A stretch of 64,000 nt of DNA from Blautia parvula (GTDB taxonomy: Bacteria > Bacillota > Clostridia > Lachnospirales > Lachnospiraceae). The position numbers and the translations under genes were made by a program. The notes beneath the pieces are model-generated. The model worked only from the letters and a program-made list of their open reading frames with translations. It ran no database searches and was not told where the DNA came from. The stretch is taken from positions 868,001 through 932,000 of the forward strand of contig NZ_CP084061.1 of the NCBI RefSeq assembly GCF_020215665.1, written 5' to 3'. Positions 1 to 64,000 of the stretch are shown piece after piece; within the stretch, counting starts at the first letter, position 1; the number at the start of each line of letters is the position of its first letter.

Positions 1-959
1 GCGGAAATAGCATTAAAATATTTAACTGCCATAGGATAAGGTGTTGTCCAGTCGCAGTCACCGGCAATGATGATAACCGGAGTTTCATACTGCAGTGTAT
101 AATCGTACATGGTTGATTTTTGGTCCGCTAAAAGTGTCTCATAAAGCGCACTGTTTGCTGCAATGAGACTGCCAAAACTGAACATCCATCTTAAATTTCG
201 GAAGGTCATATACGGAGAAAAAAGCTGTAGGATGAGCATTTTACTGCTGTATTGGGAAGGCAAATACTTCTCTTTTAACTGACGGAATTTCAGCAGTTTT
301 GCTGCTTCCGGTTTATCAAATTTTCGGCACTTCATTATCGGTTCAAGCATTTTTTCTATTTCATATGCATCCTGAGGGCGGCCCGCTGCATAAGCCAAGT
401 GGACGGCTTCCTGTGCGGATACCTGTTCTGATTTTTTAAAATCCAGCATTTGGCTGACGGAAATACAGGCCAATACCTTTTCAGGGTGCTGACCCGCATA
501 AATAGCACCGGGAAAGGTTCCCCACGAGTGCCCCATGAGGATAACCTTTTCTTTTTGAAACTCCAAACGAATATGATCGACAAGCTCATCTAAGTCCGAC
601 AGCAGTAAATCCAGAGTAGGTTTTGCGGCTGTTTTATTCTGATAAAAGGTATTTCCACAGCCCCGCTGGTCCCAGTGGATCACGGTATAATCCTGTTCCA
701 GCTCTGCCTGCCAATCATAGGAATAATATGCCATCGGATTGCCTGGCCCTCCGTGCAGCATAAGAATAACCGGATTGGAACTATCCTGTCCCCGGATTTG
801 TATGTACTGTTTTATTTTGCCTATGGTTATATATTCAGATCTTTGAATCCCTGTTTTTGAACGGATTTTATATTGATGGGCAAAAGTGATTTTGCCTGTA
901 ATGATCGTGAGTACAAATAATAATATACATCCCATCAATAGGAGCAGTATGCTTTTCAT
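1..959 (-). CDS. alpha/beta hydrolase, membrane-anchored (3' end outside window)
   Basis: This gene runs off the left edge, so its C-terminus is missing; about 319 codons are visible. The N-terminus is a hydrophobic stretch (MKSILLLLMGCILLFVLTII) that should act as a signal anchor or signal peptide. An HGGPG oxyanion-hole motif follows, then the nucleophile elbow GHSWGT, and near the window edge GDCDWTTP, which probably carries the acid residue. HGGPG is typical of the proline-iminopeptidase branch of the alpha/beta hydrolases, so a secreted or surface peptidase/esterase is likely; the substrate cannot be told. The start ATG overlaps the stop of the PadR gene upstream (ATGA), so the two are probably translationally coupled and the hydrolase is probably the PadR target. 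Confidence 0.85.
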   Translation of the reverse strand, partial: MKSILLLLMGCILLFVLTIITGKITFAHQYKIRSKTGIQRSEYITIGKIKQYIQIRGQDSSNPVILMLHGGPGNPMAYYSYDWQAELEQDYTVIHWDQRGCGNTFYQNKTAAKPTLDLLLSDLDELVDHIRLEFQKEKVILMGHSWGTFPGAIYAGQHPEKVLACISVSQMLDFKKSEQVSAQEAVHLAYAAGRPQDAYEIEKMLEPIMKCRKFDKPEAAKLLKFRQLKEKYLPSQYSSKMLILQLFSPYMTFRNLRWMFSFGSLIAANSALYETLLADQKSTMYDYTLQYETPVIIIAGDCDWTTPYPMAVKYFNAIS

Positions 960-1495
960 TGACTTTCATCCTCTAATACCCTTAATATTTCTTCAATAAA
1001 CTGCTGCTGCCTGCGGATAATGGCAAACATGTTTTCTATAGTGATCCTGGAGATTGGAGAAATCGGTTCATTAGCATTTTCGTTACTCTTTTCCCCCTGT
1101 TTCAGTTCGCTGTATTCCATTTGCAGCTTCTCTTTTTGTGATTCCAGGGCCTGCCGGGCATTTTCGCGGGGGATTTTATCGATGAGAGATAATCCGCTGT
1201 ACAGTGTTGTAGGATATAGGACAGAGGAAGCGCCCAGTGCATCAAATATTAAGGATTGCAGATAAGCTGTTCCCTTATCTGTGATTTTATATACAGCTTT
1301 TTGCCGGTGGCCCGTGTATTCCACATCAGCTATCTCAATATAGTTATCCTGTTCCAGTTTTTTTAACGCATGATATATGGAACCAACCAATACACCGCCC
1401 CATCTTTCAGCATCTGCCATGCTTATCTTTTGCTGAATATCGTAGCCGGACATAGGGTGTTCCTCTAATAAGCCGAGTACCAGTAACTTTGTCAC
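956..1495 (-). CDS. PadR family transcriptional regulator
   Basis: The 179-residue protein opens with the PadR winged-helix signature (LLVLGLLEEHPMSGYDIQQK, then GSIYHALKKLEQDNYI). A C-terminal helical region probably forms the dimer coiled coil. The start is GTG, supported by GGAGG 10 nt upstream. PadR proteins are usually autorepressors that lose DNA binding on binding a small molecule. A perfect 20-bp palindrome lies just upstream and is the natural operator candidate. The gene overlaps the downstream hydrolase gene by an ATGA. The inducer is unknown. Confidence 0.9.
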   Translation of the reverse strand: MTKLLVLGLLEEHPMSGYDIQQKISMADAERWGGVLVGSIYHALKKLEQDNYIEIADVEYTGHRQKAVYKITDKGTAYLQSLIFDALGASSVLYPTTLYSGLSLIDKIPRENARQALESQKEKLQMEYSELKQGEKSNENANEPISPISRITIENMFAIIRRQQQFIEEILRVLEDESQ

Positions 1496-1516
1496 AGTTT
1501 CTTTACCTCCGATTCA

Positions 1517-1536
1517 TATACTCAATATTGAGTATA
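1517..1536. promoter_or_regulatory. candidate PadR operator, 20-bp perfect palindrome
   Basis: TATACTCAATATTGAGTATA is its own reverse complement. It lies 22 bp upstream of the padR-like start codon, where an autorepressor would bind. Binding by this PadR is inferred from position and symmetry. Confidence 0.7.
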
Positions 1537-1603
1537 CAACAATGAGGAAATTTGTCAAGGTATTTTACAAGACTGCATTATCCGTAATACTTTATAGGAT
1601 TAC

Positions 1604-1632
1604 TTGACAGAATCCACATTAGAATTTACAGT
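1604..1632 (+). promoter_or_regulatory. candidate sigma-70-type promoter
   Basis: TTGACA (1604-1609), a 17-bp spacer, then TACAGT (1627-1632). It points toward the HAD remnant and the helicase gene. The -35 is perfect and the -10 is weak. Confidence 0.4.
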
Positions 1633-1741
1633 TAAAGACAAATGATAAGTTTTTCTACAGGCTGTTAATATGGTGGGAGAACTGATAGGAAAAAAGCTAT
1701 ATGCTTATATTTGACAGAGCATGGAAAAAAACGGATAAAGG

Positions 1742-1882
1742 ATGAATATTATGAAAACAAAACTGGTTTGTTTTGATTTAGATGATATATTGATCAGAGG
1801 AATCCATTCAGTTATGCTCCCCTGCATCTTGAACGGCAAAGAGGAGGAACACGCCATAATCCAGGAACAGGAAGAAAACTGA
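1742..1882 (+). pseudogene. HAD-superfamily hydrolase remnant (46 codons)
   Basis: This short frame (start 1742 or 1751) encodes a peptide whose beginning, KLVCFDLDDILIRG, resembles motif I of HAD phosphatases (DxDxT). The expected threonine is isoleucine and the remaining HAD motifs are absent. It ends at a stop 28 bp before the helicase start. It is best read as the N-terminal stump of a deleted HAD phosphatase, although a translated leader peptide for the helicase gene cannot be excluded. Confidence 0.5.
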
Positions 1883-1910
1883 AAAATAAGCAGGAGCAGA
1901 AATATATTAT

Positions 1911-4640
1911 ATGAATGTTTATGACAATATTTTCAAATTCAAAGGTTCCTGGAGATCCTACCAGGAACGGGTATTAAAACATGCGGATACATATCTTCAG
2001 GATGGAAAAATACATATTGTGGCGGCTCCGGGGTCAGGGAAGACAACCCTTGGTATTGAGCTTATAAGGAGACTGGGGTGTCCGGCGCTTATCCTGTCGC
2101 CCAGGCTTGTTATCCGGGAACAATGGCTGGAACGTATTCGGGAGGCGTTTTTGACAGAAGATGCGGAACACGGAAATATTCTGTCAAATGATCTGAAGTC
2201 TCCGGGATTGGTGACCTCCATAACATATCAGACCCTGTACAGCGGAATGAACCGTTATAAGGGTGAGCTGCAGGAGGAAGATACGGCGGGGGGCAGCCAG
2301 TCTGTGGATTTTTCCGGATTTGATCTGCTGGAGGCAGTCAGGACAGCCGGGATACGGGTGATTTGCCTGGATGAGTGCCATCATCTGCGCAGCGAATGGT
2401 GGGCTGCGCTGGAACATTTTATGCATGAGATGGAAAACGCCGGGGTGAAGGTCATATCTCTGACTGCAACACCGCCCTATGATTCCACACCGTCCCAGTG
2501 GGAACGGTATATACAGCTCTGCGGACCGATCGATGAGGAGATCATTGTTCCGGAACTGGTTCGGGAAGGGAGCCTATGCCCGCATCAGGATTATGTCTAT
2601 TTTAATTTTCCTACCGGTGAGGAGGAAGAAAAAGTCAGGGACTTCAGAAACCAGGCGGAATCATTGCTTCAGAGCCTGATGGCAGACCGTGAATTTTTAA
2701 ATATCATGGCTTCCCATCAGAAAATGCTGGATTATGATACATATGCGGAAACGATGCTGGAGGAACCGCCGTATGTATCCGCAATGCTGATTTTTTACAC
2801 CGCAGCCCGGATTCCTTTTGATACAAGATGGAAAAAGCTTTTAGGCGTCAGGAATTTTCCGGAAATGGATGTGCACTGGATGGAAATATTACTGCAGAAG
2901 CTGCTGTTTGATGACAAAGACAGTTTTGTATGCGATGCGTATTACCGGGAAACACTGACGAAACAGCTGAAGAAGCAGCAGTTCCTCGTACGGCAGAGAG
3001 TCGGTCTTGTATTCAACAGTGGGATACAGAAATTACTCACAAACAGTCTGGGAAAGCTGGAAAGTATCAAGGCAGTTGTGAAAACAGAATTCAGGTCCAT
3101 GAAATCAGAGCTGCGGATGCTGATACTTACCGATTACATACGGAAGGAATTTAAAACAATCATTGGAAACCCGGATGCGGAGGTCAAAAGTATCGGCGTA
3201 GTTCCCATTTTTGAGATGCTGCGCAGGGAAGTGGCACCGGACTGCAGACTGGGGGTTTTGTGCGGCAGCATGATCATTCTTCCGGTCACAGCGCTTCCCT
3301 GCCTGGAGGCCCTTTTGCGGGGAAGCACCGAAAACTGCAGTATGTCTGCCAGGGAGTTCGCAGACCGGGAAGGCAATCCGACGGGATATGCCCAGATAGA
3401 TATCAGCGGCAGAACCTCTGATACGACAAAATGGATCACACAGGTTTTTGAAGCAGGATATGTGCAGGTTTTAATTGGCACAAAGTCACTGCTGGGAGAA
3501 GGATGGGATTCCCCGGGAATCAATTCCCTGATTCTGGCCAGTTTTGTGGGTTCCTATATTTTAAGCAACCAAATGCGCGGAAGAGCGATTCGTGTGATGC
3601 AGGGCAATCCGGAAAAGACAAGCAATATCTGGCATCTGGTCTGCATTGAAAACCAGAAAGAAGTGCGTGCAATGCGCAGGCTGGGATGCGATGAAGAAAT
3701 GCTGTCGGAGGACTTTGCCACACTAAAACGGCGTATGAAGGGATTTATCGGGGTCAGCTATGATGGGACCAGTATTGAGGGCGGTATGGAGCGTCTGGAT
3801 ATTATCCAAGGTCCTTTTGACAGGAAACGAGTTTTGGTGATCAATCAAAAAATGGAGGAACTGGCCGGGAACCGTGAGGGGCTGCGGCAGAAATGGAACG
3901 ATGCCATCTTGATGTATGACGGTATGGAGGTCATGGATGAAGTGGAAGTGGAACAGGGAAGGTTAAAGACAAAAGCTGTATTTTTCAATATTATGGGGCT
4001 GGTTTTTCTGGATGTAGCTTCTATGGTTATTATCCAGGGCATCCATATATGGGGAGAAAGTGCCGGCAAAAAAGATGTTTTTTCCCTGCTCCTGTATCTT
4101 GCTGCTATGCTGTTTCTCTCAATAGGCATGATTTTTCTGGTGTGGAAAGGGATAAAATATCTGACGCCGCTTCGATATTTACAGCTCATTGGAAATGGGG
4201 TGCTTAAGTCCCTGGAGTATAAAGGGCTGATTTTATCAGCGGCGCGGGTGGAAGCCAGTGACTTAAACGGCGCGTTTTATGAAGTATATCTAAAGGGCGG
4301 AAGCGTACGGGAAAAAGATATTTTTTCAAACTGTGTGGAAGAGTTTTTTGGTGTAGTGGATAACCAGCGCTATCTGCTGTACAGAAGGCACGCGGGTGTG
4401 GGAATGATGAAATATTTCTGTGTGCCGGAAATCTTTGCAAAGTCAAGGGAAGATGCCCTTTTGTTTTCAGAGTGTATGAAAAAGACAATGGGAAGTTATA
4501 AGCTTATTTATACCAGAAACCCGGAAGGGCGGAAGATTTTAATACAGGCCAGGGCCCATGCCTATGCAAACCGGGCTGACTGGGAAGTGCAAAGGCTGGT
4601 AACCGGGAGAAAGCGGAAGGTGAAGAGCAGGCTGGAATAA
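1911..4640 (+). CDS. SF2 DEAD/DEAH-type helicase with C-terminal membrane segments
   Basis: This 909-residue protein has a full superfamily-2 helicase core. Visible motifs are a Q-like motif (SWRSYQERVL, Gln18), Walker A APGSGKTT (Lys44), DECH (154-157), SLTATPP (from about 183), and in the second RecA lobe GEGWDSPG followed by QMRGRAIR, matching motifs V and VI. After the core, residues about 690-712 and 724-745 are strongly hydrophobic and read as two transmembrane helices with a short loop. A soluble C-terminal domain of about 160 residues follows. Membrane-bound SF2 helicases are uncommon. No nuclease or methylase domain and no partner gene is adjacent, so restriction or defence roles are only possibilities. 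The best Shine-Dalgarno (AGGAG) lies 14 nt from the ATG, which is long. Confidence 0.85.
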   Translation: MNVYDNIFKFKGSWRSYQERVLKHADTYLQDGKIHIVAAPGSGKTTLGIELIRRLGCPALILSPRLVIREQWLERIREAFLTEDAEHGNILSNDLKSPGLVTSITYQTLYSGMNRYKGELQEEDTAGGSQSVDFSGFDLLEAVRTAGIRVICLDECHHLRSEWWAALEHFMHEMENAGVKVISLTATPPYDSTPSQWERYIQLCGPIDEEIIVPELVREGSLCPHQDYVYFNFPTGEEEEKVRDFRNQAESLLQSLMADREFLNIMASHQKMLDYDTYAETMLEEPPYVSAMLIFYTAARIPFDTRWKKLLGVRNFPEMDVHWMEILLQKLLFDDKDSFVCDAYYRETLTKQLKKQQFLVRQRVGLVFNSGIQKLLTNSLGKLESIKAVVKTEFRSMKSELRMLILTDYIRKEFKTIIGNPDAEVKSIGVVPIFEMLRREVAPDCRLGVLCGSMIILPVTALPCLEALLRGSTENCSMSAREFADREGNPTGYAQIDISGRTSDTTKWITQVFEAGYVQVLIGTKSLLGEGWDSPGINSLILASFVGSYILSNQMRGRAIRVMQGNPEKTSNIWHLVCIENQKEVRAMRRLGCDEEMLSEDFATLKRRMKGFIGVSYDGTSIEGGMERLDIIQGPFDRKRVLVINQKMEELAGNREGLRQKWNDAILMYDGMEVMDEVEVEQGRLKTKAVFFNIMGLVFLDVASMVIIQGIHIWGESAGKKDVFSLLLYLAAMLFLSIGMIFLVWKGIKYLTPLRYLQLIGNGVLKSLEYKGLILSAARVEASDLNGAFYEVYLKGGSVREKDIFSNCVEEFFGVVDNQRYLLYRRHAGVGMMKYFCVPEIFAKSREDALLFSECMKKTMGSYKLIYTRNPEGRKILIQARAHAYANRADWEVQRLVTGRKRKVKSRLE

Positions 4641-4664
4641 AAATAACCGATATACGAAAGTTTC

Positions 4665-5186
4665 CTATAACAGATATTCGTAGAGCATGTAGTCCGTCAA
4701 TCCGGTGTCTTCATAAAACAACTGAATGGTATCCCTATATTGAAATCCCATGCTGCTGTAAAGTTTCTGCGCAGGGATATTGGTGCCGAGCACGTCTAAG
4801 CGGACTGCTTTTTGGCCGTTTTCCCCGGCAGTCCGAATGGCTTCCCGTACCATGAATTTCGCGATGCCCTGTCCCTGAAAAGCGGGAAGTACACCCAGTG
4901 CGTGCACTACGGTTACTTCCCGGGGATTGGCGGAAATACTCCACTGTATTTTTTCATATCCCTCTGTACTTTTATGATTTAAGATCATTGCAGCCGCATA
5001 AGTGCTGCCGGAGAGAAGTACATACAATTCTTTCCCGCGGATCGAGCGCATCAGAAGTTCATCCGATGGATAAATCCCCTTTTTCCATCCCGGTTTATAT
5101 AAGGCAGAGTCCATCGAATCAATCAGCTGCCAATAAAAATCCCTCACTTTTTCCCATTCCGTTTCGTTTGCTGTATACAGTTCCAT
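4665..5186 (-). CDS. GNAT family N-acetyltransferase
   Basis: A 173-residue single-domain acetyltransferase. The acetyl-CoA loop is visible as LPAFQGQGIAKFMVREAI (Q/RxxGxG/A pattern), preceded by the beta-strand VTVVHALGV and followed by VRLDVLGTNIPAQKLYSSMGF, the usual motif A to B run. Length matches a stand-alone GNAT enzyme. The gene converges on the helicase gene with only 24 bp between the stops. The substrate cannot be inferred. Confidence 0.85.
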   Translation of the reverse strand: MELYTANETEWEKVRDFYWQLIDSMDSALYKPGWKKGIYPSDELLMRSIRGKELYVLLSGSTYAAAMILNHKSTEGYEKIQWSISANPREVTVVHALGVLPAFQGQGIAKFMVREAIRTAGENGQKAVRLDVLGTNIPAQKLYSSMGFQYRDTIQLFYEDTGLTDYMLYEYLL

Positions 5187-5268
5187 ATGCAGAATCCCTG
5201 TCCCTTTAATTTATACAGCAATTGTATCACAACAGGTAATAGCAAAACAAGTACGGAACTTTTTTATT

Positions 5269-5290
5269 TTGACTGAAAATTGACTTTTCT
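5269..5290 (+). promoter_or_regulatory. direct-repeat motif upstream of the first response regulator
   Basis: TTGACT occurs at 5269-5274 and again at 5280-5285, one helical turn (11 bp) apart, the spacing typical of OmpR-type response regulator half-sites. The second copy extends to TTGACTTTTCT (5280-5290), and the same 11-mer recurs at 7226-7236 between the kinase and ATPase genes. Autoregulation is inferred. Confidence 0.45.
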
Positions 5291-5337
5291 GTGTTATAAG
5301 TCAGGTTATCATTTATAAGAAAAGGAATGTGATAAAT

Positions 5338-6018
5338 ATGAGCAGAACATACAAAATATTACTGATTGATGATGAGCAGTCAATCTTAGATATGCTGGCG
5401 CTGCAGCTTCAGTCAGAGGGATATAAAGTCTATACAGCGGCAAATGCAGATCAGGGACTGGAAAAGCTTTCCTGTGAGCCGGATATGATTCTTCTGGATA
5501 TTAATATGGCCGGCATGAACGGGCTGGATCTATGTGCAAAGATCAGAGGATTTGTTGTCTGCCCCATTCTGTTTCTGACAGCGAGAATAACCGAACAGGA
5601 TAAGGTAAACGGTCTGCTTGCGGGCGGTGATGACTATATCACAAAACCTTTTTCCATGGATGAGCTGCTGGCAAGAATGACAGCACACTTACGGCGGGAG
5701 GAGAGATATCACACAAAAACACAGGGCAGGTTCTCAGAAGAAATGATGATTGATTACGGTAAAAGAAAGATTTATATCAAGGGAAGTCCTGTAGAACTGT
5801 CAAATAAGGAATTTGAGATCATTAAGCTGCTATCCAGGAATGCGGGACAGGTATTTGATAAAGAACGGATCTATGAACATATATGGGGATTTAACGCGGA
5901 GGGTGACTGCAGTGTTATCAAAGAACATATCAGGAAGATCAGGATAAAGTTTGCCGAATATACCGATAAAACTTATATTGATACCGTTTGGGGAGTGGGG
6001 TACCGATGGAAAAATTAA
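5338..6018 (+). CDS. OmpR/PhoB family response regulator (module 1)
   Basis: A 226-residue response regulator. The receiver domain has the acidic pair in LLIDDEQ, phosphoacceptor Asp54 (MILLDINM) and conserved Lys in ITKPFSMDELLAR. A C-terminal winged helix (LSNKEFEIIKLLSRNAGQVFDKERIYEHIWG) follows. A GTG at 5329 is in frame but sits only 2 nt from AAGGA; ATG 5338 has 11-nt spacing and is preferred. It overlaps the kinase gene by 13 nt. With the downstream kinase, ATPase and permeases it forms a sensor/ABC module of the kind that often responds to antimicrobial peptides or cell-envelope stress; the ligand is unknown. Confidence 0.92.
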   Translation: MSRTYKILLIDDEQSILDMLALQLQSEGYKVYTAANADQGLEKLSCEPDMILLDINMAGMNGLDLCAKIRGFVVCPILFLTARITEQDKVNGLLAGGDDYITKPFSMDELLARMTAHLRREERYHTKTQGRFSEEMMIDYGKRKIYIKGSPVELSNKEFEIIKLLSRNAGQVFDKERIYEHIWGFNAEGDCSVIKEHIRKIRIKFAEYTDKTYIDTVWGVGYRWKN

Positions 6019-7208
6019 ACGGAATGATACAAAAAATGTCATTAAAAAAAGCACTTTTATCTATATCAGCCGTCAGTATTATTCTGATAGCGGCTTTATC
6101 TGTTGTGACCATCTTTTTACTGCTGAATTTGAATCAGAAAATTTTAAATACCAGGCCCATCACCATCAGAAATTCGGATATACAGTATGAAGCCGGCGAA
6201 AAGGAAGAAGGTGATTCACTGCAATATATCGTAAAACCGGATCAGTATGTATATGGAAAACTGACAGCGGAAAATCAATTGAAATATAATGTAATAACGT
6301 TTCTCATGGCAGCACTGCCGGTGTTGTATGTGGCCATCGGTTCCCTGGCAGTTGCCGTTTTTTATTATCAGGTAAAGCTGCGCGTTCCCATAGAAACCCT
6401 GAAGCGGGGGATCAGTCATATAGCTGACCAAAACCTGGATTTTGAATTGCATTACCATGCGGAAGATGAACTGGGTATGCTGTGCAGTACCTTTGAAAGT
6501 ATGAGAAAAGAGCTGTACAAAAATAATCAGAGGATGTGGGAGGCGATGCAGGACAGAAAGGCTCTGACAGCTTCCGTATCCCATGATCTGAGAACACCGA
6601 TTACGGTGATCAAGGGATATCTGGATTATCTCTCTAAAACCATGCTTAGAGAGCAGCTGACCGAAGAAGTATTAGAAATGACGCTTCATAACATGATGCA
6701 GTCAACAGAACGCCTTGAAAGATATGTAAGCTGTATCCATGACATTGAAAAAATAGAAGAAATAGAGATTGAAAAATCTTCTGTCTGCATGAAGGAGCTG
6801 ATGTCATGTCTGGAAAAAGATTTTTCACTTATGGCTGAACAGCGAAATATCACTTTTGTGCTGGATAATAAAGCAAAAAAGGAAGTGATATACACAGATA
6901 AGAATATGCTGTTTAAAGTACTGGAAAATCTGTTCAATAATGCCTTACGGTTTACAAGAGACAGAATTCTGCTGACCATCACGGAGCATGAGGATGCGAT
7001 CGCGTTTGTCATGGAGGATAACGGAAACGGTTTTTCACAGGATGAACTGGAGCATGCCGCTTCTCTGTTCTACACTTCCAATGGAAATGCAGATCATTTT
7101 GGACTGGGACTGTCAATATGCAAAATCCTCTGCGGGAAACTGGGCGGCAGCTTACATTTGAAAAATTCCCCGGACGGCGCCAGTGTCATAATTAAAATCA
7201 AAAAGTAA
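6006..7208 (+). CDS. sensor histidine kinase (module 1)
   Basis: About 400 residues. A first transmembrane helix (SISAVSIILIAALSVVTIFLLL) is followed by an extracytoplasmic loop of about 60 residues and a second helix (VITFLMAALPVLYVAIGSLAVAVF). Then come a HAMP-like linker, the phosphoacceptor box SVSHDLRTPITVIKGY (His193) and an HATPase domain with N, G1 and G2 boxes (LENLFNNALRF, EDNGNGFS, GLGLSICK). ATG 6006 is preferred to the in-frame TTG at 5988, since GGGGAG-type sequence precedes it. The 13-nt overlap with the regulator is identical in module 2. Confidence 0.92.
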   Translation: MEKLNGMIQKMSLKKALLSISAVSIILIAALSVVTIFLLLNLNQKILNTRPITIRNSDIQYEAGEKEEGDSLQYIVKPDQYVYGKLTAENQLKYNVITFLMAALPVLYVAIGSLAVAVFYYQVKLRVPIETLKRGISHIADQNLDFELHYHAEDELGMLCSTFESMRKELYKNNQRMWEAMQDRKALTASVSHDLRTPITVIKGYLDYLSKTMLREQLTEEVLEMTLHNMMQSTERLERYVSCIHDIEKIEEIEIEKSSVCMKELMSCLEKDFSLMAEQRNITFVLDNKAKKEVIYTDKNMLFKVLENLFNNALRFTRDRILLTITEHEDAIAFVMEDNGNGFSQDELEHAASLFYTSNGNADHFGLGLSICKILCGKLGGSLHLKNSPDGASVIIKIKK

Positions 7209-7225
7209 TAGAACTTTTCAAAAAA

Positions 7226-7277
7226 TTGACTTTTCTATGAAAAAATCTCCTTATACAAAGCGTAAGGAGGTTTTTTT
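7226..7277 (+). promoter_or_regulatory. repeat motif plus terminator-like hairpin over the ATPase ribosome binding site
   Basis: TTGACTTTTCT at 7226-7236 repeats the motif in front of the response regulator. Just downstream, CTCCTTA (7247-7253) pairs with TAAGGAG (7263-7269). The stem can extend through A:T pairs (7241-7245 with T bases from 7271) and is followed by seven T residues ending at 7277, immediately before the ATG at 7278. The 3' arm is the Shine-Dalgarno sequence itself. The structure could act as an attenuator, a ribosome-binding-site block, or a partial terminator between sensor and transporter genes. Confidence 0.55.
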
Positions 7278-8150
7278 ATGGAAATCAGAATCGAACATTT
7301 ATACAAAAAATATGGCGGACAGGAAGTTTTAAGAGATGTCTCTTTCAGGATTCCCGCAGGCATGTATGGCCTGCTGGGGAGCAACGGAGCCGGAAAAACG
7401 TCGTTCATGCGCATTCTTGCCACCATTTCAGAACCTACAGCAGGAGCGGTGACAATAAATGATATGGATATCCGAAATAAAAAAGAGATCAGAAAAATAG
7501 TAGGGTATCTGCCCCAGGAGTTTTCTGTTTACCCATCCATGAAGGTTTATGCTGCGCTGGACTATCTGGGTATTTTGGCTGAATTACCGAAAGCAGTGCG
7601 GAGACAGAGAATAGATACGGTTTTAAAACAAGTGAACCTGGAATCAGAGAAAAATAAAAAGTTTAAAAACCTTTCCGGCGGTATGAAAAGACGCTTCGGC
7701 ATTGCGCAGGCGCTGCTGAATGAACCGGAAATACTGATTGCCGATGAACCGACAGCAGGTCTTGACCCGGAAGAACGCATACGGTTTTATAATCTTTTTT
7801 CCGAACTTGCAAAGGACAGAATCATACTTCTGTCAACACACATTGCCGGTGACATTGAGGCGGCCTGCTCCCGAACGGCGGTACTGGACCATGGAAAAGT
7901 CATGTTTGAAGGAAGTATTGCTGAAATGCGGAGGCTCTCAGAGGGAAACGTATATCTGACGGAAATAAAGCCCGGGGAAATAAATGATTTTAAAAAGAAA
8001 TATAAAGTGATTCATCTGCAGCAGAATGGTCCTGATATCCTGTGCAGGTTCCTTTCCGACACAATACCCGCTGTAACACATGTTTTGTGTGAACCGACAG
8101 TGGAAGACAGTTACATGTATCTGCTGAAACAATGCGGGGAGGGAGAATGA
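7278..8150 (+). CDS. ABC transporter ATP-binding protein (module 1)
   Basis: A 290-residue ABC ATPase with Walker A GSNGAGKTS, Q-loop (YLPQEFSVYPSM), signature LSGGMKRR, Walker B ILIADEP and switch histidine STHI. The last Walker A residue is Ser rather than the usual Thr. The C-terminal 80 residues form the variable extension seen in drug/peptide exporters. The ribosome binding site AAGGAGG lies inside the hairpin described at 7241-7277. It energises the two membrane proteins downstream. The module 2 ATPase at 61989 is a close paralogue by eye. Confidence 0.92.
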   Translation: MEIRIEHLYKKYGGQEVLRDVSFRIPAGMYGLLGSNGAGKTSFMRILATISEPTAGAVTINDMDIRNKKEIRKIVGYLPQEFSVYPSMKVYAALDYLGILAELPKAVRRQRIDTVLKQVNLESEKNKKFKNLSGGMKRRFGIAQALLNEPEILIADEPTAGLDPEERIRFYNLFSELAKDRIILLSTHIAGDIEAACSRTAVLDHGKVMFEGSIAEMRRLSEGNVYLTEIKPGEINDFKKKYKVIHLQQNGPDILCRFLSDTIPAVTHVLCEPTVEDSYMYLLKQCGEGE

Positions 8151-8151
8151 T

Positions 8152-9546
8152 ATGCTGTACTTCAAAGAGTTGAAGAGAATTTGTTTTAGTGTTGTGTATG
8201 GTCTGTTTTTATTTCTGCTTGTTTTCGGATGGTATCAGAATTTTTATCATGCGACAGATAAGGAAATTCTCGCCTCCAAAGATAAGGATACCTCTTACCA
8301 GTCACAGATCACTGGAGGCTCCATTCTGGAAAAACCGGATAAAAATGCAGGATCATTCGGCAGGAAGAGGAAGGAGGTGCCGGATACCGTTATGCTTGGC
8401 GGAACAGACCATCTGCTGATGGAGTACCGTGAAAATTCTTATGCGGTGTATCCTTTTGGGTACTATAAAGAAGTTGTCTTAAATGACGCGGAACAGGATG
8501 AAATATTAAAAATATTATGTGAGATAACAGGACTTGACGAAGAGAATCTTTGGAATCTTCCGGATGATTATTTCCCGTATGTAAACGGTAATATCGTTCA
8601 TTTTAAAGAAGATAACCCGGATGAAAACGGAACCATAACCATAGAGGCAGGGGAAAAAGAAGAACGTATACAAGAGGCAGAGGATAAGACAAAACATTTT
8701 GTTCCACAGGTATCCTATGACAGATTTAAAGAGCTTATGAAAAAAGCGGAGGATATGATCGGCAGAGGTTCTAATTACTCCATGGATATGCTTTTGACAT
8801 ATTATGGGCAGGCAGAAATGAATTATGAAGAAGCAGCAGAAGAGTACCGTAAGACGATTTATGAGGATAAAGTAAGCAGAGCTTTTGCAAGATTATTTTG
8901 TGATTATATAACGCGGTCTCTGGGGCTGTATCCTGTATTTGTGGCTGTTGTGTTCTGGATGAAGGACAGAAGAAATAAAATGAATGAGCTGATTGACAGC
9001 AGGCAGTTCGGTACTGCCAAACTTGTCATGGTAAGGTTTCTGGCTATGCTGACAGCGTGTATGCTGCCTGTATTCTTATTGAGCTTTGAATCCCTGCTGC
9101 CGCTCCTGCAATACTCTTCGGAATCCGGGATTTCAATAGATGCGCTTGCTTTTGTAAAATATATTCTCTGGTGGCTGCTGCCCACAGCGGCAGTTGTCCT
9201 ATCGCTGGGAACATTTTTGACGATTCTTACATCTGCCCCGGCGGCTGTTTTAGTCCAGGCCGTATGGTGGTTTATGGATACCGGTATGACCGGATTGTGG
9301 GGAGATACAGGGTATTTTACATTGATGATACGCCATAATACACTGCGTGGTTCTGAACTGATAAGACAAAACTTTACAATCCTGTGGGTGAACAGAGGGA
9401 TCATGCTCCTTTTTACTTTTATTTTTTTACTGCTTTCCTGTGTTATTTATGAGAGGAAAAGAAAGGGGAAATGCAGTCATGGGTATCAAGGGCAGAGATA
9501 TTACAGGATTCTTAAAAAGAGATTTTTTACTGGCATTCAAAAGTAG
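8152..9546 (+). CDS. ABC transporter permease (module 1)
   Basis: A 464-residue membrane protein. One N-terminal helix (SVVYGLFLFLLVFGWY) is followed by a large extracytoplasmic domain of about 220 residues and then a cluster of about five helices. The layout matches ABC-2-type exporter subunits. It starts 1 nt after the ATPase stop. Its extracellular part shares recognisable lines with the truncated permease at the right edge (for example YAVYPFGYYKEVVL versus YTAYPVGFYKNVVL), so the two are paralogues. The substrate is unknown. Confidence 0.85.
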   Translation: MLYFKELKRICFSVVYGLFLFLLVFGWYQNFYHATDKEILASKDKDTSYQSQITGGSILEKPDKNAGSFGRKRKEVPDTVMLGGTDHLLMEYRENSYAVYPFGYYKEVVLNDAEQDEILKILCEITGLDEENLWNLPDDYFPYVNGNIVHFKEDNPDENGTITIEAGEKEERIQEAEDKTKHFVPQVSYDRFKELMKKAEDMIGRGSNYSMDMLLTYYGQAEMNYEEAAEEYRKTIYEDKVSRAFARLFCDYITRSLGLYPVFVAVVFWMKDRRNKMNELIDSRQFGTAKLVMVRFLAMLTACMLPVFLLSFESLLPLLQYSSESGISIDALAFVKYILWWLLPTAAVVLSLGTFLTILTSAPAAVLVQAVWWFMDTGMTGLWGDTGYFTLMIRHNTLRGSELIRQNFTILWVNRGIMLLFTFIFLLLSCVIYERKRKGKCSHGYQGQRYYRILKKRFFTGIQK

Positions 9547-10120
9547 TGTGATACTTGCACTCCTGTATCTTTTCTGCATTCCGATAATAAGAGGAGTGAA
9601 AAACCTGGACAGCATACAGTCAGCCCAATGTCTGGAACAGTCGGTATCCCTTATTGGAATCATTCTGTTTGTTCCGGTTACGAGATGGGAACACAGTCTG
9701 GGAATTAAGGAATTGATTTTGTCTAAGCCATGGACGTATGCAAAGACAGTTTTTATCCGTCTGCTGTCTGCGTTTTTTCTTGTTTCCTCCATGGTATCCG
9801 GATTCGCTTTCATGATGTGGCTGAACCATTGTGAATTTCCTTTTTGGAGGTTTGTATCTGTGGTGATCCTGCTTTCCTGTTTTCTGGGAATCTCCGGACT
9901 TTTTGTATCACAGATATGTCAGAATGTGGTTGTTGGGTACTTGTGGGCACTTGGATATTTTGCACTGTGCAAAATGGATGTTCTGAGCGAAGGAGATACG
10001 CTGTATTTATTTGGGCTGAGCGAAAGTGTGGAATCCGGCGGCAGGTTATGGTGCTTTTTGAGCCTGTCGATACTATTTTTGTTTTCGCTGCTGCTCCTTA
10101 TCCGAATACAGAAAAGATGA
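9479..10120 (+). CDS. second membrane subunit of the ABC transporter (module 1)
   Basis: About 213 residues with roughly six hydrophobic segments and almost no soluble domain, consistent with a second ABC-2-type permease subunit. An in-frame upstream start exists at 9440, but ATG 9479 has AAAGGGGAA 8 nt before it and gives a sensible N-terminus (MGIKGRDITGFLKRDF). It overlaps the preceding permease gene by 68 nt. Whether module 2 has an equivalent cannot be seen because the window ends first. Confidence 0.75.
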   Translation: MGIKGRDITGFLKRDFLLAFKSSVILALLYLFCIPIIRGVKNLDSIQSAQCLEQSVSLIGIILFVPVTRWEHSLGIKELILSKPWTYAKTVFIRLLSAFFLVSSMVSGFAFMMWLNHCEFPFWRFVSVVILLSCFLGISGLFVSQICQNVVVGYLWALGYFALCKMDVLSEGDTLYLFGLSESVESGGRLWCFLSLSILFLFSLLLLIRIQKR

Positions 10121-10195
10121 GCTTTTCCTGTGTTCATTTCTTGACGCAGAACGGTAAAAGGATATAGAATGAAAGTAAAGAAAGGAATCAAAAAT

Positions 10196-10735
10196 ATGAT
10201 ATACACAACAGAATATAACTCACCGGTGGGACGGATCATGATAGCGGCGAAAGACGAAGCACTGACTGGTCTTTGGATAGAAAATCAAAAATACTATCCG
10301 GCATCTGTGAAAGAAGAAATGAAACAATGCGATGATCTGGCAGTTCTCGTACAGGCCAAAGACTGGCTGGACCGTTACTTTGCCGGAGAAAAACCGCAGA
10401 TCAGGGAATTAAATCTGGCGCCTGTCGGAAGTGAATTTCGCAGAGCTGTATGGGAGCTTCTCACAGAAATCCCATACGGTGAGGTCACTACATACGGAAA
10501 AATAGCCGGGAAGGTAGCAAAAAGTCTGGGGCTGGACCGGATGTCTGCGCAGGCTGTAGGCGGAGCTGTGGGACATAACCCCATCTCCATTATCATACCC
10601 TGCCATCGCGTGGTTGGCACAAACGGCAGCCTGACGGGTTACGCCGGGGGAATAGATAAGAAAATAGCATTGCTGACACACGAGGGCATTTCCATGGATC
10701 GATTCTTCGTGCCAAAGAAGGGAACTGCTTTGTAG
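10196..10735 (+). CDS. ogt: methylated-DNA--protein-cysteine methyltransferase
   Basis: This suicide repair enzyme takes the alkyl group from O6-alkylguanine onto its own cysteine. The active-site PCHRV motif is present (IIPCHRVVGTNGSLTGYAGG), with the helix-turn-helix region upstream (IPYGEVTTYGKIA). At 179 residues it fits the Ogt/MGMT type. ATG 10169 is in frame and also has a purine-rich site, but ATG 10196 with AAAGGA gives the usual MIYTTEYNSPVG start. It lies 75 bp after the transporter operon and is probably independent. Confidence 0.93.
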   Translation: MIYTTEYNSPVGRIMIAAKDEALTGLWIENQKYYPASVKEEMKQCDDLAVLVQAKDWLDRYFAGEKPQIRELNLAPVGSEFRRAVWELLTEIPYGEVTTYGKIAGKVAKSLGLDRMSAQAVGGAVGHNPISIIIPCHRVVGTNGSLTGYAGGIDKKIALLTHEGISMDRFFVPKKGTAL

Positions 10736-10765
10736 AGAAAGCAAAATGAATAAGGAGGATAAGAT

Positions 10766-11332
10766 ATGTCCATAGCAGTTGTATGGTCAAGTGCAAATAC
10801 AGACGGGCTGACCGCGTCGGCAAAGGATGCATTTATTGAGGGAATCCGGGAAAACGGTACGGATGTGGAGGAAATCTATTTAAATGGACTGAAGCTGGAG
10901 CACTGCCGCGCCTGCGGCAATGGCTGGGGCGCCTGCCGGGCTAAAGGCGTCTGCATTATAAAGGATGATTTTGAGGAAACCTATAAAAAACTGGCAGAGG
11001 CAGACGGTATTGTGTGGATCACTGCCGTTTACTGGCATGATACAACAGAGGTCATGAAAGCATTTGTGGACCGCCTCAGAAGATGTGAAACGGCACATAA
11101 CGGCTATTTAAGCCAAAAGAGATGCTTCCTGGCTGCCTGTGCAGGAGGAACCGGGCTTGGGGCTGTGGAATGCCTTCACAATATGGAGGAAGCACTCAAG
11201 CATATGGGAATGCGGGCTTACGACCGTGTTCCGGTGATTCGCTTCAATAAGGATTATATGCTGCCTGCACTCAGGGAGGCAGGAAAGATATATGCCGGGC
11301 GTCTTGTGGAAGGGTTTGATATGAGATATTAG
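10766..11332 (+). CDS. flavodoxin-fold NAD(P)H-dependent FMN reductase
   Basis: A 188-residue protein of the multimeric flavodoxin/iron-sulfur flavoprotein group. It has an N-terminal phosphate-binding stretch (VVWSSANTDGLTASAKDAF), a cysteine cluster (CRACGNGWGACRAKGVC) that may be redox-active or bind a metal, and the aromatic FMN loop (WITAVYWHDTTEVMKAFVDR). It is likely a cytosolic flavin-dependent reductase. Its physiological acceptor is unknown. It sits 12 bp ahead of the PucR-type regulator. Confidence 0.8.
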   Translation: MSIAVVWSSANTDGLTASAKDAFIEGIRENGTDVEEIYLNGLKLEHCRACGNGWGACRAKGVCIIKDDFEETYKKLAEADGIVWITAVYWHDTTEVMKAFVDRLRRCETAHNGYLSQKRCFLAACAGGTGLGAVECLHNMEEALKHMGMRAYDRVPVIRFNKDYMLPALREAGKIYAGRLVEGFDMRY

Positions 11333-11356
11333 GACTGCTGTACAGTGGGGGAAACT

Positions 11357-12913
11357 ATGAGGCTATATAATTATGATACAAAGCTTCTCTTAAACATGCA
11401 GATACTTGTTGATAACCTGGAAGAGGACTATAATATCTCTTTTTTCTGCAGATGGCATGATGAGCAGAGACTGACCGGTGCTTCTATTTACTATGGGCAG
11501 AAGGAGCTGTCTTCCGACCTGGTTTATGTGGCAAAAGCAGAGGTATATGCCCGATTTCCGATTACAGAAAAAGGTATATGCCGGGTTATTGTGGGAAAAT
11601 TGAAAGAAAAACCGGACGCTCTGTTGTGTTCCGTCATTGAACTTGAGGAATCTGTATGCTGGGAAAGTGTTTTTAACTATATACAGGAAATTTTTATTCG
11701 ATACGCCTCCTGGTCCCAAAAGCTGGAGGATATATTAAACAGCGGCGGCGGACTCCATGAATTGTGTGTTTCTGCCATGGATTTTTTCCAGAATCCACTT
11801 TATATCCATGACAATAATTTTTATGTTCTTGCCATGCCTACTTGGGTCGTAGGTATGGGGAATATTCAGGTAGATGAGAATTCCGGTAATATTTTCTTCT
11901 CCCAGGAGAAAATACAAAAGCTGCAGAAGAGTCCGGCCTACATACAGACGCTCTCCACCCGCGGCGCACATATATGGGAACCTTCTTACGGAACCCATCG
12001 CATGCTTTATACAAATATCTGGACAAGTGACCATCATTACTGCGGTCGTTTTTTGCTCCATGAGCTGAATCGTTCCCTAAAGCCGGGTGATTTTCTTATG
12101 GTCAATCATTTTGCGACCTTTCTGCGCATGGCATTTGACCGCAATCTCTTTAAGCGAAACGATGTGACCTCTTTTGAAAAAATCATATTGAAGTTGATCA
12201 AAGGAGAGGCGATCGAACAGAGGTATTTGGTAAAACGTCTGGAAATGCTGGGGTGGGAGCTTACACACGAATATATCTGCTTGAAAATAGAAATACAAAA
12301 AGAAAGCAAAGAAATACTAAGACATCAGAAAATATGCAGTTCTGTGAATATCATATTAAAAGATGCACTTTCCATATCCGTAGAAAACGGAGCTTTAACC
12401 ATCTGCAATCTGACGCTGTCACAATATTCTCGTACAGAACTTCCGGTCAAATTGGAGGGCCTGTGCAGAGAGATGAATCTGACCATGGGGTGCAGCAATC
12501 ATTTTTATGATTTTACGGAAGTAGGAGAATACAGCCGGCAGGCAGAAGAGGCGATTCAACTGGGCCTGCAGCGGAAGCCCAAAGAATATTTTTTCTATTT
12601 CTCTGACTATGTACTTGATTACATTATCGGACATTTTACGGAAGAATTCAGCATTCGTTCCATATGTTCCGATTCTATACTTGCCCTGGTCGAGATTGAC
12701 CGGCAAAAAGGAACGGAATATATGGAGACTCTGGCCAGCTATTTTAAAAACGGAGGAAACCAGACGCCTACAGCAAATGACCTTTTCATACACCGCAGTA
12801 CGCTGATGTACCGTCTGGAACGTATTCAGAAGCTGATCGGAATAGATTTGGAGGATTCGGATACCAGACTCTTTATTCAAATCGCTATGCGTCTTCTGGG
12901 GTATCTGAATTAA
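11357..12913 (+). CDS. PucR family transcriptional regulator
   Basis: About 518 residues. The C-terminus carries the PucR/CdaR-type helix-turn-helix (ANDLFIHRSTLMYRLERI followed by IQKLIGIDLED). The long N-terminal part should be the sensory region. GTG 11345 is in frame, but ATG 11357 sits just after GGGGGAA and is preferred. PucR-type proteins control purine, sugar-acid or amine catabolism in other bacteria. Here the regulator directly precedes the UroD-like enzyme and two transporters, with a strong promoter and an inverted repeat in the gap, so it is probably their activator. Confidence 0.85.
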   Translation: MRLYNYDTKLLLNMQILVDNLEEDYNISFFCRWHDEQRLTGASIYYGQKELSSDLVYVAKAEVYARFPITEKGICRVIVGKLKEKPDALLCSVIELEESVCWESVFNYIQEIFIRYASWSQKLEDILNSGGGLHELCVSAMDFFQNPLYIHDNNFYVLAMPTWVVGMGNIQVDENSGNIFFSQEKIQKLQKSPAYIQTLSTRGAHIWEPSYGTHRMLYTNIWTSDHHYCGRFLLHELNRSLKPGDFLMVNHFATFLRMAFDRNLFKRNDVTSFEKIILKLIKGEAIEQRYLVKRLEMLGWELTHEYICLKIEIQKESKEILRHQKICSSVNIILKDALSISVENGALTICNLTLSQYSRTELPVKLEGLCREMNLTMGCSNHFYDFTEVGEYSRQAEEAIQLGLQRKPKEYFFYFSDYVLDYIIGHFTEEFSIRSICSDSILALVEIDRQKGTEYMETLASYFKNGGNQTPTANDLFIHRSTLMYRLERIQKLIGIDLEDSDTRLFIQIAMRLLGYLN

Positions 12914-12921
12914 TTTATAAG

Positions 12922-12958
12922 GGATAACAGTTCAGGGGCTGTTGTTCCTTATTTTTTT
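12922..12958 (+). terminator. candidate rho-independent terminator after the PucR gene
   Basis: AACAG (12926-12930) pairs with CTGTT (12939-12943), with additional GGA/TCC pairing further out, followed by a T-rich run ending at 12958. The stem has a bulge, so the call is moderate. Confidence 0.45.
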
Positions 12959-12971
12959 GACTTTAATGTTC

Positions 12972-12986
12972 TCCGCATTTTGCGGA
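12972..12986. promoter_or_regulatory. inverted repeat TCCGCA-TTT-TGCGGA, candidate PucR operator
   Basis: The 6-bp arms are perfect with a 3-bp centre. The repeat lies 32 bp upstream of the -35 of the UroD operon promoter, where an activator would bind. Assignment to the PucR protein is inferred. Confidence 0.5.
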
Positions 12987-13017
12987 AATTTAAAAGTTAT
13001 TTTAAAAATTCGGCGGA

Positions 13018-13046
13018 TTTACATCGCTTACATGCGAAGATATAAT
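13018..13046 (+). promoter_or_regulatory. promoter of the UroD/transporter operon
   Basis: TTTACA (13018-13023), a 17-bp spacer, then a perfect TATAAT (13041-13046). GGAGG and the ATG at 13082 follow. Confidence 0.7.
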
Positions 13047-13081
13047 GCAGTTATAAAAATTCGACGAGCGGAGGTAACATT

Positions 13082-14173
13082 ATGGCGATTCCTTTTCATG
13101 AAGATGAGCTGACTGTAGTAGAAATATCAAAGGCATTCCGAGATGCCAGTGTACCGGTGTTTCATTATCCGATCACCATGAGAGAGGCCTGGAAAAGAAT
13201 GGCTTTAGACAAAAAACCGGTATGGATGTGTACCGGTGTGGAAACTTTTAGCTTTTATCCGGATATCATTCCCGATAATCGTGCCAGAGGCTATGTCAAT
13301 GACGGCGGAAGACGTATCAAAGAGGAAGAAAAGGGCGGAAGAGATATGTTCGGCATTGAATGGATTTATGTTCCTGTGGCAGAAGGTTCTATGGAAAAGC
13401 CGGGATGTCCCCACTTATTTGAGGATGCCAATGATTGGAAGGCAGCCGTCAAATGGCCGGATATAGATTCCTGGGACTGGGAAGCAAGCAAAAAAGAGAA
13501 TGCAGAGTTCCTGAAAAATGACCAGTTCCGGTATATAACATTCCTGAATGGTTTTGGTTTTGAGCGTCTCATTTCTTTTATGGGATTTGAAGCGGCTGCC
13601 ATGGCACTGGTTGACGAGGAGCAGCAGGATGCTTTAAAGGAGCTTTTTGACAGGCTGTCCGATTTATATTGCAGAATCATTGACAAATGCTGTGAGGCAT
13701 ATGATATTGACGGATTCATAATCCATGACGACTGGGGAACCCAGAGAGCGCCGTTTTTTTCTTTTGATACAGGCAGGGAACTGCTCGTTCCTTATATGAA
13801 AAAGGTGACGGACCATATCCATGCAAAAGGAAAGGTGGCCGAACTGCACAGCTGCGGTTGTAATGAAATGCAGATTGAAAATTATATTGCCGGCGGATGG
13901 GATATATGGGGGCCTATGAGCAATATAAATAATACACAAAGACTTTTTGAAGATTACGGAGATAAGATTATTCTGGGAGTAATGCCGGATCTTTACGATC
14001 CGAAGGTTGATTCTGAGGAAACCATCCGTGAAAAGGCGAATGCCTTTGTTCAAAAGTTTTGTTCTGACCCAGATAAAATCTGTATTATCAATCGGTACTT
14101 CGGGCCATATCTGCAAGGGGTATATGCAGAGGAACTTTATAAAGCATCTCGTATGAAATATGAAAACTGCTGA
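13082..14173 (+). CDS. uroporphyrinogen decarboxylase family protein (MtaA/CmuA-like)
   Basis: A 363-residue UroD-fold protein, closer to the corrinoid:coenzyme methyltransferase branch (MtaA/CmuA) than to haem-pathway HemE. Support is the region HDDWGTQRAPFFS, then AELHSCGCNEMQIENYIAGGWDIWGP, where the His-x-Cys pair resembles the zinc ligands of MtaA-type enzymes. The usual later cysteine ligand is not obvious. No corrinoid protein or MtaB/MttB-type gene is nearby, so it may work with proteins encoded elsewhere or catalyse something else. It is the first gene of an operon with two transporters under its own strong promoter and probably PucR control, suggesting catabolism of an imported organic acid or methylated compound. 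Confidence 0.75.
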   Translation: MAIPFHEDELTVVEISKAFRDASVPVFHYPITMREAWKRMALDKKPVWMCTGVETFSFYPDIIPDNRARGYVNDGGRRIKEEEKGGRDMFGIEWIYVPVAEGSMEKPGCPHLFEDANDWKAAVKWPDIDSWDWEASKKENAEFLKNDQFRYITFLNGFGFERLISFMGFEAAAMALVDEEQQDALKELFDRLSDLYCRIIDKCCEAYDIDGFIIHDDWGTQRAPFFSFDTGRELLVPYMKKVTDHIHAKGKVAELHSCGCNEMQIENYIAGGWDIWGPMSNINNTQRLFEDYGDKIILGVMPDLYDPKVDSEETIREKANAFVQKFCSDPDKICIINRYFGPYLQGVYAEELYKASRMKYENC

Positions 14174-14196
14174 AACAGACTTAGGGAGGGGTAAAT

Positions 14197-15573
14197 ATGG
14201 GTGACGCTATCCGCATTCTTGTTACACTAGTCATGATTGCCATGATCTTGATCATTGTGGCAAGAAAGTATTATACTGCAACAGCTTTTCTTGGTATTGG
14301 ATTTGTGGTTCTGCTGGTGACAACACTGATAACCGGCCAGAGTGCCATTGCCGAGGGCGGTTCCGGTAACGCGGTTGTAGATGTTTTTGAAGTAATGGCA
14401 AATGCTATTACCACATCGCTTGGTTCTACAGGCCTTGTAATTATGGTAGTCATGGGATATGTGGGCTATATGACGCATGTAAAGGCAGCAGAATTGTTCA
14501 GCATCGTAGTGGCAAGACCGCTGCGGAAAATAAAACATTCGGAAATATTGATTTTTGCCACTTTTGTGCTGGTCGTAATCGTGAAGCTTGCCATTCCTTC
14601 CAGCTCGAGCGAAGTTTCTCTTCTGATAGCAACTGTCTTTCCGGTTTTGATAGCTGTGGGTATCAGTAAAGAGACATCGGCATCCCTTTTAATGGTTGCA
14701 ACAGCTATTGTCTGGGGGCCTTCCAACACGCTGGCGCTTACTGCTTTTAACGGTGCAGGACTGGAGAATATTTCTATTCCCGTTTATTTTGTGACAAAAG
14801 AGATTCTTCCGGTGATTTGTATGATCGTAGTGGGGACCATTGTATTTATTCTTGTGAACAAATACTTTGATAAAAAAGAAGGAGTGCTGGTAAGCCGTTC
14901 AGAACTTCCGGAATTAAAGGATGTGAAAGAGCTTGGGATTCCTAAATTCTATGCAGTTTTTCCGGTACTTCCGGTATTACTGGTGATTGTTTTCAGCCCT
15001 ATTGTACAGCAGTATATTACAATCTCCGTAGTAGCTGCCAATTTTATGTCGTTCCTTTTGGTCATGATCATTGAAATTATCCGGAAACGTAATATACGCC
15101 GGACTTTTGAAGATTCCAAGGCTCTTTTTGAAGGAATGGGTAAAGCATTTGTCAGTGTCGTATCTATTCTTATCGGTATCAATGTATTTTCGGCGGCGCT
15201 GAATCAGGTGGGTGGTTTGAAAATACTGGCCGGAGCATTTGCGGGCGCCGGGGGAGGGACAATTACCATTGCAGTGATCGGTGCCATTGCGGCATTTATC
15301 CTGATAGGTATCGGCAGTTCCATCAGCGGAACACTTCCTTTGTTTTCATCACTGTATGCGGCTTTTGCTGCATCAGAAGGCGAACTGGTCAATATGGTGC
15401 GTATCCTGATTTTTGGCGGAAGCCTTGCCAGTGCTGTCAATCCCATTGCGCCTACGACCATGATCGTCAGCGGCGGCTGTAATGTACCTATTACGACAAT
15501 TATCAAGAGAACCATTATTCCTGCACTGGCATGTCTGCTTACAGAAATGATCGTGTGTATTCTGATTCCCTAA
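14197..15573 (+). CDS. DcuC-family C4-dicarboxylate transporter
   Basis: A 458-residue integral membrane protein with about 12 hydrophobic segments. The N-terminal half follows the DcuC pattern: a region like MGYVGYMTHVKAAELFSIV and then LAIPSSSSEVSLLIATVFPVLIAVGISKETSAS, corresponding to the conserved serine-rich re-entrant segment and the following helix. DcuC proteins exchange or export succinate and similar C4 acids. The gene follows the UroD-like gene by 23 bp with GGGAGGGG before the ATG, so it is co-transcribed. The actual substrate is unknown. Confidence 0.75.
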   Translation: MGDAIRILVTLVMIAMILIIVARKYYTATAFLGIGFVVLLVTTLITGQSAIAEGGSGNAVVDVFEVMANAITTSLGSTGLVIMVVMGYVGYMTHVKAAELFSIVVARPLRKIKHSEILIFATFVLVVIVKLAIPSSSSEVSLLIATVFPVLIAVGISKETSASLLMVATAIVWGPSNTLALTAFNGAGLENISIPVYFVTKEILPVICMIVVGTIVFILVNKYFDKKEGVLVSRSELPELKDVKELGIPKFYAVFPVLPVLLVIVFSPIVQQYITISVVAANFMSFLLVMIIEIIRKRNIRRTFEDSKALFEGMGKAFVSVVSILIGINVFSAALNQVGGLKILAGAFAGAGGGTITIAVIGAIAAFILIGIGSSISGTLPLFSSLYAAFAASEGELVNMVRILIFGGSLASAVNPIAPTTMIVSGGCNVPITTIIKRTIIPALACLLTEMIVCILIP

Positions 15574-15609
15574 ACAGAAGGACGTAAAATTTTCCGGAGG
15601 TAAAGTGTT

Positions 15610-16881
15610 ATGAATACAGAAATTCTGATCACGTTGGTCATTCTGCTTTGCGCAGTGGTTTTTTATTCCACAACCTGGATGAATATGACTGCCACATCCC
15701 TGCTTATTCTGGCTGCACTTTATCTCTCCGGGATTGTATCTGTATCGGAACTGTTTGTCAATCTGGTAAACAGTTCTACGCTTCTGGTCATCTTTATGTT
15801 TATCATCAGTGGTTCGCTTTTGAAATCAGGAGCCTCCGCATTTATCGGAAAATGCCTGCTTTGGCATGCAGTGTCTGAAAAACAGATCGTTATGCGCCTG
15901 CTGCTGCTTTCCATGCTGCTGTCTGCATTTTTCAGCAATATGGCAACCGCGGCAGTGGTGGCTACCTTTGCAGTAGGTATAGCGAAATCAAGCAAAGCAT
16001 ACCGTCTTCCCAAAATGACAATGAGCATAGCGGTGGGGAGCATCCTTGGAGGCATGCTTACTATTATAGGTGTTTCCGGGAATGTAATGGTAAGAACATT
16101 TTTGGAAGAGGCGGGGGCAGGTACTGTCGGATTCTGGGATTTTGGGAAGATAGGTCTTCCTCTCTGCATTACGGGTTATATTTATATGTATTTTATCGGC
16201 TACAGGCTGTCGCCTTCTCAGTCTGTAACGGAGTCTGCCATAAACGACACAGAAAAGCAGGATAACGTATACAGGAAAGGACAATGCATATTTACTTTGA
16301 TGGTATTTGCATCGGTGGTTATCTGTATGATGTTGGAAAATATAATCCATCTTCCAATCCACATGGCGGCATTTTTCGGAAGTCTGGTACTGATCGTCAG
16401 CAGGACGGTAACGGAGAAAGAGGCGTTTTCCTATGTGAATTGGCCTACAACACTTATGTTTGCAAGTCTTCTGACTCTGGGCGCTGCAATTTCCAAGTCC
16501 GGAGCAGCCCCTTTGATTTCCGACACTTTTTTGCGGTTGTTTGGGGAGGAGACGAATAAGACATTTATTTTGGTCGTTTTCTTCGTTTTTATTGTGATCA
16601 TCACGCAGTTTATGTCCAACGGTGCCACGGCAGCCGTTTTTTATCCCATTGGTCTTTCTGTTGCACAGCAGTTGAATGTCAGTCCTGTGGCAGCCCTGAT
16701 GATGGTCTGTGTGGCAGCGGGCAGCTCTTTTGCAACGCCGATGGCGACACCGCTGAATGCATACTTAATGTCGGTTTCCGGATGTCGTTTTTCTGATTAT
16801 ATGAAAGTAGGAGTACCTTTATTGCTGCTTACAACGATTGTCTGTGTGATTTTGTGTCCTTTGATTTGGCGTATTGGCTGA
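15610..16881 (+). CDS. SLC13/DASS-type anion transporter
   Basis: A 423-residue membrane protein of the ion transporter superfamily. Two related segments, LLSAFFSNMATAAVVATFAVGIA and ITQFMSNGATAAVFYPIGLSVA, sit in the two halves and match the repeated Ser-Asn-Thr-type substrate loops of divalent anion:sodium symporters; the later PMATPLNAYLM is typical too. It is third in the operon (36 bp after the DcuC-like gene, CCGGAGG upstream). Having two unrelated anion transporters beside one enzyme suggests uptake plus product efflux, which is inference. Confidence 0.75.
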   Translation: MNTEILITLVILLCAVVFYSTTWMNMTATSLLILAALYLSGIVSVSELFVNLVNSSTLLVIFMFIISGSLLKSGASAFIGKCLLWHAVSEKQIVMRLLLLSMLLSAFFSNMATAAVVATFAVGIAKSSKAYRLPKMTMSIAVGSILGGMLTIIGVSGNVMVRTFLEEAGAGTVGFWDFGKIGLPLCITGYIYMYFIGYRLSPSQSVTESAINDTEKQDNVYRKGQCIFTLMVFASVVICMMLENIIHLPIHMAAFFGSLVLIVSRTVTEKEAFSYVNWPTTLMFASLLTLGAAISKSGAAPLISDTFLRLFGEETNKTFILVVFFVFIVIITQFMSNGATAAVFYPIGLSVAQQLNVSPVAALMMVCVAAGSSFATPMATPLNAYLMSVSGCRFSDYMKVGVPLLLLTTIVCVILCPLIWRIG

Positions 16882-16888
16882 ATCGAAA

Positions 16889-16914
16889 CGCCTCCCCGGG
16901 AGTACGGGGAGGCG
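16889..16914. terminator. bidirectional terminator hairpin between convergent genes
   Basis: CGCCTCCCCG (16889-16898) pairs perfectly with CGGGGAGGCG (16905-16914) around a 6-nt loop. It separates the transporter operon from the hydrogenase gene on the opposite strand. The T-tract is weak on both sides. Confidence 0.65.
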
Positions 16915-16920
16915 CCAATA

Positions 16921-18960
16921 TTAATAGTTTTCTTTCCTTACTTCAAAATAACTCTGTGAATACTTGCAGACAGGGCATACCTCAGGTGCCTTTTTCCCCA
17001 TAACCAAATGTCCGCAGATACGGCATTCCCACATGGTTTCCTCCCCTTTTTCAAATACCTGCTGCATCTCTACATTTTTAAGAAGGGCACGGTAACGCTC
17101 TTCATGGGACTTCTCGATTGCGCCTACTCTGCGGAATCGTTCTGCCAATTCCGGGAAGCCTTCTTCTTCGGCGTCTTTGGCCATGCGGTCATACATGTCC
17201 GTCCATTCATAGTTTTCTCCTTCGGCTGCTGCCAGCAGATTCTGGGCGGTGTGTCCCAGATGCCCCAGCTCCTGATACCAGATCCGGGCATGCTCCTGTT
17301 CATTGCGGGCCGTTTTAAGGAAGATTTCCGATAACTGGTCATAGCCTTCCTGACTTGCAATATTGGCAAAATAGGTGTATTTGTTGCGTGCCTGGCTTTC
17401 ACCGGCAAAAGCTTCCATCAGGTTTTTCTCTGTTTTCGTTCCGGCATAAGGATTTTCGGATGAAGCCTGTTTTTCTTCGATTTTTTCAAATGCGGTTGCC
17501 GGCTGTTTGCACACAGGGCAGGTAAAGCCTTCTGTTAATGGTCCTTCATGTATATAACCACAGATTTTACAGCGATATTTCTCCATTGTTTTTCCTCCCA
17601 GATCTTTGCTTCTGTCTATATAGTTTGTATGTAACATTTCTTCTGCCAGCCTGCTGAGCGGCTGGCCGTAAAATTCTCGATACAATTGCTGGATTTCAGC
17701 ATTGTCATGGCTGTTGCGCAGCTTCATCTCATCATCGCGCTTATATAATCCGGCAATCCGTTCTTTGCGCAGTTCGTCTCCCTTTAACAAAGTTCCCTTT
17801 GGCTGACCGCCGCCGCCGATGCAGCCGCCCGGACAGGTCATGACTTCGATAAAATGATAGGTTTGTCCGCTGCTGCGCCATTTTCGGATGAATTCTGTGG
17901 CTGCCTTTGTGCCAAAGATGACAACAGCTTTTAATTTGAGCGGGCCGATGGTCACTTCTGCTTCTTTTACGGATTCCATACCGCGGACGGGTTTTAGATT
18001 ATAAAAATCAGCAGGGGCGGGATTGCCTGTAATGAACTGATGGGCAGTGCGCAGAGCAGCCTCCATGACACCTCCTGTATTTCCGAATATGACACCTGCG
18101 CCGGAGGCCTCCCCCATAAAGGAATCGTAGTCTGAGTCTTTCAGGGACGCAAAATCAATGTTCTCTTCTTTCGCCCATTTTGCCAGTTCCCTGGTGGTGA
18201 TCACATAGTCCATATCGCGCATATCCTCAATATCAAGATATTTGGAGGCTGCGTTCATTTCCCCGCGGCGGATCTCGAATTTCTTGGCAGTACAGGGGGT
18301 GACAGCTACATTGACGATTTTTGCCGGGTCCAGCCCCATTTTTTTCGCAAAATAAGTTTTGACTGTGGGACCCTGCATACCGATAGGACTCTTGGATGAA
18401 GAGATATGTGCCAGGATATCCGGATGATAGGTTTCTGCGTATTTTACCCAAGAAGGGCAGCAGCTTGTGAACTGGGGGAGAGGCGCAGTCTTCTTTGTAA
18501 CACGCTCAATTAACTCACTGGCTTCCTCCATGATTGTCAGGTCGGCTGCAAAATTGGTGTCTAATACATAATCACCACCCAATTTCCGCAGTAAAGCGAT
18601 CATTTTTCCCTGTACAAAACTTCCGCCGGACAGATCAAATTCTTCCCCTAAAGCGATTCTTACGGAGGGGGAGGTGTTGAAAATGACAATTTTATCCGGA
18701 TCAGCGATTGCATTTCTTACATCCTGGTATTCATATTTTTCGGTGATACTGGAGACAGGACAGACATTTGCGCACTGACCGCAGTTGATACAGACTGCCC
18801 GGTTGTTCGTATCTTCTAATTCGTAGGTATCATGAACACCTATATAATCTGTGCAGATGATCTTGCACTGTCCGCATTTTATGCACAGCGATTCGTCACG
18901 CATAATGGATGGGTTATCCGGCTCGATGGGGACACGCACACTCTTTGGTAAATGATTCAT
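16921..18960 (-). CDS. [FeFe] hydrogenase fused to rubredoxin-rubrerythrin
   Basis: One 679-residue frame joins two proteins. Residues 1 to about 455 are a monomeric-type [FeFe] hydrogenase: two [4Fe-4S] motifs (Cys26/29/32/36 and Cys57/60/63/67), then the H-cluster motifs TSCCPSW (Cys167/168), TPCTAKKFE (Cys223) and [14 protein letters not shown] (Cys376/380). Ala225 replaces the Ser seen in the classic PCTSK motif, and the C-terminal motif reads CPGGC rather than CHGGC, pointing away from the standard Clostridium CpI type. From residue 459 follow an N-terminal rubredoxin ([13 protein letters not shown]), a ferritin-like di-iron domain ([21 protein letters not shown]) and a second rubredoxin (ECRICG..CPVCK). 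Rubrerythrins reduce peroxide and oxygen, so the fusion could couple hydrogen to oxygen or peroxide detoxification. A complete internal start signal lies at the junction. Confidence 0.88.
17584..17599 (-). promoter_or_regulatory. internal ribosome binding site and start codon at the fusion junction
   Basis: On the minus strand GGGAGG (17599-17594) lies 7 nt before an in-frame ATG (17586-17584, Met459). Translation from here would give a stand-alone 221-residue rubredoxin-rubrerythrin-rubredoxin protein of normal size. No stop codon separates it from the hydrogenase. Confidence 0.7.
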
Positions 18961-18980
18961 GGAAACCTCCTTTGATAAAT

Positions 18981-19032
18981 GATAATTGTTACTGTTATTA
19001 TTATATTATACCAAAATTATCCAGTTTGTCAA
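18981..19032 (-). promoter_or_regulatory. hydrogenase promoter with AT-rich operator-like sequence
   Basis: Minus-strand -35 TTGACA (at 19032-19027), 16-bp spacer, -10 TATAAT (19010-19005). Just downstream (18981-19000) is a GATAAT/ATTATT-rich stretch resembling PerR/Fur-type operators, placed where a repressor would block initiation. The promoter is clear; the PerR/Fur assignment is weak. Confidence 0.6.
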
Positions 19033-19079
19033 TGAAAATGGATAAAATTAGTTAGGTAAAAGTGAACGCTGAAAAGCGC

Positions 19080-19107
19080 TTGCTTTTTAAGCGGGTTATT
19101 GTATACT
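19080..19107 (+). promoter_or_regulatory. candidate promoter of the M20 amidohydrolase
   Basis: TTGCTT (19080-19085), 16-bp spacer, TATACT (19102-19107), about 58 bp before the start codon. Confidence 0.45.
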
Positions 19108-19165
19108 ACTTTATAAAGTCGTACATAACAGATAAACTTTTAAAACCCAAAAGAGGAGAATGCAA

Positions 19166-20332
19166 ATGAATACAAAAATTTTTCAGGAGGCCATGGAAAT
19201 ACAGGAGGAATTGACAAAATGGAGACATGAGCTGCATAAGATACCGGAAATCGGTCTTGTACTTCCAAAGACCAGTGCCTTTGTTCAGAAAAAGCTGGAG
19301 GAATTTCAAATTCCTTTTGAGACGAAAGTAGAAGGAAATTGTGTTGTGGGATGTCTGGGAAAGGGAGAGCAGTGTCTGATGCTCCGGGCAGATATGGATG
19401 GGCTGCCTATGCAGGAGGAGACAGGACTGCCTTACGCCTCAGAGAATGGGAATATGCATGCCTGCGGTCATGATCTGCACACAGCAGCCCTTCTGGGAGC
19501 AGCAAAATTGCTGAAAGTGCATGAGAGGGAACTGAAAGGATGCATCAAGCTTTTATTCCAGCCTGCGGAAGAAACTTTTCTCGGAGCAGAGGCAGCCATA
19601 CATGACGGTGTATTGGAAAATCCTAAAGTGGATGCAGCGGTTGGTCTCCATGTAGCCTCCGAGTTTCCGGTAGGTGTTGTGGCATATGGAACACAGGAAT
19701 ACGCTTCTGTCTATGGATTTAAGATCATACTGACAGGAAAGGGAACTCATGGAGCCATGCCGCAGAATGGTATCGATCCTATCAACGCAGGGGTCCATAT
19801 TTACCTGGCTCTGCAGGAATTGATGGCGCGTGAGTGTGATCCTGCGGAAGAGGCGGCGCTGACGATCGGACAGTTTACCGCCGGAAATGCAGCGAATGTG
19901 ATTCCTGAGCAGGCAGTCCTCCAGGGTACGCTCCGGACATTTGATGAAAAAACGCATGTACAGATGATCCGGCGCATTGAAGAAGTTGTCAGCGGGGTAG
20001 CGGCCACTTACCGTGTCCGGGCTGAAATTGAAGTGCTCAGTGATGTTCCGGTCCTCAACTGTGAGGAATCACAAAATGAACATTTTGCCAAAGCGTTTAA
20101 GGAAATGTCTCCGGAGCTGAAAATCTTCCCCGATGTTCATACCATGGGCTCCGAGGATTTTGCATTCTACGCACAAAAAGTACCCTCCTCCTATTTTATG
20201 GTGGGAGCAAAGCAGGAGGAGACTGCTATATCCTATGCGCATCATAATCCAAAAGTCTGCTTCAGTGATAAAGCGCTTCCCATAGCGGCATCCATCTATG
20301 CCTGCGCTGCGCTGAACTGGCAGATTGAGTAA
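19166..20332 (+). CDS. M20 family metallopeptidase/amidohydrolase
   Basis: About 388 residues. The M20D amidohydrolase pattern is visible: ADMDGLPMQEETGLPYAS, HACGHDLHTAALLGAA (metal ligands), QPAEETFLGAEA (catalytic Glu pair), the dimerisation-domain GTHGAMPQNGIDPI, and C-terminal HTMGSEDFAFYAQKVP. This group hydrolyses N-acyl amino acids, such as hippurate hydrolase and N-acetyl-diaminopimelate deacetylase. ATG 19166 is chosen over 19160 because AGAGGAG leaves 7 nt rather than 1 nt. It is monocistronic, ending at a strong terminator. Confidence 0.9.
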   Translation: MNTKIFQEAMEIQEELTKWRHELHKIPEIGLVLPKTSAFVQKKLEEFQIPFETKVEGNCVVGCLGKGEQCLMLRADMDGLPMQEETGLPYASENGNMHACGHDLHTAALLGAAKLLKVHERELKGCIKLLFQPAEETFLGAEAAIHDGVLENPKVDAAVGLHVASEFPVGVVAYGTQEYASVYGFKIILTGKGTHGAMPQNGIDPINAGVHIYLALQELMARECDPAEEAALTIGQFTAGNAANVIPEQAVLQGTLRTFDEKTHVQMIRRIEEVVSGVAATYRVRAEIEVLSDVPVLNCEESQNEHFAKAFKEMSPELKIFPDVHTMGSEDFAFYAQKVPSSYFMVGAKQEETAISYAHHNPKVCFSDKALPIAASIYACAALNWQIE

Positions 20333-20388
20333 GAGAAGCTAACCGTTTCCCCATTTCAGACACCGTTTGGCGGACAATGAGATGACAT

Positions 20389-20438
20389 GCAAAAAGCTGC
20401 CAGGCTCTCCGAAAAAGAGCGGCAGCTTTTTGCTATTT
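20389..20438 (+). terminator. strong rho-independent terminator
   Basis: GCAAAAAGCTGCC (20389-20401) pairs perfectly with GGCAGCTTTTTGC (20421-20433), with an inner GCTCT/AGAGC stem, then a T-rich tail. The symmetrical A and T tracts let it serve both the M20 gene and the convergent FeoAB gene. Confidence 0.85.
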
Positions 20439-20476
20439 TATAAAGGTTCATTCTGATTTGCGACTGCCGCCGGTTT

Positions 20477-22813
20477 TTAAAACATTCCGGCTACTATATG
20501 TACAAGCAGTGCCGCAATCCAGGCGATCACGCATTGCCCGGCTACAACTGCGCAGGCCCATTTTCCGCCAAGTTCCCTTTTGATGGAGGCAACCGCCGCT
20601 ACGCACGGCGTATACAACAGACAGAAGACAAGAAGAGCAGCTGCGCCTGCGGTTGTCAGTGTGCCGAGCAGCATATCTGTCCTGCCAAAAAGAACGGTCA
20701 GTGTAGAAACAACGCTTTCTTTTGCCATAAATCCACTGACCAGAGCTGTGGAAATCCTCCAGTCTCCAAACCCAAGGGGTGAAAAAACAGGAGCGATCAC
20801 ACCGGCAATGGCAGCAAGAATACTGTCTTTGGAGTCTGAGACCATATTCAGACTCATATCAAAGCTCTGCAGGAACCAGATGATAATGGTTGCAATAAAA
20901 ATAACGGTAAAAGCCCTTTCAAGAAAATCCTTTGCTTTCTCCCAGAGCAGCTGTCCCACGTTTTTTGCTCCCGGCATGCGGTAATTGGGAAGCTCCATCA
21001 CAAAAGGAACCGGTTCTCCCCTGAACATGGTACTCTTAAAAAGCAATGCCATCAGTATGCCTGTCAAAATCCCGAACACATACAATCCGATCATTACAAG
21101 CGCTGCCCGATCCGGGAAAAATGCCTCTGTAAAAAACGCATATATGGGAAGCTTTGCAGTACAGCTCATAAACGGGGTCAGTAAAATGGTCATCTTCCGG
21201 TCTCTCTCTGAAGACAGAGTCCGGCTGGCCATCACGCCGGGAACCGTACAGCCGAATCCGATCAGCATGGGAACGATACTTCTGCCGGATAAGCCGAGTT
21301 TACGCAGAAGCTTATCCATAATAAACGCAACTCTTGCCATATAGCCGCTGTCCTCCAGAAGGGACAGAAAGAAAAACAGAGTCACAATGATGGGAAGAAA
21401 GCTTAGCACGCCTCCCACACCGCTGAAGATACCGTCAATGATAAGAGAGTGTACAGCTTCATTTACGTGTGCTGCCGTCATGGCGCTGTCTGCAAGTTGT
21501 GTCATCCATGTGATCACCGCTTCCAGCGCACCCTGAAGCCATGCGCCTATCACATTGAAGGTCAGCCAGAAGACCACAGCCATGATTCCGATAAAAGAGG
21601 GAATCCCTGTGTATTTTCCGGTAAGTATGCGGTCCATTCTTTTGCTCCGCAGCCGTTCCCTGCTTTCTTTTGGTTTCATGACTGCTGTGTCACAGGCGCG
21701 GTTAATATAGGCAAACCGCATGTCTGCCACTGCCGAGGCGCGGTCCATCCCTGTCTCTTCCTCTGTCTGGATCACAATGTGTTCCAGCATTTCTTTTTCA
21801 TTCTGGCTTAAATCAAGCTGCTCCAGAATCCGGTTATCGCCTTCCATGATTTTGCTGGCTGCAAAACGTATGGGAATGTTTTCGGTCCTGGCGTGGTCTT
21901 CGATCAGATGCATCACTGCGTGGAGTCCTCTGTGAATGCCGCTTCCGGTGTCTGCGCAGAAATCTGTTTTGGCAGGAGCTTCCTGATATTTGGCAACATG
22001 GACTGCATGTTTTACCAGTTCTTCGATGCCTTCTCCCTTAGATGCGGAAATGGGCACTACCGGCACACCCAGAAATGCTTCCATATCATTGACCTTCACG
22101 GAACCTCCGTTCTCCAACAGTTCATCCATCATGTTTAACGCTACGACCATGGGCATGTTTAATTCCATCAACTGCATGGTCAGATACAGGTTGCGCTCCA
22201 TATTGGTGGAATCCACGATATTGATGATTCCTTTGGGTCTGTCTTTCAACAGAAATTCCCTTGTCACAATTTCTTCGCTGCTGTAAGGCGACATGGAATA
22301 GATACCCGGAAGGTCTGTGATCCGTGTGTTTTTATGGCCTTTTATCACCCCGTCTTTTCGGTCTACGGTAACACCGGGAAAATTTCCCACATGCTGATTG
22401 GAGCCGGTCAGCTGATTAAACAAGGTGGTCTTGCCGCAGTTTTGGTTGCCCACAAGCGCAAAGGTAAGGATTTCACTGTCCGGAAGGGGATTTTCCTGCT
22501 CTTTTACGTGGTATTTTCCGCCTTCTCCGTATCCGGGATGGGGTGCTTCCGTGATCTTTATTTTTTCCTCTTCTTTTTCAGAAGTGCGGTGGATTTCTTC
22601 CACCTGGATTTTTTCCGCGTCATCAAGCCGGATGGTCAGTTCGTATCCGTGGAGCTTTAATTCGATGGGGTCTCCCATAGGTGCGTATTTGACAACCGTT
22701 ACCTCCGTCCCCTGAATCAGTCCCATATCCAGAAAATGCTGGCGCAGCGCCCCGCTTCCGCCGACAGAATGTATAATGGCTGTTTTTCCAATCTTCAGTT
22801 CTTTTAAAGTCAT
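20477..22813 (-). CDS. feoB: FeoA-FeoB fusion, ferrous iron transporter
   Basis: A 778-residue protein takes up Fe2+ across the cytoplasmic membrane. Residues 1-75 are a FeoA SH3-like domain (LKELKIGKTAIIHSVGG, RQHFLDMGLIQGTEV), followed by a charged linker and the FeoB G domain: G1 GNQNCGKTT (122-130), G2 region GVTVDRKDG, G3 DLPG (167-170), G4 NMMD. The C-terminal half holds the Gate/core membrane helices, including MLIGFGCTVPGVMASRTL and SCTAKLPIYAFF. FeoA and FeoB are usually separate genes. An upstream in-frame extension exists, but the ATG at 22813 has AAGGAG 7 nt before it. It is divergent from an AraC-type regulator. Confidence 0.93.
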   Translation of the reverse strand: MTLKELKIGKTAIIHSVGGSGALRQHFLDMGLIQGTEVTVVKYAPMGDPIELKLHGYELTIRLDDAEKIQVEEIHRTSEKEEEKIKITEAPHPGYGEGGKYHVKEQENPLPDSEILTFALVGNQNCGKTTLFNQLTGSNQHVGNFPGVTVDRKDGVIKGHKNTRITDLPGIYSMSPYSSEEIVTREFLLKDRPKGIINIVDSTNMERNLYLTMQLMELNMPMVVALNMMDELLENGGSVKVNDMEAFLGVPVVPISASKGEGIEELVKHAVHVAKYQEAPAKTDFCADTGSGIHRGLHAVMHLIEDHARTENIPIRFAASKIMEGDNRILEQLDLSQNEKEMLEHIVIQTEEETGMDRASAVADMRFAYINRACDTAVMKPKESRERLRSKRMDRILTGKYTGIPSFIGIMAVVFWLTFNVIGAWLQGALEAVITWMTQLADSAMTAAHVNEAVHSLIIDGIFSGVGGVLSFLPIIVTLFFFLSLLEDSGYMARVAFIMDKLLRKLGLSGRSIVPMLIGFGCTVPGVMASRTLSSERDRKMTILLTPFMSCTAKLPIYAFFTEAFFPDRAALVMIGLYVFGILTGILMALLFKSTMFRGEPVPFVMELPNYRMPGAKNVGQLLWEKAKDFLERAFTVIFIATIIIWFLQSFDMSLNMVSDSKDSILAAIAGVIAPVFSPLGFGDWRISTALVSGFMAKESVVSTLTVLFGRTDMLLGTLTTAGAAALLVFCLLYTPCVAAVASIKRELGGKWACAVVAGQCVIAWIAALLVHIVAGMF

Positions 22814-22828
22814 TTCGTTTCTCCTTAT

Positions 22829-22884
22829 GTTAGCGTCTTCTAACTTTATGTTCCTACTATATTTCAGCGGCTTTGTTTGGTCAA
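22829..22884 (-). promoter_or_regulatory. feoAB promoter and metal-repressor-like operator
   Basis: Minus-strand -35 TTGACC (22884-22879), 17-bp spacer, -10 TATAGT (22861-22856). Downstream, GTTAG-N6-CTAAC (22829-22844) is an inverted repeat reminiscent of DtxR/MntR-type iron operators and lies in the early transcribed region. The regulator assignment is inferred. Confidence 0.6.
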
Positions 22885-23028
22885 CTGATTCCGGTGTCAT
22901 CCTTCCATTTGGGTAAAAAGTATTTCCGATTGGATTAATATTATATTTTTTCTCATAAAAATCAGGTGACGGAATAAAAACCATATGGTAGAATTGAGCC
23001 TGAGAATACGAGGGAAAGAGGAGAGATT

Positions 23029-23901
23029 ATGAAAGATAGTTTAGAGGTCCTTCCCGGGATTGAATTGTCTGTTATCCATTTTCATTCTGAAAGGTTCACC
23101 ATGCACCATGAGCTGTTTTCTGATGTTCTGGAGGTGAATTATTGCCATAGAGGAAGGATCGGATGGGATATGAGGGACGGTTCCTCTGTCTTTTTAGGCG
23201 CCGGTGATCTGGAAATCCACACAATGGACTGCTGTGCTGACTCCACGATCACTCTGCCCCTGGGAGGTTATGAAGGGATTACCGTTCTGTTTGATATGGA
23301 AGTTCTGGAAAATCATGTTCCGGAATTGCTCAAGGATGCCGGCCTGAATGGCAGGGCACTTTTGAAGAAGCTCTGTCCCGTGCAGACACCTCTGTCCCTG
23401 CCTGCAAGTCCTGAAATCTCCGGCATTTTTTCCTGCCTTTTTGAAGTTCCCCAAAAGCTGCTGCCTTCCTACTACAGAATCAAAATGCTGGAGCTTTTAC
23501 TTTACCTGGAGCAGCTTAAACCGTCCCATGTGAACAGGCTGACATCCTATCAGTCAGAATTAACGGTTCTGATCCGGGAAATCCATGATTTTATAACCGC
23601 TGACTTATCAAAGCGATTTACCATAGAGGAATTGTCAAAAAAATATCTGATCAATACCACCACCCTGAAAAAGATTTTCAAAGCTGTGTATGAGAAACCC
23701 ATAGCTGCTTATATGAAAGAGTACCGCATCCGCCAGGCCATGCTCCTGCTTTCTCAGACGGATGACAGCATGGCGGATATTGCCGGGCAGGTAGGGTATG
23801 TGAATCAGGGGAAATTTACGCAGGCTTTTAAAGAGCAGACACAGATGCTTCCAACGGAATATAGAAAACGCTGCCGGTTACGCAAAATGGAAAAAGAATA
23901 A
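23029..23901 (+). CDS. AraC family transcriptional regulator
   Basis: A 290-residue regulator. The N-terminal part is a beta-rich cupin-like sensing domain; the C-terminal 100 residues hold two helix-turn-helix units (FTIEELSKKYLINTTTLKKIFKAVYEKPIAAYMKEYRI and DIAGQVGYVNQGKFTQAFKEQTQMLPTEYRKRC). It starts 45 bp beyond an upstream extension of the feoAB frame and 216 bp from the real feoAB start. AraC proteins of this layout often control iron or siderophore genes, so regulation of feoAB is possible but unproven. Confidence 0.88.
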   Translation: MKDSLEVLPGIELSVIHFHSERFTMHHELFSDVLEVNYCHRGRIGWDMRDGSSVFLGAGDLEIHTMDCCADSTITLPLGGYEGITVLFDMEVLENHVPELLKDAGLNGRALLKKLCPVQTPLSLPASPEISGIFSCLFEVPQKLLPSYYRIKMLELLLYLEQLKPSHVNRLTSYQSELTVLIREIHDFITADLSKRFTIEELSKKYLINTTTLKKIFKAVYEKPIAAYMKEYRIRQAMLLLSQTDDSMADIAGQVGYVNQGKFTQAFKEQTQMLPTEYRKRCRLRKMEKE

Positions 23902-24009
23902 ACATTAAGCGGTATCGTATTTTATTGACCACATTATTCCCGCCGGGGAGGAAAATCCACACTGCAGGCCGGAATCTATCCTCCGGTGCGTCAGATCCTT
24001 AAGATACGG

Positions 24010-24927
24010 CTAATGCCTTCCTTCGTTATAGTTATCCGCTGACGAAATATATTGTGTTTCCCGTTTTAGACGATAATCAAAGTAAGCGGCAAAAAAAGCC
24101 ATGACAACAAAGGTAAGGCATTTCGTTATTAAGGCCGGTATGGGTATTGAAATACCTGCGGACAGTTGGAAAAAAGTCTGAACAGGGAGCATAATACCAA
24201 TACACATACATATTTTAAAGATCATTCGGAGAAAAACATATCCGATAAAATCTCCATGTCTGACTAAATAATATGTAATGAATATTAAGGGACTTATAAT
24301 GCCCATATCGAGTACATATGTGATTTCCGTTGTGTATACTTCAATCAATTCCAGCGATGTTCCTTTTGCAATGGATATTATAATATCGGGAAGCCATGCA
24401 GCAAACAGTGAAATGCCTGCCGCCAGTAAAAATACCTTCATTCCTTTTGTAAAAGGATATGAGCAGACCTTTCCCTGCCGGACACCGGCTGCATGAAATT
24501 TTGCAAATAATACACTTACGCTGAAAGAGCACATACCAAATAGTGCGATATATATTAAATGTAAACGGTTATAGGTAACACCAAAGGCCAGACTTGCAGA
24601 ATAGTAAAGCAGCAAACTGACAATTCCAAAACTGCGTATATCATATTCCATACTCTGTTTTTTCTTTGCTTTAAAAAAAGTGACAATTGACAGCGGAACA
24701 ACAAATAACAGGATTGTAAAATCAGAGCCAATAAAAATAGGTGCTTTAAAATAAGAATCATGAGCATAGATACCGGCTCCCCACATTTGTACTTTCTGGC
24801 CATATTGATTCACAAACTCATAGGAAAATGAAGTATGAAAAGAACATACACCTAAAATTGTTACAATCAACAGCAGCAGAATTATGAGTACATCTAAATA
24901 CTTAATGATTGGTTTCGTATTATCCAT
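24010..24927 (-). CDS. polytopic membrane protein of unknown function
   Basis: A 305-residue protein with about nine predicted transmembrane helices and no recognised catalytic motif. It starts 4 nt after the stop of the MarR-type gene with AGG-containing sequence, so the two are one operon. The in-frame extension to 25068 overlaps the MarR gene and is unlikely to be used. It is presumably what the MarR repressor controls, perhaps a transporter or a membrane enzyme; no family is recognised with confidence. Confidence 0.7.
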   Translation of the reverse strand: MDNTKPIIKYLDVLIILLLLIVTILGVCSFHTSFSYEFVNQYGQKVQMWGAGIYAHDSYFKAPIFIGSDFTILLFVVPLSIVTFFKAKKKQSMEYDIRSFGIVSLLLYYSASLAFGVTYNRLHLIYIALFGMCSFSVSVLFAKFHAAGVRQGKVCSYPFTKGMKVFLLAAGISLFAAWLPDIIISIAKGTSLELIEVYTTEITYVLDMGIISPLIFITYYLVRHGDFIGYVFLRMIFKICMCIGIMLPVQTFFQLSAGISIPIPALITKCLTFVVMAFFAAYFDYRLKRETQYISSADNYNEGRH

Positions 24928-24931
24928 ATCT

Positions 24932-25378
24932 TTACCTGTCCTTCCCATAAGTTTCAAAACAACCGAGTAATTTTTCAAGAGCATAAATGAAACTGTCAAT
25001 TTCATTGACTGAAAATGATGAAAATAATCGGTTGGCTTCACAAGCAGTGGGTTCATTATTTTCAGCAAAATACTGATATGCTTTTTCTGTCAGTTCAACT
25101 TTTAAAGCCCTCGCATCTTTCTTGGATTTTCCAATCATCACATATCCCTTGTTTTCCAATGGCACCAGCATTTTTTTGACATTTTGTCTTGTGGTTCCTA
25201 CAAATTCAGCAATATTATTGAGATTCTTATCCTGGAGTTCCATTTTAGAAATCATCATCAGCAAGAACCATTGCTTGAAAGTGATATCAGGGAATATAGA
25301 ATCCCCAAACAGTGTTATTTTATTTGAAAGCAAAGAAATACTTCCGATTATAAACTCTTCTTTTTCTGTTCTGTTCAT
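24932..25378 (-). CDS. MarR family transcriptional regulator
   Basis: A 148-residue winged-helix protein: LNNIAEFVGTTRQNVKKMLVPLENKGYVMIGKSKKDARALKVELTEKAYQYF is the MarR recognition helix and wing. The start at 25378 (MNRTEKEEF) follows GGAGG by 7 nt; the longer frame to 25399 has no better site. Two MarR-type palindromes lie just upstream. Probably a phenolic- or drug-responsive autorepressor. Confidence 0.9.
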   Translation of the reverse strand: MNRTEKEEFIIGSISLLSNKITLFGDSIFPDITFKQWFLLMMISKMELQDKNLNNIAEFVGTTRQNVKKMLVPLENKGYVMIGKSKKDARALKVELTEKAYQYFAENNEPTACEANRLFSSFSVNEIDSFIYALEKLLGCFETYGKDR

Positions 25379-25394
25379 AAACACGCCTCCGATA

Positions 25395-25433
25395 TGCAAC
25401 TGGTTACCTATTCATTATATGCAACTAGTTGCA
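25395..25433. promoter_or_regulatory. paired MarR operator candidates
   Basis: TGCAACTAGTTGCA (25420-25433) is a perfect 14-bp palindrome. An imperfect copy, TGCAACTGGTTACC, sits at 25395-25408, 25 bp away. Both are immediately upstream of the MarR start codon, consistent with autorepression. Confidence 0.7.
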
Positions 25434-25699
25434 CAAAGTCAAGACTTATATAATAAAACCATTTAGCTGACTTTATATTGAATATTGTGTCATCTTCCGG
25501 TGTGGGAACACAATACAGTTTAAACATGGGGAAAACAGACAGCAGAACCGTAAGAATATTCATTGGTAAATGTAACGCAATCGGATGAAAATAAGCTCTG
25601 TATATGTTATCATAGAGTTAGCCGTATCAAGGGCAGTATGCCGGAAAAGGAAGAGATAACAGAGGCAAGATACCCCGGTTGGAGAAGGAGAATTTCAGA
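25434..25699. other. intergenic region between divergent MarR and unknown gene
   Basis: No coding capacity is seen. It contains an 8-bp inverted repeat TATTGTGT (25483-25490)/ACACAATA (25508-25515) with an inner TTCC/GGAA pair, perhaps a regulator site for the gene at 25700. Confidence 0.4.
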
Positions 25700-26305
25700 A
25701 TGAAAGAAATTATTAACTTTATTGAGGCGAATGTGAATGGCAGAACGCTGTTTACAGAGGAACTGATTTACAAATTGGAAAACGGTGCGCTGCAGGGTGT
25801 ATACTCGGATCAAATATCTTTTTCTAATCTGAAATATTCTCAAAGTGGATTTCAGTTGGATATGTTTATCATATCAAATGAGAAAATATGGCTTATGGGA
25901 GAGGATGGCCAACGGGAGGAACTGCGAAAGGATTTTAGTGCGGTATCCTTGTTCCGATTTGAATTGGCAGAACGGAAGAGCACGAATGCTGTGACCGGAT
26001 TTTTTCGGTTTGTTTCAGCTTCAGGAAAAAGTGTGGCGGCAGAGGCTGTGGTAAGTGGGATTTATGATGTCCGTCTTGAAGATAATGTGCTGAAATTATC
26101 AGAAGATCAGGTGCTGTATCGGGATCAACCCATACAAGGTGAGCGCTTCAAACCTGTGGCGTTTCAAGCGGAACATCGTTTTTATAATGAAGACGGAAAA
26201 CTGCACTATGAATACAATGGCAGATGTTTTGATGTGCACACAGAAACAATGCAGCGCAGCCGGAGTTCCGATACCTTTCCCCCGTTTCTTTCAGTCGAAA
26301 AGTAA
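25700..26305 (+). CDS. hypothetical protein, no family recognised
   Basis: A soluble protein of about 201 residues. ATG 25700 is preferred to the upstream TTG at 25679 because AAGGAG lies 9 nt before it. The sequence is rich in beta-strand-like stretches (YSDQISFSNLKYSQSGFQLDMFIISNEKIWLM, EDNVLKLSEDQVLYRDQ). No signal peptide, membrane segment or catalytic motif is seen. It is followed after 59 bp by a small zinc-ribbon gene, which may be co-transcribed. Confidence 0.7.
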   Translation: MKEIINFIEANVNGRTLFTEELIYKLENGALQGVYSDQISFSNLKYSQSGFQLDMFIISNEKIWLMGEDGQREELRKDFSAVSLFRFELAERKSTNAVTGFFRFVSASGKSVAAEAVVSGIYDVRLEDNVLKLSEDQVLYRDQPIQGERFKPVAFQAEHRFYNEDGKLHYEYNGRCFDVHTETMQRSRSSDTFPPFLSVEK

Positions 26306-26364
26306 ACGGAGGCATTGTCAGACAATATTAACTTGCAGAACAGGAAAATCGTGGAGGCAGCAGG

Positions 26365-26562
26365 ATGAGAAAATGTATTAGATGTGAGGTTGAACTAAAA
26401 GAGAATTTTGATGTAAAAGTGGAAGGCGCGGCATATGGACTGAAAATAACAAAGCCCGGTATTTTTAAAGAAACTCTGGGTAAGGTACATTGTGCAGTAT
26501 GCCCGTCCTGCGGATACATTGAGTTTTATTTGGATGATCCTTCTAAAATATCAGAAAGTTAA
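26365..26562 (+). CDS. small zinc-ribbon protein
   Basis: A 65-residue protein with two CxxC knuckles (MRKCIRCE near the N-terminus and CAVCPSCG about 40 residues later), the arrangement of a zinc ribbon. It resembles the small nucleic-acid-binding-like zinc-ribbon proteins common in Clostridia; no function is assigned. A GCAGGA-type ribosome binding site precedes the ATG. Confidence 0.7.
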   Translation: MRKCIRCEVELKENFDVKVEGAAYGLKITKPGIFKETLGKVHCAVCPSCGYIEFYLDDPSKISES

Positions 26563-26832
26563 ATATCCGTGAGAACAGGTGCATAGCAGACTTATAAATG
26601 CGAAGACAGCAGCGAAGAAGATTTTGGAACACTGCCAATAACAGTTTCGTGTGGGTTCACATTGTTTGATTCCGAAAACAGCCGCTATGATCTTTATAGA
26701 AAACCATGATATAAAAGCGGGAATTCGGGAAGGATGGAAAGCAATGAGGAAAATGTGGAAGTTCATTTGAGCTGTCGGCATTATAGAACATAAGGTGTAG
26801 CGAAAAGGGGTAAATTGTGAAAGGGGCAATAG
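26563..26832 (+). other. intergenic region with a possible coding remnant
   Basis: Around 26690-26770 one frame reads AAMIFIENHDIKAGIREGWKAMRKMWKF, a short stretch resembling a fragment of a bacterial membrane-protein family, closed by stops on both sides. No promoter or intact gene is clear. Confidence 0.25.
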
Positions 26833-27594
26833 ATGATTGGAATATATTTTAGCGGAACGGGAAACTCGAAATATTGTATTGAGAAGTTTCTACAGGAATA
26901 TGATTCGGGAGCAGAGGCGTTCAGTATTGAAAATGAAGAACTGCTCATAAAAATCAGAGAACATGAGGATCTCGTATTCAGTTATCCCGTACAGTTCAGT
27001 AATCTTCCGAAAATCGTGAAAGATTTTGTGGATCAGCATCATCAGCTGTGGAAGAACAAGCGGGTTTTTGTCATTGCAACAATGGGCCTGTTCAGCGGTG
27101 ACGGAGCCGGCTTGCTGGCACGTATGTTACATCAGCACGGTGCTGTGATCACTGGTGGGCTGCATTTGAAAATGCCGGACAGTATCAGCGACGAAAAAGC
27201 ACTCAAACGTTCAATTGAGAAAAACAGGCATCTTGTTGCAGATGCGGGAAAAAAGGCCGCTGAAGCCGCATACAAAACAAAAAATGGAACTCCGCCTCAG
27301 GAGGGCATCGGACCCTTTTATCATCTGGCAGGCCTATTTGGACAACGGCTTTACTTTTATAACCGGACAAAGCACTATACAGATCAATTGAAAATAAATA
27401 CTCATAAATGTACCGGCTGCGGACTATGCGCGGCAGTGTGTCCCATGAAAAACATTACTCTGGTGGATGGCAGAGCTAAGTCGGGTAATCAATGCACAAT
27501 GTGCTATCGCTGCATCAACCGCTGCCCCGGACAGGCCATCACATTGTTGGGAAAACGCGTTGTAGAGCAATGCAGGATAGAGAACTATCTCTGA
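26833..27594 (+). CDS. EFR1 family ferrodoxin (flavodoxin plus two [4Fe-4S])
   Basis: A 253-residue electron carrier or reductase. The N-terminal flavodoxin fold begins with IYFSGTGNSKYCIEKF (FMN phosphate loop); the C-terminus has two ferredoxin motifs, CTGCGLCAAVCP and CTMCYRCINRCP. EFR1-type proteins are frequent in strict anaerobes and presumably move electrons between ferredoxin-level donors and unknown acceptors. The 270 bp upstream hold no intact gene. A GGGGCAA sequence precedes the ATG. Confidence 0.9.
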   Translation: MIGIYFSGTGNSKYCIEKFLQEYDSGAEAFSIENEELLIKIREHEDLVFSYPVQFSNLPKIVKDFVDQHHQLWKNKRVFVIATMGLFSGDGAGLLARMLHQHGAVITGGLHLKMPDSISDEKALKRSIEKNRHLVADAGKKAAEAAYKTKNGTPPQEGIGPFYHLAGLFGQRLYFYNRTKHYTDQLKINTHKCTGCGLCAAVCPMKNITLVDGRAKSGNQCTMCYRCINRCPGQAITLLGKRVVEQCRIENYL

Positions 27595-27697
27595 TAAAAA
27601 GCGTATCTCCTACAGCGGAATAGAAGTATGAGCCATGAAGCTATAGAAGTGATTTTCAGGTTAACCGGTTGAATATTTGAAAGTGTGAGGATAAAAT

Positions 27698-28207
27698 ATG
27701 TTCCATGATAAGAGAAGTAAAAAAGTTGTTTTTATTGCACATTGCCTTTTAAACCAAAATTCTATTTCCGATGGAACGGCGGTATATCCGGCAGCATTTA
27801 AAGAGGTTATTGATTTTTTCTTAAATTCTGATGTTGGTATCGTCCAAATGCCTTGTCCGGAGTTTTGCTGTTTAGGACTTGACAGGGGAAATATCTACGG
27901 AGCAGATAGTCCGGTAGTGGTAGAGAATACAAGAATACGTTCAGCAATGAAAAATGACAGCTTGAATATAAAACTGGCAGGGCTGGCAGATCTTGTAGTA
28001 CAACAAATTGTGGAGTATAAAAAATACGGATTTGAAGTTATCGGCATGATTGGGGCAAACCGATCTCCAAATTGTGGTGTAGACACAACATCAGACTATA
28101 ATGCAGAAATCAATGGAATGGGGTTATTTGTAGAAAAAATTGTTAAGCGGCTTTCGGAAGAGAACATATCTGTTCCTATGATAGGTATAAAAGGAACGAG
28201 ACTATGA
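27698..28207 (+). CDS. CD3072-type TudS-related putative desulfidase
   Basis: A 169-residue protein with the cysteine pattern of the DUF523/TudS-like group: HCLLNQNS near the N-terminus, CPEFCCLGLDR centrally and GANRSPNCGVDTT later. TudS proteins use an [Fe-S] cluster held by three such cysteines to remove sulfur from thiouracil; related proteins in Clostridia are annotated as putative desulfidases. Function here is by family only. Its stop lies 8 bp before the left end of the insertion sequence, so the insertion may have cut off genes that followed. Confidence 0.75.
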   Translation: MFHDKRSKKVVFIAHCLLNQNSISDGTAVYPAAFKEVIDFFLNSDVGIVQMPCPEFCCLGLDRGNIYGADSPVVVENTRIRSAMKNDSLNIKLAGLADLVVQQIVEYKKYGFEVIGMIGANRSPNCGVDTTSDYNAEINGMGLFVEKIVKRLSEENISVPMIGIKGTRL

Positions 28208-28246
28208 AGAAAAGTCTGTAAATAAGATTCTTCTATGATAATGAGT

Positions 28247-28337
28247 GGTGAAAAGTCTTAAGAATAGGCTTTTCACCCTTACTTTATATATAACAGTTAC
28301 AAAAAGGCATGTCAACAGCAGGCGGTAAATCCGCCTG
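28247..28337. terminator. two hairpins at the left end of the IS element
   Basis: GGTGAAAAG (28247-28255) pairs with CTTTTCACC (28269-28277), and CAGGCGG (28319-28325) pairs with CCGCCTG (28331-28337) followed by TTATTT. They lie between the IS end and the transposase stop and should stop transcription leaving or entering the element. Confidence 0.55.
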
Positions 28338-28355
28338 TTATTTGCTCATGTTCAA

Positions 28356-29597
28356 TCACTCCGGAAGCCGTCCTTCGTACATGATACTTAATTCTCCATA
28401 CACCTGAGCCCAGTTCCGGATGGTTGTGGTCCATTTCTTTGTAGCCTCAAAGGTTGCTAAATATAACGCTTTGAGCAACGCTGTGTCGCTTGGAAATACG
28501 CTTCTCTGGCGGTTCAGCTTTCGATAAGTGGAATTCAGCGATTCAATGGCATTTGTCGTATATATGACCTTCCTGACCATTGCTGAAAACTTGAAAATTG
28601 GGGATATGGCATCCCAGTTATCCTTCCAGCGCTTCATGGAATTCGGATATTTGGGCGTCCATTTTTCTGTTACCCGGTCAAGTGCTGCCAGCGCCTTTTT
28701 TTCATCAGCTGCCTGGTAGATGGTCTTTAGATCTGCAGCAAATGCCTTCCTGTCTTTATCTGGAACATATTTTAATGTGTTTCTTACCTGATGGACAATG
28801 CATCTCTGATATTCTGTTTTGGGGAATGCGGCAGCAATGGCTTCCTTTATTCCCGTAAGGCCGTCCGCACAGATGATGAGGATGTCTTTTACCCCCCGGT
28901 TCTTCAGTTCATTTAAAACAGACAGCCAGTATTTTGAACTTTCATTCTCTCCCACATGGATTGTCAGTACCTCTTTCTTTCCTTCTGTATTGATCCCAAG
29001 GATGACATAGGCGGCAAGCTTGCGGATCACACCATTGTCACGGACAGAATAGTGGATGGCGTCAATGTAAAGGATGGGATAGACATTATCCAGAGGACGG
29101 TTCTGCCAGTCTTCGATCTGAGGAAGGATCTTGTCTGTAACATCAGAAATAAATCCTTCCGAGGTCTCAAATCCGTAGATATCTTCAATAGCTTCAGATA
29201 TCTGCCGGGTAGTCATTCCCTTCGCATACATGGAGATGATCTTCTGGTCAATATCAGAAATGTCTTTCTGGCGTTTTTTGACCACCTGTGGTTCAAAGGT
29301 AGATTTTCGGTCTTGCGGCACATCGATTTCCATGGAACCGAAACTACTGTTGACCCGTTTTCGTTTGTAACCGTTCCGGTAATCATCATTGTCTGAGCGT
29401 TCCGATTTTTGATATCCCAGGTGATCATCCAGCTCAGCCTCCATCATTTCCTTGATGGTTCCGCCAAGAAGATCTTTCAGGGCATCCTGAATGTCTTCAG
29501 CTGTCTGAATATCGTATTCTTCCAAAAGCTGATGGATAATGCTGCGCTTTCCTTCCGTCATTTGTACTCTGTGTACTGGTTTCTTTTGTCTTGCCAT
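28356..29597 (-). CDS. IS256 family transposase
   Basis: A 413-residue Mutator/IS256-type DDE transposase of full length. The catalytic residues are recognisable as Asp in LYIDAIHYSV, Asp in IICADGLTGIKEA and Glu in TTNAIESLNSTYRKLNRQRS. The N-terminal region (GTIKEMMEAELDDHLGY..NGYKRKRV) is typical of the family. GGAGG lies 11 nt before the ATG. The frame is intact, so the element could be active. Confidence 0.95.
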   Translation of the reverse strand: MARQKKPVHRVQMTEGKRSIIHQLLEEYDIQTAEDIQDALKDLLGGTIKEMMEAELDDHLGYQKSERSDNDDYRNGYKRKRVNSSFGSMEIDVPQDRKSTFEPQVVKKRQKDISDIDQKIISMYAKGMTTRQISEAIEDIYGFETSEGFISDVTDKILPQIEDWQNRPLDNVYPILYIDAIHYSVRDNGVIRKLAAYVILGINTEGKKEVLTIHVGENESSKYWLSVLNELKNRGVKDILIICADGLTGIKEAIAAAFPKTEYQRCIVHQVRNTLKYVPDKDRKAFAADLKTIYQAADEKKALAALDRVTEKWTPKYPNSMKRWKDNWDAISPIFKFSAMVRKVIYTTNAIESLNSTYRKLNRQRSVFPSDTALLKALYLATFEATKKWTTTIRNWAQVYGELSIMYEGRLPE

Positions 29598-29799
29598 AAT
29601 AAAAGGCCCTCCTATGATTTTTATTTTATCATAGAAGAACCTTATAAATCCTATTTTACAGAAAAAGTTTCACACTCTCAAAGGAACTGACAACATTCGG
29701 GAAAAACTTCAGCAGTTAATATAGGAATAGTGTTGCATGCTATTGCCATGCAGAAAAAGAATGAAAATGTGATCTCAATTGCTGCCTTTTTGACCAATT

Positions 29800-30043
29800 C
29801 TAATATTTCTTCAATATCTCATCTGCTTGTTTGCACAAGGTCATTCCTTCTTCTGTCAGAGTGACCTTTCGTGAATCGTTTGTTCCCCATATCAGAAACT
29901 GCTTGCCAAATTCCTCCTCCATATTTTTAATTTATGTCGAAAGTATTGAATGTGCTGGCTGGGAGAGGAAGCGATGCAGCTGTCCTTACAATACTCTATT
30001 TTCTTGCTATCTCCAGAAAATCATGAAGTATCCGTAATTCCAT
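29800..30043 (-). pseudogene. LysR family regulator remnant
   Basis: Read on the minus strand from an ATG at 30043 with AAAGGAA before it, the sequence starts MELRILHDFLEIARK, hits TAG, continues RTAASL in the same frame, shifts frame to FLSQPAHSILST, hits TAA, then reads IKNMEEEFGKQFLIW and KVTLTEEGMTLCKQADEIL before a stop. This is the helix-turn-helix half of a LysR regulator broken by two nonsense mutations and a frameshift; the effector domain is gone. Its position, divergent from the 30225-31496 genes, suggests it once controlled them. Confidence 0.8.
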
Positions 30044-30224
30044 CTGGAAATTTCCTTTACAATTAGATTTATAATACATTAACACAAAATAGTATAGGTT
30101 TTAACTATAAAAATGAATACAATATAAGTATTGGCTATTTTATTACTTACAGATTATACTGATATGGAGAACAGAAGTTGCCGTATATTGCCTGAAAGAT
30201 CAGAGAGAAGGTGACTATAGTAGA

Positions 30225-30446
30225 ATGATAAATCTTGAGACCAGAGAAACAGTTGTTCAAAATCTCAAAGATGCGGGATGCAGTATAGATATGATTGAAT
30301 ATTTCATGAAATGCTATGACTCGGAAAATTTGAGTGAACAGCTGTTTTTACTGGAAAAACACAGAAAGCAGCTTCTAAGCAAGGTACATAAAGAGGAAGA
30401 ACATATCTCCTGTCTGGATTACCTTGTTTACCAGCTGAAAAAATAA
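30225..30446 (+). CDS. small helical protein of unknown function
   Basis: A 73-residue, mostly helical protein. The C-terminal part (LLEKHRKQLLSKVHKEEEHISCLDYLVYQLKK) resembles the coiled-coil effector end of MerR-type regulators, but there is no DNA-binding domain. It precedes the flavoprotein gene by 34 bp and is probably in its operon. Function unknown. Confidence 0.65.
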   Translation: MINLETRETVVQNLKDAGCSIDMIEYFMKCYDSENLSEQLFLLEKHRKQLLSKVHKEEEHISCLDYLVYQLKK

Positions 30447-30480
30447 ACAGCTTATAGAGTGAGTAGAAAGAAGGGCATTT

Positions 30481-30999
30481 ATGAATATCTTAGTGTTGAA
30501 CGGCAGCCCCAGAAAGAATGGGAATACTGCCGCATTGGTCTCGGCTTTTTTAGAAGGAGCGGCAGAGAAACATCACAATATCACAGTTATCCCGGTCTGC
30601 AGCAAACATATATCCGGATGTCTGGCATGTGAATACTGCCATACAAAAGGAAACGGAGTCTGTATACAGAAGGATGATATGCAGGAGATCTATCCCCTTT
30701 TATCAGAAGCTGAAATGATTGTACTGGCATCCCCTGTTTATTACCACAGCTTTACCGGACAGCTGCAATGCGCCATTAACCGCATCTATGCCTTAGATAA
30801 ACCAAAGAACCTGAAAAAAGCGGCGCTGATTTTAAGCTCCGGCAGCGACAAGGTTTATGACGGAGCAGTCTATGAATATGAGAATTCATTTCTGGATTAT
30901 CTGAATTTGAAAAATATGGGAATCTTTACGGCATTTGACAAGCAGAATAAATCCGAAGAGAAGTTGGACGAATTAAGAGCGTTTGGAAGAAGCTTGTAA
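30481..30999 (+). CDS. flavodoxin-fold NADPH-dependent FMN reductase
   Basis: A 172-residue flavoprotein of the iron-sulfur flavoprotein/WrbA-like group. VLNGSPRKNGNTAALVSAFLEGA is the FMN phosphate loop. CLACEYCHTKGNGVCIQKDDMQ is the characteristic cysteine-rich loop and LASPVYYHSFTGQLQCAINR the flavin-face region. It was probably co-transcribed with the broken SDR gene that follows 39 bp later. The substrate is unknown. Confidence 0.85.
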   Translation: MNILVLNGSPRKNGNTAALVSAFLEGAAEKHHNITVIPVCSKHISGCLACEYCHTKGNGVCIQKDDMQEIYPLLSEAEMIVLASPVYYHSFTGQLQCAINRIYALDKPKNLKKAALILSSGSDKVYDGAVYEYENSFLDYLNLKNMGIFTAFDKQNKSEEKLDELRAFGRSL

Positions 31000-31038
31000 A
31001 CAGGAATTCAGCAGATTAAAAAAGGAGCTTTGAATATT

Positions 31039-31496
31039 ATGGAAGCAAAAATGTTAGATGGAAAAGTGGCAATGATTACCGGGGCAAGTTATGGAATGGG
31101 GCAGTCTATGGCGGAACTGTTTGCCGAAGAAGGCGCCAGTGTTGTGCTCACTGCCAGAGGAAGAGAAAAACTGGATCAGGTAGTAGAAGGAATACGTCCA
31201 CAAAAGGGGCACTCAATACCCTGACAAAAAATGTTGCCATGAGGCTGGTGGATACCAATATCAGATGCAATGCGGTGGCTCCGGGGGCAACGGTTACGCC
31301 GGCGCATCTGGCAAACAGGGCTGGTGAGCAGCCGGGCGGAGCAAAAATGCTGGAATACAGCGGACATTATGTGTATTTTCCGGGACCGGAATGCGACCCT
31401 ATGGATCAGGCGTATGCCTGTTTATATCTTGCGAGCAAAATGGGAAAAGCAGTCCGGGGACAGGTGCTGCAGGTCTGCAATGGGGCATTTCTATAA
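31039..31496 (+). pseudogene. short-chain dehydrogenase/reductase with internal deletion
   Basis: The first part (GKVAMITGASYGMGQSMAELFAEEGASVVLTARG) is the SDR Rossmann N-terminus with its TGxxxGxG motif. At about 31200 the frame ends; in another frame the sequence resumes as KGALNTLTKNVAMRLVDTNIRCNAVAPGAT, which is the region after the catalytic Tyr-x3-Lys, and runs to a normal C-terminus at 31496. About 100 codons, including the catalytic Ser and Tyr, are missing. AAGGAG lies before the ATG at 31039. Confidence 0.85.
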
Positions 31497-31634
31497 AATT
31501 GGCATTTCCGTGATAAAGCTCAGGTTCCGCCCCTTTGTATTGACCGGGCGGCCAAGGCAGAGCACAGAGCCGATTCCGTACACCACTATAAATGCCCGGA
31601 AAAGGTCTGCTCTGCCGGAATCAGGAGGATGGAT

Positions 31635-32195
31635 ATGAAAAGAATGATAATTTTAATCGCTGTAATATTCCTGCTGCTTGGGATGACCGGATGCGGGAAT
31701 TCAAACAGCACGGGAATCCCGTATAACACATCCGCGGATCCGGCACAGCAGGACAATCCGGAAAATCATAAAGCAGTTGAAAAAAATGATATACAGCAGA
31801 CGGAACAGAATGAAAGCGGACCAACAGACAAAGAGGAGAACAATACTATGAAAATATCTGTAAAATCAGCGAATTATGAAATGATTTATAAACTGAACAA
31901 CAGTCAGGCTGCCAAAGCATTGTATGCACAGCTGCCGCTGACAATGGAAGTGAAGCCTTTCAGCAGCAATGAAATGACTTTTTATCCTACGAAGAAGCTG
32001 GATACATCGGGTACCCCGTTAAGCGGTGGTGAAACTGGGTCTTTGTCCTACTACGAACCGTGGGGAGATATAGTGATGTTCTATGCTCCCTGTGACCCGA
32101 ACAGCAGCCTGTATGAGCTTGGAACTATTCTCTCCGGTAAAGAGGATATTGATAAACTGAATGGTACCATTACAATTTCAGTTTATAAGGAATAG
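31635..32195 (+). CDS. lipoprotein with cyclophilin-like domain
   Basis: A 186-residue predicted lipoprotein. The signal peptide ends in a lipobox (LLLGMTGC). A low-complexity linker rich in Asn, Gln and Glu follows, then a cyclophilin-like fold domain of about 110 residues (MKISVKSANYEMIYKL..LPLTMEVKPFSSNEMTFYP..YYEPWGDIVMFYAPC). ATG 31635 is chosen over 31629 because GGAGG then lies 6 nt away. Domains of this type are common in gut Firmicutes and have no settled function. Two further broken copies of the same domain lie downstream. Confidence 0.8.
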   Translation: MKRMIILIAVIFLLLGMTGCGNSNSTGIPYNTSADPAQQDNPENHKAVEKNDIQQTEQNESGPTDKEENNTMKISVKSANYEMIYKLNNSQAAKALYAQLPLTMEVKPFSSNEMTFYPTKKLDTSGTPLSGGETGSLSYYEPWGDIVMFYAPCDPNSSLYELGTILSGKEDIDKLNGTITISVYKE

Positions 32196-32390
32196 GATAT
32201 CCCTTCCGATTCGGAAACCGTGACATCGGAAAAGGCCGGGGAAGTCTATTACTCGGACCCTAACCGCATTGTATTGTTTTACCGGGACGCTGAAATTACG
32301 GGAGAATATACCAGGATAGGGACATTTGATGCAACGGATGACTTTGTGGCCGCGGTAGAAGAAAAACAAAATGATAATATTTCAAAATAA
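32196..32390 (+). pseudogene. C-terminal half of a second cyclophilin-like gene
   Basis: Directly after the lipoprotein TAG, and in the same frame, an open stretch reads DIPSDSETVTSEKAGEVYY, then RIVLFYRDAEITGEYTRIG and on to a TAA at 32388. This is the second half of a cyclophilin-like domain; it has no start codon or first half. It looks like a deletion remnant whose fusion to the lipoprotein frame is probably accidental. Confidence 0.7.
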
Positions 32391-32405
32391 AAGGAGAGAC
32401 AGGAA

Positions 32406-33272
32406 ATGAAAGAAATCAGACAGGAGTATCTAACAGGGGAACGTGCACTTTTTAATGGTGAGAATTTAAAAATATACGACACCATATTTGCAGATGGGGA
32501 GTCACCGCTGAAGGAAAGTCATGATATTGAACTTTACGGCAGCATGTTCAAGTGGAAGTATCCCTTATGGTACTGTAAGAATATTACCGCTGAGGACTGT
32601 ACATGGTTTGAGATGGGCCGCGCTGGTGTTTGGTATACAGACAATATCACGGTAAAGAATGCAGTTATTGAGGCACCGAAGAATTTCCGACGATGTCATG
32701 GCGTGACCCTTCAAAATGTGAATTTTCCCAATGCGACAGAAACTCTGTGGAACTGTGAAGATGTTATTATGGAGCAGGTAAGGGCCAGGGGTGACTACTT
32801 TGCCATGAACAGCCGGAATATGAAGCTTCGGGATTTTCAGTTAGTTGGTAATTATTCCTTTGACGGGGTTAAAAATATGGAAATCCATAATGCCAGACTG
32901 CTTTCAAAAGATGCTTTCTGGAACAGCGAAAACGTGACTGTATATGATTCCTTTATTTCAGGGGAATATCTGGGCTGGAATGCCAGGAACCTGACTCTGA
33001 TCAACTGTACGGTAGAAAGTCTGCAGGGAATGTGCTATATCGACAATCTTGTCATGAAAAACTGCAGACTGCTGAATACCACCCTTGCATTCGAGTATTC
33101 TACTGTGGATGCAGAAATTAACGGGAAGATTGACAGCGTCATGAATCCGTCGGGAGGAAGCATCCGGGCGGATTACATTAAGGAATTGATCATTGAAAAA
33201 GATAAAGTAGATCCGGATAAAACAGTCATTACCTGCATAATGGACCAAGATTCGGAGAAGATGGCGGTTTAG
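32406..33272 (+). CDS. DUF3737 family protein, right-handed beta-helix
   Basis: A 288-residue protein made of repeated short strands (NITAEDCTWFEMGRAGVWYTDNITVKNAVIE, NMKLRDFQLVGNYSFDGVKNMEIHNARLL, NVTVYDSFISGEYLGWNARNLTLINCTVES), the periodic pattern of a pectate-lyase-like beta-helix. It matches the DUF3737 family of Firmicutes. No signal peptide is seen, so it should be cytosolic. Catalytic residues are not obvious. AAGGAG lies upstream of the ATG. It is one of the few intact genes in this decayed stretch. Confidence 0.85.
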   Translation: MKEIRQEYLTGERALFNGENLKIYDTIFADGESPLKESHDIELYGSMFKWKYPLWYCKNITAEDCTWFEMGRAGVWYTDNITVKNAVIEAPKNFRRCHGVTLQNVNFPNATETLWNCEDVIMEQVRARGDYFAMNSRNMKLRDFQLVGNYSFDGVKNMEIHNARLLSKDAFWNSENVTVYDSFISGEYLGWNARNLTLINCTVESLQGMCYIDNLVMKNCRLLNTTLAFEYSTVDAEINGKIDSVMNPSGGSIRADYIKELIIEKDKVDPDKTVITCIMDQDSEKMAV

Positions 33273-33289
33273 CAAAAAAAATCCGGCAG

Positions 33290-33751
33290 ATGAACAGACA
33301 GGAATGGAGAGGAAGGAACAGATGGGCATTTTTTCTGCTTCAGCATGAAAGTGTTATGAACATGATCGGAAGCTGTTTGATTCTGGGCATAGGCATCAGC
33401 ATGTTCACGAAAATAAACGCAGGATCCCAGGATATGCCGGACAACGCCGGAGGTTTCCGGATGTTCGCGGCTTTCTTTGCAGTGGGAATCACAAACCCGG
33501 CAGCCATCCTTACGTTTCTGTTTGCGTTTTCCTGGTTTGGTATTGATGGACGGATAGAACCTGCCGATGGGATCGGATTGGTTTGCGGTGTGTTTATCGG
33601 AACTTATATTTGGTGGGGAACGCTTTCCGGTGTGGTTACCTTATTAAAGAAAAAAGCCGGGAACAGTCATCTGTCAGCCATGAACCGGATATTTGGAACG
33701 ATCCTGATCCTTTTTGGGGCAGTGGTGTTGGTTCGTAGTTTTCTTCACTGA
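33290..33751 (+). pseudogene. LysE/RhtB family exporter, N-terminally truncated
   Basis: The reading frame encodes the C-terminal two-thirds of a LysE-type amino-acid exporter: GITNPAAILTFLFAFSWFGI, then GTYIWWGTLSGVVTLLKKK and MNRIFGTILILFGAVVLVRSF. The conserved first helix region with the GPxG motif is absent; in its place is an unrelated stretch. The full family is about 200 residues. It is probably non-functional. Confidence 0.75.
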
Positions 33752-33760
33752 GGATATGAG

Positions 33761-33947
33761 TTTGGCAGTATCCATACAGGAGACATTATGCTCTTTGGCT
33801 CTGACTGCCTTGTCTTTTTTTGAGGACTTCAGCACATCTTACAGCTATACCAGGATCGGCCATATCGAAGATGCAGGATGCAGCACCCTGACAAGCGGAA
33901 CCGTAGAAGTCACGTTTGAGACAGGGGAACAGGGGGAGAAGAAATGA
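33761..33947 (+). pseudogene. third cyclophilin-like remnant, frameshifted
   Basis: One frame reads FGSIHTGDIMLFGSDCLVFF and then stops; after a shift in the T-run at 33816-33823 the next frame reads FFEDFSTSYSYTRIGHIEDA and SGTVEVTFETGEQGEKK to the stop at 33945-33947. Together these are the second half of a cyclophilin-like domain. The first half is missing. Confidence 0.75.
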
Positions 33948-34778
33948 AATTTCTATTTGATGAAAAGATAGACCGCAGAAATACAGGATCCATGAAATGG
34001 GATGTGAATGAAAATGAACTTCCCATGTGGGTGGCTGACATGGATTTTCAGACAGCGCCGGAAATAACGGCAAGTATGATGGAAAGAGCCGGACAGGGAG
34101 TATTCGGATATACGATAGTGACAGATGAGTGGTACGAGGCTTACAAGAATTGGTGGAAAAACCGGCATCAGTTTGAAATCAGAAGAGAGTGGCTGGCTTT
34201 TTGTACCGGTGTCGTACCCGCTATATCCAGTATTGTCCGTAAGATTACGACTGTCGGGGAGAATGTGATAGTAATGACTCCGGTATATAACATATTCTTT
34301 CATTCCATCGTGAAACGGCTGCTGTGATTGTTCCGAATGACAATCTGAGGCATAAAGTTGTTCGAGGACTGAATACTGATGAAGTGGCAGAGCCTAATGT
34401 ATTTGCAGCCATAGCCCCGATCGCGGCATTTGGCAGGGGCGGTGAATGGCTGGATGCCCTGAGAGAATATCTGTGGGAGAACAGGAGGTATGCAGAGGAG
34501 TACATAAAAAATGAGATTAAGGTGTATCCGCCGTTCCCGCCAGGGCAACATATCTGCTCTGGATTGACTGCAGGTCTATAACTGGAGATTCATCGGAACT
34601 CTGTCGTTTTATCCGCAGCCACAGCGGCTTATACCTGTCAGACGGAAACGATTACCGGAACGGGAGTGGCTTCCTGCGTATGAATCTGGCATGTCCAAGG
34701 CAGCAGGTGGAAGATGGAGTGAAACGTCTGAGGGACAGTGTGAAAGCTTACGAGTCATGGGTCTGTGAACCGAGTTAA
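33944..34778 (+). pseudogene. MalY/PatB-type aminotransferase with deletion and frameshifts
   Basis: The N-terminus is a good PatB/MalY match (FDEKIDRRNTGSMKWD, LPMWVADMDFQTAPE). It runs to IVMTPVYNIFFHSIV near 34310, then jumps out of frame to TAAVIVPNDNLRHKVVRGLN and later fragments ending RMNLACPRQQVEDGVKRLRD. The missing middle section includes the PLP-binding lysine, so no activity is possible. Intact members are about 390 residues and act as C-S beta-lyases. Confidence 0.85.
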
Positions 34779-34805
34779 AACCATGCGTGTATTTTAATAA
34801 AGAGA

Positions 34806-34817
34806 GAACATATATTC
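34806..34817. promoter_or_regulatory. LexA-box-like site upstream of the Y-family polymerase
   Basis: GAACATATATTC matches the Gram-positive LexA pattern GAAC-N4-GTTC with one mismatch. It lies about 90 bp upstream of the polymerase start, and lexA is in the same window with matching boxes at its own promoter. Confidence 0.6.
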
Positions 34818-34906
34818 GACAAAGCCTTGATTTAAGTGAATAAATATACTATGCTATATAATATAAAAAAACTATTCAGATATGCCTTATACATTGTGTA
34901 ATCAGT

Positions 34907-36475
34907 ATGGAAACACTGAGGCAGAAAATGAAGGAGGAATTTTATGTGACCGGTAATCGTACTTATATAGCTATAGATCTTAAGTCCTTTTACGCTTCGG
35001 TGGAATGCCGCGAAAGACAGCTTGACCCATTGACCACAAATCTTGTTGTAGCGGATGCAGGCCGCACGGAAAAGACCATATGCCTTGCTGTGTCACCATC
35101 CCTAAAAAACTATGGGATTCACGGACGGCCAAGATTATTTGAAGTAGTGCAGACCATGCGAAAGGTTAATGCCCGACGTTTAAGTGCATCGCCCGGGTAC
35201 ACCTTCACAGGTTCCTCATATGATGCGAATGAATTAGATGCGTCACCGGAACTTTCAGCGGACTATATCATTGCTCCGCCGAGAATGTCCTGCTACCTGG
35301 AATACAGTACACGTATTTATGATATTTATTTAAAATATATTGCCCCCGAGGACATCCATGTCTATTCGATTGATGAGGTTTTTATGGATGTTACAAATTA
35401 TTTGAGCACATATGCCGTTTCACCCCGTAAACTTGCAAAAAGTATCATGCAGGATGTGCTTAAAAATACCGGTATAACGGCAACGGCGGGAATCGGAACT
35501 AATATGTATCTGGCGAAAGTTGCCATGGATATTGTTGCCAAGCACATCCCCCCGGACAAAGAAAGGGTCCGTATTGCAAGCCTGAATGAAATGTCTTACA
35601 GAAAAATACTTTGGGACCATCAGCCGTTGACCGACTTTTGGAGAGTCGGAAAGGGTTATGCAAAAAAGCTGGAACAAAATGGACTGTATACCATGGGAGA
35701 TATCGCACGCTGCTCCATGGGAAAACCAAATGATTACCATAATGAAGAGCTGCTGTATAAGCTGTTTGGAGTTAATGCGGAATTATTGATCGACCATGCC
35801 TGGGGATGGGAACCCTGCACAATCGCTGATATTAAAAATTATAAACCGGCAGAAAAAAGTATCGGTTCCGGCCAGGTGCTGCCGTGTCCATATGCATTTC
35901 AAAAGGCAAGGCTTGTCGTTCGTGAGATGACGGACCAGCTGGCACTTGACCTAGTTGACAAAGAGCTTGTGACAGACCAGCTTGTGCTGACTGTTTCCTA
36001 TGATATAGAGAATCTGAAAGACCCTGACATTAAAAAGATGTATAAGGGTGAAATTTCTGCAGACCGCTATGGCCGGAAGGCTCCAAAACATGCCCATGGC
36101 ACAATAAATCTAAAGAAAAAGACGTCTTCTGCAAAGCTGCTCCTGAATGCGGTTACTGAGCTGTATGACAGAATTGTTGACAGAAATCTGTTAGTAAGAA
36201 GAATGTATATTTCTGCAAATCGTTTGGCTGCAGAAGGAACAGCAGAAATGGGAGAGAAAGAATATGAGCAGCTTGACCTATTCACGGATTATGAGGCACT
36301 GAAAAAAAAGAAGGAAGAGGAAGAAGCGGAGCTTCAGCGGGAAAAGAAAATGCAGCAGGCGCTGCTGAGTATTAAAAAGAAATACGGGAAAAATGCAATT
36401 CTGAAAGGCATGAACCTGGAAGAAGGAGCGACAGCGGTAGAACGCAATAAGCAGATTGGCGGCCATAAGGCATAG
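34907..36475 (+). CDS. Y-family DNA polymerase (UmuC-like)
   Basis: A 522-residue translesion polymerase. Catalytic motifs are visible: IAIDLKSFYASVECRER near the N-terminus (first Asp) and HVYSIDEVFMDVTNYL (SIDE acidic pair). Little-finger and C-terminal regions follow, ending in a charged coiled-coil stretch (LKKKKEEEEAELQREKKMQ). It fits the UmuC-type SOS polymerase of Firmicutes, usually encoded beside a YolD protein, as here 11 bp downstream. A LexA-like box upstream suggests SOS induction. Confidence 0.92.
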   Translation: METLRQKMKEEFYVTGNRTYIAIDLKSFYASVECRERQLDPLTTNLVVADAGRTEKTICLAVSPSLKNYGIHGRPRLFEVVQTMRKVNARRLSASPGYTFTGSSYDANELDASPELSADYIIAPPRMSCYLEYSTRIYDIYLKYIAPEDIHVYSIDEVFMDVTNYLSTYAVSPRKLAKSIMQDVLKNTGITATAGIGTNMYLAKVAMDIVAKHIPPDKERVRIASLNEMSYRKILWDHQPLTDFWRVGKGYAKKLEQNGLYTMGDIARCSMGKPNDYHNEELLYKLFGVNAELLIDHAWGWEPCTIADIKNYKPAEKSIGSGQVLPCPYAFQKARLVVREMTDQLALDLVDKELVTDQLVLTVSYDIENLKDPDIKKMYKGEISADRYGRKAPKHAHGTINLKKKTSSAKLLLNAVTELYDRIVDRNLLVRRMYISANRLAAEGTAEMGEKEYEQLDLFTDYEALKKKKEEEEAELQREKKMQQALLSIKKKYGKNAILKGMNLEEGATAVERNKQIGGHKA

Positions 36476-36486
36476 AAGGGAGATAA

Positions 36487-36945
36487 ATGATGTTAAATAG
36501 AAATTCACATGCTTATGACGATATTATCAGTCTGCCGCATCATATCTCATCCCACCATCCTCAGATGCCGATACATGACAGGGCAGCGCAATTTGCTCCG
36601 TTTGCAGCTCTCAGCGGACATGAAGACGCTATTTGGGAGACGGCAAGACGGACAGAAGAAAGAATGGAGCTGGATGAGGATGCAAAGGCTGTTTTGGACG
36701 AAAAAATGGCAATGTTACAGATACTGCTTCCCAGACAACCACAGATAACCGTGACTTATTTTAAGCCGGACGAAAAAAAGAGCGGCGGCTCCTATATTAC
36801 GGTAACCGGGAATATAAAGAAGATAGACGAGTATGAGGATACCATAATGCTGGCTGATGGTTTGAAGATTTTTGTGAAAGAGATATGCAATATCGAAGGG
36901 GATATATTCACCGGGAAACTGCCGAAAACGCACAATATACGCTGA
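36487..36945 (+). CDS. YolD-like family protein
   Basis: A 152-residue YolD-type partner of the Y-family polymerase. The typical region MPIHDRAAQFAPFAALSGHEDAI is present, then the C-terminal ITVTGNIKKIDEYEDTIMLADGLKIFVKEICNIEG. It follows the polymerase gene with AAGGGAG before the ATG and is in its operon. The last 10 or so residues lie beyond the usual YolD end, near a junction with a truncated acetyltransferase, so its natural C-terminus may have been altered. Confidence 0.85.
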   Translation: MMLNRNSHAYDDIISLPHHISSHHPQMPIHDRAAQFAPFAALSGHEDAIWETARRTEERMELDEDAKAVLDEKMAMLQILLPRQPQITVTYFKPDEKKSGGSYITVTGNIKKIDEYEDTIMLADGLKIFVKEICNIEGDIFTGKLPKTHNIR

Positions 36946-37418
36946 AAGAAACTATAAATGAAAGTCTTGAGGAAACTAAAAAATTTTACTATGAAAGATA
37001 CGCAGCAAAATATGAATTACCACAAGCATACGCATACGCCATTTGCCTTAAAAGTGATAACCTTCCGATCGGTTATATTAAAGTTGATATGGAAGAACAT
37101 CACGACTTTGGTTATGGACTCCGAAAGGAATTTTGGCATCAGGGAATTGTGTCAGAGTCGGCGAAAGCTGTTGTTGAGCAGGTAAAAAAAGACGGTCTTC
37201 CCTATATCACGGCAACTCATGACAGAAAAAATCTGAGAAGCGGAAAGGTTATGCAAAAAGTGGCCATGAAATATTGTTATTCGTATGAAGAACAGTGGCA
37301 GCCCAAAAATATTCCCGTAATATTTAGAATGTACCAATTAAATTTTAACGGCAATGAGGATTTTGTGTATAAAAAGTATTGGGATATGTATGAAAATCAT
37401 TTCGTTGAAGAATTGTAA
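36885..37418 (+). pseudogene. GNAT acetyltransferase, N-terminally truncated
   Basis: From about 36915 the frame reads an acetyltransferase of the RimJ/RimL type (AYAICLKSDNLPIGYIKV, DFGYGLRKEFWHQGIVSESAKAVVEQ, DRKNLRSGKVMQKVAMK). The first 40-odd residues of the fold are missing. The frame overlaps the end of the YolD gene by 61 nt, and its only upstream ATG (36885) lies in the YolD coding sequence. A deletion that joined the two genes is the simplest explanation. Confidence 0.7.
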
Positions 37419-37477
37419 ACGGACCGCGTAATACAAAGCCCGGCTTTTCGGGATTAAGAGTTAGAATTTTCGTTAAT

Positions 37478-37508
37478 AACTGCCGGACCAGGAAAGATTC
37501 CGGCAGTT
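37478..37508. terminator. convergent terminator hairpin
   Basis: AACTGCCGGA (37478-37487) pairs perfectly with TCCGGCAGTT (37499-37508) over an 11-nt loop, between the GNAT remnant and the convergent MFS gene. Confidence 0.6.
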
Positions 37509-37536
37509 GGTGTAAGATCCATTCTTGTTTTATACT

Positions 37537-38721
37537 TTATATTGTTTTCTTATTTCCGGCGAATCCAATCACCGTAAATGCCACTGCCAGTACAAGTAAT
37601 ATAATAATAGAGAACAGCATGGCTCCCTGTGTTCCGGATAGTTTCCCGGAAGCTGCAAAGGCTGCGCCGCCGGCTGTCACCAGGTACGGGCACACGGTCA
37701 TACCTGCATTCTGCATGCAGGTGGCAATGGAAACTGCCATACCGGAAGAAGCCTGTGGAACCGCTCCGCCTGCGCCGTTTAAGATGCACGGCATACAGAT
37801 GGAGAAGGCAAGTCCGCAGATAAACGCGCCCAGATAGGACATGGGAAGGTTAGCGGCAAATGTCATGATCAGGAAGGAGAATGACAGAACCACACAGCCA
37901 ACGGTAAGCGTAAGTTTCTTGAATATATCTGCAATTTTGCCGAAAATAAATCCCATAACAAATCCGCCAAGGGCGAAACATGCCAGTGAATAACCGGCTG
38001 CCACCGTGTCACCCAGACCTTGTTCCGTGATGAGGGAGGACGCAAAGTTGGCATATGTCTGTGCACCGGACATATAGACAAAGAACGCCGCGCACCATAC
38101 CCACATCATAGCGGTAGGCCGAAATTTCCCCTTTTCACCGGAAGAACTTGTCTTAACCGGCTGCTTGTAGGGGATACAGGTGACAGCGGCTATCAGGGAT
38201 ACCATTGCGATGAGATGAACTAAAAACGCAATATTCCAGCTGATTCTGCCCAGGTTGCCTGATACCAATGAAAAGAAGATCGCACCGAGCATCTGGAATG
38301 CGGTCATATTCCCCATGACTTTCGCCCTCTCGGCCGGGTCTTCAAAATTCTCAATAACCAGTGCCGGACAGAGGGACTGGACGATTCCCACGCCTACGCC
38401 GAAGATAAGGCGCATGACAAGGATCAGCCCCAGACTGTCCATAAAGTAAGGCAGAACTCCCCCCACAAGCCAGAAGAGAACGCCTGCAATCATCAATGTC
38501 TTTTTCGGGACAAAATCCATCAGTTTTCCTGTAACCAATGTGACCAGTATAACCACCAGACAGGGCGCGGAAATCAGATATGCGACAACTTTTGTCTGGC
38601 CTGCCTCGGGGAAGGCTGCGGCAATACTTGCAATATTGCTTGCCACAGCGATAGCCCCCATCATCAGGATGGCACACAGGTAAATGGCGGTTTTCACCCT
38701 TCGGTTGCTACCTTTTTCCAT
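37537..38721 (-). CDS. MFS transporter
   Basis: A 394-residue major facilitator with about 12 transmembrane helices. The loop 2-3 signature appears as GKLMDFVPKKTLMIAGVLFW and the central loop (CIPYKQPVKTSSSGEKGKFRP) separates the two six-helix halves. The start at 38721 follows AAAGGA by 9 nt, which is better than the upstream in-frame ATG. It lies 54 bp after the flavoenzyme gene on the same strand, so it probably imports that enzyme's substrate or exports its product. Confidence 0.9.
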   Translation of the reverse strand: MEKGSNRRVKTAIYLCAILMMGAIAVASNIASIAAAFPEAGQTKVVAYLISAPCLVVILVTLVTGKLMDFVPKKTLMIAGVLFWLVGGVLPYFMDSLGLILVMRLIFGVGVGIVQSLCPALVIENFEDPAERAKVMGNMTAFQMLGAIFFSLVSGNLGRISWNIAFLVHLIAMVSLIAAVTCIPYKQPVKTSSSGEKGKFRPTAMMWVWCAAFFVYMSGAQTYANFASSLITEQGLGDTVAAGYSLACFALGGFVMGFIFGKIADIFKKLTLTVGCVVLSFSFLIMTFAANLPMSYLGAFICGLAFSICMPCILNGAGGAVPQASSGMAVSIATCMQNAGMTVCPYLVTAGGAAFAASGKLSGTQGAMLFSIIILLVLAVAFTVIGFAGNKKTI

Positions 38722-38775
38722 AATGTTAATCCTTTCATGTTCCAATATGGAGTAGTTAAGTCATAAATCGAGTCT

Positions 38776-40719
38776 TTAAATATCAATTGCCCGGTAATAA
38801 CCCGTAGTGACAGCTTCCACAACACGTCCTGCCTTGATACAGTCACCTGTTTCAAATACACGCGGTGCTGCATTGTAAAAGCTTTCGGCAGCTTTGCGGT
38901 CAGCTTTCATTCCGGCTGCCAGCAGGATATTATCTGCGGGGATAACAAGCTCGCCCTCAGGAGTCTGGCATACAAGGCCTTTGTCAGTGATTGCCTTTGC
39001 AGTGGTATTCACATGGATCTTGATGTTGCTGTCGCGCATATAAATCTTCATGGCATTTTTGTGCATGAAATAGGAATCTGCTGCCCAGTCCTCTTTCATT
39101 TCTACGATCGTTACGTCTTTGCCGAGTCCGTCCAGGTAAATGGCGCATTCGGAACCGACAAGTCCTCCGCCGAGGATGACAACCTTCTGTCCAAGGGCCG
39201 GTTCCGGCTGATGAAGAGCGGTAAGCCCCACAACTTTTTCATTGTCAATTCCCGGAATCGGCGGAACAATGGGTTTGGCACCGATGGCAGTGATGATAAC
39301 GTCAGCATTTTCTGCGGCTGCCTGCTCTGCGGTCAGCTCTGTGTTCAGGCGGACATCCACACCTGATTTGGCAAGGCGGCCTTCCAGTACTTTGACAAAA
39401 TTATACATATCCTGTTTAAATGGTATGTACTGCTCGGAGAGAAGCTGTCCTCCGAGACGGCTGTTTTTCTCGTAAAGAGTGACAGAATGTCCCCGTCCTG
39501 CGGCTGTGATGGCTGCTTCCATACCGCCGGGGCCGCCGCCCACTACGATGACTTTCTTCGGTGTTGTAGGCGGAAAGGCATGTTTGTGTTCCAGCTCATT
39601 GCCGACAACCGGATTGAAAGCGCAGCAGAAGGTTCTGTTTGTCAGGTAGTTGTAGAAGCAGGTGAAGCAGCGGCAGCAGCGGGTGATGTCGTCTTTGTTG
39701 CCGGAAAATGCTTTTTCCGGGAAGTAGGGGTCACAGATGGACTGACGGGCAATCTCTATGATATCCGCTTTGCCTGTGGCGATGATTTCCTCCATCATAT
39801 CCGGGTCGTTGAGGCCGCCCAGGGTAGCCACCGGTGTCTTGACGTGCTTCTTGATCTCTGCGGCCAGATATACGTTGCAGCCGTGCTCAATGAACATGGA
39901 CGGATGTGTACGCACAAATACTTCCGGGTCTTCGTGAACGCCGGCGGATACGTGGATAATGTCAACTTTGCCGTCTATGGCTTTTGCCATCTCGATTCCC
40001 TCTTCGATACCGTATCCGCCTTTGGTAAACTCGGCACCGCTCATACGGAATTCGATGGGGAAATCAGGACCTACGGCTTCCCTTACTTTTTCAATGACAA
40101 GAAGAGAAAAACGCATACGGTTTTCCAGGCTGCCGCCCCATCTGTCTGTTCTGTGGTTCATAGCCGGGGAGCTGAACTGTCCAAGGAGCCAGCCGTGTCC
40201 GCCGTGAATCAGTACCATATCGAATCCGGCTTCTTTTACCAGTTTGGCAGCCTGACCAAAGCAGTCGGCAACTCTGTAGATGTCTTCTTCCGTCATGCTG
40301 CGGACCGGATGTCCTTCTCCGTTGATCTCGTCGTTGGGGCCCATATTGACACCTTCTGCGCTTCCATGGCCCCGGGCATTGGCGAATTTGCCGCCGTGGG
40401 CAAGTTCCATAACGGCATTGCAGTTATGGCGGTGCATGGCGTTGGCAGCTTCCTTCAGGGAGGGAAGCGACATAACATCGTAGAGCTTGACTTCCTTCGT
40501 GTGGGAACGTCCGATGGCATCCACGATGCCGAGACCGATGGCAACGCCTGCCAGGCCGCCGCGGGCACGGTTCTCGTGAAATGCGATTTCTTCCTTGCGC
40601 ATATTACAGTCAGAGTCTAATTCGGGATTAGACATGGGAGCGCCCAGGATTCTGTTCTTGAATGTCAGGTTGTTGATGGTGATTGGGCTGGCAAGATGCG
40701 GATAATACTTGTTTTTCAT
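38776..40719 (-). CDS. Old-Yellow-Enzyme-type FMN/FAD/[4Fe-4S] oxidoreductase
   Basis: A 647-residue enzyme of the 2,4-dienoyl-CoA reductase/BaiCD-BaiH layout. An FMN-binding TIM barrel occupies about residues 1-340, a cysteine cluster for a [4Fe-4S] centre follows (CCRCFTCF..FCCAFNP), then FAD and NAD(P) Rossmann domains (VIVVGGGPGGMEAAITAAGRGHSVTLYE and VVILGGGLVGSECAIYL). The active-site strand reads HGGHGWLLGQF; the usual proton-donor tyrosine (HxxxGYL) is tryptophan here. Such enzymes reduce activated C=C bonds of dienoyl-CoAs, bile acids, steroids and other enones. With a divergent LysR and an MFS partner it looks like an inducible enone-reduction cassette; the substrate is unknown. Confidence 0.88.
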   Translation of the reverse strand: MKNKYYPHLASPITINNLTFKNRILGAPMSNPELDSDCNMRKEEIAFHENRARGGLAGVAIGLGIVDAIGRSHTKEVKLYDVMSLPSLKEAANAMHRHNCNAVMELAHGGKFANARGHGSAEGVNMGPNDEINGEGHPVRSMTEEDIYRVADCFGQAAKLVKEAGFDMVLIHGGHGWLLGQFSSPAMNHRTDRWGGSLENRMRFSLLVIEKVREAVGPDFPIEFRMSGAEFTKGGYGIEEGIEMAKAIDGKVDIIHVSAGVHEDPEVFVRTHPSMFIEHGCNVYLAAEIKKHVKTPVATLGGLNDPDMMEEIIATGKADIIEIARQSICDPYFPEKAFSGNKDDITRCCRCFTCFYNYLTNRTFCCAFNPVVGNELEHKHAFPPTTPKKVIVVGGGPGGMEAAITAAGRGHSVTLYEKNSRLGGQLLSEQYIPFKQDMYNFVKVLEGRLAKSGVDVRLNTELTAEQAAAENADVIITAIGAKPIVPPIPGIDNEKVVGLTALHQPEPALGQKVVILGGGLVGSECAIYLDGLGKDVTIVEMKEDWAADSYFMHKNAMKIYMRDSNIKIHVNTTAKAITDKGLVCQTPEGELVIPADNILLAAGMKADRKAAESFYNAAPRVFETGDCIKAGRVVEAVTTGYYRAIDI

Positions 40720-40906
40720 TGAGAAACCTCCTTAGTTTCGTTTACGTTTGTTTGATAAGTTAAATATATAACAAATTCCGCGATTGAAAAAGAAGAAAAA
40801 ACATTGTACTATTACAAGGAAAAGGTTGTAGCGGTAAAGGAGCCTCAATATCTTTTCCGGCAGAGCGTTAGAGGCATTCTTTCTGATTTAGACAGGAGAT
40901 TAGGAC

Positions 40907-41845
40907 ATGACATTCAGGCAAATGGAGTTATTCGTAGCGGTATGTGAATATAAGAGCATTAATAAGACATCTGCCGCGTATCATATTTCGCAGCAGGGGA
41001 TATCAAAGACCATCCGGGAAGTGGAGGAGGAGCTTGGTTGTGTGCTTCTGAACCGGGATATTAACGGTGTGTCGCCGACAAGGTTTGGGACGTATTTTCT
41101 GAATGAGTGCCGTATTATTCTGGAGAGGAAGAATTATGTGTGCTCCCATATCACGCAGATTGAGGATATGCCGCAGGAAACGATTTATCTGGGTATGGCA
41201 TTCGGGGTGGTTTCTTCGCTGCCTTACCGGCTGATAGGGGATTTTGAAAGGCTGCATCCCCATGTGAAGATCGAGTATTCAGACCATACGGATTATTATC
41301 TGGAAAGTCTTGCGAAGAAGGATGAATATGATTTTTGTATCACGACGGGAGTGGTGGACAGGGAGAGGCTTTCATCGGAGCTGTTGTTTCAGGAGGGTGT
41401 GTATCTGTGTATTCCGTGTACCCATGAATTGTATGAAAAAGAAAAGATTTCCATGGAGAATTTGAAAGGGCAGAGATATGCCATGTTCAGCACGCAGTTT
41501 CATATCCGCCATAATTTTGACACTGCCTGCAGGAATGCGGGCTTTGAGCCGGAGATAGTGATTGCGTCCAGTGATTTTAATTCGCTGAAAGAAATTGCTC
41601 AGCACAATAATCTTCTGTTTGTGGTTCCGGGCCATACGATTCGGCCGGATGATGCCAGGCTTCGGTATGAGAAGTTCCCTGATGACAGATTTACCTGGGA
41701 TGTGAATTTTGTCAAGAAAAATAATAAAGTGCTGACAGAGAATATGATGGCATTTTACCGTTATCTGAAAGAACAATTTCCGAAAAAAAATGTGCCCCCT
41801 TTGGGGGAGGAATCTCCGGTAAGTAATCTCCCTGCGGATTGTTGA
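40907..41845 (+). CDS. LysR family transcriptional regulator
   Basis: A 312-residue LysR protein: MTFRQMELFVAVCEYKSINKTSAAYHISQQGISKTIREVEEELG is the N-terminal helix-turn-helix, followed by a periplasmic-binding-protein-like effector domain. It is transcribed divergently from the flavoenzyme/MFS operon with 187 bp between starts, the classic LysR arrangement, so it probably activates that operon in response to its substrate. Confidence 0.92.
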   Translation: MTFRQMELFVAVCEYKSINKTSAAYHISQQGISKTIREVEEELGCVLLNRDINGVSPTRFGTYFLNECRIILERKNYVCSHITQIEDMPQETIYLGMAFGVVSSLPYRLIGDFERLHPHVKIEYSDHTDYYLESLAKKDEYDFCITTGVVDRERLSSELLFQEGVYLCIPCTHELYEKEKISMENLKGQRYAMFSTQFHIRHNFDTACRNAGFEPEIVIASSDFNSLKEIAQHNNLLFVVPGHTIRPDDARLRYEKFPDDRFTWDVNFVKKNNKVLTENMMAFYRYLKEQFPKKNVPPLGEESPVSNLPADC

Positions 41846-42073
41846 TGATTCCGGTGTTTTGCCTGCACAGACCAAATTTTACTTGAAGTTCTTCCTCAAA
41901 CTGCGTATAATTGAACAAGCATGCATCACAGTGATACAAATTGTGTTTGTGAGGCAGCATTCATATGGACAGTATACTGCATGGAGCTATAATTGTGTCG
42001 GCCTGTGTTGAGATGTGGGCTGAAGGAATAGTTTGATATTGTGTATATTTATAAAAAATATCAAGGAGAAATA

Positions 42074-43933
42074 ATGAGAAAATTAGCTTTAAGTGATGAA
42101 ATATTACTAAAAATCGAGAAACCCGCCCGCTACATTGGTAATGAGGTAAACTCGGTAAATAAGAACAAAGATGAGGTGGATATACGTTTTGCCATGTGTT
42201 TCCCGGATGTGTATGAAATCGGAATGTCCCATCTGGGAATACAGATATTATATGATATGTTTAATAAAAGAGAGGATGTATGGTGTGAACGTGTCTACTC
42301 TCCATGGCCGGATTTAGATGCGGTTATGCGCAAAAAGCAGATTCCGTTATTTGCGCTGGAATCCCAGGATCCCATAAAGGACTTTGATTTTCTCGGCATA
42401 ACCATCCAGTACGAGATGTGTTATACGAACATTCTGCAGATTCTGGATCTGAGCCATATGCCCCTTCGCGCGAAAGACAGAGGGGAAGAATACCCCATCG
42501 TCATAGGCGGAGGTCCTTGTACCTATAACCCGGAACCGCTGGCCGAGTTCTTTGATGTGTTCTATATCGGTGAGGGCGAAACGGTTTTTGATGAATTTCT
42601 GGACATCTATAAGGAATATAAAAAAGTTGGAAGAAGCAAAAAAGAATTTTTAGAACGCGCCGCCGAAATACCGGGTATTTATGTTCCGGCATTTTATGAC
42701 GCGTCGTACCATGAGGATGGGACACTTGCGTCCTTTATCCCCAATAATCCGCATGCCAAAGAGATAATTGAAAAACAGGTTGTCATGAACCTCTCAGATG
42801 TCTGTTATCCGGAAAAACCGGTGGTGCCGTTTATCAAGGCCACACAGGACCGTGTTACCCTGGAAATCCAGAGGGGATGTATCCGGGGATGTCGTTTCTG
42901 CCAGGCAGGGATGATTTACAGACCGACCAGGGAGCGCGATGTGGAATTCCTGAAGAAGACGGCCCAGGCTATGCTTGAAAGTACCGGGCATGAAGAAATT
43001 TCCCTGAGTTCCCTAAGCTCCAGTGATTATTCCAAACTGCCGGAATTGATAGATTATCTGATTCAGGAGTGTTCCGCAAGAAATGTGAACATCTCCCTTC
43101 CTTCCCTGCGTATTGACGCCTTTTCTCTGGATGTTATGAGCAAGGTTCAGGATATCAAGAAGAGCAGTCTGACTTTTGCCCCGGAGGCGGGAACACAGCG
43201 TATGCGCGATGTGATCAATAAAGGACTGACAGAGGAAGTTATCTTAAACGGTGCGGCAGAAGCATTTGCGGGAGGCTGGACCAGAGTGAAGCTGTATTTT
43301 ATGCTGGGACTCCCCACGGAGACAGAGGAGGATATGAAAGGCATTGCCCATCTTGCTGAAGAAGTCGCCAAGAAATATTATGAAATACCAAAAGAACAGC
43401 GCCGGGGCAGATGCCAAATCGTAGCCAGTACGTCCTTTTTCGTGCCGAAACCGTTTACCCCTTTCCAGTGGGCTTCCATGTGCCGCAAAGAGGAGTATCT
43501 GGCAAAAGCAAAAGTTGTGAAAGATGAGATCCGTGCGCAGCTAAACCAGAAGAGTATCAAATACAATTACCATGAGGCAGATGTCACGGTGCTGGAAGGG
43601 ATTTTGGCAAGGGGTGACAGACGTATCTGTGATGTTCTGGAGCTGGCCTACAAAAACGGGGCTGTTTTTGATGCATGGTCCGAATATTTCCGTTATGATA
43701 TCTGGATGAAGGCCTTTGAAGAACTGGGCATTGATCCGGAATTTTATACGCTTCGAGAGCGTCCGGCTGATGAATTGTTTCCTTGGGACTTTATTCACGC
43801 GGGGGTAGCAAAAAAATTCCTTCTAAAAGAATGGGAGAGAGCAAAAGAGGGAGTTGTGACACCAAACTGCCGGGTAAAATGTTCCGGCTGCGGAGCAGCT
43901 TCTTATAAAGGAGGTGTCTGCATTGAAGGTTAG
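42074..43933 (+). CDS. radical SAM protein, TIGR03960 family
   Basis: A 619-residue radical SAM enzyme. The N-terminal 200 residues form a B12-binding-like domain (FAMCFPDVYEIGMSHLGIQILYDMFN). The core carries the CxxxCxxC cluster motif in EIQRGCIRGCRFCQAGMIYRP, and the C-terminus has CRVKCSGCG. ATG 42074 is preferred since AAGGAG is 5 nt upstream. In Clostridia this gene is regularly followed by a DUF2344 protein and RNase G, exactly as here. A role in RNA modification has been suggested from that context but is not established. Confidence 0.9.
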   Translation: MRKLALSDEILLKIEKPARYIGNEVNSVNKNKDEVDIRFAMCFPDVYEIGMSHLGIQILYDMFNKREDVWCERVYSPWPDLDAVMRKKQIPLFALESQDPIKDFDFLGITIQYEMCYTNILQILDLSHMPLRAKDRGEEYPIVIGGGPCTYNPEPLAEFFDVFYIGEGETVFDEFLDIYKEYKKVGRSKKEFLERAAEIPGIYVPAFYDASYHEDGTLASFIPNNPHAKEIIEKQVVMNLSDVCYPEKPVVPFIKATQDRVTLEIQRGCIRGCRFCQAGMIYRPTRERDVEFLKKTAQAMLESTGHEEISLSSLSSSDYSKLPELIDYLIQECSARNVNISLPSLRIDAFSLDVMSKVQDIKKSSLTFAPEAGTQRMRDVINKGLTEEVILNGAAEAFAGGWTRVKLYFMLGLPTETEEDMKGIAHLAEEVAKKYYEIPKEQRRGRCQIVASTSFFVPKPFTPFQWASMCRKEEYLAKAKVVKDEIRAQLNQKSIKYNYHEADVTVLEGILARGDRRICDVLELAYKNGAVFDAWSEYFRYDIWMKAFEELGIDPEFYTLRERPADELFPWDFIHAGVAKKFLLKEWERAKEGVVTPNCRVKCSGCGAASYKGGVCIEG

Positions 43934-44630
43934 AGTGAAATTTGCAAAAGAAGGGGCCATGAAATTTATCGGTCATCTGGATATCATGCGGTATTTCCAG
44001 AAAGCTGTAAAACGCGCAGGACTGAATGCGGCATTTTCAGAAGGATACAGTCCTCACATGATCATGTCCTTTGCCTCACCTCTGGGTGTGGGGATAACCA
44101 GCACAGGTGAATACTTTGATTTAGAGCTTAAGAGTGCCTCTTCATCAGAAGAAATGGTAAAAAGGCTGAATGATGCCATGGTGGAGGGAATGCGCATTTT
44201 AAGCATCCGCCAGGTAGAAGAAGGCAAGGCGGGAAAGGCCATGTCTCTTGTGGCTGCTGCTGACTATGTACTCACCTTTCGGGAGGGAAAAGAGCCGTCA
44301 GAGGACTGGAAGAAGAAAATTGCGGAATTTACGGCCCAGCCATCCATCACAATCTTGAAAAAGACAAAGAAAAGTGAAAAGGAAGTGGACATCCGCCCCT
44401 TTATATATCATATGGAAGAAAATGAGGGGAGCATTTACCTGACTCTGGCGGCGGGAAGTTCCAACAACACCAAGCCTGAGCTTGTAATGGAAGCTTTCTG
44501 TGCATTTTTAGGTGTGCCTTACGATGAATGGGCCTTTATGGTGCATAGAAGCGAACTTTATGCCGACAACGGCACAGAGGAGGAGCGGCATCTCGTGCCG
44601 CTGGAAAATTTAGGTGAGGAAATTGAGTAA
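43923..44630 (+). CDS. TIGR03936 family radical SAM-associated protein (DUF2344)
   Basis: A protein of about 235 residues. The opening VRVKFAKEGAMKFIGHLDIMRYFQKAVKRAGLNAAFSEGYSPHMIMSFASPLGVGITSTGEY is the DUF2344 signature. It overlaps the end of the radical SAM gene by 11 nt. TTG 43923 has AAAGGAGG 8 nt upstream, whereas the in-frame GTG at 43914 overlaps that site, so a TTG start is likely. It may be the substrate-handling partner of the radical SAM enzyme. Confidence 0.88.
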   Translation: MKVRVKFAKEGAMKFIGHLDIMRYFQKAVKRAGLNAAFSEGYSPHMIMSFASPLGVGITSTGEYFDLELKSASSSEEMVKRLNDAMVEGMRILSIRQVEEGKAGKAMSLVAAADYVLTFREGKEPSEDWKKKIAEFTAQPSITILKKTKKSEKEVDIRPFIYHMEENEGSIYLTLAAGSSNNTKPELVMEAFCAFLGVPYDEWAFMVHRSELYADNGTEEERHLVPLENLGEEIE

Positions 44631-45831
44631 GCTGATTCTGACGCCTATGGATATTTCCGGCAGAAAACGGCTGGCGGCGGCCCTTGTGCAGGACGGGCGT
44701 GTCTGCCAGCTTGACTTGTGCCGGTTTGAACATAAGAATATTTTGGGCAATATTTATGTGGGAAAAGTAAAAAATATCGCTGAAAATATACGTGCGGCCT
44801 TCATAGAAATAGCGGATGGCATCATGTGTTATTACTCTATGGACGAAAAGGCAGTTCCTATCTATACCAACCGGAAAAAAAACGGGAAGCTGAAGCCGGG
44901 TGATGAACTCCTGGTGCAGGTGTGCAGAGAGCCCATCAGGGGAAAGCTTCCCTGTGTGACCTGTGATCTGAATTTCTCGGGAAGATATCTGGTTGTGACC
45001 GCTCTTAAGGCTGTGCCGGGGTTCTCGGGGAAATTAAACGCAGAGGAGAAAAAGAGGCTGAAGGAAATACTCAGTCCCATTCTGCCGGATGATGCCGGTA
45101 TCATTGTGCGCACTAACAGCAGAAACGCATCAGAGGAAGAACTGCAGTCCGAGCTGGAATGGCTGATGAAATGCCTGCATCAGGTAAAAGAAAAAGCCCT
45201 GACAAGAACCTGTTTTTCCCTGATACATGAAAATCTGCCGGAATACCTGCAGGTTTTGCAGAATGTGTATGAACAGGACCTGGATGAGATCGTCACAGAC
45301 GACAGAGAGCTTTGTGACCAGGTTTCACGCTATCTGGAATACTATGGAATGCCGGCTGATAAGCTGCGTTTCTATGAGGATAAGCTTCTGCCTCTGTCAC
45401 GCTTATATTCACTGGAATCAGTACTCAAAGAGGCGGTTTCTGAAAAAGTGTGGCTGAAATCAGGGGCGTTTTTAGTGATCCAGCAGACAGAGGCATTTGT
45501 CTCCGTTGATGTGAACACCGGAAAATATACCAGTAAAAAGGATTCCCAGGAGACCTTCCGGAAAATTAATCTGGAGGCAGCCAAAGAGATCGCAAGGCAG
45601 CTCCGTCTCCGCAATCTGTCCGGAATGATCTTAATAGATTTCATTAATCTGAAAGAGCAAAAAGATAAAGATGAGCTGCTGCAGGCCCTGCAGAGATACC
45701 TGAATCAGGACCCGGTCAAGGGGAATGTGGTGGACATTACGAAACTGAATATTGTGGAAGTGACCCGCAAAAAAATAAGGAAATCCCTGGCAGAAGAGCT
45801 TCGGGAAGAATATCAGGAAAGTGTAAGGTAA
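44623..45831 (+). CDS. rng: ribonuclease E/G family protein
   Basis: About 402 residues, the length of an RNase G without the RNase E scaffold tail. Visible features are an S1-like region (NILGNIYVGKVKNIAENIRAAFIEIADG) and the catalytic core (GAFLVIQQTEAFVSVDVNTGKYTSKKD, with metal-binding Asp; ILIDFINLK, second Asp). The start is either TTG 44623 (AGGTGAGG just upstream) or GTG 44614; both overlap the end of the DUF2344 gene. It cleaves single-stranded RNA in rRNA processing and mRNA turnover. Confidence 0.88.
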   Translation: MSKLILTPMDISGRKRLAAALVQDGRVCQLDLCRFEHKNILGNIYVGKVKNIAENIRAAFIEIADGIMCYYSMDEKAVPIYTNRKKNGKLKPGDELLVQVCREPIRGKLPCVTCDLNFSGRYLVVTALKAVPGFSGKLNAEEKKRLKEILSPILPDDAGIIVRTNSRNASEEELQSELEWLMKCLHQVKEKALTRTCFSLIHENLPEYLQVLQNVYEQDLDEIVTDDRELCDQVSRYLEYYGMPADKLRFYEDKLLPLSRLYSLESVLKEAVSEKVWLKSGAFLVIQQTEAFVSVDVNTGKYTSKKDSQETFRKINLEAAKEIARQLRLRNLSGMILIDFINLKEQKDKDELLQALQRYLNQDPVKGNVVDITKLNIVEVTRKKIRKSLAEELREEYQESVR

Positions 45832-45839
45832 TCATAGTT

Positions 45840-46331
45840 ATGAAAGTAAAATCCATGCTTACAACGCTGTGTTATATTGAGAAAGGCGACAGTTATCTGA
45901 TGCTGCACCGGATTAAAAAAGAGTCTGATGTAAATAAAGACAAATGGATTGGTGTGGGCGGACATTTTGAGGAGGATGAAAGTCCGGAGGACTGTCTTTT
46001 ACGGGAAGTAAAAGAGGAAACGGGCCTGACGCTTACTTCCTACAAATTCAGAGGCATTGTCACCTTTATTTTCAAACCCCTGACAGGGGAACCGGACACA
46101 GAATATATGTGTCTCTACACAGCAGATGGATATGAAGGCACTCTGTGTGCCTGCAATGAGGGCACTCTGGAATGGGTACAGAAAAAAGAAGTGCTGAATC
46201 TGAACCTTTGGGAGGGGGACAAGATATTCTTCAAGCTTTTAGATGAGGACCATCCTTTCTTTTCCCTGAAATTAATGTATCAGGGAGATACATTACGTGA
46301 GGCGGTGTTAGATGGAAAACGGATACGATGA
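45840..46331 (+). CDS. Nudix hydrolase, 8-oxo-dGTPase type
   Basis: A 163-residue Nudix protein with a complete Nudix box, GGHFEEDESPEDCLLREVKEETGL, matching Gx5Ex7REUxEExGU. Length and the N-terminal MLTTLCYIEKGDSYLMLHR are typical of Firmicute MutT-like proteins annotated as 8-oxo-dGTP diphosphatase. It follows RNase G by 8 bp and overlaps the CPBP protease gene by 20 nt. Confidence 0.92.
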   Translation: MKVKSMLTTLCYIEKGDSYLMLHRIKKESDVNKDKWIGVGGHFEEDESPEDCLLREVKEETGLTLTSYKFRGIVTFIFKPLTGEPDTEYMCLYTADGYEGTLCACNEGTLEWVQKKEVLNLNLWEGDKIFFKLLDEDHPFFSLKLMYQGDTLREAVLDGKRIR

Positions 46332-47316
46332 TTTCGGAAACCTGCAGAAGAAAAAACTGAAGCCTGTACACGGAATACTCCTGTTTGTACTGGTTATGGC
46401 TTCCTACTATACAATTATTGCCTGGATGCAGATGAAGTTCGGTATGTACGGGCTGGCAATGACGGAGCTGTACCTGCTTTTGCTGTCCGTGGGAATCACG
46501 GTGCTTTGCGGTGCGGATCTTGCAGAGGTCTTTCCGGTCAGAAAACCGGCATGGAGCAAAGTCTTCGGGACACTGCTTTTGTGGGCAGGAGTCTACGCCC
46601 TGGTTCTGCCGGCTACCATGGTGATCGCATGGCTGTTTCCAAGGCAGATGTTCGGTACCGGCAGCGCTCTGAATGATATGATCGCCAGTGTGCCGCTGCT
46701 GCTTTCTGTATTCATAACGGCTGTAATGCCTGCTGTCTGTGAGGAGGCAATGCACAGAGGCGTGATTCTGCACAGCCTGAAAAGCCTGAAACGCGAATGG
46801 CTGATCGTGCTGGTCATGGGAATCCTTTTCGGCCTGTTTCATGGCAGTGTATGGCGCTTTGTGCCAACTGCGCTGCTGGGCGGAGCCTTGTCCTGGCTGA
46901 TGCTTAAAACAGAGAATATGGTTTATCCGGCACTGTTTCATTTCGCAAATAATTTTCTGCCGACGCTTCTTACTTTTGGACAGACTGAAAATGATGCAGC
47001 GGCAGGTGCGGAATACCTCATGGAAGCAGGTATCCCCATGGCAGCACTGGGAATCTATGTGGCGATCGGCTGCGTGGCACCATTTGCCATTTATACGGCG
47101 GGTTATCTGATACGAAGGGAAAAAGGAAGAAAAGTGCCTTATTTTCCAAAAGAACATCAGACATTCTGGATCGTATTTCTCACCATCTGTTCCGTGATAC
47201 CGGCAATGATAGGCGGCGTGTTATTTTTGTATGGGATTTTCTTTGATGACTCCCTGTGGGAGATGATAAGGCAGAGTCCGGTGGAAAATTTCACCGTTTT
47301 TCTGAAATACCTGTAA
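46312..47316 (+). CDS. CPBP family intramembrane glutamic endopeptidase
   Basis: A 334-residue membrane protein with about eight hydrophobic segments. The three CPBP/Abi catalytic motifs are present: EEAMHRG (EExxxR), [11 protein letters not shown] (FxxxH) and HFANNF (HxxxN). Such proteases cut membrane-embedded substrates, as in CAAX-type processing and bacteriocin self-immunity. Its overlap with the Nudix gene makes it the last gene of this operon before rplU. The substrate is unknown. Confidence 0.9.
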
Positions 47317-47386
47317 CGGTTCGGTACAAACCTCCTTTGGTGATGGCTTTTTTGTACAAAATTCTTACAAAATTTTCAAGAATATA

Positions 47387-47415
47387 TTGACGAACAGATA
47401 TTCTTGTGCTATTAT
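47387..47415 (+). promoter_or_regulatory. promoter of the rplU operon
   Basis: TTGACG (47387-47392), 17-bp spacer, TATTAT (47410-47415). The start codon is about 88 bp further on. Confidence 0.75.
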
Positions 47416-47421
47416 AAGCGA

Positions 47422-47495
47422 GTATGCCGCACAAAGAGGTTTGAAGCGCTGTGAAATAGTCAGCCACCATAATTTGGCGAGTAATGATAATAGGA
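47422..47495 (+). ncRNA. possible ribosomal protein L21 leader
   Basis: The untranslated leader of rplU. Firmicutes often carry a structured L21 leader here for autoregulation. Complementary segments are present, but the fold was not computed, so the call rests mainly on position. Confidence 0.3.
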
Positions 47496-47503
47496 GGTGC
47501 CAT

Positions 47504-47809
47504 ATGTACGCAATTATTGCAACAGGTGGTAAACAGTACAAAGTAGCCGAAGGCGATGTTATCAGAGTAGAAAAACTTGGAGCAGAAGCTGGAGAAACTG
47601 TTACATTTGACCAGGTCCTTGCCGTAAACAATGATGGGTTAAAAGTTGGTGAAGACGTAGCAAGCGCTACTGTAACCGCGTCTGTAGTTGAAAACGGTAA
47701 AGCAAAAAAGGTTATCGTTTACAAATATAAACCGAAAACCGGATACCACAAGAAAAACGGTCACAGACAGCAGTACACCAAAGTTAAGATTGAAAAAATC
47801 AACGCTTAA
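47504..47809 (+). CDS. rplU: 50S ribosomal protein L21
   Basis: A 101-residue protein starting [20 protein letters not shown] and ending in the basic [24 protein letters not shown], full length for L21. An extension upstream to 47387 is open but spans the promoter; GGAGG before ATG 47504 fixes the start. First gene of the conserved rplU-prp-rpmA cluster. Confidence 0.97.
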
Positions 47810-47811
47810 TT

Positions 47812-48144
47812 ATGACGTACATTACGTTTTATCAGGACAGTGACGGTGTTGTGACAGGCTTTGACACCAGTGGACATGCCGGGTATGCCAAGCAGGGTGA
47901 GGATATCATCTGTGCAGCTATTTCCGCTCTTGTCATCAATGCGGTGAATTCCATTGAAGAGTTTACAGAAGATGCTTTTAAAGTGGATGTAGACAGAGAA
48001 AATGGCGGTATCGTATTCAGGCTGGAGGCAAAACCTTCCAAAGAAGCAGCATTGTTGCTGAATTCCCTCATTCTCGGATTGCAGAGAATGGAAGACGAAG
48101 AAGAAAACAGACAATATATTGATGTCATATTCGAGGAGGTGTAA
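47812..48144 (+). CDS. prp: ribosomal-processing cysteine protease Prp
   Basis: A 110-residue protease. The catalytic His and Cys lie in [20 protein letters not shown]. Prp removes the N-terminal extension of ribosomal protein L27 in Firmicutes, and its substrate gene rpmA follows 4 bp downstream. The rplU-prp-rpmA order is strictly conserved in Firmicutes. Confidence 0.95.
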
Positions 48145-48148
48145 GGAC

Positions 48149-48436
48149 ATGTTAAGAATGGACCTTCAGTTTTTCGCTCATAAAAAAGGTGTGGGTTCTA
48201 CCAAGAACGGTAGAGATTCCGAATCCAAAAGACTGGGCGCAAAGAGAGCAGACGGACAGTTTGTAAAAGCCGGAAATATCCTTTACAGACAGCGCGGAAC
48301 AAAAATTCATCCGGGTGTGAATGTAGGACGCGGCGGCGACGACACTTTATTTGCATTAGTAGATGGTGTTGTTCGTTTTGAGAGAAAAGGCAGAGACAAA
48401 AAACAGGTTTCTGTAGTACCGGTAACAGCAGAGTAA
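48149..48436 (+). CDS. rpmA: 50S ribosomal protein L27
   Basis: A 95-residue protein. The N-terminus [18 protein letters not shown] carries the LQFF/AHKKG site cut by Prp, so the mature protein should start at AHKKG. The conserved core ([24 protein letters not shown]) is complete. GTAAGGA lies before ATG 48149, ruling out the longer frame. A strong terminator follows. Confidence 0.97.
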
Positions 48437-48483
48437 CAATGGAATCTGCGCTTGCAGGTTTTCTATTGTCATGAATTAAGGGA

Positions 48484-48519
48484 GGCTTCAAATCGTTCTG
48501 GTTTGAAGCCGCTTTTTTT
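48484..48519 (+). terminator. rho-independent terminator after rpmA
   Basis: GGCTTCAAA (48484-48492) pairs with TTTGAAGCC (48502-48510), followed by GC and seven T residues. Confidence 0.9.
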
Positions 48520-48563
48520 AGCAATATATCTGCTAAGGCAGATTTAGAAAGTCAGAGGTTTTT

Positions 48564-49856
48564 ATGTTTGCAGACAGAGCAAAAATCACAATCCGTTCCG
48601 GAAAAGGCGGTGACGGCCATGTGAGCTTCCGAAGAGAACTTTATGTTCCAAACGGCGGTCCTGACGGCGGCAACGGCGGCAGAGGCGGAGACGTTATCTT
48701 TGAAGTGGATAAAGGTCTGAATGCCTTGACCGATTATCGGCATAAACGAAAATACGCGGCAGAGAACGGACAGGAAGGCGGCAAGAAGAGATGTCATGGC
48801 GCCGACGGAAAAGATATTATTTTGAAAGTTCCGGAAGGAACCGTCATCAAGGAAGCAGCTTCCGGAAAAGTCATTGCTGACATGTCCGGAGAAAACAAAA
48901 GACAAGTAGTGTTAAAAGGCGGAAGAGGCGGCAAAGGAAACATGAACTATGCCACAGCTACCATGCAGGTGCCCAAATATGCCCAGCCGGGACAGCCGTC
49001 CCAGGAGCTTGAGGTGATGCTGGAACTGAAAGTGATAGCAGATGTGGGACTTATCGGATTTCCAAATGTTGGAAAATCCACCCTGCTGACAAGAGTGAGC
49101 AATGCCCGGCCGCAGATAGCCAACTATCACTTTACAACTATCAATCCTCATCTGGGAGTTGTAGATCTGGAAGGCTGTGACGGATTTGTCATTGCGGATA
49201 TTCCGGGTCTGATCGAGGGTGCATCAGAAGGTGTGGGACTTGGCCATCAGTTCCTGCGTCATATTGAGAGGACCCGCGTACTGATCCATCTGGTGGATGC
49301 AGCATCCACAGAGGGAAGAGATCCCATAGATGATATTTATAAAATCAACAAAGAACTGGAAGCTTATGATCCAAAACTCATGGAGCGTCCCCAGGTGATC
49401 GCTGCCAACAAGACAGATATGATCTACAGCGAGGACGAAGATCCGGTTGAACGTATCAGACAGGAGTTTGAACCTCAGGGAATCCGAGTGTTTTCCATAT
49501 CCGCAGCTACAGGAAAAGGTCTGAAGGAACTTCTCTATTATGTGAAGAGTCTTCTGGACAAGATCGACAAAGAACCGGTTATATTTGAACAGGAATTCTT
49601 CCCGGAAGATGTGCTGATCACAGAGAATCTTCCGTATACCGTAAAACAGGATGAAGAGGACGAGCACTTGTTCTATATAGAAGGGCCGAAGATTGAGAAG
49701 ATGCTGGGATATACCAATCTGGATTCAGAGAAAGGATTTTCTTTCTTCCAGAAGTTCCTTAGGGAGAGTGGTATTCTGGCTGACCTGGAAGCAGCGGGAA
49801 TTGAAGAAGGCGACACTGTACGGATGTACGGCTTTGATTTTGATTATTACAAATAG
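48564..49856 (+). CDS. obgE: GTPase ObgE/CgtA
   Basis: A 430-residue essential GTPase for 50S assembly and stress signalling. The glycine-rich Obg fold is N-terminal (GGPDGGNGGRGGDVIF), followed by the G domain (GFPNVGKSTLLTRVSNARPQIANYHFTTINPHLG, then ADIPGLIEGASEG and ANKTD) and an OCT domain ending GDTVRMYGFDFDYYK. It lies 44 bp after the rpmA terminator and starts the obgE-yhbY-nadD-yqeK-rsfS run. Confidence 0.97.
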   Translation: MFADRAKITIRSGKGGDGHVSFRRELYVPNGGPDGGNGGRGGDVIFEVDKGLNALTDYRHKRKYAAENGQEGGKKRCHGADGKDIILKVPEGTVIKEAASGKVIADMSGENKRQVVLKGGRGGKGNMNYATATMQVPKYAQPGQPSQELEVMLELKVIADVGLIGFPNVGKSTLLTRVSNARPQIANYHFTTINPHLGVVDLEGCDGFVIADIPGLIEGASEGVGLGHQFLRHIERTRVLIHLVDAASTEGRDPIDDIYKINKELEAYDPKLMERPQVIAANKTDMIYSEDEDPVERIRQEFEPQGIRVFSISAATGKGLKELLYYVKSLLDKIDKEPVIFEQEFFPEDVLITENLPYTVKQDEEDEHLFYIEGPKIEKMLGYTNLDSEKGFSFFQKFLRESGILADLEAAGIEEGDTVRMYGFDFDYYK

Positions 49857-49864
49857 GAGATAAC

Positions 49865-50155
49865 ATGACAAGTAAACAGAGGGCGTATTTAAAAGGTCTT
49901 GCAATGACCATGGACCCCATCCTGCAGATTGGGAAATCCAGCCTGACACCGGAAAACACGGCGTCTGTCGCTGAGGCGCTGGAGGCCAGAGAACTGATCA
50001 AGATAAATGTTCTCCAGAACTGCATGGATGATCCGAGACAGATTGCAGAAATGCTGGCTGAGAGGACTAAATCCCAGGTGGTACAGGTGATTGGCAAGAA
50101 AATTGTTTTATATAAAGAAGGAAAAAAAGAAAAGAAGAAAATATTTCTTCCATAA
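49865..50155 (+). CDS. yhbY: CRS1/YhbY-type RNA-binding protein
   Basis: A 96-residue CRM-domain protein (LKGLAMTMDPILQIGKSSLTPENTASVAEALEARELIKINVLQN) associated with 50S precursor ribosomes. It starts 8 bp after obgE and has a lysine-rich tail. Confidence 0.93.
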   Translation: MTSKQRAYLKGLAMTMDPILQIGKSSLTPENTASVAEALEARELIKINVLQNCMDDPRQIAEMLAERTKSQVVQVIGKKIVLYKEGKKEKKKIFLP

Positions 50156-50182
50156 TAGGATATCCTGATAAGAGGAACAGTC

Positions 50183-50821
50183 ATGTGCGAGAAAAGAAAA
50201 CGAGTGGGCATCATGGGCGGGACTTTTGATCCCATCCATATTGGACATCTGATTTTGGGCGAGACAGCCTATGAGCAGTTTGACTTAGACCAGGTACTTT
50301 TTATGCCTGCAGGAAATCCTCCCCACAAGAGGAATCGTCTTCACCGGGCAACGGATGAACAGCGCAGTGAAATGGTGAGAAGGGCGATCGCTTCCAATCC
50401 GCACTTCTCCCTCTCTTTGGAGGAGATGAATGAGGATGGATTCACCTATACTTACAGAACGCTGGAACGTCTGAGGGCTGAGCACCCGGATACAGATTAT
50501 TTCTTTATTCTGGGGGCTGACTCTCTCTTTGATTTTGACAAATGGAGAGAACCGGGCAGAATATGCAGAGCGTGTACTGTGGTGGCGGCGACCCGGAATC
50601 ATACCAGTCAGGAACGGCTGGATGAGGCGATTCGTTTCCTGGAGGAAAAATACAGCGGAACCTTCCGCAAACTGAATTCCCTGAACATAGACATTTCATC
50701 GGCTATGCTCCGCTCCTGGATAGCAGGGCAGAGGACTATAAAGTATTATGTGCCTGACAATGTCATTGCATATATCAGGGAGAACCATATTTACGAGGAA
50801 TGTGATACGGATGAACTATGA
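50183..50821 (+). CDS. nadD: nicotinate-nucleotide adenylyltransferase
   Basis: A 212-residue enzyme joining ATP to nicotinate mononucleotide in NAD synthesis. The nucleotidyltransferase motif GGTFDPIHIGHL is near the N-terminus and the ISSAMLRSW motif (ISSTxIR type) near the C-terminus. It overlaps yqeK by 11 nt. Confidence 0.96.
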   Translation: MCEKRKRVGIMGGTFDPIHIGHLILGETAYEQFDLDQVLFMPAGNPPHKRNRLHRATDEQRSEMVRRAIASNPHFSLSLEEMNEDGFTYTYRTLERLRAEHPDTDYFFILGADSLFDFDKWREPGRICRACTVVAATRNHTSQERLDEAIRFLEEKYSGTFRKLNSLNIDISSAMLRSWIAGQRTIKYYVPDNVIAYIRENHIYEECDTDEL

Positions 50822-51413
50822 TTTGAAAGCCTTTTCAAAAAAGCTGAAAAAGCATCTTGATGAAGAACGGTATGTGCATACTCTTGGAGTTATGTACACA
50901 GCGGCAGCGTTGGCTATGGCCCATGGCTGTGATTTGGAAAAGGCGCAGACAGCAGGCCTGCTTCATGACTGTGCGAAATGCATACCAAATGAGAAGAAGC
51001 TGAAGCTGTGTGAAAAAAAGAATATTCCGGTATCTGAGATAGAAGAGAAGGCACCCTTTCTTCTTCACTCGAAACTGGGAGTTTATATAGCAAGAAAAAA
51101 GTATGAGGTAGAGGATAAGGAGATTCTGTCTGCTATCCGCTGGCATACCACAGGCAGGCCGGAGATGACACAGCTTGAAAAGATCATCTATCTGGCAGAT
51201 TATATTGAACCGGGCAGGGATAAGGCGCCTAATCTTGATAAAGTGCGCAGGCTGGCCTTTGAGGATCTAGATGCGTGCATGTATGAGGTGCTGAAAGATA
51301 CCCTGGATTATCTAGGGAGCAATCCGAAGACACTGGACCCGGCTACAAAAGAAGCATTTATCTATTATGAAGAAATTTATAACAGAAAAACACAGAAGGA
51401 GGCAAATATATGA
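50811..51413 (+). CDS. yqeK: HD-domain Ap4A hydrolase YqeK
   Basis: About 200 residues. The HD motif is in AQTAGLLHDCAK with the preceding His in HTLGVMYTAAALA; ATTP-type later residues lie in IRWHTTGRPEMTQLEKIIYLADYIEP. YqeK hydrolyses diadenosine tetraphosphate symmetrically. ATG 50811 overlaps nadD, with GAGGA 11 nt upstream. The usual nadD-yqeK-rsfS order is preserved. Confidence 0.93.
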   Translation: MNYDLKAFSKKLKKHLDEERYVHTLGVMYTAAALAMAHGCDLEKAQTAGLLHDCAKCIPNEKKLKLCEKKNIPVSEIEEKAPFLLHSKLGVYIARKKYEVEDKEILSAIRWHTTGRPEMTQLEKIIYLADYIEPGRDKAPNLDKVRRLAFEDLDACMYEVLKDTLDYLGSNPKTLDPATKEAFIYYEEIYNRKTQKEANI

Positions 51414-51763
51414 ACAGCAAGGAAATTGCACGGATGGCGTGTGAAGCACTGGAAGACAAAAAAGCGCTGGAAGTAAAGATCATTAATATAGAGAAAGTCT
51501 CCACTTTGGCAGATTATTTTATTATTGCCAGCGGCAGCAACCGGAATCAGGTGCAGGCCATGGCGGATAATGTGGAAGAAATTCTTGGAAGAGCGCAGAT
51601 TGAGCCAAAACAGATTGAGGGATACCAGAACGCAAACTGGATTCTCATGGATTACAGGGATGTGGTGATTCATATTTTTGATGAGGAAAACCGCCTTTTC
51701 TATGATTTGGAGAGAATCTGGAGAGATGGCTCCCTGATCGAAAAGGAAGAACTGGATAAATAA
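51410..51763 (+). CDS. rsfS: ribosomal silencing factor RsfS
   Basis: A 117-residue protein (LADYFIIASGSNRNQVQAMADNVEEIL and DVVIHIFDEENRLFYDLERIWRDG) that binds L14 and blocks subunit joining during starvation. Its start overlaps the yqeK stop (ATGA) with GGAGG upstream. Ends the operon at a strong terminator. Confidence 0.96.
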   Translation: MNSKEIARMACEALEDKKALEVKIINIEKVSTLADYFIIASGSNRNQVQAMADNVEEILGRAQIEPKQIEGYQNANWILMDYRDVVIHIFDEENRLFYDLERIWRDGSLIEKEELDK

Positions 51764-51801
51764 AAAAGTTTCGTGTTTTGGATAATTTGGTATTTTAAGG
51801 G

Positions 51802-51839
51802 GCTGCCGTACAGATGGTTATTTCTGTACGGTAGCTTTT
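51802..51839 (+). terminator. rho-independent terminator after rsfS
   Basis: GCTGCCGTACAGA (51802-51814) pairs with TCTGTACGGTAGC (51823-51835) apart from one wobble, followed by TTTT. Confidence 0.85.
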
Positions 51840-51936
51840 GCTGTCCTGTAAAACGATTATCACCCAACAGGACTTTTTTGTTTATTTGATAACTCTGCTA
51901 TATGTATATCCTTTAGATGGTACGGATTCTGAACCT

Positions 51937-52563
51937 TTATTTCATAAAACGGAATACTCCGATCACTTTGCCGAGAACCTGAAACTGCTGGTCCGGTGAT
52001 ATGACAATGGGGTCCATAAAATCATTTTCCGGCTGCAGACGGATATGATCTTTTTCTTTGTAGAAGGTCTTGATCGTTGCGGAATCCTCCACAAGTGCAA
52101 CAACCTTATCGCCATTTTCGGCATTCTCCTGCTTCTCCACCACTACATAATCTCCGCTGAATATTCCGGCATTGATCATGCTGTCACCCTGTACGACCAG
52201 CATAAAGGTCTGCTTGTTGGGCATGTATTCGGAAGGAATAGGGAAGTAGCCTTCTACGTTCTGTACTGCCAGAAGCGGTTCGCCTGCGGCAACCTTTCCG
52301 ATGATGGGTACATTTACGGTCTCTCTTCTCACCAGATTGAAGTTGTCATCCACAATTTCGATTGCCCGCGGTTTGGTGGGGTCCCTTCTTATATAACCGT
52401 TTTTCTCCAGCGTCTCCAGATGGGAGTGGACAGAGGAAGTGGATTTTAAATTGACTGCCTCGCAGATCTCGCGTACAGACGGCGGGAAACCGCGGTTCAG
52501 GATTTCATTTTTCATATATTCTAAAATTTCGGATTGTTTTTTACTGATTTTTCCATATGACAT
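51937..52563 (-). CDS. lexA: SOS repressor LexA
   Basis: A 208-residue LexA. N-terminal winged helix (ILEYMKNEILNRGFPPSVREICEAVNLKSTSSVHSHLETLEKNGYI), self-cleavage site Ala-Gly in KVAAGEP, catalytic Ser in VQGDSM and Lys in DSATIKTFY. ATG 52563 follows GGAGG by 8 nt, fixing the start over longer frames. It is divergent from a LysM protein gene, the lexA-yneA arrangement of Firmicutes, and several LexA boxes lie between. Confidence 0.97.
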   Translation of the reverse strand: MSYGKISKKQSEILEYMKNEILNRGFPPSVREICEAVNLKSTSSVHSHLETLEKNGYIRRDPTKPRAIEIVDDNFNLVRRETVNVPIIGKVAAGEPLLAVQNVEGYFPIPSEYMPNKQTFMLVVQGDSMINAGIFSGDYVVVEKQENAENGDKVVALVEDSATIKTFYKEKDHIRLQPENDFMDPIVISPDQQFQVLGKVIGVFRFMK

Positions 52564-52683
52564 AAGTGATACCTCCGGTTCTGTTTGAGTGGGGTTTATG
52601 ATCGATGTGATATTGTCTGATACTCTCACAGTTATTTAAAAATATAATAACATATTTCGGCATAAAATGCAAACAGATATTCG

Positions 52684-52764
52684 GAATATTTGTTCGATTC
52701 CTATTGACAAACATGTGTTCTTGTATTATGATGGGTTATAGAAAAAGAACGCATGTTCGCGAAC
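52684..52764. promoter_or_regulatory. LexA boxes and yneA promoter in the lexA-yneA gap
   Basis: GAACGCATGTTC (52747-52758) is a perfect GAAC-N4-GTTC box; AAACATGTGTTC (52709-52720) and GAATATTTGTTC (52684-52695) match with one mismatch each. The plus-strand promoter TTGACA (52704-52709)-N17-TATGAT (52727-52732) has the second box in its spacer. GTTCGCGAAC (52755-52764) forms a further overlapping palindrome. Confidence 0.8.
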
Positions 52765-52793
52765 ATATATTTGCATGTACGGAGGAGAAAACT

Positions 52794-53135
52794 ATGAGGG
52801 AAAACAGGAGAAGAGTAAGAAAACAGAGAGCAGACAGAGCAAAACTTTTGGGGATTGGTTTTTTGGCTTTGGTGATAACATTGTTTTTTTCTGTCAGGGC
52901 AGCCGCTACAGCCAATGCGGGAACCGCTGACAGCAGCCGGACCAAATATTATACCAGTATCCGGATTGAAAAAGGTACCAGTCTGTGGGATATTGCCGGG
53001 GATTATATGACAGAAGAATACGTCTCACAGCAGGAATATATTGATGAAGTCATGCAGATGAATCATCTGAAAAGTGATGTAATATATGAAGGGGCTTATC
53101 TGTGCGTTCCATATTATTCCGCCGAACAAAAGTAA
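52794..53135 (+). CDS. YneA-like SOS division inhibitor (LysM protein)
   Basis: A 113-residue protein with a basic N-terminus, one transmembrane helix (LLGIGFLALVITLFFSVRAAA) and an extracytoplasmic LysM-like domain (IRIEKGTSLWDIAGDYM..VIYEGAYLCVPYY). Size, layout and divergence from lexA match YneA, which halts cell division during SOS. ATG 52794 follows GGAGGAG by 8 nt. LexA boxes cover its promoter. Confidence 0.85.
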   Translation: MRENRRRVRKQRADRAKLLGIGFLALVITLFFSVRAAATANAGTADSSRTKYYTSIRIEKGTSLWDIAGDYMTEEYVSQQEYIDEVMQMNHLKSDVIYEGAYLCVPYYSAEQK

Positions 53136-53137
53136 GA

Positions 53138-53214
53138 CTAGAGTGTGTTTGAAAATTGCTTTCAGCAAACTGGGGCGTGCAGATTGTCGGAATGAATTTT
53201 CAAACACGCTCTAG
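53138..53214. repeat. 77-bp long hairpin element
   Basis: CTAGAGTGTGTTTGAAAATT (53138-53157) and AATTTTCAAACACGCTCTAG (53195-53214) are 20-bp inverted repeats with a single wobble position, separated by 37 nt. It starts 2 bp after the yneA-like stop. It may be a small non-autonomous mobile repeat or an unusual terminator. Confidence 0.65.
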
Positions 53215-53215
53215 C

Positions 53216-53388
53216 AATGACTATTTGACTATTCGGTAAGTCTGCGCATTTACTGCGCTGACCGTAAGAAAACATTTAGGAGTCAGGCGAAACCCCATCG
53301 CCAAAGGCGATTTTCCTTGGATTTTGGTTTGTGACTGTGGGGGTACATAACCGTTACGACTTACAGAAAATATGCGGGAGAACATGTA
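53216..53388 (+). other. structured intergenic region before the DUF3795 gene
   Basis: GTAAGTC (53236-53242) is complementary to GACTTAC (53358-53364), enclosing a hairpin ATCGCC-AAA-GGCGAT followed by TTTT (53297-53315). No gene is seen. It could be a leader RNA or part of the repeat element next to it. Confidence 0.3.
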
Positions 53389-53763
53389 ATGAAAAGAGAA
53401 TTAGGTATTGCAAGGTGCGGACTTGCCTGCTGTTTGTGTTCTGAGAATGTAAATTGCGCAGGCTGCAATTCCGGTGAATGTCCGGATAAAGAATGGTGTG
53501 AAAACCGAAAGTGTTCATCTGATAAGAATATCAGTCATTGCTTTGTGTGTACTGAGGATTGCAAGAAAGGGTTATTGGAAAAAATCAAGCCGTATGGATT
53601 TACACGGTTTATGAAACGATATGGGGAAGAGGGATTGCTTGATTGTCTTGAGAAGAATGAAAAGAATGGTATTGTTTATCACCGGGAGGGCTTAAAGGGT
53701 GACTATGATGATTTCGATGATGTGGAGGAGCTGATCGAATTTATCAAAACAGGAAAGAGATAA
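53389..53763 (+). CDS. DUF3795 family cysteine-rich protein
   Basis: A 124-residue protein dense in cysteines: CGLACCLC..CAGC..CPDKEWCENRKC..CFVCTEDCKKG. This matches the DUF3795 family, thought to bind metal through these cysteines; no activity is established. GGGAG lies 8 nt before the ATG. Stands alone between the hairpin element and the LacI gene. Confidence 0.8.
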   Translation: MKRELGIARCGLACCLCSENVNCAGCNSGECPDKEWCENRKCSSDKNISHCFVCTEDCKKGLLEKIKPYGFTRFMKRYGEEGLLDCLEKNEKNGIVYHREGLKGDYDDFDDVEELIEFIKTGKR

Positions 53764-53971
53764 CTTTTATTTTTGAGATAACACAATAAAATATCAGTTT
53801 ATATACATATGATTCTGGTCACGCCTGCTTTTTTGTGATAATATAAAAACCAAAGTAGAGAGCAGTCTGCGGCGGCAGCCATGGAAAACGATGGGTTTAT
53901 GGTATGCAGACAAAGTATGACACAGAAAAGAGCACAGTATAAAAAGAGCTGACGAGTACAGAGGAAAGTTT

Positions 53972-55051
53972 ATGAATCGAAAGAAAGTGACATCAACGGA
54001 TGTGGCAAAGAGAGCAGGGGTTTCTCAGGCCACGGTATCTATGGTTCTGAATCAGAAGTATAACGTTTCTTTTTCCAGGGAGACAATTAAGAAGGTGGAA
54101 CAGGCAGCAAAAGAGCTGGGATATACCAATGAGAAAAAGCCGCGTACCTCCAGAATACGCATGCGCGGTACCATATTTGTGGTCTGTCCGAACTTTACGA
54201 ACCCCTACTATTTTTCTCTGATACAGGGGATTGAAAAAACGGCACAGAAAAATAAATTTGATGTTTTTTTGTGTAATACCAGAAGGGATTACCAGACAGA
54301 GGAGAAATATCTGAAAAAAATAGAAAAGCTGAATCCTTCAGGGGTTATCTATACATTTGCCCCCACTTTTCCGGAATCGCTGCAGCATGTGGCAAAGAAA
54401 ATACCTGTTGTTCTGATTGGTGAGAAGGATGTGGTTTCCGGGATAGATACCGTGGAGCTCAACAGCGAAAAAATGGGACGTATGCTTGCCGAGTATTTGC
54501 TGGGATTAGGGCATAGGAAGGTTGGCTTTATTTCCACACCCTTGACAGAGCGCCAGTCTGCCAGGAGGGCAAGGATCAAAGGGTTCTGTGATGCTTTTGC
54601 AGATGCGGGCTGTTCTGATGGTGTGTATGTGAGAAGTCTTCCAAAAGAGATGGATATTATGTTCCAGGAAATTGATATGGAGTACAGGACCGGATATGAA
54701 CTGACGCTGGAGCTGATTCAGCAGGTGCCCCAGATTACAGCTATTGCAGGGACAAACGATATGGTCGCTCTCGGTATCAGGGATGCACTGCTGAAGGAAA
54801 AGTACAGAATACCGGAAGATATTTCAATCATAGGCTGCGATAATCTTCTTTTTTCCGGGTTTAGAGGAATTGATCTGACGACAGTGGAACATTATGTGTC
54901 AAAGAAGGGCGAGGATGCCTGTGAGATCCTGATTCAGGAAATGGGGGAGCAAAAAACGAAAAAGAGCAGCAGTGAAGAGAATATGGTCCATCACATAGAA
55001 TATGAACCAAGGCTGGTTGTGAGAGGGAGCAGTTCCTATCCGAAAGTATAG
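53972..55051 (+). CDS. LacI family transcriptional regulator
   Basis: A 359-residue regulator. N-terminal helix-turn-helix and hinge (STDVAKRAGVSQATVSMVLNQKYNVSFSRETIKKVEQAAKELGY) are followed by a periplasmic-binding-protein fold (PNFTNPYYFSLIQGIEKTA, ISIIGCDNLLFSGFRGIDLTTVEH). No transporter or sugar operon directly follows, so its target is not evident; the kinase/dehydrogenase/epimerase group downstream is the nearest candidate. Confidence 0.92.
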   Translation: MNRKKVTSTDVAKRAGVSQATVSMVLNQKYNVSFSRETIKKVEQAAKELGYTNEKKPRTSRIRMRGTIFVVCPNFTNPYYFSLIQGIEKTAQKNKFDVFLCNTRRDYQTEEKYLKKIEKLNPSGVIYTFAPTFPESLQHVAKKIPVVLIGEKDVVSGIDTVELNSEKMGRMLAEYLLGLGHRKVGFISTPLTERQSARRARIKGFCDAFADAGCSDGVYVRSLPKEMDIMFQEIDMEYRTGYELTLELIQQVPQITAIAGTNDMVALGIRDALLKEKYRIPEDISIIGCDNLLFSGFRGIDLTTVEHYVSKKGEDACEILIQEMGEQKTKKSSSEENMVHHIEYEPRLVVRGSSSYPKV

Positions 55052-55442
55052 AAATGTCTGTAACTGCCTGAAAAGATTCCGTTGTTAGAATGACTATCCA
55101 TATAGTAATGAATGATTCGTACATGAAATATATCTTATATTATAAATGAGCATTTTCCAAACCGGATTTTCTGCATTATATTTTATGAATGCAGAAGGGT
55201 AGGGTTGGAAGATGCTTTTTGTTTTTGGAGATTTCATATTTGTTTGGATATGGAAACAAATTATTTATACTGCAATGCGATTTGTGGTGATGGAAATCGA
55301 TTGGTGATTGATGATTTACAAATGAACACGATGAATTTAAATTTTGAAAGAATTTGGGATGATTCTTATTTGTACTTGAAAACGAATAAGATAAGGCGTA
55401 TGATATTCTTATAATTATTCATTAATAAGGATAAAACAGCAT

Positions 55443-55524
55443 AAACAAGTATAAACGAGAATGCATCAATTAAAACAAGATGCAAACAAGTACAAACGAG
55501 AAAAAATACAAACAAGAATGCAAA
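55443..55524 (+). repeat. degenerate A-rich direct repeats
   Basis: AAACAAGTATAAACGAGAATG (55443 onward), a partial copy from 55473, AAACAAGTACAAACGAGAA (55484-55502) and ACAAACAAGAATGCAAA (55508-55524) are variants of one unit. Purpose unknown. Confidence 0.5.
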
Positions 55525-55652
55525 TAATAAACCAGAGCCAATTATAACAGGCAATTATAGAAAATAGCAAGTGGAATCGGTATCATATAAAATTAAGTCA
55601 CTTCATTTTTTATTCTGCAGCCAGCATTACCCAGGATGTGAAGCATGTATTC

Positions 55653-55688
55653 AGGTATCACAGGGAGGTATCACATGTAGGTACCACA
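55653..55688 (+). promoter_or_regulatory. three 13-bp-spaced iterons upstream of the DeoR gene
   Basis: AGGTATCACA occurs at 55653-55662 and 55666-55675, and AGGTACCACA at 55679-55688, exactly 13 bp apart. They lie about 60 bp before the DeoR start and are operator candidates. Confidence 0.55.
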
Positions 55689-55749
55689 TGGCAGAGATAT
55701 GCCGGATATGGTTTCCTGCCTGCAGAATCACAGAAAGGAGCGGTAAGGC

Positions 55750-56523
55750 ATGTTTATGGAAGAACGGCAAAAGCTGATTGTGGATATGGTTAATACGTCC
55801 GGTCACATTACAGTGGCGGAAATACAGGAACGTTTTCAAATATCTTCGGACTGTGTCAGAAGGGATCTGCGTTCTTTGGAAAGCAGAGGGCTTTTAAAGA
55901 GGACGCATGGCGGGGCGATCAGTGCCGGTCCCAAGGGAAAGTATCCCAAAGAGCAGTACAATCCCAAAGAGAATACAGATACGGATGAGGCATGTCTGGC
56001 GGCAGCTAAAAAAGCGGTGGAGTATATTTCGGAAAATGACGTGATATATCTGACTACCTCTGCAGTCGGCTATTACATGGCAAAATGTCTGCCCACAGAG
56101 TTTTCAATTACAGTTGTGACGAATTCCATGACGGTGGCCGATGAACTGCGGAAACATCTGAATGTGTCCACGATTTTACTTGGGGGTGAGATGTCTCACC
56201 GTGGACACTGCCATGATTACTATACAATGCAGATGATGAAAAATATAAGTCTGGACAAAGCGTTTCTGTCCCATACAGCGCTGTCCATCGAAAATGGTGC
56301 TTCCATACACAACAGTGCCGGTGTGGAGCTTGGAAGACTGATCATGAAAAACAGTTCCATGAATATAGGGGTATATCCGTCCGAGAAATTGGGAAGAAAG
56401 TCTATCCACTCAGTCTGTCCGATCACAGCCTATGATCTTCTGATCACGGATGACCAGGTTTCTGAGGATTTTGTTATGCAGGCGGAAAAGTTGAAGGTGA
56501 AAGTAGATATTGCCATGCTATAA
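55750..56523 (+). CDS. DeoR/GlpR family transcriptional regulator
   Basis: A 257-residue DeoR protein: RQKLIVDMVNTSGHITVAEIQERFQISSDCVRRDLRSLESRGLLKRTHGGA is the DNA-binding domain, followed by the phosphosugar-sensing isomerase-like domain (VIYLTTSAVGYYMAKCL, VTNSMTVADELRK, ILLGGEMSHRG). AAAGGAG is 8 nt before the ATG. DeoR proteins respond to sugar phosphates, which suits the kinase and dehydrogenase genes that follow. Confidence 0.9.
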   Translation: MFMEERQKLIVDMVNTSGHITVAEIQERFQISSDCVRRDLRSLESRGLLKRTHGGAISAGPKGKYPKEQYNPKENTDTDEACLAAAKKAVEYISENDVIYLTTSAVGYYMAKCLPTEFSITVVTNSMTVADELRKHLNVSTILLGGEMSHRGHCHDYYTMQMMKNISLDKAFLSHTALSIENGASIHNSAGVELGRLIMKNSSMNIGVYPSEKLGRKSIHSVCPITAYDLLITDDQVSEDFVMQAEKLKVKVDIAML

Positions 56524-56568
56524 ATCGGCTGATTCACAGAAACACACTCTGATATGAGGAGGAGGAAA

Positions 56569-57237
56569 ATGTATTGTATATTAGTGACCGGGATTCCTGC
56601 ATCCGGCAAAAGCACCATGGCAGAGTACCTGTCTGAGGCTTTGTGTATTCCTATGCTGTCAAAAGATAAAATCAAAGAAATTTTGTTCGATACCATCGGA
56701 TTTCACTCCAGAGCAGAGAAAGTGGCGCTGGGAACCGGGGCGATGGAAATTATGTATTACTTTGCCGAACAGATGATGAAGACCGGGCAGCCCTTCATAC
56801 TGGAGAATAATTTTGAAAATGTCTCAAAGCCGGGTATCCAAAAGCTGCTCAGCAGATACGGCTGTCAAGCAGTGACCGTACGCCTTTCTGGTGACGACTC
56901 TGTCCTTTATAAAAGAATGGCAAGAAGAAATGATTCCCCGGACAGACATATGGGCCATATTGTCAATGACTGTTACCCCAGACCGGAAGGGGAAACGGGC
57001 AGTATTATCCATCCGGTCCCCGCACAGGAGGACTTTATCCGTGGAATCACAGAGCGGGGCATGGTGGATTTCCGGCTTCCGGGTCCTCTTGTGGAGATTG
57101 ACACCACGGATTTTTCTAAAGTAAATCTGCAGAATATCGCAGAGGAGCTGCGGGGGATCATCTCCCATCTTTCACTGTCAGAAAACAGCAGCGAAGAAGA
57201 AAGAAGAGCCATGGGCATTAATAATTTAAAATATTAA
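56569..57237 (+). CDS. P-loop small-molecule kinase-like protein (AAA_33 type)
   Basis: About 222 residues. CILVTGIPASGKSTMAEYLSEAL is a Walker A P-loop near the start. MLSKDKIKEILFDTIGF, then GQPFILENNF, and later YKRMARRNDS match the general layout of gluconate/chloramphenicol/zeta-type kinases. ATG 56554 itself forms part of the GGAGGAGGA site, so ATG 56569 is the start. It follows the DeoR gene by 45 bp. The phosphate acceptor is unknown; a sugar or polyol is plausible from context. Confidence 0.75.
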   Translation: MYCILVTGIPASGKSTMAEYLSEALCIPMLSKDKIKEILFDTIGFHSRAEKVALGTGAMEIMYYFAEQMMKTGQPFILENNFENVSKPGIQKLLSRYGCQAVTVRLSGDDSVLYKRMARRNDSPDRHMGHIVNDCYPRPEGETGSIIHPVPAQEDFIRGITERGMVDFRLPGPLVEIDTTDFSKVNLQNIAEELRGIISHLSLSENSSEEERRAMGINNLKY

Positions 57238-57269
57238 TAATACTATAAATTAATAATTTGATTCCCGGT

Positions 57270-57297
57270 TTGACATTCTGTTGGAATCTGCTATAGT
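57270..57297 (+). promoter_or_regulatory. promoter of the glycerol-1-phosphate dehydrogenase gene
   Basis: TTGACA (57270-57275), 16-bp spacer, TATAGT (57292-57297), in the 189-bp gap after the kinase gene. Confidence 0.6.
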
Positions 57298-57426
57298 AAA
57301 AACAGAAATGAAGTGTCCTGCAGTCTGTGTTCCGGCTGTAAAGGATGACTTTTTATCCAAAGCCCTAATAATATAGAACCAGACTTTCAAAAAAGAGAAT
57401 CTGACGGAAAGGATTAGAACAAAATT

Positions 57427-58770
57427 ATGGAAAAGACAAATTGGAAAAAATACCTGGAGAAGCCCTATCACTGTTCCTGTGGGAAGACCCATGTGTGCAG
57501 CATAGAAGATATTATCATTGAGGAGAACGCAATTGAGCGTCTGCCTGAAATTCTCGGCAGGCACGATTATAAAAAACTCTGCATTGTCTGTGACATCAAT
57601 ACAAAAAAGGTGGCAGGGGATAAGGTCTGCGCAGTGCTGGATGAGACCGCGTATACATATCAGACAATCGTCTTCCAGGACAGGGAACTTGTGCCGGATG
57701 AGGAGGCAGTTACCTATTTTCTGACAGAGATTGACAGGGACTGCGATTTGATCATTGGGGTAGGCTCCGGTACGATTAATGATTTGTGCCGTTTTATCAG
57801 CTACAAGATGAATCTGGATTATTATATTGTGGGTACCGCACCGTCCATGGACGGCTATGCATCCAATGTATCACCGCTTATTATAAAGCATCTGAAAACC
57901 ACATATGAGGCACATACGGCCAAAGTGATCATCGGAGACCTGGATATTCTGGCTCAGGCACCTTTATCCATGATCGCGGCAGGTGCCGGCGATATCCTGG
58001 GAAAATATGTATGCCTGACAGACTGGCAGCTTGCCCATATCATGAATGGGGAATATTATTGTCCGGAAATGGCAGATATGGTGAGAGAATCTATCCAGAA
58101 GGTAGTGGACAATGCAAAAAAAGCGGCCGAAAGAGATAAAGAGGCCGTTGCAGCCATTATGGAAGGGCTTGTTCTGAGCGGTATTGTCATGAGCTATATC
58201 GGCAATTCCAGGCCGGCGTCCGGCAGTGAGCACCATATGTCACATTACTGGGAAATGATGTTTTTACTGGATCAGCAGCCGGATCCCCTTCACGGTACAA
58301 AAGTAGGGATCGGAACGGTAGCAGCCATTAAAATGTATGAAAAACTGAGAGTTCTTGGCAAAGATGCAGTGCCGGACAGTGCTCCTCATTTTGACTACAA
58401 TACCTGGAGCGGTGAAATCGAGGCAGCTTACGGACCGGCAGCACCCGGTGTGCTGAAGCTGGAGCAGTCCATCGGCAAAAATAAGGATGAGGAAGTCGCA
58501 AGAAGAAGAGAGGCGTATCTTGAGAATCTGGATAAGATCCAGGCACTGATCGATGAACTGCCAAAGGCTGAAACCATCATGGATATTCTGAAGTCCATGG
58601 ATGCACCGTATTATCCCGATCAGATTAAGGTGACAGCAGATGTTTTCAAGAGAAGCATCTATTATGCAAAGGATTTGAGAAACCGGTTTGGTCTTCTGCA
58701 GCTCTTATTTGACCTGGAGCTTCAGGAGAAATTCAGCAGCAGGCTGATCGAAGAAATATATCAGGCATAA
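57427..58770 (+). CDS. sn-glycerol-1-phosphate dehydrogenase
   Basis: A 447-residue member of the AraM/EgsA family, which reduces dihydroxyacetone phosphate to sn-glycerol-1-phosphate with NAD(P)H. The nucleotide loop GVGSGTINDLCRFIS and the GTAPSMDGYASNVSPLI region are clear; metal ligands are Asp in GAGDILGKYV and His in SEHHMSHYWE and DPLHGTKVG. An N-terminal extension with CSCGKTHVC is present, and the protein is longer than the usual ~390-400 residues. In Bacillus the enzyme feeds heptaprenylglyceryl phosphate synthesis; no prenyltransferase gene is nearby here. It has its own promoter. Confidence 0.85.
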   Translation: MEKTNWKKYLEKPYHCSCGKTHVCSIEDIIIEENAIERLPEILGRHDYKKLCIVCDINTKKVAGDKVCAVLDETAYTYQTIVFQDRELVPDEEAVTYFLTEIDRDCDLIIGVGSGTINDLCRFISYKMNLDYYIVGTAPSMDGYASNVSPLIIKHLKTTYEAHTAKVIIGDLDILAQAPLSMIAAGAGDILGKYVCLTDWQLAHIMNGEYYCPEMADMVRESIQKVVDNAKKAAERDKEAVAAIMEGLVLSGIVMSYIGNSRPASGSEHHMSHYWEMMFLLDQQPDPLHGTKVGIGTVAAIKMYEKLRVLGKDAVPDSAPHFDYNTWSGEIEAAYGPAAPGVLKLEQSIGKNKDEEVARRREAYLENLDKIQALIDELPKAETIMDILKSMDAPYYPDQIKVTADVFKRSIYYAKDLRNRFGLLQLLFDLELQEKFSSRLIEEIYQA

Positions 58771-58841
58771 ATCACATTGCACGGTCCGTCCTGTTTGTGA
58801 TAAACTGTAAGCAAAGAACTGGAAAAAGGAGCTTAGAGTTT

Positions 58842-59735
58842 ATGAGACAGGTTTTAGAAAATGAATATCTGAAAGTATCCGTGGAAGACCATGGCGCTGA
58901 ACTGGTCAGTGTATATGATAAGGAAAATGAAAGAGAAGAACTTTGGCAGGCAGAGCCTCCTTACTGGAATCGCCATGCCCCCATTCTCTTTCCGAATGTG
59001 GGAAAACATCATGACAATACATATCGTCTGAACGGAAAGGAATTCCGCACCAGCCAGCACGGGTTTGCCAGGGACAGAGAATTTGTATGCATCAGCAAAA
59101 CAGCATCGGTTCTCACCCACAAACTGGTTTCAGATGAGGAGACCAGAAGTTACTTTCCTTTTGATTTTGAACTGTATATCACCCACCGCCTGGAAGAAAG
59201 GCAGCTTTCGGTAGAGTGGAAAGTGGTGAATACGAGCGGAGAAATCATGTATTTTACCATTGGCGGCCATCCCGGTTTTCGGGTTCCCATATGGGAGGGC
59301 AGCAGACAGACGGATTATTATCTTCTGTTTCAAAAGGGACCGGCACTTAAGTACAAACTGGTATACGGTGACAGCGGTACAGCAGACGCTGCCAGAGAAT
59401 ATACACTGAATCTGGAGGAGGCGGATGGATATTACAGATGCCCCATCACAGAGCATATGTTTGACAGGGATGCCCTGATTTTTGACGATACCCAAGTTGA
59501 ATGGGTGGGAATCGGTTATCCTGACGGGACGCCTTATGTAGTTATGGAATGTGAAGGATTTACAAATTTCGGAATCTGGACAATGCCGGGAGGACCTTAT
59601 ATCTGCCTGGAGCCGTGGATGGGACGCTGCGATGATTATGGCTTTGCGGGAGATATTTCCGATAAAAAGGATGTTATCACCCTTAAAGAAGGGGAGACTT
59701 TTGATAAAAGTTATCGTATGACATTTTATAAGTAG
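58842..59735 (+). CDS. aldose 1-epimerase family protein
   Basis: A 297-residue galactose-mutarotase-like protein. Catalytic-type histidines are seen in SQHGFARDREF and GGHPGFRVP, and a later acidic residue lies in CLEPWMGRCD. The YeaD/LacX-like branch, rather than classic GalM, fits the short length and the CDDYGFAGDI end. ATG 58842 follows AAGGAG by 10 nt. It lies 71 bp after the dehydrogenase and probably acts on a sugar hemiacetal; the sugar is unknown. Confidence 0.88.
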   Translation: MRQVLENEYLKVSVEDHGAELVSVYDKENEREELWQAEPPYWNRHAPILFPNVGKHHDNTYRLNGKEFRTSQHGFARDREFVCISKTASVLTHKLVSDEETRSYFPFDFELYITHRLEERQLSVEWKVVNTSGEIMYFTIGGHPGFRVPIWEGSRQTDYYLLFQKGPALKYKLVYGDSGTADAAREYTLNLEEADGYYRCPITEHMFDRDALIFDDTQVEWVGIGYPDGTPYVVMECEGFTNFGIWTMPGGPYICLEPWMGRCDDYGFAGDISDKKDVITLKEGETFDKSYRMTFYK

Positions 59736-59786
59736 ACCCGCTTCATGAACAGACAGAACCGTAGAAAAAAGCATAAACCAGAAATG

Positions 59787-59823
59787 AAAAAGCTGCAGAG
59801 CAGAAATGTTCGGCAGCTTTTTT
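59787..59823 (+). terminator. rho-independent terminator after the epimerase-like gene
   Basis: AAAAGCTGC (from 59787) pairs with GCAGCTTTT, followed by further T residues to 59823. Confidence 0.8.
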
Positions 59824-59893
59824 AGTCCGGCAGAAAGTGCGAAAAATTTGTAGGGATTTTATAGAGAATTTTTTGTTATCCTTATTACAATAT

Positions 59894-59966
59894 CTGTGTA
59901 TCGCGAAACGTGTTGCCGGGCATGCATTGTCTGTGCATCGCGAAGCGTGTTGCCGGGCATGCATGG
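59894..59966 (+). repeat. 37-bp tandem duplication upstream of module 2
   Basis: Two near-identical copies of a unit beginning CTGTGTATCGCG (59894) and CTGTGCATCGCG (59931), both containing GTGTTGCCGGGCATGCAT. They differ at two positions over 33 bases. The pair lies about 70-135 bp before the second response regulator start, in the promoter/leader region. Confidence 0.75.
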
Positions 59967-60030
59967 AACAGTAACCATACCGGTTCCGGATGAGATACAG
60001 GCAGACAATAAGTACAGGATGGGAGGAAAT

Positions 60031-60705
60031 ATGGCTGAGAAAATTTTGATCGTGGATGATGAAAAGGATATCCGCTGTATGCTGAGAGATTATTTTGAAC
60101 TGCAGGGATATGAGATTTATACTGCAGCAGACGGGGAGGAAGCTCTGGATAAAATGAAGATACAGCCGGACATGATCCTTCTGGATATCAATATGCCGGG
60201 TATGGACGGCTATGAGGTGTGCAGAAGGATCAGGGATTACGTGAGCTGTCCCATTCTCTTCCTCACAGCAAGGGTGGAGGAACAGGACCGGGTCAATGGC
60301 CTGATGATCGGCGGAGATGATTATATTATGAAACCGTTCAGCATGGATGAACTGGATGCCAGGATCATGGCGCACCTGCGGCGGGAGAAGCGTATGGCAT
60401 CCAGAGAACAGCTTCGATTTCAGGGAAAACTGGTTATCAACTACTCGCAGAGAAAAGTATTTTATGACGGGGAACAGATTTCCTTCACCAAAATGGAGTT
60501 TGACCTGATAGAATTTTTGTCCATGCATAAAAAGCAGGTCTTCAGCAAAGAACGCATATATGAAGCAGTTCGAGGCTATGACGGGGAGGGGGACAGCAAT
60601 ATTATCATGGAGCATATCAGAAGAATCCGGCAGAAACTGAAAAAACATACAAATCATGACTATATAGAAACCGTTTGGGGAGTGGGATACCAATGGATTG
60701 GATAG
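60031..60705 (+). CDS. OmpR/PhoB family response regulator (module 2)
   Basis: A 224-residue response regulator with phosphoacceptor Asp52 (MILLDINMPGMDGYE), conserved Lys (YIMKPFSMDELDARI) and a winged-helix DNA-binding domain (TKMEFDLIEFLSMHKKQVFSKERIYEAVRG). GGGAGG before ATG 60031 sets the start; the longer open frame spans the tandem duplication. It overlaps the kinase gene by 13 nt, exactly as in module 1. Confidence 0.93.
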   Translation: MAEKILIVDDEKDIRCMLRDYFELQGYEIYTAADGEEALDKMKIQPDMILLDINMPGMDGYEVCRRIRDYVSCPILFLTARVEEQDRVNGLMIGGDDYIMKPFSMDELDARIMAHLRREKRMASREQLRFQGKLVINYSQRKVFYDGEQISFTKMEFDLIEFLSMHKKQVFSKERIYEAVRGYDGEGDSNIIMEHIRRIRQKLKKHTNHDYIETVWGVGYQWIG

Positions 60706-61922
60706 AGGAATACCTGGAGAATCTGGGAACAAGGATCAGAAACCTGAATCTGAGAAAGTCTCTGCGCCTTTATATCTTTGTGGCTGTGCTGGCAATCTGC
60801 CTGGCTTCTGCCATGACCATACAGACCTGTAATGGATGGAAACGGATCATCGAGACACCATATGGGCATAAGACATCAGAGAACGTATTCAATAAAGACC
60901 AGAATGCTGTCTTTACTTTGGAATATTTTGTACCGGAAAAAGAACTGACGAAAATGGATGTCATCCTTCTTGAAATCATGAATCTTCTGCAGTATGGATG
61001 TGTGCTGCTGTATTCCGTTCTGGCTATCGCCTTTGTGTCCAGGCTGTACTACAGAAATAAATTGAAGAAGCCCATTACCATCATGACCAATGCAGCACAG
61101 CACATATCCAGAAATGATATGGGGTATTCCTGCAGATATGACAGTGCAGATGAAATGGGGCAGCTCTGCAGATGCCTGGATGACATGCGTCTGAAAATCA
61201 TCTCATATCAGGAGAATCTCTGGAAACAGGCGGAAGATCAGAGAACACTCAATGCGGCGTTTGCCCATGATCTGCGCACGCCTCTGACGGTTATGCAGGG
61301 CTATGTTGACCTGCTGCTTCGCTTTTATCCGGATGGACGTCTGCCAAAGGAGAAGGTCATAGAGATTCTTAAGACCATGCAGGAACAGCTTGGACGGCTT
61401 AAAAACTTCGGCGGAACCATGAAGGAAATCCACAGTATGGAGGAGCGGGCTCCCCAGTTAAAAAAGATACCGCTTTCCCTACTTTACGACAAGACCCGTG
61501 AGACGGCAGCTGCGCTTGAAGAGACCGGCGGTATGGAGATTGAGGTGAAGCTGAAGGGAAATCCCGCAGCAGAACTGCTGGCAGATGAGTTTTTTGTGCT
61601 GGAAGTGGCCGAGAATCTTTTGTCCAATGCGCTCCGTTATGCGGATAAGAAGATAGAAGTGCTTCTGGAAGCAGAACGTGAGGAAGGACCTCTCAGGCTG
61701 TATGTAAAGGACGACGGAAGAGGATTTTCAAAAGAGGAGCTTACAAAGGCTGTCTCCCCGTATTACAGGGAGAAGACAGAGGACGACGGTCAGGACAGCA
61801 GCCATTTCGGCATAGGCTTGTCCATCAGTGCCCTGCTCTGCAAAAAGCACGGGGGAGAGCTGGAGCTTGCCAACAGCATTCACGGAGGTGCCATTGTCTG
61901 TGCAGTATTTTCCTGTATGTAG
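60693..61922 (+). CDS. sensor histidine kinase (module 2)
   Basis: About 409 residues: an N-terminal helix (LYIFVAVLAICLASAMTIQ), an extracytoplasmic segment of about 70 residues, a second helix (YGCVLLYSVLAIAFVSRLYY), HAMP-like linker, phosphoacceptor FAHDLRTPLTVMQGYVDLL (His192) and HATPase boxes (AENLLSNALRYA, KDDGRGFSKEEL, GIGLSISALLCKKHGGEL). ATG 60693 is the likely start. Paralogue of the module 1 kinase with the same architecture. Confidence 0.93.
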   Translation: MDWIEEYLENLGTRIRNLNLRKSLRLYIFVAVLAICLASAMTIQTCNGWKRIIETPYGHKTSENVFNKDQNAVFTLEYFVPEKELTKMDVILLEIMNLLQYGCVLLYSVLAIAFVSRLYYRNKLKKPITIMTNAAQHISRNDMGYSCRYDSADEMGQLCRCLDDMRLKIISYQENLWKQAEDQRTLNAAFAHDLRTPLTVMQGYVDLLLRFYPDGRLPKEKVIEILKTMQEQLGRLKNFGGTMKEIHSMEERAPQLKKIPLSLLYDKTRETAAALEETGGMEIEVKLKGNPAAELLADEFFVLEVAENLLSNALRYADKKIEVLLEAEREEGPLRLYVKDDGRGFSKEELTKAVSPYYREKTEDDGQDSSHFGIGLSISALLCKKHGGELELANSIHGGAIVCAVFSCM

Positions 61923-61988
61923 GGAAAATATAGAGATTTCTCTTTTATGATAAGACGCAGACAAGAAGAAAGGAAGTAGGGATATTGT

Positions 61989-62867
61989 ATGGATACGAAG
62001 ATCATGATCAAAAATCTGAGTAAAAATTATGGGAAAAAGCAGGCTCTGAAAAATGTGGACCTTACCATCCGCCAGGGTATGTTCGGCCTTCTGGGACCTA
62101 ACGGTGCCGGCAAGACGACGCTTATGAAAATCATAGCCACTCTGCTGCAGAAGACAGAAGGAGATGTGCGCGTATGCGGCATTGATATTAACAATGACAG
62201 GGAAATCCGGCGGATCATCGGGTATCTGCCCCAGGACTTTTCCATGTACGGAAACATGTCCGTGTACGAGGCCATGGATTATCTCGGCGTATTGTCCGGG
62301 CTGTCCAGGCAGCAGAGAAAGGATCGAATACCGTCTCTGCTTGAACAGGTGAATCTGACAGATGATGTAAAAACAAAAGTGCGCGCCATGTCAGGCGGGA
62401 TGCGAAGAAGACTCGGCATTGCCCAGGCGCTGATTCATGATCCTAAAGTGCTGATCGTGGATGAACCCACTGCGGGACTTGACCCGGAGGAGCGGGTGCG
62501 TTTCCGCAATCTGCTCAGTGAGACGGCAAAGGACAGGGTGGTCATCCTGTCTACACATATTGTAGGGGATGTGGAGGCTACCTGTGAGGATATCGCCGTT
62601 CTGAACCGGGGGTGCGTGCTTTTCCAGGGGACAGTCACAGAGCTTCTGGAGGAAGCCAGCGGCAGGATATACAGCGCCCAGGTGTCCAGAATGGAACTGG
62701 AGAGTATCCGGAACAATTATACAGTCACCAGTATAATGATGCAGGGAAATCATGCGTATGTCCGCCTGATCTCTGATGAAAAACCTTTCGCTGATGCACA
62801 GATATGCGATGCCAATGTGGAGGATGCCTATATGTATCTGATGCAGGAGGAGAGGAGGGGAAAATAA
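61989..62867 (+). CDS. ABC transporter ATP-binding protein (module 2)
   Basis: A 292-residue ABC ATPase with canonical Walker A GPNGAGKTT, Q-loop (YLPQDFSMYGNM), signature SGGMRRR, Walker B VLIVDEP and STHI. It is collinear with the module 1 ATPase and shares long recognisable stretches (REIRRIIGYLPQ, LIHDPKVLIVDEPTAGLDPEERVRF). AAAGGAAG lies before the ATG; unlike module 1 the site is not buried in a strong hairpin. Confidence 0.93.
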   Translation: MDTKIMIKNLSKNYGKKQALKNVDLTIRQGMFGLLGPNGAGKTTLMKIIATLLQKTEGDVRVCGIDINNDREIRRIIGYLPQDFSMYGNMSVYEAMDYLGVLSGLSRQQRKDRIPSLLEQVNLTDDVKTKVRAMSGGMRRRLGIAQALIHDPKVLIVDEPTAGLDPEERVRFRNLLSETAKDRVVILSTHIVGDVEATCEDIAVLNRGCVLFQGTVTELLEEASGRIYSAQVSRMELESIRNNYTVTSIMMQGNHAYVRLISDEKPFADAQICDANVEDAYMYLMQEERRGK

Positions 62868-64000
62868 TGTTTTTTAAACTCTTTGCCAAAGAATGCGGAC
62901 AGATGTTAAAAAGCCTGATCTATTACCTGTTTCTGGCTGCAGTCGTGTTCTTCTATGTAAGTCAGGTGGGAAGCTTTACCACCTATTCGGAACCTTTAAA
63001 GGGACAGGAGGAGAGCTATGGTATAAAAGCAAGTTCTGATAAGCAGCAGATCATGGGAGCCACGCTGGCCTTACTTGCGGGAGAGTATGAGGCGAACAGT
63101 TACACGGCTTATCCGGTGGGATTTTATAAAAATGTAGTTCTGACAAAAGAAAAACAGGAGAAGATTCATCAGATTCTCATGGACTGTACCGGTCTGGAAG
63201 AAGGCTACACAGATGCCATACGTGAGTCATCAGAGGAGGCGCCGCAGACAGAGGACAGTTCTTATATACAGATCGCAGGAATCAATCCGCCGCTTCTGCC
63301 GCCCGCAGAGGATCTGTCCTATGACAGGTTTTTGAGATATATGACAAAAGCGGATAAGATCATCGGAGGAGGTTCCAGCTACGCTTCTGATAATGTGAAA
63401 AATAATGCCAAGACGTATGCCACATACGAGGATGCGAAAAAAGTATATGACGCCAGCCTGTACACGGACCGTATTTCCAGAGGAAAGGCAAGGCTGTTCT
63501 GTGATTATATGGGCATTGTCCTGGGACTACTCCCTGTATTTCTGGCGGTTACCAGAACACTCCGTGACAAACGTTCCATGGCACAGGAAGTGATCTATGC
63601 CAGGAGAGCGTCCTCTGTGACCATTATCGCGGCCCGGTATTTTTCAGCCATGTTCTTGACGATCATGCCGCTGTTTCTGCTGTCTTTGACACCTATGCTG
63701 CAGTGTATCTACTATGGACACCAGCTTGGTGTGTCCGTGGATGTGCTGGCCTTTGGAAAATATATTCTGGGATGGCTTCTTCCGGAAACCGCCTTTGTAC
63801 TGGCCTGCGGATTCTTCCTGTCTGAGTCAGTGGGAGGGCCTGCAGCCATACTGGTGCAGGTGGTCCTCTGGATGGTGAGCATCAGCACAGGCGGAACCAA
63901 GCTTGTCGGCACGGTAGGATGGAATCTGATACCCAGGTTTAACAATGACCAGGCCACAGATGTATGGCTGTCCGTGTTCGGGCAGATGGTCAGGAACCGG
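62867..64000 (+). CDS. ABC transporter permease (module 2, 3' end outside window)
   Basis: At least 378 residues. An N-terminal helix (SLIYYLFLAAVVFFYV) is followed by a large extracytoplasmic domain and then helices (GIVLGLLPVFLAVTR, AMFLTIMPLFLLSLTPML, and more) up to the edge. The start overlaps the ATPase stop (TAATG). It is a paralogue of the module 1 permease. Confidence 0.85.
   Translation, partial: MFFKLFAKECGQMLKSLIYYLFLAAVVFFYVSQVGSFTTYSEPLKGQEESYGIKASSDKQQIMGATLALLAGEYEANSYTAYPVGFYKNVVLTKEKQEKIHQILMDCTGLEEGYTDAIRESSEEAPQTEDSSYIQIAGINPPLLPPAEDLSYDRFLRYMTKADKIIGGGSSYASDNVKNNAKTYATYEDAKKVYDASLYTDRISRGKARLFCDYMGIVLGLLPVFLAVTRTLRDKRSMAQEVIYARRASSVTIIAARYFSAMFLTIMPLFLLSLTPMLQCIYYGHQLGVSVDVLAFGKYILGWLLPETAFVLACGFFLSESVGGPAAILVQVVLWMVSISTGGTKLVGTVGWNLIPRFNNDQATDVWLSVFGQMVRNR

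Follow-up and report, generated by a model that had tools for sequence, protein, structure and literature searches.

The window analysed here is the whole 64,000-nucleotide stretch of the Blautia parvula contig NZ_CP084061.1 (positions 868,001 to 932,000), and the gene under study lies on its reverse strand (Table 1). The frame is uninterrupted, with zero stops in its 679 codons. Pfam matches within it were to Fe_hyd_lg_C, Fe_hyd_SSU, Rubrerythrin, RUBY_RBDX (twice) and 4Fe-4S domains, and the domains follow the order 4Fe-4S, H-cluster, SSU-like, rubredoxin-like, diiron rubrerythrin and second rubredoxin-like. In NCBIfam the N-terminal part was assigned to the group A [FeFe] hydrogenases and the second part to the rubrerythrins, both above the cut-offs. 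A single frame joining an [FeFe] hydrogenase to a rubredoxin-rubrerythrin-rubredoxin protein, as the first-pass annotation had read it, is what both profile libraries recover.

Table 1. Features of the hydR locus in window coordinates. Energies are for Shine-Dalgarno (SD) pairing.
Feature	Position	Strand	Basis
Promoter TTGACA-16-TATAAT, 12/12, TG before the -10 box	19005..19032	-	Match to sigma-70 consensus only
Palindromic operator-like element AATAACAGTAACAATTATCATT, over the expected transcription start	18978..18999	-	Regulator putative
SD AAAGGAGG of the full-length start (ATG 18960)	18966..18973	-	-13.0 kcal/mol
hydR, [FeFe] hydrogenase-rubrerythrin fusion, 679 aa	16921..18960	-	Frame, Pfam/NCBIfam
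Hydrogenase part, residues 1-456	17593..18960	-	Pfam, motif scan
Two CxxCxxCxxxC motifs (4Fe-4S F-clusters)	18853-18885, 18760-18792	-	Motif scan
H-cluster L1 TSCCPSW	18448-18468	-	Motif scan
H-cluster L2 TPCTAKKFE	18274-18300	-	Motif scan
H-cluster L3	17806-17847	-	Motif scan
Internal SD GGGAGG at the junction	17594..17599	-	-10.8 kcal/mol; GGAGG-to-ATG spacing 7 nt
Proposed second product, free 221-aa rubredoxin-rubrerythrin-rubredoxin	16921..17586	-	Putative; junction ATG in 41/41
N-terminal rubredoxin motif CxxC..CxxC, residues 464-484	17509..17571	-	Motif scan
Diiron rubrerythrin domain, residues 512-627	17080..17427	-	Pfam PF02915
C-terminal rubredoxin motif, residues 646-665	16966..17025	-	Motif scan

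Chimeras of an [FeFe] hydrogenase and a rubrerythrin have been named HydR by Taylor et al. (2025; PMC11926857), who credit their prediction to Calusinska et al. The H-cluster motifs given there are TSCCPxW (L1), [MT]PCxxKxxE (L2) and, as printed, ExMACx2GCx2GGGP (L3). The window protein matches L1 and L2 exactly and L3 with T for A and one extra residue before P. It also has the hydrogenase followed by the rubrerythrin in a single open reading frame, two 4Fe-4S F-cluster motifs and two rubredoxin motifs. On this domain plan and these motifs the window gene is identified as hydR, and the fusion itself was already known.

The ExxH motifs of the rubrerythrin domain are EQEH (residues 554-557) and EKSH (616-619); residues E521, E554, H557, E585, E616, H619 and E620 are invariant in 31 HydRs. 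These conserved Glu and His residues probably include the ligands of the diiron site, which in HydR consists of four Glu and two His. Relative to Desulfovibrio rubrerythrin (DvRbr), the window rubrerythrin is without 13 residues (170 residues aligned to 183 of the structure). Taylor et al. (2025) argued that where this 13-residue loop is missing, the diiron bundle needs two chains (PMC11926857). A model of the fusion predicted from 13 sequences had a mean pLDDT of 73.2 and a pTM of 0.62, and its low-confidence segments include, among others, residues 454-459 at the junction and 568-585 in the loop between two bundle helices. Low model confidence at these places fits a flexible tether and a bundle left open by one chain, and proves neither.

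The characterized HydR of Clostridium perfringens (CperHydR, CPF_1076) oxidises H2, barely evolves it and reduces H2O2 with H2 (PMC11926857). It is like the window protein in domain order, metal-site motifs and the 13-residue loop gap, and the L2 motif TPCTAKKFE is identical in the two. Because this motif is shared, the window protein would be expected to be biased towards H2 oxidation; from the common plan and motifs, electron flow from H2 to H2O2 can be inferred for it as well. The direct route from H2 to peroxide proposed in the first reading has been established experimentally in a protein of the same plan, while electron flow to O2 is not among the CperHydR reactions reported in the available text of that paper.

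The genome is a single 6.25-Mb contig. It also encodes HydG (950.6 bits), two more [FeFe]-hydrogenase-like frames (41 and 39% identical) and several more rubrerythrins. The neighbours of hydR in the window, named by eye, are transporters, an M20-type peptidase and a FeoA-FeoB-like protein, and offered no lead. No near DNA match to window positions 14000-22000 was found in the plasmid collection, which speaks against a plasmid origin of the window copy, although relatives do lie on plasmids.

The palindromic operator-like element (18999-18978) directly follows the -10 box of the candidate promoter. A pattern drawn from hydR upstream regions was scanned over the genome. With at most one mismatch it occurs at two genome sites, the hydR promoter and positions 4206952-4206973 upstream of two rubrerythrin-like genes. 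With three mismatches, a level at which hits equal those of the control, a further site (4207426-4207447, L004) is found 18 nt ahead of the neighbouring Fur-family gene; that gene has PerR as its best NCBIfam match, below cut-off. Since hits with up to three mismatches numbered 21 for the pattern and 21 for the reversed-pattern control, only the two best sites carry weight. Similar elements precede 17 of 62 class A and B genes against 1.1 expected, an expectation from mononucleotide shuffles in a comparison that is partly circular. In L068, of a second clade, a Fur-family gene precedes hydR, its stop overlapping the hydR start. These sites suggest that a PerR-like repressor may act on the hydR promoter and that a peroxide regulon of the rubrerythrin-like genes, the Fur-family gene and hydR is possible in this genome.

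Homologues were collected from 20 genomes of the genus, 397 of the family and 391 of the class, and from a set of 61 made up of the window's genome and its relatives. Also searched were 206 genomes of another family, presumably Clostridiaceae and identified through its CpI-type hydrogenases, along with viral contigs, plasmids and named genomes (best 80 loci). The resulting 169 loci comprised 41 fusions of a hydrogenase with a long rubrerythrin, one with a short rubrerythrin, 26 hydrogenase-alone frames (including three broken hydR genes and one cut by a contig end), eight hydrogenases with other C-termini, 33 long-rubrerythrin-alone frames and 22 long rubrerythrins behind another N-terminal stretch, plus others. 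Because L065, L066 and L067 are copies of L040, L044 and L046, values are also given for 38 distinct tips and for 24 clusters at 80% identity; the copies are included in the 41 and omitted from the trees. The initial junction rule covered 39 fused genes, and L159 and L160 were added separately owing to their extra rubredoxin repeats. These two HydRs (746 and 734 aa) carry rubredoxin-like repeats between hydrogenase and rubrerythrin, and their internal ATG sits before the first of them. The fusion to a short rubrerythrin (L079) stands outside the 41 and also has an ATG, behind AAGGAAGGG.

The fusion was present in 20 of the 397 family genomes by hand count (one of these, G079/L052, with an internal stop), in 5 of the 206 genomes of the family taken to be Clostridiaceae and in 1 of the 20 genus genomes, the window's own. 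Among the matches listed, fusion loci are labelled Lachnospiraceae, Oscillospiraceae, Spirochaetales and Sutterellaceae, and the fusion is also found on Peptostreptococcaceae and Fusobacteriaceae plasmids; hydR-bearing plasmids of 139-231 kb come from Paraclostridium bifermentans (L150, L154) and Cetobacterium somerae (L151, L152). On the Cetobacterium plasmids a short rubrerythrin gene adjoins hydR or lies close to it; in L151 an IS3 element separates the two, and in L152 ahpC is also in the vicinity. Viral contigs gave three loci, with rubrerythrin only. L147, a 57.6-kb IMG/VR contig listed as viral, encodes a rubrerythrin fusion of the flavin-reductase type.

At the junction, the GGGAGG and correctly spaced ATG (17599-17584) described in the first-pass annotation are confirmed: the ATG (17586-17584) is codon 459, in frame, and opens the 221-residue rubrerythrin. 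In the window gene alone this signal is weak and unexceptional. Three of its 20 internal in-frame ATGs (the junction and 19 controls) have SD pairing of -10 kcal/mol or better, namely the junction at -10.8, the ATG before the C-terminal rubredoxin at -11.5 and one more at -10.2 kcal/mol; it is conservation that carries the claim. The site before the C-terminal rubredoxin consists of GGGGAGG and an ATG at 17046-17032 on the reverse strand. A third product starting there (17034-17032) was considered and rejected because this start is not conserved (ATG in just 15 of the 41 fused homologues, nine of these with SD pairing of -6 or better), and the site served as a control.

Across the 41 fused homologues an in-frame ATG stands just before the first rubredoxin in every case, always with SD pairing of -6 or better, so that a conserved in-frame start and a ribosome-binding site, one of the marks of genes with a functional internal start, are found together in 41/41. 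Mean SD energy was -10.9 kcal/mol at the junction (41 genes), close to the -11.5 of the genes' own starts (39) and the -10.5 of 30 stand-alone long-rubrerythrin starts, against -3.8 for 794 other in-frame ATGs. In 39 fused homologues only 3 of 757 other internal ATGs reached -10.8, one being the window's own. The junction is the best internal SD site in 35 of the 41 genes and exceeds the gene's median in all 24 clusters (Wilcoxon p 9e-6). The weakest junction sites are those of L077 (-6.5; an exact SD core is missing there), L073 (-6.8; Parasutterella secunda) and L075 (-7.3). The unfolding cost of the junction start was 3.9 versus 11.0 kcal/mol, partly owing to A-rich linkers. On a hydrogenase tree of the 38 fused tips, spanning 10.5 substitutions per site, the Met codon shows no change; every other offset between -12 and +7 requires 6-18 amino-acid replacements.

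Other fusions served as controls. Hydrogenases of the same clade that carry rubredoxin-type or other C-termini and no rubrerythrin have the junction Met in two of eight cases and lack it in six. Among the 22 long rubrerythrins behind other N-terminal stretches, of which all were included in the ATG listing and 21 in the SD scoring, the junction Met is found in none of six fused to a flavin reductase and in all 14 of a family with a ferredoxin-like N-terminus (L089, L090, L091, L095, L100, L104, L105, L112, L114, L116, L119, L127, L139 and L144). In this family the N-terminal stretch of about 160-230 residues is 4Fe-4S ferredoxin-like, or rubredoxin in L095; the 13 scored members all have SD pairing of -9.3 or better, and the unscored L144 has GGAGG unusually distant. 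Pfam was run on L091 and L100 (ferredoxin-like), L095 (rubredoxin) and L155 (flavin-reductase), and the others were assigned by BLAST linkage. The remaining two frames are L129, glutamate-synthase-like and with a junction ATG, and L052, a broken hydR. The L129 frame (3-1634, +), in which the glutamate-synthase-like domain is fused to a long rubrerythrin, is cut by the contig start. A further frame, L053 (241-3126, -; 962 aa), joins a HydR-type hydrogenase to a rubredoxin-like stretch and a glutamate-synthase-like FMN domain.

The history of the fusion was read from quick trees with SH-aLRT support only. Hydrogenase-alone genes fall both outside and inside the fused clades, and the clade's deepest-branching hydrogenases carry no fusion. 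The hydrogenase-alone gene L010 groups beside the window gene (SH-aLRT 87); its hydrogenase is 80% identical and ends at the junction. L055 likewise ends at the junction, with the last codons of a rubrerythrin remaining behind its stop. These two cases show that loss of the rubrerythrin happens, and the several hydrogenase-alone genes nested in fused clades are best read as secondary loss. In the rubrerythrin tree fused and free forms are mixed, with up to 18 changes of state, six of them forced by starred branches, so more than one fusion event is likely. In the sequence available, an intact long-rubrerythrin cistron follows only three of the 26 hydrogenase-alone frames, and these are the broken genes L052 (a stop inside the hydrogenase), L085 (a linker frameshift, Extibacter muris) and L153 (a frameshift on a plasmid, possibly a sequencing error); in this survey the downstream sequence of L086 and L078 was absent or short. 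In all three broken genes the rubrerythrin frame stays open behind its own SD and ATG. A short rubrerythrin follows L082 and precedes L088.

These comparisons bear on the two origins offered in the first-pass annotation, a recent fusion by loss of a stop codon and a gene deliberately giving tethered and free peroxidase. Homologous fusions were sought, and 41 were collected; that many open fused frames in many assemblies also dispose of a sequencing error hiding a stop. The comparison of homologues for a stop at the junction gave a divided answer, in that hydrogenase-alone genes do exist, but several are nested in fused clades (as L010 is) and L055 reflects secondary loss. A recent stop loss finds no support, the fusion being widespread from Lachnospiraceae to Fusobacteriaceae plasmids, with no hydrogenase of this clade, apart from the broken hydR genes, found next to an intact long-rubrerythrin cistron in the sequence available. 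The conservation and the controls instead support a conserved two-product gene. We put the probability that one hydR mRNA yields both the fusion and a free rubrerythrin from the junction start at about 0.78; the second product is predicted from the 41/41 conservation.

The most serious competing explanation is that the SD and ATG are functionless today, left over from free-standing rubrerythrin genes that one or more fusions took up. Long rubrerythrins encoded alone do have their start at this very point, behind an SD of the same type: L011, a rubredoxin-rubrerythrin-rubredoxin protein of about 220 aa, begins at the same residue as the proposed short product and is 79% identical to it over 221 residues, although unlike the window gene it is a gene of its own without a hydrogenase. 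The mixing of fused and free rubrerythrins points the same way, and arrangements such as that of L114 (a hydrogenase-rubredoxin gene, then a ferredoxin-rubrerythrin gene) and L092 (a hydrogenase of an unrelated clade, then a long rubrerythrin gene) could feed fusions. Because such a tree allows repeated fusions, the count of changes was redone within clades on which both trees agree, covering 4.25 substitutions per site. There the Met again shows no change and position -4, inside the SD, changes once, whereas the other linker positions from -10 to -1 change four to eight times; on the rubrerythrin side, +1 to +7 change one to four times (+5 and +6 once each). A signal without a role would hardly keep its Met and SD over such a distance, and the flavin-reductase and hydrogenase-rubredoxin fusions lack the junction start (apart from the two of eight that keep the Met). 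We regard a mere remnant as improbable.

A constraint on the protein or on elongation could also preserve the region, if the linker were a Lys/Gly/Glu-rich tether or if SD-like pausing let the hydrogenase fold first. K, G, E and D dominate the linkers, such peptides already give an expected SD energy of about -8.5, and the junction is predicted to be flexible. Pausing needs no ATG, however, and the Met codon is invariant. The SD cores, found in 40 genes at spacings of 6-11, moreover occupy all three codon registers (5/19/16) with different peptides, the linkers comprising 35 different sequences of 11-54 residues. Against the two-product reading, synonymous choice shows only a weak bias once the linker peptide is fixed (combined p 0.001 for 39 non-independent genes, individual p values mostly 0.03-0.7). 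The linker residues contribute to the signal as much as the codons do, and it becomes visible only when genes are compared. Such a constraint is a very unlikely explanation, and slightly less likely still is a free rubrerythrin arising from linker proteolysis or an internal promoter in place of initiation within the long mRNA. The low model confidence of residues 454-459 would suit a cleavable linker, yet cutting would not preserve an SD and an ATG, and a consensus scan of the coding strand within the frame gave no sigma-70-like site.

Under the two-product reading, the hydrogenase part would split H2 and electrons would pass through the two 4Fe-4S clusters and the rubredoxin sites to the diiron peroxidase, which, as part of a soluble enzyme, would turn H2O2 into water. 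On the same mRNA, ribosomes loading at the junction SD would initiate at Met459 and produce the free 221-residue rubrerythrin. The rubrerythrin part should need a partner chain, because it is without the loop thought to close its own four-helix bundle; the free chain could supply untethered partners, giving mixed HydR:rubrerythrin dimers or tetramers, and free rubrerythrin might also be fed by other donors. This mixed assembly is the least certain step. The rubrerythrin of Clostridioides difficile is a tetramer in solution (PMC11980386). Under peroxide, both forms would rise if a PerR-like repressor controls the promoter.

A single frame with a second start within it is also found in cas8b/cas11b (PMC11899642) and in Shigella Spa33 (PMC6925163), where the short C-terminal products are proposed to join the same complex as the long ones. 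In those systems the short product has been detected, whereas for hydR it is predicted from comparison of genes. CperHydR was handled as one polypeptide, probably a homodimer, and the main text of PMC11926857 mentions neither an internal start nor a short form. The literature searched, mostly open access, did not describe an internal start in HydR, and the available text of PMC13252398 and PMC8444407 has nothing on hydrogenase-rubrerythrin fusions. The conserved internal start would be the new element.

The same long rubrerythrin stands behind a different input domain in L091 (ferredoxin-like, Kineothrix alysoides), L155 (flavin-reductase) and L129 (glutamate-synthase-like), and unlike in HydR the input in fusions of these types is not H2. 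The internal start is kept in the ferredoxin-like fusions and absent from the flavin-reductase type. We entertain, as a tentative reading somewhat short of probable, that rubrerythrins fused to input modules (hydrogenase, ferredoxin-like and possibly glutamate-synthase-like) form a general class in which each mRNA gives tethered and free rubrerythrin. Since one chain alone would not complete the diiron bundle, the two forms would co-assemble, and a small number of input modules would serve a larger set of peroxidase subunits, the internal ribosome site setting the ratio.

HydR has so far been studied as a single fused polypeptide, likely a homodimer (PMC11926857). If free rubrerythrin is made too, the native complex may be mixed, its stoichiometry from H2 to peroxide may be unlike that of the recombinant enzyme, and both forms may be present in preparations tagged at the C-terminus; hydR would then show, for a redox enzyme, internal translation at work in setting the ratio of subunits. 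The wider set of fusions bears on the electron partners of the C. difficile rubrerythrin, a question stated to be open (PMC11980386). A link of a glutamate-synthase-like protein to rubrerythrin electron supply has been proposed, and not proven, for C. difficile CD0828 (PMC11980386), and the fusions in L053 and L129 would tie glutamate-synthase-like domains to that supply in the way proposed there.
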